Shown: piece after piece, positions 1-27,135 of the stretch
How the letters are laid out: every line of letters begins with the position of its first letter
How positions within the stretch are numbered: position 1 is the stretch's first letter
Origin: a virus
Direction: 5' to 3' (one strand)
IMG/VR virus record: IMGVR_UViG_3300032561_000105
Coordinates: 1-27,135 of that record
Length of the DNA: 27,135 nt
The notes under the pieces: generated by a model
What the model was told of the DNA's origin: nothing
Database searches by the model: none
The model's input: only the letters and a program-made list of their open reading frames with translations
Made by a program: the position numbers and the translations under genes

Positions 1-158
1 GCTATCCTGAAACAAAGAACAAATCACCTAACGACTGGTGTGGTGAGTACGTGTTAAAAAACATCATGTACGAATCAATCATTAACCAATTAGTAGTTAA
101 TTTTGGTGAAACTGAGCCAACACCTAAAAAGCGTGGAAGGCCTGCCAAATGCAAATAA
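1..158 (+). CDS. C-terminal fragment of small phage protein with D-W-C-G-E motif
   Basis: The gene runs off the left edge; 51 codons are open in frame 3 before TAA at 156-158. The visible part begins YPETKNKSPNDWCGEYV and ends in a basic tail, KKRGRPAK, that resembles an AT-hook. I recall the 'P-x-T ... D-D-W-C-G-E' ending from very small Cys-containing proteins of tailed phages, some of which carry an N-terminal zinc-ribbon-like half. That half would lie outside the window, so the assignment is by pattern only. The stop overlaps the GroES start by 10 nt, so the two genes are probably translated together. Function is unknown; a small metal- or nucleic-acid-binding protein is a guess. Confidence 0.55.
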   Translation, partial: YPETKNKSPNDWCGEYVLKNIMYESIINQLVVNFGETEPTPKKRGRPAKCK

Positions 159-451
159 AACCCATGCACGACAAAATCGTGGTCAAGCCTGATGTTAGAG
201 AGCTATCTAGTGTTATCTATGTTGATAACAAAGAAGTAGAGAACATGGGCGAAGTTGTAGCAGTAGGCCCAGGTAAAAAACTTCCTAATGGTCGTAGAGA
301 AGCCATGCCTATTGAAGTAGGTGCAAGAATCAGATTTGGCACTATGAATGATGATAAAGGTGAAGAATATCTTAAATACTTCCCTTACACCGAAGATGGT
401 GTTAAGTATTTAGTCATGTCATGGCAAGATGTATGTTTTATTAATGAATAG
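149..451 (+). CDS. groES: Phage-encoded GroES-like co-chaperonin (Cpn10)
   Basis: This 100-residue protein has the length and layout of a GroES subunit. An N-terminal beta strand with HDKIVVKPD (8-16) is followed by a mobile-loop-like stretch (RELSSVIYVDNKEV, about 17-30), then the family hallmark GEVVAVGPGKKLPNG (34-48), and a C-terminal W-x-D-V strand. GroES caps the GroEL chamber as a heptamer; the hydrophobic triplet in the mobile loop contacts GroEL, and here V-I-Y probably replaces the bacterial I-V-L. No GroEL gene is present, so it would have to act with host GroEL. P22-type coat proteins are known GroEL/ES clients and the window encodes one at 6471-7745, which suggests a capsid-folding role. 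That role is inferred. Confidence 0.85.
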   Translation: MQIKPMHDKIVVKPDVRELSSVIYVDNKEVENMGEVVAVGPGKKLPNGRREAMPIEVGARIRFGTMNDDKGEEYLKYFPYTEDGVKYLVMSWQDVCFINE

Positions 452-460
452 GAGTTTATG

Positions 461-601
461 ATGCCTTTAAAGAAATCTAAAAGCGATAAAGCGTTTAAAT
501 CCAACATTAAGACTGAAATTGCAGCAGGCAAACCACCTAAGCAGGCAGTTGCAATTGCATATTCAGTAAAGAAAGAATCATCAAAGAAAGGTAAAAAATA
601 A
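461..601 (+). CDS. Small basic phage protein with K-Q-A-V-A-I-A motif
   Basis: A 46-residue, Lys-rich protein beginning [15 protein letters not shown], with a central [16 protein letters not shown] and a Lys-rich tail. Very similar tiny proteins ('MPLKKGKS...KQAVAIALSKAG') are common in tailed phages and resemble the DUF6496 type; function is unknown. Two ATGs are adjacent. The second, at 461, is preferred because AGGAG at 450-454 then lies 6 nt upstream rather than 3. That ribosome binding site overlaps the GroES stop. The stop (TAATG) overlaps the next start by one base, so this gene belongs to the same tightly packed transcript. Its basic character would suit binding to DNA or acidic proteins, but nothing proves that. 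Confidence 0.7.
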
Positions 602-783
602 TGGCTATTAAATTAGAATTAGAAATCGCAGAAGTAGAGCAAATCTTAAAACACTTAGCAACTGGTGCTTATGCTGAAGTAGCTCAGTTAATTGCTAAGT
701 TACATGGTCAAGCATTACCTCAAGCTTCAGCTCAAATGGCTGCTCCTGATGCTGTAATTGAAGCAGAACCAGTAGATGAATAA
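601..783 (+). CDS. Small acidic phage protein of unknown function
   Basis: A 60-residue protein. Its N-terminal half, LELEIAEVEQILKHLATGAYAEVAQLIAKL (written here in two parts: LELEIAEVEQILKHL then ATGAYAEVAQLIAKL), looks like a two-helix hairpin. The C-terminal half is Ala/Gln/Glu-rich and probably disordered. Small proteins with an 'E-V-x-x-I-L-x-x-L ... P/A-Y-A-E-V-x-x-L-I-x-K' pattern recur next to packaging genes of phages, with no known activity. Its start overlaps the stop of the preceding gene (TAATG), implying coupled translation. It lies immediately before the terminase genes. Confidence 0.65.
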   Translation: MAIKLELEIAEVEQILKHLATGAYAEVAQLIAKLHGQALPQASAQMAAPDAVIEAEPVDE

Positions 784-798
784 GTAATACTTATCAAT

Positions 799-1146
799 AT
801 GTCAGATACGATACAAAACGATAATCAAAACAAAGAGTTAAAAGTTGAAACAACTATTGACAAGGGTGGTGCGCCTGTTGGTAATGATAATGCAAGAAAA
901 GGCAGACTATTCTATGACCAGTTACGCAAAGTGCTGATACAAGAAGATGCGTTAAAGCTGAGAAATATTGCTACTAAGTTAGTTGAAGCAGCAGAAGATG
1001 GCGAAGCATGGGCAGTAAGAGAAGTGATTGATCGTATAGACGGCAAAGCTATTCAAGCTACTGAGATTAGTGGGCCAGATGGTGCTGAGATAGTTAAAGG
1101 TATTGGTATCGTATTTGTAGATGGTCATGCAAACAACGAGGGATAG
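799..1146 (+). CDS. Terminase small subunit-like protein
   Basis: A 115-residue protein just upstream of, and overlapping, the large terminase. After a disordered N-terminus it has GGAPVGNDNARKGR (23-36), a motif typical of small-terminase or DUF5681-like proteins. Amphipathic helices follow, with the pattern LVEAAEDGEAWAVREVIDRI and a D-G-K-A-x-Q element (about 61-85). The small subunit recognises the packaging site on phage DNA and delivers it to TerL. The assignment rests on this motif, size and position; sequence identity to P22 gp3 is not evident. The 26-nt overlap with TerL indicates coupled translation. Confidence 0.6.
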   Translation: MSDTIQNDNQNKELKVETTIDKGGAPVGNDNARKGRLFYDQLRKVLIQEDALKLRNIATKLVEAAEDGEAWAVREVIDRIDGKAIQATEISGPDGAEIVKGIGIVFVDGHANNEG

Positions 1147-2413
1147 TAACGGCTTTGTATGGCCACAATTCCCATCTAAGCTAAAGTGCCTGTTTGAACC
1201 TAAGAAAAGTAGATATAGAGTTTTATATGGTGGTCGTGGTGCAGGCAAATCTCATTCAGTAGCACGAGCTTTGTTATGTTTAGGCATAAAAGACACATTA
1301 CGCATATTGTGTTGTCGTGAATTTATGATTTCAATGAAAGACAGCGTACATAAGCTGTTAGTAGATCAAATCTATGATATGGGTATTGAAGCTCATTACG
1401 AAGTAACTCAATCATCTATACGTGGTTTAAATGGTACTGAGTTTATCTTTGCAGGTATCAAGAACAATATTAATGGCCTAAAATCCATAGAAGGAATTGA
1501 TTATTGTTGGGTAGAAGAGGCAAACAATGTTACTCAAACCTCTTTTGATGTGCTTATCCCTACAATACGTAAGAATGACAGCGAGATATGGATAACATTT
1601 AACCCTGAGTTACCCTCTGACTATACATACAAACGCTTTGTCATTGACCCACCTACTAATGCTGTAGTGCAAAAAGTTAATTGGAATGACAATCCTTGGT
1701 TCCCCGAAGTATTAGACTTAGAAAGACAATCATTACGCACTAGAGATTTTGAAGCGTATCAAAACGTGTGGGAAGGCTACACACGATCAACCATTGATGG
1801 GGCTATCTTTGCTAAAGAGATGCAACGAGCCGAACAAGACAATAGGATATGTAATGTACCTTATGATGCTGTTAAGCCTGTTATCGCTGTGTTTGATATT
1901 GGCTGGGCTGATGCTACTGCTGTATGGTTTGTACAGTTCGTAGGCATGGAAACAAGGCTAATACGTTATTACGAAACTAATCAGACTACAATTAGCGAAA
2001 TATTAGCCAAGATGCAAACTTTTGGTTATGTTTACGATACGTTATACTTACCGCATGATGCTCAAAATCGTACTATTTCATCTAATGGCCGTAGTTTAGA
2101 AGAAATTGTGAGAGCTAGTGGTTATAATGTTAGAATTATTGAACGTACACCTATTAGTGATAGTATCAATGCAGCTAGAACTATATTTAGCTCATGCTAC
2201 TTTGATAAAACACATACTACTGCTGGCTTAGATTGTTTAAGGCATTATAGATATGACACAAATCCAGAAACAGGTGCTTTCAGCAAAAACCCACTTCACG
2301 ATCAATACAGCCATGGTGCTGATGCGTTTCGTTATATTGGCTTAATGATACAAGAGAAAAAAATAGTAAAAAGAAAACCAATGAATTATGATGTAAGCAG
2401 TTGGATGTCCTAA
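1121..2413 (+). CDS. Terminase large subunit (ATPase-nuclease packaging motor)
   Basis: A 430-residue terminase of the Terminase_3/PBSX type. The ATPase half shows Walker A GGRGAGKS (37-44), a Walker B segment IDYCWVEEA (126-134) with the catalytic Glu, and the coupling motif ITFNPE (158-163). The nuclease half has acidic residues in FDIGWAD (258-264; D259 and D264), in the LPHDAQNR loop (about 315) and in the late HGADAFRY motif (about 405), as expected for an RNase H-like fold. All active-site blocks are intact and the length is normal. It pumps DNA through the portal and cuts concatemers. ATG at 1121 is listed, but ATG at 1127 is equally possible because neither has a clear ribosome binding site; translation probably continues from the small subunit. 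Confidence 0.93.
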   Translation: MVMQTTRDSNGFVWPQFPSKLKCLFEPKKSRYRVLYGGRGAGKSHSVARALLCLGIKDTLRILCCREFMISMKDSVHKLLVDQIYDMGIEAHYEVTQSSIRGLNGTEFIFAGIKNNINGLKSIEGIDYCWVEEANNVTQTSFDVLIPTIRKNDSEIWITFNPELPSDYTYKRFVIDPPTNAVVQKVNWNDNPWFPEVLDLERQSLRTRDFEAYQNVWEGYTRSTIDGAIFAKEMQRAEQDNRICNVPYDAVKPVIAVFDIGWADATAVWFVQFVGMETRLIRYYETNQTTISEILAKMQTFGYVYDTLYLPHDAQNRTISSNGRSLEEIVRASGYNVRIIERTPISDSINAARTIFSSCYFDKTHTTAGLDCLRHYRYDTNPETGAFSKNPLHDQYSHGADAFRYIGLMIQEKKIVKRKPMNYDVSSWMS

Positions 2414-2422
2414 AGGATTTAT

Positions 2423-4528
2423 ATGGCTATAAATAATGATGGTAATGGTGGCATTTACTCAAGCGAGTATGCAGACGAAGATAATACAGGCATCATTGAT
2501 GAAGCCAAAGAATATTTACGTTTCTGTTCTGATGCTGATTCTAATAATCGTGTTGAAGCTTTAAATGATTTAAAGTTTGCAGGTGGCGATCAATGGCCAG
2601 TAGAAATACAAAACTCACGTTTACTTGAATCAAGGCCTTATCTTACTATCAACAAGATTGATGCCTATTGCCGTCAGATAGAAAACCAACAAAGACAACA
2701 ACGCCCTCGCATGAAAGCGCATGGCATGAATGATGAATCAGACGAAAAGATAGCTGACATTATTACTGGTATATGCCGACACATTGAAAATCAATCTGAT
2801 GCTGATTCTGCTTACGATCATGCTTTTTCTTTTGCAGTCAGAATGGGTTGGGGATATTGGCGAGTAATACATGATTATCCTAGTCCTGATAGCTTTGACC
2901 AAGAAATTTACATTAAGCGTATTGAAAACGCTTTCATGGTTTACTTTGACCCTAACTCTAATGAGCCTGATGGTTCTGATGCTGAAAAGTGTCTAATTAC
3001 TGAAGTAGTAAGCAAAGAAACATTCCGTAAGATGTACCCTGGTGCTGATGATGGTGGTGGCTTTACCCCTCGTGGTACAGGTGATAGTCAATCAGAATGG
3101 ATAACTAAAGAAGATATACGTATTGCTGAGTATTTTTATACTGAACATACTAAAGTTAAATTATTACTGTTATCTGATGGTACAACTTGCTATAAAGATG
3201 AGAAGCCTAAAGAAACTATTTTACAAGATGCAGGTATCTATGTAGTTTCAGAACGTGAAACAGTTAGAAAGCAAATTAAATGGGTCAAGCTAACAGGTAT
3301 GCAAATACTTGAACAACGTGATTGGCCAGGTAGATTTATTCCAATCGTGCCAGTTTATGGGCAACAGTTAATTGTAGATAGTAAGAAAAAACGTTTTGGC
3401 TTAACACGTATGGCTAAAGACCCACAACGTATGTATAACTTCTGGTCAACAGCTCTGACTGAATCAGTTGCATTAGCACCTAAAGCTAAATACTTACTTG
3501 CTGAAGGTCAAGATGAAGGCCACGAGATGGAATGGAATTTAGCTAACGTTAAATCTATGCCTGTCTTACGCTATAAACAGACTGATTCTGAAGGCAGAAT
3601 GGCGCCTGTACCTACAAGGATTCAACCAGAACCACCGCCAGCAGGCATGGTAACGGCTTTACAAGGTTTAAATTCTGACCTAATGGCAGTAATAGGGATA
3701 TATGACCCTAGTCAGCTACCAAACGGCAATCAATCAGGCAAAGCTCTGAATGGTATGCAACAACAAACTGATATGACTAACTTTCACTACTATGACAATT
3801 TGACACGATCAATTCGTCAGACAGGTAGAATCATTTTAGACTTAATACCTCACATTTATGATAAACAACGCATTATGCGTATTATTGGTGCTGATGGTAA
3901 AGGCGAGCTTGTTACAATCAATGAACAAGGTCAAGATGAGCAAGGTGTTGATAAGGTATTAAATGACGTAACAGTAGGTCAATACGATATTGTGATGGAA
4001 ACTGGACCAGGCTATTCATCTAAACGCCAAGAAGCTGTTGATAGCATGATGAGTTTATTGCAAGCTGATCCTGCTTTAATGCAAACTGCTGGTGATTTAA
4101 TATTTAGAAATATGGACTTCCCTGGTGCTGATATTGTTGCAGATCGTTTAGCAGCAGCTAACCCACTTGCACAAATTGATGAGAAGTCTAATATTCCACC
4201 ACAAGTACAAATGCAATTAGCGCAATCACAACAAACTATCCAACAGTTACAACAACAGATTCAACAAATGACTATGGATATTCAGTACGGTGCTAGTGTT
4301 AAAGAGCAACAAGATAAAGCTATGCTACAAAAAGCACAGATGGAAATTGCTGCTAAAGTACACGATACTCAAATGCGTACAGATACTACAGCGCACGATA
4401 CAATTATCAAAACAGAAACACAGAAAGAAATTGAACACATGAAAGCGCAATTAGCTTTAATATTGGCTCAAATGGACCAAAGAGAACTTAAACTAGCGGA
4501 AGAAGAAGCAATTGAAAGGGGTATTTAA
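2423..4528 (+). CDS. P22-type portal protein
   Basis: A 701-residue protein, close to the length of P22 gp1 (725), following TerL by 9 nt with AAGGA upstream. The N-terminal region (EAKEYLRFCSDAD, then GGDQWP, then SRPYLTINKIDAYCRQIENQQR) and the segment MGWGYWRV are typical of the P22-like portal family. Residues from about 590 to 695 are Gln/Ala/Lys-rich and strongly helical (QSQQTIQQLQQQIQQMTMD), matching the C-terminal helical barrel of P22-type portals that extends into the capsid. Twelve copies form the DNA channel at one capsid vertex and bind the terminase, then the gp4-like hub protein. Its stop overlaps the next start by one base. Confidence 0.92.
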   Translation: MAINNDGNGGIYSSEYADEDNTGIIDEAKEYLRFCSDADSNNRVEALNDLKFAGGDQWPVEIQNSRLLESRPYLTINKIDAYCRQIENQQRQQRPRMKAHGMNDESDEKIADIITGICRHIENQSDADSAYDHAFSFAVRMGWGYWRVIHDYPSPDSFDQEIYIKRIENAFMVYFDPNSNEPDGSDAEKCLITEVVSKETFRKMYPGADDGGGFTPRGTGDSQSEWITKEDIRIAEYFYTEHTKVKLLLLSDGTTCYKDEKPKETILQDAGIYVVSERETVRKQIKWVKLTGMQILEQRDWPGRFIPIVPVYGQQLIVDSKKKRFGLTRMAKDPQRMYNFWSTALTESVALAPKAKYLLAEGQDEGHEMEWNLANVKSMPVLRYKQTDSEGRMAPVPTRIQPEPPPAGMVTALQGLNSDLMAVIGIYDPSQLPNGNQSGKALNGMQQQTDMTNFHYYDNLTRSIRQTGRIILDLIPHIYDKQRIMRIIGADGKGELVTINEQGQDEQGVDKVLNDVTVGQYDIVMETGPGYSSKRQEAVDSMMSLLQADPALMQTAGDLIFRNMDFPGADIVADRLAAANPLAQIDEKSNIPPQVQMQLAQSQQTIQQLQQQIQQMTMDIQYGASVKEQQDKAMLQKAQMEIAAKVHDTQMRTDTTAHDTIIKTETQKEIEHMKAQLALILAQMDQRELKLAEEEAIERGI

Positions 4529-5046
4529 TGGCAACTGTTATTGGATCTAATAAAGAAGAACATGATCGTAAGTTTATGGAGCAACGTGGTCAAGTCGCAC
4601 CTGTTGGTAGAATCCCAAAAAATTATACAGAATCTAAAAAGCTAGCTGAAATGCTTGAGAGAGCAGGAAATAAAGCAGGTTACGAAATAACACGGGAGGG
4701 GAGTAAAATATCTCCTTCTCAATATGTTACTTTTCAAAAGCTGGATGATGATTTTAATATAATAGATTCTAGACAGGTCAGGCTATCTAATCATGAAGAT
4801 AAATATCCAAACCTTAGTCCAATTGGTGCAGATACTTTAAATACAAGGTTTAGCGTAGACCCATCTAGCAGTTCTCACGGAACTTACGAGCAGTCGGTAC
4901 TATGGCTTGAGAAAATGGGGTTTCCTACATCATTGTCCTCTAAATATAAAAACTTTAAATATGAAGCTAAACCTTTATCCGCTAAAGATAGAGGTTTAAT
5001 TTTTGATGATAGACTTGGATGGATAAAAGATAAAAAAACTAAATAA
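4528..5046 (+). CDS. Unidentified cargo protein with N-terminus resembling the gene at 5300
   Basis: A 172-residue soluble protein with no function I can assign. Residues 1-25 (MATVIGSNKEEHDRKFMEQR, then GQVAP) resemble the start of the protein at 5300-5488, which has V-x-x-x-N-x-x-E, a conserved Met-x-x-Arg and GQPAP at matching positions. The remainder, including SQYVTFQKLDDD (64-75) and VRLSNHEDKYPN (83-94), is globular-looking. It faintly recalls small 'Y-V-x-x ... R-I-S-D-H' domains of phage and plasmid polyvalent proteins; this is a weak, unchecked impression. It sits between portal and scaffold, where P22 has nothing comparable, so it may be cargo inserted into an ancestral small gene. 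It starts on the portal stop (TAATG). Confidence 0.6.
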   Translation: MATVIGSNKEEHDRKFMEQRGQVAPVGRIPKNYTESKKLAEMLERAGNKAGYEITREGSKISPSQYVTFQKLDDDFNIIDSRQVRLSNHEDKYPNLSPIGADTLNTRFSVDPSSSSHGTYEQSVLWLEKMGFPTSLSSKYKNFKYEAKPLSAKDRGLIFDDRLGWIKDKKTK

Positions 5047-5105
5047 CATTAACAATAGATGAGCCAGAAATTAAATATAATAAAGATAAAACATAGGAGT
5101 TAATC

Positions 5106-5273
5106 ATGGCTGATACAGGATTAGATACAGAAACATATTTACAACAATTTCACAATTATCATCATCATGTACAAGATGAAAATTACAATAAACCTGAATG
5201 GTATGAATTAGATCAGCAAAAGCCGTCAAAGCCAGTAACTGCTGTTAGCAACAAGTTATCAGACCTGGCATAA
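5106..5273 (+). CDS. Small His-rich phage protein, unknown function
   Basis: A 55-residue gene too short for many gene callers. It starts with ATG at 5106 behind a clear AGGAG at 5096-5100 and ends with TAA at 5271-5273. The protein begins MADTGLDTETYLQQFHNYHH and carries one His pair plus a further cluster (H-N-Y-H-H-H-V-Q-D); the end is Lys/Pro/Ser-rich. It could bind metal through the His cluster, but no family was recognised. It sits in the run of small genes between portal and scaffold, with 26 nt to the next start. The strong ribosome binding site and full occupation of the gap support it being real. Confidence 0.55.
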   Translation: MADTGLDTETYLQQFHNYHHHVQDENYNKPEWYELDQQKPSKPVTAVSNKLSDLA

Positions 5274-5299
5274 TTTTAGTAATTTAATCGGAGAATATT

Positions 5300-5488
5300 A
5301 TGGAAGTTGTAACTAGCAATAACATAGCAGAATGGAAAGCAAATGAAATGGCAAGGCGCAATGGTCAGCCAGCACCTAAGAAAGCTAACCCTTATGCTGA
5401 TTTAAGTCGTGATGAGTTAAAAGCTCATAAAGCACAGATTAAAGAAGTATTAAAAGAAACAAAAGTACCTAAAGCACCAAAAGAATAA
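5300..5488 (+). CDS. Small Lys-rich phage protein, unknown function
   Basis: A 62-residue protein with GGAGA nine bases before its ATG. The N-terminus (MEVVTSNNIAEWKANEMARR) is predicted helical and is followed by NGQPAPKK and a second helix, LSRDELKAHKAQIKEVLKE, ending in K/P repeats. The N-terminal 26 residues resemble those of the protein at 4528-5046. Small proteins of this kind are frequent just before scaffold genes in phages, with no assigned activity. The stop is followed directly by a promoter-like TTGACA, so this is the last gene of the packaging transcript segment before a probable internal promoter. Confidence 0.6.
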   Translation: MEVVTSNNIAEWKANEMARRNGQPAPKKANPYADLSRDELKAHKAQIKEVLKETKVPKAPKE

Positions 5489-5517
5489 TTGACACACAAT
5501 TTTAAATAGTTTATATA
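5489..5517 (+). promoter_or_regulatory. Sigma70-like promoter before scaffold and coat genes
   Basis: A perfect -35 box TTGACA at 5489-5494 is followed, after 17 nt, by TATATA at 5512-5517. An overlapping alternative -10, TATAGT at 5514-5519, would give a 19-nt spacer. The -35 begins at the base after the stop codon of the preceding gene, and the site occupies the 55-nt gap before the scaffold start. It would provide extra transcription of scaffold and coat, which are needed in large amounts. Confidence 0.5.
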
Positions 5518-5543
5518 GTAATTTCATAGGAGCTTGAGCAATC

Positions 5544-6446
5544 ATGGCCGAGAAAGAAGCAAGTAATGTAGTAACAAGTGAAACAGCGCACACCTTTTAT
5601 GCAGAAAGATTAGGTTTAGCTGATGAGCCAGAAGTTGAAGTTGAATCTGTAAAGAAAGAATCAGACAAAACTAAAGGCAACAAGCAGAGTGAACCCGAAG
5701 CAGAGGCAGAAGCTAATACGGAACAGACTACTGAGAAGCGGTCAGATAAGCTTAATAAAAGATTTGATAAAGTAACACAACGAGCTAAAGATGCAGAAGC
5801 TCGTAGTGTTGAATTAGAGAATCGTCTTAAAGAGTATGAAGCAAAGGCAACACCACAACAAGAACCTGTAAAGGCTCCTATTGAGGGAAAGCCACAAGCT
5901 AACCAATTTAATGATGCTTTTGAATATGCAGAAGCATTAGCTGAATGGAGTGCTGAAAATGCTTTAAAGCAAAGAGATGCAGAAGAAGTACAGCGTAAAG
6001 CAAAGAAAGCTCAAGATAAAGTTTTAAATAACTGGAATGAGAAGATTGCAAAAGCTAAAAATACTCTGCCTGATTTTGATAAAATGGTGCAATCAAGTAC
6101 AACAGTTGTTAGCAACGAAATACGAGATAGCATTTTAGAAAGTGATGTAGGGCCTCAACTCTTATATCATTTAGCATCAAATGAAGATTTTGCACAGAAA
6201 CTAACTGAAATGCCGTTAGTGAAAGCTCTAAGAGAAATAGGCAAACTGGAAGCACGATTTGAGCAAGAGGATAAACCGAAAGCTAAAGTTGCTAAAGAAT
6301 CTGTTTCAAGAAGTACAGCACCTAGTCCTATTAGGCCGTTAAATGGTGGCAAGATTGGTAATGATGTATTGATTGACACTAATGGTGAATTTCAAGGCTC
6401 ATATGCTCAATGGAAAGCCGCACGAATGGCAAATAAGATTAGATAA
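5544..6446 (+). CDS. Capsid scaffolding protein (P22 gp8-like)
   Basis: A 300-residue, highly charged protein, almost exactly the length of P22 gp8 (303), placed directly before the coat gene. The N-terminal 75 residues are acidic and probably disordered (many E, K, T, Q). Residues about 80-110 and 130-165 look like coiled coils, for example DAEARSVELENRLKEYEAK. The end (FQGSYAQWKAARMANKIR) is a basic helix, the region that in P22 gp8 binds coat protein. A Pro/Gly-rich linker (SPIRPLNGGK) precedes it. Scaffolding proteins diverge quickly, so the call rests on position, length, charge pattern and the C-terminal helix. AGGAG lies 5' of the start, and a promoter-like site is at 5489-5517. Confidence 0.82.
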   Translation: MAEKEASNVVTSETAHTFYAERLGLADEPEVEVESVKKESDKTKGNKQSEPEAEAEANTEQTTEKRSDKLNKRFDKVTQRAKDAEARSVELENRLKEYEAKATPQQEPVKAPIEGKPQANQFNDAFEYAEALAEWSAENALKQRDAEEVQRKAKKAQDKVLNNWNEKIAKAKNTLPDFDKMVQSSTTVVSNEIRDSILESDVGPQLLYHLASNEDFAQKLTEMPLVKALREIGKLEARFEQEDKPKAKVAKESVSRSTAPSPIRPLNGGKIGNDVLIDTNGEFQGSYAQWKAARMANKIR

Positions 6447-6470
6447 ACCTAATTTTTTTGGAGAAATATA

Positions 6471-7745
6471 ATGGCTAATACTTTATTAACCATCTCAAAA
6501 ATCACTAACGAAGCGTTAATGGTTCTTGAGAATGAACTAACATTTACAAGTGAAGTAGATCGTAACTATGATGACCAGTTTGCGGTTGTTGGTGCTAAAA
6601 TTGGCGCAACAGTAAACGTACGTAGACCAGGTCGTTTCATTGGTACTACTGGCCCAGCTTTGAACGTAGAGGACTTGAACGAAACTTCAGTACCTGTAAC
6701 GCTTTCAACTCAGTTCCACGTAGATACACAATTTACTACACAAGACTTAGCTCTTTCACTAGATATGTTCTCTGATCGTATCTTGAAACCAGCAGTCGCA
6801 GCTATTGCCAATAAGATTGATTATGACGGTACAACAACTGCTGCATTAAACACAGCAAACATTGTTGGTACAGCAGGTACACCACCTACTGGTCTATATA
6901 CATACTTGTCAGCTCAAGCTTATCTTGATTCTGAAGGCGCACCACGTGATGGCCGTCGTTCATGTATCGTAGAACCATTTACTTCAGCTACTATTGTTGA
7001 TAGCTTAAAAGGTCTATTTGTACCTACTGCTGAAATTTCAGCTCAGTACACTAAAGGCTTAATGGGTCGTGATTCTGGTGGTATGAACTGGAAGTTAGAT
7101 CAAAACATTGTATCTCAAACTTTTGGTAACTTTTCATCATCTACAGTAACAGCTTCAGTAGCTACAACGACTGCAACTGGCTTCTTAACTTCAGGTTGGG
7201 CTTCACAATCTACAATTACATTGACTGCTGCTAATACAGGTACAATCAATCTAAATGCAGGTGATACATTCCAAATCGCTGGTGTTTATGCAGTCAATCC
7301 GCAAAATCGTCAAGCTTACGGTACTAACAAATTACGTTCATTCGTAGTTAAATCTGCTGTATCAGTAGCTTCAGGTGCTAGCGTTTCAGTAACAGTTTCA
7401 CCTGCTGTAATTACTGCTGGTCAGTTCCAAAATGTATCTGTACCTACTCCTGCTGCTTCTGCTGCTGTAACATTCTTTGCTTCACAATACAATGCAAGTG
7501 GTAGTGGTATCGTTTCACCACAAAACATTGTGATGCACCGTAATGCTTTCACAATCGCTATGGCTGACTTAGAGCTTCCAGAGGGTGTACACTTTGCTGG
7601 TCGTGCTTCTGATAAAGAAATCGGTTTATCAATGCGTGTAGTTCGTCAATACACCATTAATAACGATTCTATCCCTACTCGTGTTGATGTTTTATACGGC
7701 TGGGCACCTCTTTACCCAGAACTAGCTTGCCGTGTTGCAGCTTAA
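6471..7745 (+). CDS. Major capsid (coat) protein, P22 gp5 family
   Basis: A 424-residue protein close to P22 gp5 (430). Family features include the N-terminal helix MANTLLTISKITNEALMVLE, the R-R-P-G-R-F motif of the E-loop region (residues about 52-57), and a long beta-rich insertion at about 215-345 (GDTFQIAGVYAVNPQNRQA) matching the I-domain of P22-type coats. The conserved end includes SMRVVRQYTINNDSIPTRVD and then VLYGWAPLYPELACRV. This HK97-fold protein builds the icosahedral shell on the scaffold. TTGGAGAAATATA precedes the ATG, giving a strong ribosome binding site. Known P22 coat behaviour as a GroEL/ES client links it to the groES at 149. Confidence 0.93.
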   Translation: MANTLLTISKITNEALMVLENELTFTSEVDRNYDDQFAVVGAKIGATVNVRRPGRFIGTTGPALNVEDLNETSVPVTLSTQFHVDTQFTTQDLALSLDMFSDRILKPAVAAIANKIDYDGTTTAALNTANIVGTAGTPPTGLYTYLSAQAYLDSEGAPRDGRRSCIVEPFTSATIVDSLKGLFVPTAEISAQYTKGLMGRDSGGMNWKLDQNIVSQTFGNFSSSTVTASVATTTATGFLTSGWASQSTITLTAANTGTINLNAGDTFQIAGVYAVNPQNRQAYGTNKLRSFVVKSAVSVASGASVSVTVSPAVITAGQFQNVSVPTPAASAAVTFFASQYNASGSGIVSPQNIVMHRNAFTIAMADLELPEGVHFAGRASDKEIGLSMRVVRQYTINNDSIPTRVDVLYGWAPLYPELACRVAA

Positions 7746-7768
7746 TTTAACGGATAAAGGAAAATATC

Positions 7769-8209
7769 ATGGCTAATCCAGGACCAGCAGTAACCACCTC
7801 AGCTCACCCAAGTAATGTAACAACTAATCAGACACAACGATTATTGGGTGTACTTAAAGGTGTAAACGTAAATGCAGCATCTGGGAGTTTTTTCCCTTTG
7901 AATATCATTAACTCTACAACTTACCAACCTAACTTATTAGTAGTTACTAACTCTAATAACGCAGGTGCAGCTACAGGTACTTTAACTAGCTTAGTATTAG
8001 GTATTACTACAACAGGTAGCGGTACACCAACTTCATTGTTTGGTGCTATTACTGCTTCACAATTAGCTACAGTTCTTGGTGTGAGCCAAGTGGCAGCTTC
8101 TGCGGTAGTAACTGCTTATAACCAAGCAGCGTTATATGTCAATATTGCAACTACTACTGCAGTAGTTGGTACAGTTGATGTTTACGTTTACGGCTACGAC
8201 TTTAGTTAA
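7769..8209 (+). CDS. Small beta-rich structural protein, capsid decoration candidate
   Basis: A 146-residue protein rich in Thr, Ala, Val, Asn and Ser with almost no charged residues, beginning MANPGPAVTTSAHPSNVTTN. It is predicted to be nearly all beta strand. It follows the coat gene by 23 nt behind AAAGGAAAATATC and is the last gene before an intrinsic terminator, so it should be made in amounts similar to the coat. Position and composition fit a head decoration or minor capsid protein; no family was recognised. Genes in this position in related phages are usually listed as hypothetical. Confidence 0.6.
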   Translation: MANPGPAVTTSAHPSNVTTNQTQRLLGVLKGVNVNAASGSFFPLNIINSTTYQPNLLVVTNSNNAGAATGTLTSLVLGITTTGSGTPTSLFGAITASQLATVLGVSQVAASAVVTAYNQAALYVNIATTTAVVGTVDVYVYGYDFS

Positions 8210-8226
8210 TACTAAGTAATGCAAAG

Positions 8227-8260
8227 AAAAAAGACATACTCAAAAGGTGTGTCTTTTTTT
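8227..8260 (+). terminator. Intrinsic terminator after the coat operon
   Basis: A hairpin with left arm GACATAC (8233-8239) and right arm GTGTGTC (8247-8253) has seven pairs, one of them T-G, around a 7-nt loop. It is extended by an A-tract (8227-8232) pairing with the T-tract (8254-8260), giving the classical stem plus U-run. It lies 18 nt after the stop of the small beta-rich protein and separates the scaffold-coat segment from the tail fibre genes. The flanking A-tract would also let it work in part on the minus strand. Confidence 0.8.
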
Positions 8261-8271
8261 ATTTAATCATC

Positions 8272-8277
8272 TATAAT
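8272..8277 (+). promoter_or_regulatory. Possible -10 box TATAAT before the tail-fibre segment
   Basis: A perfect TATAAT lies 12 nt after the terminator and 28 nt before the next ATG. No good -35 is present at the matching distance (the bases are part of the terminator T-run), so this is only a candidate restart promoter for the genes after the terminator. AT-rich DNA makes chance matches common. Confidence 0.3.
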
Positions 8278-8304
8278 TGAAGTACCTTATTAAAGGAAAT
8301 TATC

Positions 8305-8634
8305 ATGCCATCTACCACCATAGCTCGTGGAAATGCTATTAGCACTTTTTACATTGGCCCATCTATAACACCAGTAGCTGTAGCTGCTAATACAACAGCA
8401 GTACAAACTTTTAATTTACCTGGCTTACAAGTAAATGATCTTATTCTGTCCTATGGTTACGTAGCTAATCAAATTGCAGGTATATGGATTGCTGAAGCTG
8501 ATTGCTTAACTGCTGGGGTATTAACACTTCAGTTTGGTAATAATACTGCTGCACCTGTTACTCCTACACCTGGTATTTATGAGTTTCAAATTGTAAGAAC
8601 AGAAACTTATCCATTACCAACTACTGCTGTTTAA
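8305..8634 (+). CDS. Small beta-rich structural protein, unknown
   Basis: A 109-residue, uncharged protein (MPSTTIARGNAISTFYIGPS) predicted to be a compact beta sandwich, including the strand segment TFNLPGLQVNDLILSYGYV. It is the first gene after the terminator, with AAAGGAAATTATC as ribosome binding site. Similar small proteins cluster between coat and tail fibre genes in environmental phages; a virion role (head fibre, decoration or connector) is likely but unproven. Its Ala/Thr/Val composition matches its neighbours on both sides and gives no sign of foreign origin. Confidence 0.55.
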   Translation: MPSTTIARGNAISTFYIGPSITPVAVAANTTAVQTFNLPGLQVNDLILSYGYVANQIAGIWIAEADCLTAGVLTLQFGNNTAAPVTPTPGIYEFQIVRTETYPLPTTAV

Positions 8635-8645
8635 GGGGAATAATC

Positions 8646-8984
8646 ATGGCCTATAACTCAGCATTTACACCTTTTGGGCCTACTTATTTAGTAGGGAGTT
8701 TGGCTGCTGTTCAAGTGAAATCATCTAATAACGTGTACCCTAGTGGTTATCGTTTTGTTAATATCACTTCAAGTTTAATCAGAGTTTCTTGGCAACCTCA
8801 AGAACCTAATGATGCAACTTCTACACCTGTAGTAACAGCACCTGCTTTAACAGTTCCGTCTGCTAATACGATTGCTATCCCTGCAAATGGTGTAGCGGTA
8901 CTTAGTGGCATTCCACCTAATGCGTGGTTCTTATCTAGTGCAGCATCTAGTGTAGAAATCACACCAGGCGAAGGACTAAACTAA
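8646..8984 (+). CDS. Small beta-rich structural protein, unknown
   Basis: A 112-residue protein (MAYNSAFTPFGPTYLVGSLA) with the segment YRFVNITSSLIRVSWQP and a later ANGVAVLSGIPPNAWFLSS, which looks like an eight-strand beta domain. I recognise no named family. AGGGGAATAATC precedes the start. The stop overlaps the next start by one base (TAATG). It belongs to the same group of small uncharged genes before the main fibre and is probably a virion component. The segment pattern (spike height, W-F-L-S-S-A-A-S-S-V-E-I-T end) would fit a surface-exposed decoration protein, but that is inference. Confidence 0.55.
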   Translation: MAYNSAFTPFGPTYLVGSLAAVQVKSSNNVYPSGYRFVNITSSLIRVSWQPQEPNDATSTPVVTAPALTVPSANTIAIPANGVAVLSGIPPNAWFLSSAASSVEITPGEGLN

Positions 8985-9526
8985 TGGCTAACTCTAATCA
9001 AGTTGCAAGTACATCAACTCAAAATATTGTACCTGTTCAAGCAGCATTTAATACTGCTGGTGCTTGTTTAGGATTAGTTGGCCCTGGTGGCGTTTACTTT
9101 TCACCACCTTTAATTGGTGATGTAATTACAGGTGCAACGATTGATAGTTCTGTAATTGGTGGTACAACACCATCAACAGGTAACTTTACTTCACTTAGTT
9201 TAGGTGGGACAGTTATTGCATCTAATGTTGCACCTGCTATTGCTAGTGGTTTTGGTACAACGCCTACTATTACAGGCACTAATACTTTTGGTTTTAAAAT
9301 AGTAGTAGGTACTGGTGGTGCTGCTAATGGTGTTATTACATTACCTGCTGCACCTACAGGTTGGGTAGTAACTGGATATGACACAACTAACTCTGCAACC
9401 ATATTTATTCAACAATCAGCGTACACTACAACAAGTGCAACGATAGTTGGATATAGTATGACTACAGGTTTAGCTGCTAACTTTAGTGCTGGTGATGTTT
9501 TAATACTTACTGCTTCACCTTTTTAA
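8984..9526 (+). CDS. Short tail-fibre-like protein sharing its N-terminal module with the main fibre
   Basis: A 180-residue protein. Residues about 12-72 (QNIVPVQAAFNTAGACLGLV and then TIDSSVIGGTTPSTGNFTSL) match the N-terminal module of the large fibre encoded next (NLLPVQAYFDVYGNFQTFIG; TIDSTTIGATTPSTGSFTNM). The 'I-D-x-x-x-I-G-x-T-T-P-S-T-G-x-F-T' motif is widespread in phage tail fibres and spikes. The rest forms a single beta domain (GFKIVVGTGGAANGVITLPA, then GWVVTGYDTTNSATIFIQQS). It is probably a small fibre, a spike, or an adaptor that uses the same attachment site as the large fibre. Its start sits on the preceding stop (TAATG). Confidence 0.65.
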   Translation: MANSNQVASTSTQNIVPVQAAFNTAGACLGLVGPGGVYFSPPLIGDVITGATIDSSVIGGTTPSTGNFTSLSLGGTVIASNVAPAIASGFGTTPTITGTNTFGFKIVVGTGGAANGVITLPAAPTGWVVTGYDTTNSATIFIQQSAYTTTSATIVGYSMTTGLAANFSAGDVLILTASPF

Positions 9527-9535
9527 AGGAATATT

Positions 9536-12500
9536 ATGGCTGGCCCAAGTTCAACCGTAGACCAGAATCTACTGCCAGTACAGGCATATTTTGATGTCTA
9601 TGGAAACTTTCAGACATTTATAGGTCAAGGTCAGCCATTCTTTGCTATTATTAATCCTTATCAAACAGAGTTACATATAACTAATAGTACGATTGATAGT
9701 ACGACAATAGGTGCGACTACTCCTTCAACAGGTAGTTTCACCAATATGACTACTATTACAGGTCAAGTTACATCAACACCTGTAAACCCTAACGATTTAA
9801 CAAATAAATCGTATGTTGATGCTGTAATTCAAGGCTTATCATTCAAAGCACCTGCTCAAGTAACAACAACAGCCAATATTACGTTATCAGGCTTACAAAC
9901 TATTGATGGTTATACAACAGTAGCAGGTGATAGAGTATTAGTTAGAAATCAAACTTTAACGCAAAACAATGGTATTTATAATGCTTCTGCAACAGCATGG
10001 ACACGATCAAGTGATGCTGATACTTATGCTGAATTAGTTGCTGCATTTATATTTGTAGAAAATGGCACGATATATACAGGTTCAGCATGGGTATCAACAA
10101 TCCCTGCAACAGGTACATTAGGTACAACACCTATCACATTTACGCAATTCAGTAATACTGCGCTATACAATGCAGGTACTGGTTTAACGCTATCAGCCTA
10201 TACCTTTAGTATTACACCTGTAGGTACAGCAGGAATATATGGTTCGGCATCAAGCGTACCTGTTATTACTACTAATGCTAGTGGTCAAGTATCAGCAGTA
10301 ACTAATACATCTATTGCAATTGCAGGCTCACAAATTACTAGCGGTACAATAGGTACAAGTTATTTAAGTGGTTCTTATACAGGCATTACAGGTGTAGGAA
10401 CTTTAACAGCAGGCACATGGAACGCATCAACAATAGGTGTTGGTTATGGTGGCACAGGTGCTACTACATTTACAGCAGGTTATTTAAAAGCTAGTGGCAC
10501 AAGCGCATTTAGCACAGTAGCATCAATCCCTAGCTCTGATATTACAGGCTTAGGTACAATGTCCACTCAAAACGCTAATGCTGTAGCGATCACAGGTGGC
10601 ACAATATCAGGTCTTACAAGCCCATTACCTGTAGCAAGTGGTGGTACTGGCGCAAATAGTTTAACTGGCTATATTATTGGTAGCGGTACAACAGCGTTTA
10701 CTGCATCATCTACAATACCTACTACTAATCTTAGCGGTACAATTACTAACGCACAGTTAGCCAATAGCTCAATTACAATTAATGGTAATTCAGTTAGTCT
10801 AGGTGGTTCAACAACAGTAACGGCTAATACGACAAATACGCTAACAATAGGTACTGGACTATCAGGAACGAGTTTTAACGGCTCTAGCGCAGTTACAATA
10901 GCAAATACAGGCGTCTTATCATTCAGCGCAGGAACTACAGGCTTAAGCCCATCTACAGCAACTACAGGTGCAGTTACGCTATCAGGTCTGCTTGCATTAA
11001 GTAATGGTGGTACTAATGCTAACTTAACTGCATCAAATGGTGGTGTAATTTATTCTACTGCTTCAGCTTTTGCAATAAGTACAGTAGGTACATCTGGTCA
11101 ATTTTTACAATCTAATGGAGCAGGCGCACCTACTTGGGCTACACCAGTAAGTTATGCTATTGTTACTGACGATACAACAACAGTAAGTACACGTTATCCA
11201 TTATTTGCTAATCAAACTTCAGGCTCATTATCTACTGAATATACAAGTTCTACAAAATTACAATACGTACCATCAACTGGAATTTTAACAGCTACAGGGT
11301 TTAGTGGATCAGGAGCTAATTTAACTTCTATACCTAATGGCGCATTAACTAATTCAAGCGTTACCATAGGTTCTACAGCAGTAGCATTAGGTGCAACTGT
11401 AACTACATTTATAGGATTAGCTTCAGTAACATCAACTACTTTTGTAGGCGCATTAACAGGTAATGCTAGTACAGCTACTTCTGCAACTACGGCTACTAAT
11501 GCGATTAATACAGGAATAACTGACGATACAACGACAGCAACTACTTGTTATCCTAATTGGACAACATCTACTACAGGTAATTTGCCACAAAAAACTGCTT
11601 CTACTAAATTAAGCTTTGTACCAAGCACAGGTGTTTTATCAGCAACATCATATACTGGCTCAGGAGCTTCTTTAATTTTTGGTACGGGTACTTTATCTCT
11701 TGCAGGAAATGTAACTCATTCTGGTGCATTTGCTACAACTTTTACTACTACAGCAACTACAGCATTAACATTACCTATAAGTGGCACTTTAATTAGTACA
11801 GTTACAAATATGGCTGCTAATCCAGTTACTGGCACTCCTTCTGCATTAAATTTTTTACGTGGTGATGGAACTTGGGCAACTCCTGGTGGTGTTGGTACAG
11901 TTACTTCAGTAGGTCAAACATTTACAGGTGGATTAATTTCTGTAAGTGGATCACCTATAACTACAACAGGCATATTAGCTTTAACTGTAGCAGGGACATC
12001 TGGTGGCATACCTTATTTTTCTAGTGCAACTACATGGGCAACTTCTGCTGTTTTAACTGCAAGTGCATTAGTTGTTGGCGGTGGTGCTGGTGTTGCTCCA
12101 TCTACAATTACAACTGGTACAGGAGTTACTACAGCATTAGGAGTAGCAGTAGGTTCAGCAGGTGCTTTTGTAACTAATGGTGGCGCATTAGGAACACCAT
12201 CAACAGGAACATTAACCAATTGTACTTTTCCTACACTTAACCAAAATACAACAGGTACAGCAGCCAATGTAACTGGTATTGTAGCTATTGCAAATGGTGG
12301 AACAGGTACTTCATCTAGTGGGGTTTGTAGGGCATGGGTAAACTTTACAGGAAGTACAGGTGTAATCAGAGCATCATTTAATGTAAGCTCTACTACTAGA
12401 ACAGCAGTAGGTAATTATACAGTTACAATGACAACTGCCGTAGCTGATACTAACTATAGTGTTGCATTAGGATATAGTAATTTAACAGCTACTACTGTTG

Positions 12501-12616
12501 TATTAGTACAAGTTGGTAATATAACTTCTTCATCATCATTTACCTTTCAAGGTACAAATGCAGGTGGTACAGCATATGTTGATGTTGCTTATAATTCTGT
12601 TGCTGTATTTAGATAA
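9536..12616 (+). CDS. Large tail fibre protein
   Basis: A 1026-residue fibre. Order of parts: an N-terminal attachment module shared with the previous gene (about 10-75); the familiar fibre domain starting NPNDLTNKSYVDAVIQGLSF and containing GDRVLVRNQT and NNGIYNASATAWTRSSDADT (about 83-225); a long Thr/Ser/Gly-rich shaft with at least four G-G-T-G/N repeats (YGGTGATTFTAGYL, SGGTGANSLTGYII, NGGTNANLTASNGG, NGGTGTSSSG); two copies of a 'DDTTT...YP...STxxLxxxPSTG' repeat at about 544-600 and 662-715; and a C-terminal domain (AWVNFTGSTGVIRASFNVSS, then RTAVGNYTVTMTTAVADTNY) common at fibre tips. It probably trimerises and recognises the host surface. The N-terminal module should anchor it to the tail hub. 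Confidence 0.9.
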   Translation: MAGPSSTVDQNLLPVQAYFDVYGNFQTFIGQGQPFFAIINPYQTELHITNSTIDSTTIGATTPSTGSFTNMTTITGQVTSTPVNPNDLTNKSYVDAVIQGLSFKAPAQVTTTANITLSGLQTIDGYTTVAGDRVLVRNQTLTQNNGIYNASATAWTRSSDADTYAELVAAFIFVENGTIYTGSAWVSTIPATGTLGTTPITFTQFSNTALYNAGTGLTLSAYTFSITPVGTAGIYGSASSVPVITTNASGQVSAVTNTSIAIAGSQITSGTIGTSYLSGSYTGITGVGTLTAGTWNASTIGVGYGGTGATTFTAGYLKASGTSAFSTVASIPSSDITGLGTMSTQNANAVAITGGTISGLTSPLPVASGGTGANSLTGYIIGSGTTAFTASSTIPTTNLSGTITNAQLANSSITINGNSVSLGGSTTVTANTTNTLTIGTGLSGTSFNGSSAVTIANTGVLSFSAGTTGLSPSTATTGAVTLSGLLALSNGGTNANLTASNGGVIYSTASAFAISTVGTSGQFLQSNGAGAPTWATPVSYAIVTDDTTTVSTRYPLFANQTSGSLSTEYTSSTKLQYVPSTGILTATGFSGSGANLTSIPNGALTNSSVTIGSTAVALGATVTTFIGLASVTSTTFVGALTGNASTATSATTATNAINTGITDDTTTATTCYPNWTTSTTGNLPQKTASTKLSFVPSTGVLSATSYTGSGASLIFGTGTLSLAGNVTHSGAFATTFTTTATTALTLPISGTLISTVTNMAANPVTGTPSALNFLRGDGTWATPGGVGTVTSVGQTFTGGLISVSGSPITTTGILALTVAGTSGGIPYFSSATTWATSAVLTASALVVGGGAGVAPSTITTGTGVTTALGVAVGSAGAFVTNGGALGTPSTGTLTNCTFPTLNQNTTGTAANVTGIVAIANGGTGTSSSGVCRAWVNFTGSTGVIRASFNVSSTTRTAVGNYTVTMTTAVADTNYSVALGYSNLTATTVVLVQVGNITSSSSFTFQGTNAGGTAYVDVAYNSVAVFR

Positions 12617-12626
12617 GGATAAAATA

Positions 12627-13034
12627 ATGCAATTAATTATACATACAAACGAGAATGGTAATGTTTCAGTAACAACTCCTACAGGTGAGATTAGTATAGA
12701 AGCTGTGTTAGCTAAAGACTGTCCGCCTCACGCAATGATTGTTGATAGTTCAGAACTACCTGAAGAACATAATGACTTCTTTAACGCATGGGAATTAGTA
12801 GATGGCAAGGTAGTAGTCAATCTAGACAAGGCTAAACTACTTACTAAAGAACGATTACGCATAGAACGTACACCATTGTTATTAGCTCAAGATGTTGCTT
12901 ACTCAAGGGCTACAGAAACAGGTGCAGACACTACAGCCATTGTTGCTGAGAAGAATAGACTTCGTGATGTTACTAGCCTTGTAAATACAGTAGTTACACT
13001 AGAAGAATTGAAAGGATTGTCATGTCAAGCATAG
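12627..13034 (+). CDS. Tail fibre assembly chaperone-like protein
   Basis: A 135-residue protein directly after the fibre. ATG at 12627 is chosen because AAGGATAAAATA precedes it; a longer reading from 12558 lies inside the fibre gene. It begins MQLIIHTNENGNVSVTTPTG and contains DCPPHAMIVDSSELP, then FFNAWELVDGKVVVNLDKAK (about 52-71), then a long helix. This 'N-A-W-E-L-x-D-G-x-V-x-V-x-L-x-K-A' pattern is frequent in proteins encoded just after phage fibre genes and usually described as assembly chaperones. It may help the fibre trimerise or be a small tail component. Its end overlaps the remnant reading frame at 13022. Confidence 0.6.
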   Translation: MQLIIHTNENGNVSVTTPTGEISIEAVLAKDCPPHAMIVDSSELPEEHNDFFNAWELVDGKVVVNLDKAKLLTKERLRIERTPLLLAQDVAYSRATETGADTTAIVAEKNRLRDVTSLVNTVVTLEELKGLSCQA

Positions 13035-13057
13035 TCGTAGCTGGAGATACAGAGTAA
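13022..13057 (+). pseudogene. 11-codon remnant of a tail gene start (MSSIVVAGDT...)
   Basis: ATG at 13022, preceded by AAAGGA at a good distance, opens a frame that reads MSSIVVAGDTE and then stops at 13055-13057. MSSIVVAGDT followed by S-G-S-x-x-L is, from memory, the usual start of a widespread phage tail-protein family. Here the frame is cut off and the expected continuation, SGSTVLTLPSVSG, appears 48 nt later in another frame inside the next gene. This looks like a broken gene start left by an insertion. It overlaps the end of the chaperone-like gene. Confidence 0.5.
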
Positions 13058-13260
13058 TGACTACTTCTGTTTACTGGATACACCCACCAGAGCATACAGA
13101 TATATCTGGGAGTACAGTATTAACCTTGCCTAGTGTGAGTGGGAGTGTACTTTCATCAACGGCTGTAAGTACATCTGTATTAGGAACAGTTACTAATAAA
13201 ATAACAATTAATATAGGTGGTACTACTTACTATCTATTAGCTTCTACAAGTGGAGTTTAA
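13057..13260 (+). CDS. Hybrid small protein: GIY-YIG-like N-terminus joined to tail-protein C-terminus
   Basis: A 67-residue protein that looks like two joined pieces. Residues 1-16 (MTTSVYWIHPPEHTDI) match my memory of the opening strand of phage GIY-YIG homing endonucleases ('SVYWIHHPxHTDMFxQGYVGVS'). The G-Y-V-G motif and everything catalytic after it are missing. From residue 17 it reads SGSTVLTLPSVSGSVLSS and later TNKITINIGGTTYYLLAST, typical of small tail proteins that normally begin MSSIVVAGDT. Those ten residues are present just upstream at 13022 in another frame. The start overlaps the stop of that remnant (TAATG), so ribosomes could pass from one to the other. It probably has no nuclease activity. 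Confidence 0.55.
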   Translation: MTTSVYWIHPPEHTDISGSTVLTLPSVSGSVLSSTAVSTSVLGTVTNKITINIGGTTYYLLASTSGV

Positions 13261-13262
13261 TC

Positions 13263-13652
13263 ATGGCTAAAAATTTAGAAGTATTTGGTAAATGGTATGA
13301 TGGGATATTAAATTCATTCCCATTTTGTTTAGATGATACTTGGATTAAAACAATTGGTATCGCTTGGCTATTTACAGTAGAGGGTAAGTGGCAGTTTATC
13401 CCTAAGATAGTACCTAGCAATTGGCAATATGCTAACGCCTGTATCTTTGTTAGGTTTGGCTTACCATTTGCTTTCTTCATACAACTACGTGCTAGTCCTA
13501 CACACTTGTTTCAAGGTGGGATTGGTTGGAAGCAATCAGGCAGATTTGCAATACATTTTCGTTTTCAAACAGATGCAAGTTCAGCTATTGGTTATCATGT
13601 AGATATGCCTAATACAGATCATGCAAGTGGCTTTGAATATGGAAGGCATTAA
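13263..13652 (+). CDS. Phage-specific hypothetical protein, Trp/Phe-rich
   Basis: A 129-residue protein rich in aromatic residues: KWYDGILNSFPFCLDDTWIK, then GIAWLFTVEGKWQFIPKIV, WQYANACIFVRFGLPFAFF, and GIGWKQSGRFAIHFRFQTD. Proteins with this pattern (W-Q-Y-A-N-A-C-x-F-V-R, G-I-G-W-K-x-x-G-R-F-A-I-x-F-R-F-Q) are recurrent in environmental phages next to fibre genes and may be the DUF7338 type. Their role is not known. The segments are too polar for clear membrane helices. Only 2 nt separate it from the previous stop, so it lies in the same transcript. Confidence 0.6.
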   Translation: MAKNLEVFGKWYDGILNSFPFCLDDTWIKTIGIAWLFTVEGKWQFIPKIVPSNWQYANACIFVRFGLPFAFFIQLRASPTHLFQGGIGWKQSGRFAIHFRFQTDASSAIGYHVDMPNTDHASGFEYGRH

Positions 13653-13653
13653 A

Positions 13654-13965
13654 ATGATTAATTACGTATGGAAAATATTAGAAATATCTGCTGAGAATGA
13701 GATAATCACTCATGCTAAATATCATGTTACTGCTAATGATGATACTAATTCAGTAGAAACAGAAGGTAATTGGACATTTAATTATCCAATTAATGTACCA
13801 TTTGCAGATATAACAGAAGAAATGGTTGCTGAATGGATTGAAAAAGAAACTATGAGAGATGGTGTAAATATAATAAAATCTCGCTTAGAAGAACAGCTTA
13901 ATACATTAAATGTTAATAATACAGTTGTAGCACCTTGGCTACCTCAAGTATTTACTCCTACTTAA
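13654..13965 (+). CDS. Phage-specific hypothetical protein (DUF7936-like)
   Basis: A 103-residue protein with ATG at 13654 one base after the previous stop and GGAAGG a short distance upstream. A longer reading from 13621 would overlap the previous gene and is not preferred. The pattern YVWKILEISAENEIITHAKY, FADITEEMVAEWIEKE and a final APWLPQ resembles a small family found with fibre genes of cyanophages and other aquatic phages, which I recall as DUF7936-like. The fold looks like a beta sheet followed by a helical tail. Function is unknown; virion association is possible because of its place between fibre and tail-hub genes. Confidence 0.6.
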   Translation: MINYVWKILEISAENEIITHAKYHVTANDDTNSVETEGNWTFNYPINVPFADITEEMVAEWIEKETMRDGVNIIKSRLEEQLNTLNVNNTVVAPWLPQVFTPT

Positions 13966-13974
13966 GGATTTATT

Positions 13975-14964
13975 ATGACGATGCCACTAGACATAATTTC
14001 ACGAGCTTTAAAAGATATAGGAGCTTTAGAAGCAGGTGAAACACCAACACCTGAAGCTACTCAAGATGCTTTTGATATGCTTAATGATTTAGTAGATCAA
14101 TGGTCAAATGAAGATATGATGGTCTATAACACGACTGAAATTATATTTCCATTAATTGCAGGTCAAGTTCAATATACAATCGGCCCTACACCATCTACTG
14201 CTAACTTTATTGGTTCAGTATTTACAGGTTCAATTACAGGCAATATTCTGACAGTAACAGGTATAACAAGTGGTGCAGTAGCACAAGGTCAAACACTTAA
14301 AGGTACTAACATTACAGCAGGTACTAAAATTGTTCAATTCTTAACAGGTGCAGGCGGTAATGTAAACGAAGTTGGTACATACGAATTAAATATTACTTAT
14401 ACTTCACCAGTGACTTCAGAATCAATTACAGCGTATTACCAGAAGCCTTTATATATTGACCAAGCGTATGTAAGGGTAAATACTCAAAGTAACGGCCAAC
14501 CTGTTTTAAATGGTGGTTTAGACTATCAAGTCAGTATTTTAGCTTTAGAAAATTATAATCAAATTGGATTAAAAACATTAAATGGCCCTTGGCCTAAAGC
14601 ACTTTATTACAATCCTAATGCTGTAACAGGTAATGTATTTGTATGGCCAAACCCTGCTCAAGGTGAGATGCACATATTCTCAAGTACAATCTTTAGTAAC
14701 TATACTAATTTGTATGATGAAATTGCTCTACCTCAAGGTTACTCAATGGCTCTTAGATGGAATCTAGCAGAACGATTGATGCCTATGTATGGCAAAGCCT
14801 CACAAATACAAATAGGCATGATTAATCAATACGCACAAGAATCTAAATCTACAATCAAACGTAATAACATGAAGCCTATTGCTTCTGCAAGTTATCCTAG
14901 CTCAATGCTAGTCAGCAGAGCAAAAGATGCAGGTTGGATTTTGAGTGGGGGCTTCTTCAGTTGA
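13975..14964 (+). CDS. Tail accessory / head completion protein, P22 gp4-like
   Basis: A 329-residue protein beginning [20 protein letters not shown], followed by [20 protein letters not shown], which is the conserved helical start of the P22 gp4 (tail accessory factor) family. It attaches below the portal dodecamer and keeps DNA inside. P22 gp4 has only 166 residues. Part of the difference is an inserted beta domain at residues about 83-153 ([18 protein letters not shown] ... [15 protein letters not shown]), which is also found twice in the next gene. The family pattern resumes with [15 protein letters not shown]. The C-terminal region contains [16 protein letters not shown]. Its stop codon overlaps a promoter-like TTGACA. 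Confidence 0.82.
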
Positions 14965-14989
14965 CATATTCCGCTAATTTATGTATGAA
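14961..14989 (+). promoter_or_regulatory. Sigma70-like promoter before the gp10-like gene
   Basis: A perfect TTGACA (14961-14966) that overlaps the stop codon of the gp4-like gene is followed after 17 nt by TATGAA (14984-14989), a 4-of-6 match. The 65-nt gap before the gp10-like gene is the second largest gap in the tail region. Arrangement and spacer match the site at 5489-5517. Confidence 0.4.
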
Positions 14990-15029
14990 AACTTTAATAC
15001 GTGGTGATTCTTATAAGGAAAGTGATTAA

Positions 15030-17159
15030 ATGTCAGATTTTGGATTTGTAGGGCCAAGTTATGAAGCACCTAGTATCTACCAAGATGCTCAAGAGTGTAT
15101 TAACTGGCGTCCAGAAATTGATCCATTGAAATCCCCTGCTAGTGCAACTTCAGCAGCAAGTAGAGGTATTGTAGCTTTATATCCAACACCTGGTTTGCAA
15201 TCATTAATTTTATTACAAAATCAAGCTCAAGTACGAGGCATGAGAACTGTATCAGGTGGCAATTATTTAGTAGCAGTATGTGGCCCTTATGTCTATGTGC
15301 TAACTTCAAACTTTGTACCAACTTTAGTAGGCACATTAAATTCTAATTCTGGCATGGTAGGAATTACTGATAATGGATTAAATGTTTATATAGTTGATGG
15401 TTCATATCGTTATACATGGCGCATATCAAACCCTGCTAGTGCAGTATTCACAGGTTCAATATCAGGTACAACTTTAACTGTTACTTTATTAAAAAGTGGT
15501 AGTATTGGTGTAGGTCAATCATTATTTGGTGTTGGTTTAACTGCTGAAACTGTTATTACTGCTTTAGGTAGTGGTAGTGGTGGCCCAGGTACTTATACAG
15601 TTAATATTTCACAAACTGAAACTTCAGAAGTAATGAATAGTGCTGCTGTAGCTGCAACATTAACTGGATCAATATCAGGTACAACTTTAACTGTTACATC
15701 AGTAACAGGAACATTATATCCAGGTCAAACAATACAAGGTATTGGAGTAACGGCAGGCACGATTATTACCACATTAGGGAGCGGTACTGTTCTAAGTCAA
15801 ACAATTACTGCTGGTGGCACAGGTTATAACGTAAATGATGTAATTACAGTTTTAGGTGGTGTATATGGTACAACGCCAGCAACTTATGTAGTAAGTACAG
15901 TTTCAGCAGGGGTAGTAACAGGTCTAACAATGACTAATGCAGGTGCTTATACTTCATTACCTACTAATCCTGTTTCTACATCATGTAGTGGTGCAGGAAT
16001 AAACTTAACATTAACACTTACTTTTGGTACAGGTTCTGGTGGTACAGGTAATTATGTAGTTAGTGCTTCACAAACAGTAGCATCAGAAACATTATATGCG
16101 CTTAACTTTAGCGTATTGCCTAATTCTGATGGTGCATTTAGTGGAGCTACTTCAGTAGATATTGTAGATAATTATTTTATTTATAATAAACCTAATACTC
16201 AACAATGGGGAGCAACTAATCCTTTATCTCCTATTAGTCAGCCTTTAAGTTTTTCATCTAAAGATGGCGCACCTGATAATCTTGTTACATTAATTGTCGA
16301 TCATAGAGAAGTTTATTTATTAGGTGAAACTTCTTCAGAAGTATGGGTAGATGTAGGTACATTCCCTTTTGCTTTTCAACGCATACCTGGCACATCAACA
16401 CAACATGGAATTGCTGCAAAATCTTCAGTATCACGTTTAGGCAATTCTTTTGCTTATGTTTCAAGAAATCAACGTGGGCAATCTGAAATTATGCAAATGA
16501 ATGGTTATATACCACAACGCATATCTACTCATGCTGTAGAAAATACTTTAGTTAATCAATATGTAGGTGATGCAATAGCTTGGACATATCAATTAGAAGG
16601 ACATGAGTGTTATGTTGTAAGTTTTCCTACTATTAATTTGACTTGGGTATATGATATTACAACAGGTATGTGGCATAAATGGTTAGCAACTGATCCATTA
16701 ACTGGTCAATACGATATGTACACAGGTTGTTGTAGTGCGGTATTTCAAGGATTAGTTGTAGTAGGTGATTATGCAGATGGGCATATTTATAAACTTGATC
16801 CTGATACATATACAGATGATGGTGTAGAAATTAGACGATTAAGAAGATGCCCTCATTTAGTTACAGATTTACAAAGACAATACTTTGATGAATTACAAAT
16901 ACAGTTTCAACCTGGTGTTGGTAATATTGTAGATCCAGGCTCTGATCCTCAAGCTATGTTAAGATGGTCAAATGATGGCGGTAGTACATGGTCAAATGAA
17001 CATTGGACAACTATTGGTAAAATAGGTCGTTATAAAAACAGAGCTATATGGCGCAGATTAGGTATGGCACGAGATAGAGTATTTGAAGTAGTTGTAACAG
17101 ACCCTATTAAGGCTGTTATTATTTCAGCTAATCTTAAGGCTTCAGAAGGTGAGAGTTAA
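15030..17159 (+). CDS. Tail hub / packaged DNA stabilisation protein, P22 gp10-like, with inserted beta domains
   Basis: A 709-residue protein, next to gp4 as in P22. The start (MSDFGFVGPSYEAPSIYQDA, then QECINWRPEID) and the later regions SVDIVDNYFIYNKPNTQQWG, LLGETSSEVWVDVGTFPFAF and RYKNRAIWRRLGMARDRVFE fit gp10-like hub proteins, which form the beta-propeller ring under gp4. P22 gp10 has 472 residues. Residues about 140-357 are extra: copy A of a beta domain (140-205), then copy B (211-357), which is itself split by a different domain at about 254-331 (TITAGGTGYNVNDVITVLGG ...). Removing them leaves about 490 residues, near the P22 length. Copies A and B share a 29-nt exact DNA repeat, so the duplication looks recent. 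AAGGAAAG lies before the ATG. Confidence 0.83.
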   Translation: MSDFGFVGPSYEAPSIYQDAQECINWRPEIDPLKSPASATSAASRGIVALYPTPGLQSLILLQNQAQVRGMRTVSGGNYLVAVCGPYVYVLTSNFVPTLVGTLNSNSGMVGITDNGLNVYIVDGSYRYTWRISNPASAVFTGSISGTTLTVTLLKSGSIGVGQSLFGVGLTAETVITALGSGSGGPGTYTVNISQTETSEVMNSAAVAATLTGSISGTTLTVTSVTGTLYPGQTIQGIGVTAGTIITTLGSGTVLSQTITAGGTGYNVNDVITVLGGVYGTTPATYVVSTVSAGVVTGLTMTNAGAYTSLPTNPVSTSCSGAGINLTLTLTFGTGSGGTGNYVVSASQTVASETLYALNFSVLPNSDGAFSGATSVDIVDNYFIYNKPNTQQWGATNPLSPISQPLSFSSKDGAPDNLVTLIVDHREVYLLGETSSEVWVDVGTFPFAFQRIPGTSTQHGIAAKSSVSRLGNSFAYVSRNQRGQSEIMQMNGYIPQRISTHAVENTLVNQYVGDAIAWTYQLEGHECYVVSFPTINLTWVYDITTGMWHKWLATDPLTGQYDMYTGCCSAVFQGLVVVGDYADGHIYKLDPDTYTDDGVEIRRLRRCPHLVTDLQRQYFDELQIQFQPGVGNIVDPGSDPQAMLRWSNDGGSTWSNEHWTTIGKIGRYKNRAIWRRLGMARDRVFEVVVTDPIKAVIISANLKASEGES
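15456..15697 (+). repeat. 29-nt exact direct repeat marking a duplicated beta domain
   Basis: Identical 29-nt copies occur at 15456-15484 and 15669-15697, 213 bp apart (71 codons, in frame). Each encodes the start of the beta domain (S-I-S-G-T-T-L-T-V-T). Downstream the two domain copies have diverged. The repeat is within the gp10-like gene. Confidence 0.85.
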
Positions 17160-17161
17160 TT

Positions 17162-17398
17162 ATGGCTAATGGAATATATGGCACCAGTCAGACTAATCCT
17201 TACCCTCAAACTGAATTTTTAGATGCTCAGACTAAAAGGCCTTCTCGTGCATGGCAACAGTTTTTTCTTAACTTGTTAAACTTTACTAGCGCACCTACAG
17301 CAACAACAGGTACAGCTAATCTACCTGCAAAGCCTGTAGGTTTTATTAATATATCAGTAGCAGGTAAACCTTATAAGGTGCCGTACTATAATCAATGA
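17162..17398 (+). CDS. Small tail-hub-adjacent protein in the gp26 position
   Basis: A 78-residue protein (MANGIYGTSQTNPYPQTEFL) with the pattern FLDAQTKRPSRAWQQFFLNL (19-38) and the end PAKPVGFINISVAGKPYKVP, then YYNQ. Small proteins with 'F-L-D-x-x-T-x-R-P-S-x-A-W-x-x-F-F-x-x-L' are common after tail-hub genes of phages. P22 has its tail needle gp26 at this place, but this protein lacks the long coiled coil of a needle, so I do not call it gp26. It could be a short plug or an assembly factor. Its stop overlaps the next start by four bases (ATGA). Confidence 0.6.
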   Translation: MANGIYGTSQTNPYPQTEFLDAQTKRPSRAWQQFFLNLLNFTSAPTATTGTANLPAKPVGFINISVAGKPYKVPYYNQ

Positions 17399-17766
17399 TT
17401 AATAGAGCTATTATTTTAATTTATAATTCTGTTAAAGATAGAGTAGATTTAACATTAGAGCAATTTGCTGAAGCATTAAAAGATTGGAACTTTGTAGAGT
17501 TAGAGCATGACGGCAAGTTATATGGTGTAGTAATGATAAAAGATAACGAGCTTCATGTTAGTTTTGATGGTGTACCTAAATTTAGTATTAGAAAACATAT
17601 TAAAGAAACAATAGGCAAAGTAATAGAAAAGTATGGTTATGCAGTAACAGTCGTTACTAAAGGTAATAAAAAAGGATTAAACTTTTGCAAACGCTTTGGT
17701 TTTGTTGTAATAAATGAAGATCAAAGTAATATATATATGAAATGTGATAGGTGCCATTATGTTTAA
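17395..17766 (+). CDS. P22 gp14-like protein with GNAT-like fold
   Basis: A 123-residue protein in the position of P22 gene 14. It shows a GNAT-like pattern: a strand-turn-strand with HDGKLYGVVMIKDNELHVSF (about 39-58), a helix with RKHIKETIGKVIEKYGYA, and the end GNKKGLNFCKRFGFVVINED (about 91-110), in which 'N-x-x-G-x-x-F-x-x-R-x-G-F' is typical of acetyltransferase C-terminal halves. Phage proteins of this sort (DUF2824/gp14 type) are linked to head assembly, and I cannot tell whether it acetylates anything. The usual acetyl-CoA loop (R/Q-x-x-G-x-G/A) is not clear. It overlaps its neighbours by 4 and 8 nt. Confidence 0.6.
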   Translation: MINRAIILIYNSVKDRVDLTLEQFAEALKDWNFVELEHDGKLYGVVMIKDNELHVSFDGVPKFSIRKHIKETIGKVIEKYGYAVTVVTKGNKKGLNFCKRFGFVVINEDQSNIYMKCDRCHYV

Positions 17767-18550
17767 TAATAAATTTAATAGAGTATGTCCACACCCAGGC
17801 TATAACGATCCAGTATCGGCTGCTTTAAGTGTAGGTGGTAGTTTGATTAGTGGGGCTATTAGTGGTAATGCTGCTCAAGATGCTGCTAATACACAAGCTC
17901 AAGCAGGTGCGGCAGCGCAACAACAATTATTAGGCATAGGTCAAAATGTTTCAGGTATGTACACACCATACCAACAAACTGGTCAATTAGGATTAAATAA
18001 TCTTAATCAAATGGCTAATTCTGGCTACTTAACTAATCAATTTAATAATCAAGATTTAAATGCAAACATGGCACCTAATTATGCGTTTCAGTTAGGGCAA
18101 GGTCAGCAAGGTAATTTAGCTCAAGCTAATGCTACTGGTGGATTAGTTGGTGGTAATGCCATGCAAGGTTTACAAGCATTTACACAAAATTATGCAGGCA
18201 ACGCTTATCAAAACGCATTTAACAACTATCAAACACAAAGAACTAATATATATAATCAAAATGCAGGATTAGCAGGTATTGGGCAAAATGCAGTAACAGG
18301 TTCAGCTAATGCTCAACTAGGTGTAGGTACTCAAATATCTAATATTACTCAAGGTATTGGTAATGCTCAAGCAGCAGGTACTATTGGGGCAGCAAATGCG
18401 TATAGTGGTGCTTTAGGTAATGCAGGCAATACAGCAGCGTTATATGGAATATTAGGTAATCAAGCTAATGCTGTTACTAATAATGCTAGTCTTTCTGGTG
18501 GATATAGTTCTGTACCAGGTAGCTCAGGCGTAAGTATGTTTACAAGTTAA
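17759..18550 (+). CDS. DNA ejection protein, P22 gp7-like
   Basis: A 263-residue protein, low in charge and rich in Gly, Ala, Asn and Gln. The start shows SAALSVGGSLISGAISGNAA (membrane-prone, with G-x-x-x-G), then AQAGAAAQQQLLGIG and MYTPYQQTGQLGLNNLNQM, a layout typical of gp7-like injection proteins ('...L-x-P-Y-x-x-x-G-x-x-A-L-x-x-L'). It is packed inside the head and expelled first to help build the DNA conduit across the envelope. ATG at 17759 is preferred over GTG at 17744. The frame overlaps the gp14-like gene by 8 nt. Order with the next two genes matches P22 gp7-gp20-gp16. Confidence 0.75.
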   Translation: MFNNKFNRVCPHPGYNDPVSAALSVGGSLISGAISGNAAQDAANTQAQAGAAAQQQLLGIGQNVSGMYTPYQQTGQLGLNNLNQMANSGYLTNQFNNQDLNANMAPNYAFQLGQGQQGNLAQANATGGLVGGNAMQGLQAFTQNYAGNAYQNAFNNYQTQRTNIYNQNAGLAGIGQNAVTGSANAQLGVGTQISNITQGIGNAQAAGTIGAANAYSGALGNAGNTAALYGILGNQANAVTNNASLSGGYSSVPGSSGVSMFTS

Positions 18551-18560
18551 GGATATAATC

Positions 18561-19949
18561 ATGGCAGGCTTAGACTCAAGCATATATGGCAACTTAAAAC
18601 CACCAGCTCAAATGTCGCTAGGCGATATTATGGGACTTGCTCGTGGCGCACAAGCCTATCAACAAGCTAATATTATTAATCCATTAGCTGCTAGGCAACA
18701 AGAAGCTGAAACTAATGTATCAGAGCAAACAGCAGAACCTAGAATATCAGAAGCAAAATCAACTGCTACTAAATTGCAAATAGAAGCTGACAAAGCAGGA
18801 GTTGATCTTAAGCAACATTATTCCAATGTTGGTAGAAGTCTTATGGGTAGTTTTGTAACTGATCCTGATTTTGTTCAAGGCAATAGTAATGCTATGGTTG
18901 AAAAAATTAAAGGTGCAAAAGATTATGCTAAAAATGTTTTAGGGCTTCCTGATGATGTTTTAAGTTCAGCAGATCAATTAATTGAAATGGCAAAAACTAA
19001 TCCTAAACAAGCATATCAAGGAATTAAAAATGGCGTTACTGCTTCACAAGCAGCATCTACACAACAAAATCTTATTACACCACAAGCAAGTTCTAATATT
19101 TATGGTCAAGCAACAGGAGTTAATCCTGCTACTGGAGAAATGGGAACGCTTGGTGCTGGCAATACTGATGTTAATCCAAAAAGTACTTTAGGGACTTACT
19201 CTACTGATGTTTATGGTAATAAAGTATTTATTCCTAATACACCACAAGGGGGAGTTGGAACGCCTCAAGTACCAGGCGCACCTACAACAGGGAATCAACC
19301 AACAATGGCTATTCCACCTGGTGAAACACCAGATACAATGAAGTATGTTACTGACTTACGTAATAAATCTAATTTCAATGCTGGAACAGTAAGAGTACAA
19401 CAAGATAATGCTAATCAAATTATTAAATTAGCGGATGAAACTAATACAGGTGTTGGTGCAAGTATATTAAAAAATCTTGGTGGGGGCTTTGCTGGCATAC
19501 CTTGGACTTCTGATAATGCTGCTAACTTTGATAAGTTAGGTCATTATATTGCTTCAACTTCAATACAATTAGCACAACAGGCTGGATTAGGTACTGATTC
19601 AGGGAGAGATTTACAAGCGCAGGCTTCAGGCAGTACTAACTTTACTAAAGAAAGTTTAAAATCTGTAGCTAGAACTAATAGAGCTTTATCTAGTGGGGTT
19701 GATTTATTTAATCGTGGAATTGAAAATTCAATACAAAGAACAGGTAGTCCATTTGCTGCTCGTGATTTTCAAAATGAATGGTCGAAAACTGCTGATGTTA
19801 ATTCATTAAGACTGTATGATGCGCTTAATAATCATGATAACGCTGCTATTAGAGATGTTGTTAAAAGTGTAGGTGGCCCTAAATCTCAAGGTTATAAAGA
19901 TTTAACTGCTCGTATGGCAAAAATGAAACAATTAATACAAGGTCAATAA
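18561..19949 (+). CDS. DNA ejection protein, P22 gp20 position
   Basis: A 462-residue protein, near the length of P22 gp20 (471). The N-terminal part (MAGLDSSIYGNLKPPAQMSL, then LARGAQAYQQANIINPLAAR) and a long helical stretch (about 45-150) suggest an internal head protein. A Pro/Gly/Thr-rich linker follows at about 175-260, then a C-terminal helical domain (NQIIKLADETNTGVGASILK ... FQNEWSKTADVNSLRLYDAL). There are no catalytic motifs. Assignment to the ejection set is from position between gp7-like and transglycosylase genes, size and composition. AAGGATATAATC precedes its ATG; the next gene starts 1 nt after its stop. Confidence 0.7.
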   Translation: MAGLDSSIYGNLKPPAQMSLGDIMGLARGAQAYQQANIINPLAARQQEAETNVSEQTAEPRISEAKSTATKLQIEADKAGVDLKQHYSNVGRSLMGSFVTDPDFVQGNSNAMVEKIKGAKDYAKNVLGLPDDVLSSADQLIEMAKTNPKQAYQGIKNGVTASQAASTQQNLITPQASSNIYGQATGVNPATGEMGTLGAGNTDVNPKSTLGTYSTDVYGNKVFIPNTPQGGVGTPQVPGAPTTGNQPTMAIPPGETPDTMKYVTDLRNKSNFNAGTVRVQQDNANQIIKLADETNTGVGASILKNLGGGFAGIPWTSDNAANFDKLGHYIASTSIQLAQQAGLGTDSGRDLQAQASGSTNFTKESLKSVARTNRALSSGVDLFNRGIENSIQRTGSPFAARDFQNEWSKTADVNSLRLYDALNNHDNAAIRDVVKSVGGPKSQGYKDLTARMAKMKQLIQGQ

Positions 19950-19950
19950 A

Positions 19951-22581
19951 ATGGATGATCTACAGAATTTAGGTGCTGATAATGTTGATAGTCAGGTTAA
20001 TAGTGCTTTAGGATATAGTCCTAAAAAAGCAGTTCAATCAACTACACCTAAATATTCTGACTTTGATGTTAATAAAACTTATGGAACACCTGCTAAATTA
20101 TTAGACAATCTTAATCAAACAGAAAGTTCTGGTAATCCATATGCTGTTAATAAAGAATCTAAAGCTTTAGGTGGTTATCAATTTTTGCCTGAAAATGTTG
20201 CAGATTTAAATAAAAATGGTGCTGTATTTAATGTTTTTAAAGATAAAGAAGCTCGTGCTGCTGCTGATTATCAAATACAACAATATGTTAAACAAAATGG
20301 TGGTGATTATACAAAAGCCATGATGCAATATGGTGGTTTTAAAAAAGCTGACCCTACAGCATATTTATCTAAAGTATTAAGTGGTGTTGATTTAGGCAAA
20401 CAACAACCACAAGTACAACAAGCATCATCTAATGATCCTTTAAACAATTTATCAGGTGGTAGTATAGATTTAGCGGTACAAGGTGCTTTAAATGAAGGTA
20501 AAAATGTACCACCACCTAAGCCTGTTAAAGTATTTAACCCTGATGCTGATATACCTACTGATGTTATAACTACTCCTACAGCAGCTAATGTTCAATCTAC
20601 AGCACAACAAACATCAAATTTACCAAACTATAAAATGACATTACAAAATATTAATGTTGGTAAAAATAATGTAGCACCTACACCTACAGTTGTTCCTGAT
20701 TATCAAAAAGCAATTAACGCTGTTAATACTACTAATGCAGGTGATATTGAACAAAAATATGTTACTCCAGCAGTAGAAGCAGGATTAACTTTAGCTACTG
20801 GGGCAACTACAGGATTGTTAAGTGGGATTATTTCAACGCTTACCCCTGCTTCTAAACAATACATTGATGCAGAACGTAAAGCATGGCAAGCACAAAATCC
20901 AAATGAACCATATAATAAATTTGAACAAGCATTTTTAAAAGGTGTTCAAGCAGGTACTTTACAACCTAAATCTGAAGGTGGTAAACAAGCTGTATCTGCT
21001 ATTAGTGATGTTTTGTCTACATTACCTCCTACATTACCTGGTGAATTAGGTGCTTTAGGTGCTGAAAGAGAAGCTACTGCTGGTGTAGCTAAAACTTTAC
21101 AAGATCAATTTGTATCTAAGAAAACACCAACACCTAAAATAGAACCTACTATTGGTGGTGTTGCTAGTGCTGGTGCTGCTGCTACATCACATGAAGCTGC
21201 AATTAATGAAGCATTATCATCAGCATCACCTAGAGTTCAATCAGCATTTACAAATGAAGCTCCATCAAATATAAATTTAGATTCTTTAAATACACGTAAG
21301 CAATTTGATAAGTTTGATATGCAACCTACTGAAGGTGAAGCATTACAAGATATTTCTAAAATGTCTGATGAATGGAATGATCGTACTATTGACCCTGAGT
21401 TACAGCATAGGTTTGAAGAAAGAAACCCTAAATTAATAGAGGCTTTTGACAAACTTACTGAATCAGCAGCACCAGATATTTACGAAAAAAACCCAGTAAA
21501 ATTAGCTGATCAAATATTAACTAAATTAAAAAATGATGATGATGCTAGAGTATTAGACATAACAAATAAATATCAACGAGCTAATGAAGTTTTAGGAACT
21601 GGTGAAAGTCCTATTGATGTTGGTGCATTAAAAGATAATATTGATGCTGCACTAAAGAAAGCTCAGAGAACTAGATATGTACCTGAAGAATTAAAAGCAG
21701 ATTTAAATGATGCTCTTTCTAAAGGATATTTAACACCTGAAGAATATGAAAATTTTAGAACTGATACTGCTTTAATTGCAAGGACATCAAAACCTTTACA
21801 AGCAAAAGCAGCTTCAATTATTAGACAACAATTAGAAAATGTACCATTAAAAGGTGAGTTTGCACAATATAAGCCTTTATTTGATGAAGCTAGAAAAGCT
21901 GTAGCTGATAGAAAAAATTTGATTGATAGCAATCCTGCATATAAAGTAGCTATTAGTGATACAAGAACACCAGAAGAAGCATTGACATTACCACACCCAG
22001 CTTCTGCGACATTTTTAGACAAGAATGTAACTGGTAAAGGTGTTTCTCAAGTCAATGTGCAAAGATTAGTAGACCAATTAGGGCAAGGTTCTGTAGAGCA
22101 TCAAGCATTACAAGCAGCAGTAATTCAAGATTTAAAACAAAAATCAGGAGTTATTAATAATCAAGGTAATGTAAGTCAAAAAACTTTAAATGCTCAAATA
22201 CAAAAAGAATTAGGTTCAAAGCTAGATACAATACATGGACAACAACTCGCTAATGATATTAGAGATTTAGGTGAAGTTGCTAGAAAGTCAGAACATATTA
22301 GAGGTGGTGCTGGCTTTGCTAACACAAGTAATACTGAGTCAGTTAGAAAAAGAGGTGCATTAGGAGCTACTAAAGATTTTATTACTGCTGCTGCTGCAAA
22401 GGGTTTAGAAGGTAGCGTTAATCTAAAAACTTATGGCATAGGCGGTACACTTATAAAAAATATGTATCAAAGTAATAAAGAAGCAAAAGCATTAGCAGCA
22501 GCAGAAGCAGAAAGACAAGCGTTATCTAAAAGACGATTAGGCGCAACCGCTGGTGCGCTACTTAGTGATATAGGAAAATAA
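19951..22581 (+). CDS. Ejection protein with N-terminal lytic transglycosylase domain, gp16 position
   Basis: An 876-residue protein. Residues about 47-145 resemble a soluble lytic transglycosylase/lysozyme-like domain: LDNLNQTESSGNPYAVNKES (51-70) with the probable catalytic Glu at 58, then ALGGYQFLPENVADLNKNG and AMMQYGGFKKADPTAYLSKV. This would open peptidoglycan during DNA entry. A linker leads to a hydrophobic Gly/Ala-rich segment (about 274-296: VEAGLTLATGATTGLLSGII) that could enter a membrane, and the rest is long charged helix with a Lys/Arg/Ala-rich end. P22 gp16 (609 residues) occupies this position but lacks an obvious SLT domain, so this is an enlarged, enzyme-carrying version. 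AAGG precedes the ATG. Confidence 0.77.
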   Translation: MDDLQNLGADNVDSQVNSALGYSPKKAVQSTTPKYSDFDVNKTYGTPAKLLDNLNQTESSGNPYAVNKESKALGGYQFLPENVADLNKNGAVFNVFKDKEARAAADYQIQQYVKQNGGDYTKAMMQYGGFKKADPTAYLSKVLSGVDLGKQQPQVQQASSNDPLNNLSGGSIDLAVQGALNEGKNVPPPKPVKVFNPDADIPTDVITTPTAANVQSTAQQTSNLPNYKMTLQNINVGKNNVAPTPTVVPDYQKAINAVNTTNAGDIEQKYVTPAVEAGLTLATGATTGLLSGIISTLTPASKQYIDAERKAWQAQNPNEPYNKFEQAFLKGVQAGTLQPKSEGGKQAVSAISDVLSTLPPTLPGELGALGAEREATAGVAKTLQDQFVSKKTPTPKIEPTIGGVASAGAAATSHEAAINEALSSASPRVQSAFTNEAPSNINLDSLNTRKQFDKFDMQPTEGEALQDISKMSDEWNDRTIDPELQHRFEERNPKLIEAFDKLTESAAPDIYEKNPVKLADQILTKLKNDDDARVLDITNKYQRANEVLGTGESPIDVGALKDNIDAALKKAQRTRYVPEELKADLNDALSKGYLTPEEYENFRTDTALIARTSKPLQAKAASIIRQQLENVPLKGEFAQYKPLFDEARKAVADRKNLIDSNPAYKVAISDTRTPEEALTLPHPASATFLDKNVTGKGVSQVNVQRLVDQLGQGSVEHQALQAAVIQDLKQKSGVINNQGNVSQKTLNAQIQKELGSKLDTIHGQQLANDIRDLGEVARKSEHIRGGAGFANTSNTESVRKRGALGATKDFITAAAAKGLEGSVNLKTYGIGGTLIKNMYQSNKEAKALAAAEAERQALSKRRLGATAGALLSDIGK

Positions 22582-22582
22582 T

Positions 22583-23332
22583 ATGAGTGTAAATTTATCC
22601 CCCATAGGTAATGGAATTAACTTCCTAACCAATACTGGTCTACCTCTCGCTGGTGGGTTACTTTACACCTATCAAGCAGGGTCTAGTACACCTCTAACGA
22701 CTTATACGACTATTAATGGCACAATAGCTAATACTAACCCTATTGTATTAGGTACAGATGGTAGATTGCCTAGCGAAATGTGGTTAACTTATGGTTACTT
22801 TTATAAATTTGTGCTTGAAGATGCTAATAGCAATCTTATAGCAAGTTACGATAATATTTATGGAATATTAGGTACTGTACCTGCTACTTCTTCAGCATTT
22901 ACCACGGGTATGATTTTATTATGGTCAGGTGCAATTGGTTCAATACCTAGTGGCTTTTACTTATGTAATGGATCTAATGGCACACCTGATTTACGAGATC
23001 GTTTTATTGTAGGTGCAGGTAGTTCTTATTCAGTAGCGCAAACAGGCGGTAGTGCTGATGCAATTGTAGTAAGTCATACACATACTGCAACTTCAGTAGT
23101 AACAGATCCAGGTCATAGCCATGTGCAAACGCTATCAGGTGGTGCTGGGGCATATACAGGTTATGTTGGAACTTCTGGGCAAGCATGGACTACTACAGGT
23201 ATTGGCCCTTGGAGTACAGCAACAGCCGTAACAGGCATTACAGTAGCAACAACCAACGTAGCAGCAGGTATCGCAGGTACTGGTGCTAACAATCCTCTTT
23301 ACTACGCTTTAGCTTATATAATGGCCGCATAA
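22583..23332 (+). CDS. Short tail fibre / collar-domain protein
   Basis: A 249-residue protein with two recognisable parts. Residues about 12-97 contain NFLTNTGLPLAGGLLYTYQA, then NPIVLGTDGRLPSEMWLTYG and YKFVLEDANSNLIASYDNI, a virion attachment module widespread in podovirus fibres. Residues about 107-165 (GMILLWSGAIGSIPSGFYLC, then GTPDLRDRFIVGAG) form a phage collar domain as in T4 gp12-like short fibres. Repeated H-T-H/H-S-H pairs follow (VVSHTHTATSV, DPGHSHVQT), which may bind metal as in collar-domain fibres, and NNPLYYALAYIMAA closes the protein. It probably acts as a second receptor-binding or baseplate-like fibre. The stop overlaps the next start by one base. Confidence 0.8.
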   Translation: MSVNLSPIGNGINFLTNTGLPLAGGLLYTYQAGSSTPLTTYTTINGTIANTNPIVLGTDGRLPSEMWLTYGYFYKFVLEDANSNLIASYDNIYGILGTVPATSSAFTTGMILLWSGAIGSIPSGFYLCNGSNGTPDLRDRFIVGAGSSYSVAQTGGSADAIVVSHTHTATSVVTDPGHSHVQTLSGGAGAYTGYVGTSGQAWTTTGIGPWSTATAVTGITVATTNVAAGIAGTGANNPLYYALAYIMAA

Positions 23333-23565
23333 TGGATAACCAATTATTAATTGATATTATTTTAGGTGCTGTAATGTCAGTCATAGGCTGGTTTGCCAGA
23401 GTTTTATGGTATGCAGTAGCAGAATTAAAAAGAGATTTGTCTAAACTTCGTGAAGAAGTAGTACGTGAATTTGTACCACGAATTGATTATCGTGAAGATA
23501 TGCGAGATGTTAAAGCTATGCTAGAAAAGATTTTTGATAAAATAGATAAAAAAGTTGATAAGTAA
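23332..23565 (+). CDS. Small membrane-anchored coiled-coil protein
   Basis: A 77-residue protein with one membrane segment at about 4-27 (LLIDIILGAVMSVIGWFARV), followed by a charged amphipathic helix (AELKRDLSKLREEVVREFVP, then DYREDMRDVKAMLEKIFDKI). This layout, and the recurring 'Y-V-P-R/K-x-x-[FY]-R-E-D-x-R-x-[VL]' motif, is frequent in lysis regions of phages. It could be a holin, an antiholin or a lysis accessory protein. Starts and stops overlap on both sides (TAATG), so it belongs to the lysis transcript. Confidence 0.6.
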   Translation: MDNQLLIDIILGAVMSVIGWFARVLWYAVAELKRDLSKLREEVVREFVPRIDYREDMRDVKAMLEKIFDKIDKKVDK

Positions 23566-23921
23566 TGACTATTATCAATCATTTAATTGGCGTTATTCAA
23601 GGTAAGCACCCTTTATCTACTAAACGATCTAATCAATGGTCTAAAGTTAGAAAACAATTTTTAGGTAATAATCCTAAATGTGCTTTATGTAATGGTACAA
23701 CTAAACTTGAAGTACATCATAAAGTTCCATTTCATTTAGAACCTATGTTAGAACTTGATCCTAATAATTTAATTATTCTTTGCGAATCAGATCATAATGG
23801 CATTAATTGTCATTTAGCTTTTGGACATTTAGGTAACTTTAAAAGCCTTAATCCTGATGTTGTTGCAGATTCACTTTTATGGAATAACAAAATTGCCAAT
23901 AGAAAGTTAGGTTTAAAATGA
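23565..23921 (+). CDS. HNH endonuclease
   Basis: A 118-residue HNH protein. C39-A-L-C42 and C73/C82 can hold a structural zinc. LEVHHKVPFH (48-57) carries the first His pair, NNLIILCE (67-74) the Asn, and CHLAFGHLGNF (82-92) the later His residues. All catalytic elements are intact and the size is normal for free-standing phage HNH proteins. Similar ones are common in podovirus lysis or packaging regions and may nick DNA during packaging, or be homing-type elements. It lies between a membrane protein and the holin candidate with 1-nt and 4-nt overlaps, so it is co-translated rather than a loose insertion. Confidence 0.82.
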   Translation: MTIINHLIGVIQGKHPLSTKRSNQWSKVRKQFLGNNPKCALCNGTTKLEVHHKVPFHLEPMLELDPNNLIILCESDHNGINCHLAFGHLGNFKSLNPDVVADSLLWNNKIANRKLGLK

Positions 23922-24136
23922 ACTTCATTAAGAATCTATTTACTGAACCTGATAATCACACTTGGTGCATTGTAAAAATTCTAACTGGGTTGGGTGCGTT
24001 TACTTTTATGGTTTCAACATTAATACACATCTATATGAATAAAACATTTGACCCGCAATCTTTTGGCATTGGATTTGGTTCATTAATGGCTGGCTCAGGG
24101 GGCGGTATGAAGTTAAAGCCCGACACTCCAATATGA
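23918..24136 (+). CDS. Holin candidate
   Basis: A 72-residue protein with one strong membrane segment at about 20-40 (ILTGLGAFTFMVSTLIHIYM) and a weaker Gly-rich hydrophobic stretch at 50-63 (FGIGFGSLMAGSGGGM). A charged N-terminus (FIKNLFTEPDN) and a polar tail complete it. Proteins with 'L-F-T-E-x-D-N-x-T-x-C' and 'F-G-x-G-x-x-x-x-x-x-G-x-G' are common in phage lysis cassettes. A holin would form the inner-membrane hole that frees the endolysin, which has no signal peptide. The 4-nt overlaps with the HNH gene before it and the Rz-like gene after it (ATGA at both) support membership of the cassette. Confidence 0.6.
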   Translation: MNFIKNLFTEPDNHTWCIVKILTGLGAFTFMVSTLIHIYMNKTFDPQSFGIGFGSLMAGSGGGMKLKPDTPI

Positions 24137-24627
24137 TATTTTTACTTTCATACTGGAAGCAACTGATGGTAATTGCAGCGTTTATCGTTGTTTTGCCTGT
24201 TACTTATTACAAAGGTTATGAATCTGGTAAAGCTAAAATACAAGCAGAATGGAATCAACAACAAGTAGTAGATGCTCAAGCTGTAGCAATTGCTGATAAT
24301 AAAACTGCAACTCAAGTTATTAACGCACAAAAGGTAACTGAAAATGACGATACAAAACTTAAACAAGATATTAGTAATAACGCTAATTATTATAGCCATC
24401 ATATTGTGCCTAGAACTTCTTACGGGGTGTTCAAGCCAAACACAGAAGCCTGTGATAGCAAAATGTCCACCATTCCCGACACTCCCACTCAGTCTAACGA
24501 CAACACCGCCAACGCAGTATCTCGTGCCGACTACGAAAAACTAGCTAATGATTGTTTAGCAACTACAATACAACTTGATAATGCTCAAGAATGGGCAGCC
24601 GAACAGGTTAAAGTAGATGCTGAATAA
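24133..24627 (+). CDS. Inner-membrane spanin, Rz-like
   Basis: A 164-residue protein with an N-terminal membrane anchor (about 5-26: LSYWKQLMVIAAFIVVLPVT), the typical Y-K-G-Y-E-S-G-K boundary, and a periplasmic helical part rich in Ala, Gln, Asn and Asp. It contains, in the +1 frame, a short lipoprotein gene with all marks of Rz1, which confirms the assignment. The two spanins bridge inner and outer membranes and fuse them in the last step of lysis. Bases 24450-24540 are visibly richer in C than the surroundings, as expected where the overlapping frame encodes a Pro-rich peptide. It overlaps the endolysin start by 11 nt. Confidence 0.8.
   Translation: MIFLLSYWKQLMVIAAFIVVLPVTYYKGYESGKAKIQAEWNQQQVVDAQAVAIADNKTATQVINAQKVTENDDTKLKQDISNNANYYSHHIVPRTSYGVFKPNTEACDSKMSTIPDTPTQSNDNTANAVSRADYEKLANDCLATTIQLDNAQEWAAEQVKVDAE
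24344..24544 (+). CDS. Outer-membrane spanin lipoprotein, Rz1-like, nested inside Rz
   Basis: A 66-residue frame lies wholly inside the Rz-like gene in the +1 frame. It begins MTIQNLNKILVITLIIIAII with a positively charged start and a hydrophobic signal, then a lipobox L-L-T-G-C with the lipidated Cys at 29. The mature part of 38 residues is Pro/Thr-rich (CPPFPTLPLSLTTTPPTQYL), the usual composition of Rz1. AAGG lies about 9 nt before its ATG. It should be lipidated, sorted to the outer membrane, and bound by the C-terminus of Rz. The fully nested arrangement equals that of lambda Rz/Rz1. No other explanation fits a lipobox and proline tail in this position. Confidence 0.85.
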   Translation: MTIQNLNKILVITLIIIAIILCLELLTGCSSQTQKPVIAKCPPFPTLPLSLTTTPPTQYLVPTTKN

Positions 24628-25147
24628 CTTTCAAAAGTCATTACAGTACGTTTTAGCTAGTGAGGGCGGTTTTGTAGATAATAAAGCAGATAGTGGTGGT
24701 GCTACAATGAAAGGCATCACATTAAACACATATAGATTGTTTAAGAAGAATAGTCACCTAACAGCGAACGATTTAAAAAGCATTTCTGATGCTGATGTAT
24801 CAACTATTTATTTTAAGAGCTATTGGAACGCTTGTAGATGCTCTGAATTACCAAATGGTATAGATTATTTAATGTTAGATGCAAGTTGTAATACTGGTGT
24901 TGGCAGAGCTATTAAAACATTACAAAAATCTGTAGGCGCAGATGTTGATGGTAATTTAGGTTCAATTACATTAGCTTTAGTTAATAAACATGATATATCT
25001 GACTTAATTAGAACATTTAGCGATCAAAAAGAAGCTTTTTATAAAAATTTAGTTATTGTTAAACCATCACAGCAAGTATTTTTACAAGGTTGGCTTAATA
25101 GAATTGAGCAAGTTAAAAATAATGCTATAAAGTTTATATTATCGTAG
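24617..25147 (+). CDS. Endolysin, GH108 muramidase with C-terminal PG-binding domain
   Basis: A 176-residue peptidoglycan hydrolase. The N-terminal half begins MLNNFQKSLQYVLASEGGFV with the GH108 catalytic Glu at 16 in 'E-G-G-F/Y', then NKADSGGATMKGIT (about 22-35), the family hallmark. YFKSYWNACRCSELPNGIDY follows. Residues about 85-160 (DASCNTGVGRAIKTLQKSVG, ADVDGNLGSITLA) match the PG_binding_3 domain that normally follows GH108. The enzyme cleaves the N-acetylmuramic acid-N-acetylglucosamine bond. It has no signal peptide or SAR segment, so release depends on a holin. It is the last plus-strand gene; its end overlaps the convergent minus-strand gene by 9 nt. Confidence 0.9.
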   Translation: MLNNFQKSLQYVLASEGGFVDNKADSGGATMKGITLNTYRLFKKNSHLTANDLKSISDADVSTIYFKSYWNACRCSELPNGIDYLMLDASCNTGVGRAIKTLQKSVGADVDGNLGSITLALVNKHDISDLIRTFSDQKEAFYKNLVIVKPSQQVFLQGWLNRIEQVKNNAIKFILS

Positions 25148-25321
25148 CTCTATTACACTTTCTGATTCTTGTTGTTTAGTTAATCGTTTACGGTGTAATA
25201 GAAGTAACTTTGCAATCGCAAACAGTACAGCATAGTCATCTTCATCAAGCACTTCAGGAAAAGTAATACCAACGCTCCAGCAATCTTCTATTAAGTGCTG
25301 AAGCTCGTTAGCATCACTCAT
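25139..25321 (-). CDS. Small helical phage protein, unknown function
   Basis: A 60-residue acidic/basic protein (MSDANELQHLIEDCWSVGIT) with the helix EDDYAVLFAIAKLLLLHRKR and a polar tail. It is the last gene of the minus-strand array and ends convergently inside the endolysin gene. Its start overlaps the stop of a 20-codon frame upstream (ATGA), pointing to coupled translation. No family was recognised. The size and position (near the end of a string of tiny genes) suggest a phage regulator or host-takeover peptide, but that is only inference. Confidence 0.55.
   Translation of the reverse strand: MSDANELQHLIEDCWSVGITFPEVLDEDDYAVLFAIAKLLLLHRKRLTKQQESESVIELR
25150..25201. repeat. 9-bp inverted repeat at the convergent gene ends
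   Basis: CTATTACAC (25150-25158) and GTGTAATAG (25193-25201) are perfect inverted copies with 34 nt between. They sit just after the endolysin stop and inside the end of the convergent minus gene. No T-run follows, so it is not a standard terminator; it could act as a 3' hairpin. Chance is not excluded. Confidence 0.4.
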
Positions 25322-25380
25322 TTTTTAGGCAACTGTAATAACTCTCGTAGCTCTGCCATTTCTTCGTCTGTTAGCATCAT
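25318..25380 (-). CDS. 20-codon micropeptide gene in the minus array
   Basis: The frame MMLTDEEMAELRELLQLPKK is bounded by overlaps: its ATG overlaps the stop of the gene at 25377 (ATGA) and its own stop overlaps the start at 25321 (ATGA). It would be an amphipathic acidic helix. The double 4-nt overlap, the same as at other junctions of this array, is the argument for translation. There is no strong ribosome binding site. It may simply serve to carry ribosomes to the next gene. Confidence 0.4.
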   Translation of the reverse strand: MMLTDEEMAELRELLQLPKK

Positions 25381-25676
25381 TTTGGCATTTTCACTTTCTT
25401 AATGCCAGCAGCATTTCTCAAATCATGACTGTGTAAACGTTTGCCTACTGACTTAGGCACTTCTTTAGCTTTCTCAGCAACTTTAGCAGCTTCTTTACGA
25501 TTAACAATTTTAAGATTAGATAATTCAAATTCATGTTTAGCGTGTTTAGCTGCTTTGCCTTCTCGCTTTTTAAGCTCTTGGTGACTCCACGCTTTACTTG
25601 GAGCTACTATAACTTTTCCATCTTTTTCCTTTATTGCAGGTACCAGTACACTTAACTTTGTTTTATTCTTAGCCAT
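25377..25676 (-). CDS. Basic phage protein with H-D-L-R-N-A-A-G-I-K-K motif
   Basis: A 99-residue Lys-rich protein (MAKNKTKLSVLVPAIKEKDG) with a helical middle part, REGKAAKHAKHEFELSNLKI, and the end HSHDLRNAAGIKKVKMPK. Basic charge suggests nucleic-acid or virion-DNA association; I recognise no family. A clear AGGAG on the minus strand precedes its ATG, and this ribosome binding site lies in the last codons of the 18-residue membrane peptide gene upstream. The sequence is complete and free of frameshifts. It is the largest gene in the distal half of the array. Confidence 0.6.
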   Translation of the reverse strand: MAKNKTKLSVLVPAIKEKDGKVIVAPSKAWSHQELKKREGKAAKHAKHEFELSNLKIVNRKEAAKVAEKAKEVPKSVGKRLHSHDLRNAAGIKKVKMPK

Positions 25677-25678
25677 GA

Positions 25679-25735
25679 TTAGCTCCTATTTACTATTAAA
25701 ATAACAATAATAACAATTAATAAAAAATGTGTCAT
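25679..25735 (-). CDS. 18-residue membrane micropeptide
   Basis: The frame MTHFLLIVIIVILIVNRS has twelve consecutive hydrophobic residues (FLLIVIIVILIV) flanked by polar ends, enough for a short membrane helix. GGAG lies 7 nt before its ATG, in the last codons of the upstream gene, and 2 nt separate the two genes. Its own last codons (AGG AGC) contain the ribosome binding site of the following gene. It fills an otherwise empty 61-nt gap in a packed array. Very AT-rich DNA can give such frames by chance, so this remains a candidate. Confidence 0.45.
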   Translation of the reverse strand: MTHFLLIVIIVILIVNRS

Positions 25736-25737
25736 TT

Positions 25738-25902
25738 TTATGCTCCAATGTTATGTCGTTTCTCAACTTCTCTAACAAACTCTACGGCTGTACCACCATG
25801 TACCATGGCTATGGTCATCCATATTTCTGTAATTTCAGCTTCAGTTAAAGGCATACGATTGCGTAATATTTCAGCATTTAAATCTTTATGGTTGCATGGC
25901 AT
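25738..25902 (-). CDS. Small phage protein, unknown function
   Basis: A 54-residue protein beginning MPCNHKDLNAEILRNRMPLT and continuing EAEITEIWMTIAMVHGGTAV, then EFVREVEKRHNIGA. The ATG at 25902 is chosen over one at 25908 because AGGAGA (25910-25914) then has a 7-nt spacing instead of 1 nt. The pattern 'M-P-L-T-x-x-E-I ... F-x-R-x-V-E-x-x-H-x-I' is familiar from small early proteins of phages of betaproteobacteria and others; no function is known. It overlaps the gene upstream by 17 nt. Confidence 0.6.
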   Translation of the reverse strand: MPCNHKDLNAEILRNRMPLTEAEITEIWMTIAMVHGGTAVEFVREVEKRHNIGA

Positions 25903-26047
25903 CACCATTCTCCTGTTTTAATACATCTTCATCATCAACAACTACTTCTTTTTCAGGCTTACGAAAGATAGCATCAAAGTTATCTGCATATGTTTTGCTA
26001 GGCTTAGTCTGCATTAGATCGCCTGTAATTAGATTATGTTTATTCAT
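25886..26047 (-). CDS. Small acidic phage protein, unknown function
   Basis: A 53-residue frame (MNKHNLITGDLMQTKPSKTY) with ADNFDAIFRKPEKEVVVDDE and a polar end. AAGGAG lies 7 nt before the ATG, which is a strong ribosome binding site, and the frame overlaps its neighbours by 8 nt (upstream) and 17 nt (downstream), as other genes of the array do. The element 'K-T-Y-A-D-N-F-D-x-I-F' appears in short phage proteins of unknown role. It is too short for most gene callers. Confidence 0.55.
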   Translation of the reverse strand: MNKHNLITGDLMQTKPSKTYADNFDAIFRKPEKEVVVDDEDVLKQENGDAMQP

Positions 26048-26402
26048 CGTTCTTCTCCTTTAATGCCTTCTCAATAGTCTTAGCAAACATAACTGGATAA
26101 TCCCATTCTTTATTCTTACCTAAAAAGTTAGCTATATCCCATATCTCATCATCACTCAACCCATGCCATTGTTTTGGGTGGGTGTAGAGTTCATATGGTT
26201 GATGGCTAATCTTTTGCTCTCTAGTTGGCTTAGTAGGTAAGAAGTAAATATCCTGATGGTCAGGGTTTCTATTTACCATAACCCAAGCATAAGGCTCTTG
26301 TGTTGGTTGTTCCGCTAGTGCTTCTTTACAGGCATCAAGAATATCTTGTTGATGAATTTCTAAACCATCAATCGCCATCTTTAATGCTTCATCTTTAGTC
26401 AT
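26040..26402 (-). CDS. Phage hypothetical protein with E-P-Y-A-W-V and Y-T-H-P-x-x-W segments
   Basis: A 120-residue protein: an N-terminal helix (MTKDEALKMAIDGLEIHQQD, then ACKEALAEQP), the segment QEPYAWVMVNRNPDHQDIYF, then YELYTHPKQWHGLSDDEIWD and a final helix (FAKTIEKALKEKND). This layout, with 'L-Y-T-x-P' and 'L-S/T-D-D/E-E-I', is a recurring type in tailed phages, often in the early region; the biochemical role is not known. AGAGGTGCAAG before its ATG serves as the ribosome binding site and is the 3' end of the upstream gene. It overlaps that gene by 8 nt. Confidence 0.6.
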   Translation of the reverse strand: MTKDEALKMAIDGLEIHQQDILDACKEALAEQPTQEPYAWVMVNRNPDHQDIYFLPTKPTREQKISHQPYELYTHPKQWHGLSDDEIWDIANFLGKNKEWDYPVMFAKTIEKALKEKNDE

Positions 26403-26634
26403 CTTGCACCTCTAGTTTAATTTTTCCAAAATACTGCCAATGTGCAGGTGCACCAATGGGTGATTGGCTATGTATAAAGAAGTCACCATCAGCATATACA
26501 TACAAATACTTTTTCTCTTTTATTTTATCTTGTCTCGCATGTTCGATTCTTGCCATTAAATCCACAACATTTGTTACATTGTCAAGTTGCTTTTGAAGTT
26601 TGTTGAGTTTTTCAAGCAATTCAGCTTTTCTCAT
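26395..26634 (-). CDS. Small coiled-coil protein, C-terminal paralogue of its neighbour
   Basis: A 79-residue protein. The ATG at 26634 is chosen since GGAGGT then lies 5 nt upstream; a longer reading from 26787 runs through the neighbouring gene in another frame. Residues 1-35 form a coiled coil (MRKAELLEKLNKLQKQLDNV). The second half, KYLYVYADGDFFIHSQSPIG ... WQYFGKIKLEVQDD, resembles the end of the next gene upstream (QYMYVYRCTADSEFRL ... WKLKGKIKLEVDDE), so the two are paralogues in that part. The function is unknown. The last codons are at the same time the ribosome binding site of the following gene. Confidence 0.6.
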   Translation of the reverse strand: MRKAELLEKLNKLQKQLDNVTNVVDLMARIEHARQDKIKEKKYLYVYADGDFFIHSQSPIGAPAHWQYFGKIKLEVQDD

Positions 26635-26917
26635 CATCCACCTCCAATTTAATTTTGCCTTTAAGTTTCCAACGAGAGCCTTCCATATTTCCATCTTCAT
26701 GTAATCGAAATTCGCTATCTGCTGTACATCTATACACATACATATACTGTGGCTCTTTTGGTTGTGGTTTAATGCGGAACTCTGCACCGCTTGTATAAAA
26801 TGTAGGGGTAACTACATTATGCCAACCAGTCCAGCCTGATGCATTTTCAAGTGATTGCTCAATCTCAGCCCCATCAGCCCACGCATGAATTTCTTTTGCC
26901 CATTTATGTTGTGTCAT
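26621..26917 (-). CDS. Phage hypothetical protein with Y-M-Y-V-Y ... G-K-I-K-L-E-V domain
   Basis: A 98-residue protein starting at MTQHKWAKEIHAWADGAEIE (ATG at 26917, behind AAGGAAACAAA). The longer reading from 26965 overlaps a better-supported small gene. The N-terminal 'H-A-W-A-D-G-x-x-I-[EQ]' and ASGWTGWHNVVTPTFYTSGA followed by EFRIKPQPKEP are a common phage module ('W-x-D-x-x-x-P-x-F ... [YF]-R-I-K-P-x-P'). This is followed by the domain YMYVYRCTADSEFRLHEDG, then RWKLKGKIKLEVDDE. Role unknown. ATGA overlap with the previous gene and 14-nt overlap with the next. Confidence 0.62.
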   Translation of the reverse strand: MTQHKWAKEIHAWADGAEIEQSLENASGWTGWHNVVTPTFYTSGAEFRIKPQPKEPQYMYVYRCTADSEFRLHEDGNMEGSRWKLKGKIKLEVDDEKS

Positions 26918-27012
26918 TTTGTTTCCTTGATATTCTTCCAATTCTGTTTCCAGACTTCTACCCAATTTTTAGGATTAAAACCAAACCAAAAATTCTTCCA
27001 AAAGTTAGTCAT
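26914..27012 (-). CDS. 32-residue Trp-rich peptide
   Basis: The frame begins MTNFWKNFWFGFNPKNWVEV and ends WKQNWKNIKETK. It has five Trp and four Phe in 32 residues and a net positive charge. GGAGGT lies 5 nt before the ATG, a very strong ribosome binding site, and the frame overlaps the upstream gene by 8 nt and the downstream gene by 4 nt (ATGA). The aromatic and basic pattern would suit insertion at a membrane surface; no family was recognised. Confidence 0.5.
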   Translation of the reverse strand: MTNFWKNFWFGFNPKNWVEVWKQNWKNIKETK

Positions 27013-27135
27013 CTTGTACCTCCGTAACAAATATCTTTAAAGTCTTTCCATTGTCCTGATAACTGAATTGCAACTCTTTAACTTTCCAGTTGGTATAGGT
27101 TCTTCCATCAGCATCAATTACTTCTAATCTAGTTG
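27005..27135 (-). CDS. C-terminal fragment of small phage protein (R-L-E-V-I-D ... L-K-I-F-V)
   Basis: The gene enters from the right edge; 42 complete codons precede TAA at 27005-27007. The visible part reads TRLEVIDADGRTYTNWKVKE, then LQFSYQDNGKTLKIFVTEVQ and D-D. The pattern 'R-L-E-V-I-D-x-x-G-R-x-Y ... L-Q-D-x-G-x-T-L-K-I-F-V' is one I know from short proteins of many tailed phages, with no function assigned. Its end (EVQDD, stop) is nearly identical in DNA to the end of the gene at 26395. It provides the GGAGGT ribosome binding site for the Trp-rich peptide. Confidence 0.6.
   Translation of the reverse strand, partial: TRLEVIDADGRTYTNWKVKELQFSYQDNGKTLKIFVTEVQDD

Follow-up and report, generated by a model that had tools for sequence, protein, structure and literature searches.

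The window, by which we mean the whole stretch of 27,135 nucleotides analysed here (positions 1 to 27,135 of IMG/VR virus record IMGVR_UViG_3300032561_000105), derives from a freshwater phage. Matches to P22 portal, Terminase_3, P22 coat, head closure Hc3 and adaptor Ad3 were found among its proteins, by which it is part of a P22-like podovirus. In the virion-structure region, between genes encoding proteins of 135 and 129 residues, lie two short frames, MSSIVVAGDTE and a 67-codon frame that starts on its stop, at the coordinates that an earlier sequence-only reading had given. Other contigs and loci are designated by L numbers (L106 and L023 are the same contig, UViG_3300032677_000845). The features of the locus, named according to the interpretation argued below, are as follows.

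12627..13034, plus strand: upstream neighbour, 135 aa, overlapping the start of the stub; match to phrog_20196 (unknown function), E = 1.5e-11
13011..13016, plus strand: Shine-Dalgarno-like AAAGGA of the stub frame, with 5 nt spacing to the ATG
13022..13057, plus strand: stub MSSIVVAGDTE, i.e. the first 10 codons of the putatively invaded tail gene, one further codon and a stop
13057..13260, plus strand: 67-aa fusion frame MTTSVYWIHPPEHTDISGSTVLTLPSVSGSVLSSTAVSTSVLGTVTNKITINIGGTTYYLLASTSGV, whose start overlaps the stub stop (TAATG)
13057..13095, plus strand: nuclease-derived 5′ part of the fusion (MTTSVYWIHPPEH), equivalent to codons 1-13 of a GIY-YIG gene
13096..13103, plus strand: putative deletion junction ACAGATAT, an 8-bp micro-repeat, found in L105 at 3040 (nuclease TDM) and at 3833 (tail TDI)
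13104..13260, plus strand: tail-derived part of the fusion (ISGSTVLTLPSVSG...LLASTSGV), by homology to tail genes
13263..13652, plus strand: downstream neighbour, 129 aa, used as synteny anchor; 23 relatives in viral contigs

The stub runs from an ATG at 13022 to a TAA stop at 13055-13057, and its AAAGGA is a good Shine-Dalgarno sequence. For the 67-aa frame, the only Shine-Dalgarno sequence is a weakly placed GGAG (13043-13046), and given the TAATG overlap it is likely to be translated by termination-reinitiation. The 67-aa protein gave no Pfam or PHROG match; the GIY-YIG domain is absent, and only 13-15 N-terminal nuclease residues are present. Its C-terminal part has homologues in the 72-aa tail genes of L005-L016 and L028-L097, and the conserved C-terminal half (residues about 16-66) is 55-83% identical to most of the further loci found. 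The N-terminal GxTSG motif of the tail family (MSSxxxxGDTSG...TNKIAINIGGTTYYLLASTSG) is absent from the window allele, which has nuclease codons instead. The type of gene start seen in this short family is also found on tail fibre genes. Among the neighbouring genes, the head-tail connector genes at 13975-14964 and 15030-17159 both match an extra module, phrog_21413 (TGSISGTTLTVT...), which is apparently a domain inserted in both.

Alleles were sought with the 129-aa downstream gene as anchor, and separately with the 67-aa protein. Three allele states were found, namely empty, occupied and scar. The empty allele reads MSSIVVAGDTSGSVTLSAP... or MSSIVVAGDTSGSVSLSTPTDISGSTVLTLP; in a DNA pattern scan for the stub, ATGTCAAGCATAGTCGTAGCTGGCGATACC-AGCGGAAGTG was found in L183, L184 and L190, and MSSIVVAGDTSGSVSLSTPTDISGSTVLTLP in L186 and L188. 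An uninterrupted 72-aa gene lies directly upstream of the anchor in 12 relatives (L005-L016; in L009, for example, MSSIVVAGNTSGSVTLSAPAVAGTATITLPTVTGNMLSSTGV...), and uninterrupted genes with the same start as the stub also occur in L009/L010. The stub DNA of the window differs by a single base from the occupied alleles L105/L106, and likewise by a single base from the empty alleles L183/L184/L190 when compared up to GATAC. It had been predicted from the sequence that uninterrupted relatives would join MSSIVVAGDT directly to SGSTVLTLP. Genes with that start do exist, but the uninterrupted protein is MSSIVVAGDTSGSVSLSTPTDISGSTVLTLP rather than this direct join. The SGS of the window frame is present as described, but it belongs to a later TDISGS, about 11 codons downstream of GDT-SGS in the intact genes; therefore the deletion would also have removed the N-terminus of the tail gene.

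In the occupied allele (L105 and L023/L106), GATACAGAG is followed by TAATG, a 261-aa GIY-YIG homing nuclease and then a tail gene. L023 reads MSSIVVAGDTE and then the 261-aa frame MTTSVYWIHRPEHTDMFTQGYIGITKNLKRRF..., and L105, which comes from a different sample, encodes the same nuclease protein with 100% identity, so the sequence-only proposal that a GIY-YIG gene had inserted after codon 10 is borne out by full nucleases at exactly that point. The stub is split off, but a complete replacement start, VGDIVLAGATSGACTLHPTDISGS, follows the nuclease. In L105 the TGA stop of the nuclease overlaps the GTG start of the tail gene (TGTGGGTGA), AAGGAG stands 7 bases upstream, and the tail gene, of a long type, is complete (VGDIVLAGATSGACTLHPTDISGSTVLTLPSVSG...). 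The occupied element thus does not behead the tail gene, a replacement N-terminus coming after it. L106/L023 holds the full nuclease, TDISGS and the 3′ flank of the short tail type (GCAGTTTAATCATGG) in one contig, and its tail gene is truncated. At L106 3833-3860, GGGAGT is joined to GCAGTTTAATCATGG, leaving a 26-codon tail remnant behind the full nuclease gene; this is a second, independent deletion in the same tail gene, at a GAGT(R)CAGT micro-repeat. The scar allele is found in the window and in three other contigs (L182, L185 and L191).

The nuclease of L105/L023 contains a GIY-YIG domain (PF01541, E = 4.3e-5, 24.2 bits versus a curated cut-off of 22.6) and matches phage homing-endonuclease PHROGs with E-values down to 3.7e-15. 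Y6, Y21, G23, R31, H35, E73 and N85 are invariant across 16 nuclease relatives, and all of these except Y6 would be catalytic-type residues if their roles are assigned after I-TevI. A search of the PDB with the sequence profile of the nuclease gave no match. The AlphaFold model of the nuclease domain has a pLDDT of about 90, and its top PDB match in Foldseek is the catalytic domain of I-TevI, 1mk0 (probability 1.00, TM 0.64 by target, E = 0.012). The N-terminal residues retained in the scar are a motif of the whole nuclease family. The frame leaves the nuclease before the YIG motif and the Arg, His, Glu and Asn residues, keeping only Y6, so the 67-aa protein should be unable to cut DNA; it may be a partly functional or a defective tail protein.

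How, then, did the window allele arise? A two-sequence comparison of window 13022-13103 with the full GIY-YIG allele gives 80 matches in 82 nt (E = 3e-36), with one mismatch to the L105 nuclease DNA within 13057..13095, while the 47 nt from 13096 show no mismatch to the L105 tail gene. With matches of this extent on both the left and the right of the junction, the resemblance is not due to chance, and they agree with the earlier suggestion that the nuclease was mostly deleted and its start kept for the C-terminal part of the tail gene. The two copies of ACAGATAT in L105, at 3040 and 3833, lie 793 bp apart. When the opening 120 nt of the stub-plus-nuclease stretch in that contig are compared with the 5′ end of its tail gene, ACAGATAT is the only match of at least 7 nt. 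Such a pattern is the mark of a deletion at a micro-repeat, whether within one genome or across two.

Every sequence of the window type was taken from a virus record of metagenomic origin, and one might ask whether the junction is a chimera of assembly. Over 8.1 kb in L185 and 5.9 kb in L191 there is no difference from the window, and both have the same junction; L182 differs from the window by 14 ungapped mismatches, the ten listed all lying more than 4.8 kb upstream of the junction. These three near-identical contigs come from three other metagenomes, so the scar is not an assembly error, and a repeat of 8 bp is too short to mislead k-mer assembly. We reject an artefact, which is the least credible of all explanations considered.

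Beyond those 47 nt on the right-hand side, the window no longer follows L105 but a different tail-gene type, and the exact pre-deletion parent is in no single contig, L105 having the long tail and L023/L106 the short-tail 3′ flank with a truncated tail gene. For this reason recombination between two phages is possible, that is, an illegitimate exchange at ACAGATAT between a nuclease-carrying phage and the tail gene of another. Tail genes here are mosaic, and L186 and L192-L194 share TDISGS with different flanks, as such an exchange would allow; yet the nuclease, TDISGS and the short-tail flank stand together in L023/L106, which makes an in-cis parent plausible. We consider exchange between two phages unlikely, though it deserves to be kept in mind. 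Within the first 30 codons of the tail genes of L186/L188, L183/L184/L190 and L192-L194, one and the same start can be followed by either APAVAGS or TPTDISGS as second segment, and one and the same second segment can follow different starts. When the right flank was scanned for, MGTVVINGSTSGSCTLHPTDISGSTVLTLP turned up in L192-L194, whose upstream flank is shared with L105.

On this evidence, 13022-13260 is very probably a scar left by deletion of a free-standing GIY-YIG homing-endonuclease gene, which had entered a tail gene after codon 10. The nuclease gene would have inserted there first, creating the stub MSSIVVAGDTE with its stop and placing the nuclease start on that stop (TAATG). The occupied gene would have restarted downstream, at a GTG over the nuclease stop with its own AAGGAG. 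A deletion between the ACAGATAT copies (793 bp in L105 coordinates) would then have removed both the replacement N-terminus of the tail gene and all of the nuclease beyond codon 13. This would have put the first 13-15 nuclease codons in one frame with the tail gene from TDISGS onward, so that what is left is the nuclease start followed by TDISGSTVLTLP, and the tail remainder would be translated by reinitiation at TAATG, a signal that once served the nuclease.

It is also conceivable that the two frames form a functional split tail gene, or that a programmed event yields MSSIVVAGDT-DISGSTVLTLP, either a bypass like that of T4 gene 60, from ACA in GDT to ACA of HTD, or a frameshift. Copies of ATACAGA bound the gap separating the frames on either side, and the take-off and landing codons would match. 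The same pair of repeats, however, is present in the intact nuclease alleles, where there is nothing to bypass; moreover, reinitiation at TAATG is simpler, and there is no conservation outside one population. A bypass or frameshift was therefore rejected, and an explanation of this kind is very improbable. Nor is the 67-aa protein an old conserved unit, which would have spoken against a scar: conservation as such in diverse phages was not found, the intact relatives have an M...GxTSG-type start, and among the loci searched the short YWIH fusion is found only in the window allele, in no relative outside its population.

The arrangement recurs beyond this one nuclease. By reading, 29 of 35 distinct loci with a complete 3′ end have a tail-type gene start directly downstream of the nuclease (an automatic count of 30 had included two false matches and overlooked one locus). 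In at least five nuclease lineages, which share 37-50% identity with one another, the nuclease is preceded by a tail-gene stub. All these stubs end at a G-x-T codon triplet about ten codons into the tail gene, which restarts intact downstream.

L105: stub GGCGATACA
L121 and L129: stub GGGAACACT
L138: stub GGCACAACA
L126 and L133: stub GGCACAACT
L136 and the cultured phage MEP301: stub GGCGATACC or GGCGACACC, fused in frame

Aligned with the tail start that follows their own nuclease, the stubs reach a summed score of 248, against a mean of 99.5 and a maximum of 147 for shuffles (n=2000). The other nuclease loci have no clear stub, and many of these nucleases appear to take the place of the start codon of the tail gene. 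Those of L107, L108, L113-L118 and L120 occupy the tail-gene start position and begin with MASV, MSSV or MANV like the tail gene, as if inserted after its codon 3-4; TTG is the restart codon of the tail gene in L113-L118. In L136 and L178 (MEP301, MW452941, gp20), tail codons 1-10 (MASIKLKGDT and MASIKLQGDT, respectively) run on in frame into the nuclease, which therefore uses the tail gene's own start, and an almost identical tail start lies downstream. A scan of bacterial genomes found two nuclease relatives only, L195 (a contig of a pond MAG) with the nuclease-then-tail order, and one in a Hyphomicrobiales MAG with no recognisable tail gene.

Because the stubs of five lineages end there, G-x-T|SG is a likely homing site, at which cleavage would occur. 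The intact nuclease presumably cuts uninvaded tail genes at these codons, and homologous repair would then copy it in, while the replacement 5′ end downstream would spare the invaded gene. More tentatively, and with rather less than even confidence, we suggest that these GIY-YIG nucleases could be a dedicated homing class that targets the conserved G-x-T|SG start module of tail-fibre-type genes and carries a replacement 5′ end; homing with co-conversion of the flanks would then swap N- and C-terminal tail modules and help drive mosaicism.

Free-standing GIY-YIG (Seg) and HNH (Mob) homing endonucleases and split genes are known in T4-like phages, such as mobE in Aeh1 nrdA and mobA in T4 gene 60 (PMC2988022). 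As there, an intron-less nuclease with the GIY-YIG fold lies in or beside a conserved phage gene whose reading frame is broken. What differs is the target, a tail gene invaded near codon 10 that starts again with a complete N-terminus downstream, and, in the window, the loss of the nuclease by deletion with capture of its start codons. In fungal mitochondria, mORFs bring a replacement gene end (atp6, atp9, cox2 and nad3; Allomyces and Glomus; PMC3630166), and the phage element similarly brings along a stand-in for part of the invaded gene and orphans the native part, except that the C-terminus is replaced in the fungi and the N-terminus in these phages. Truncated remnants of HNH endonucleases are present in 56 of 268 lactococcal Skunavirus (PMC12724721); partly deleted homing-nuclease genes are thus common in phages, whereas the remnant here forms one frame with the gene that was invaded and gives it its start codon. 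The Methylophilales phage MEP301 (gp20/gp19, MW452941) has a nuclease of the same family, which, in contrast to the window, is intact and continues the MASIKLQGDT stub in frame, followed by the tail fibre gene MASIKLQGDVSGELTI. In the open-access papers searched, we found no described case of a phage nuclease replacing the 5′ end of a gene.

As an example of a process already known, the scar is new, and its product is unusual; the tail-gene site that recurs, with the gene restarting downstream, is new as a variant. One homing site is seen here in its empty, occupied and deleted states, each resolved to the base. Together these alleles show the way in which a selfish nuclease gets lost, and the part of it that ends up inside a structural gene would provide this gene with a start and an N-terminus that it did not have before. 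The phage pattern mirrors the endonuclease elements of fungal mitochondria that replace C-termini, and it would tie the mosaicism seen in tail genes to homing nucleases.
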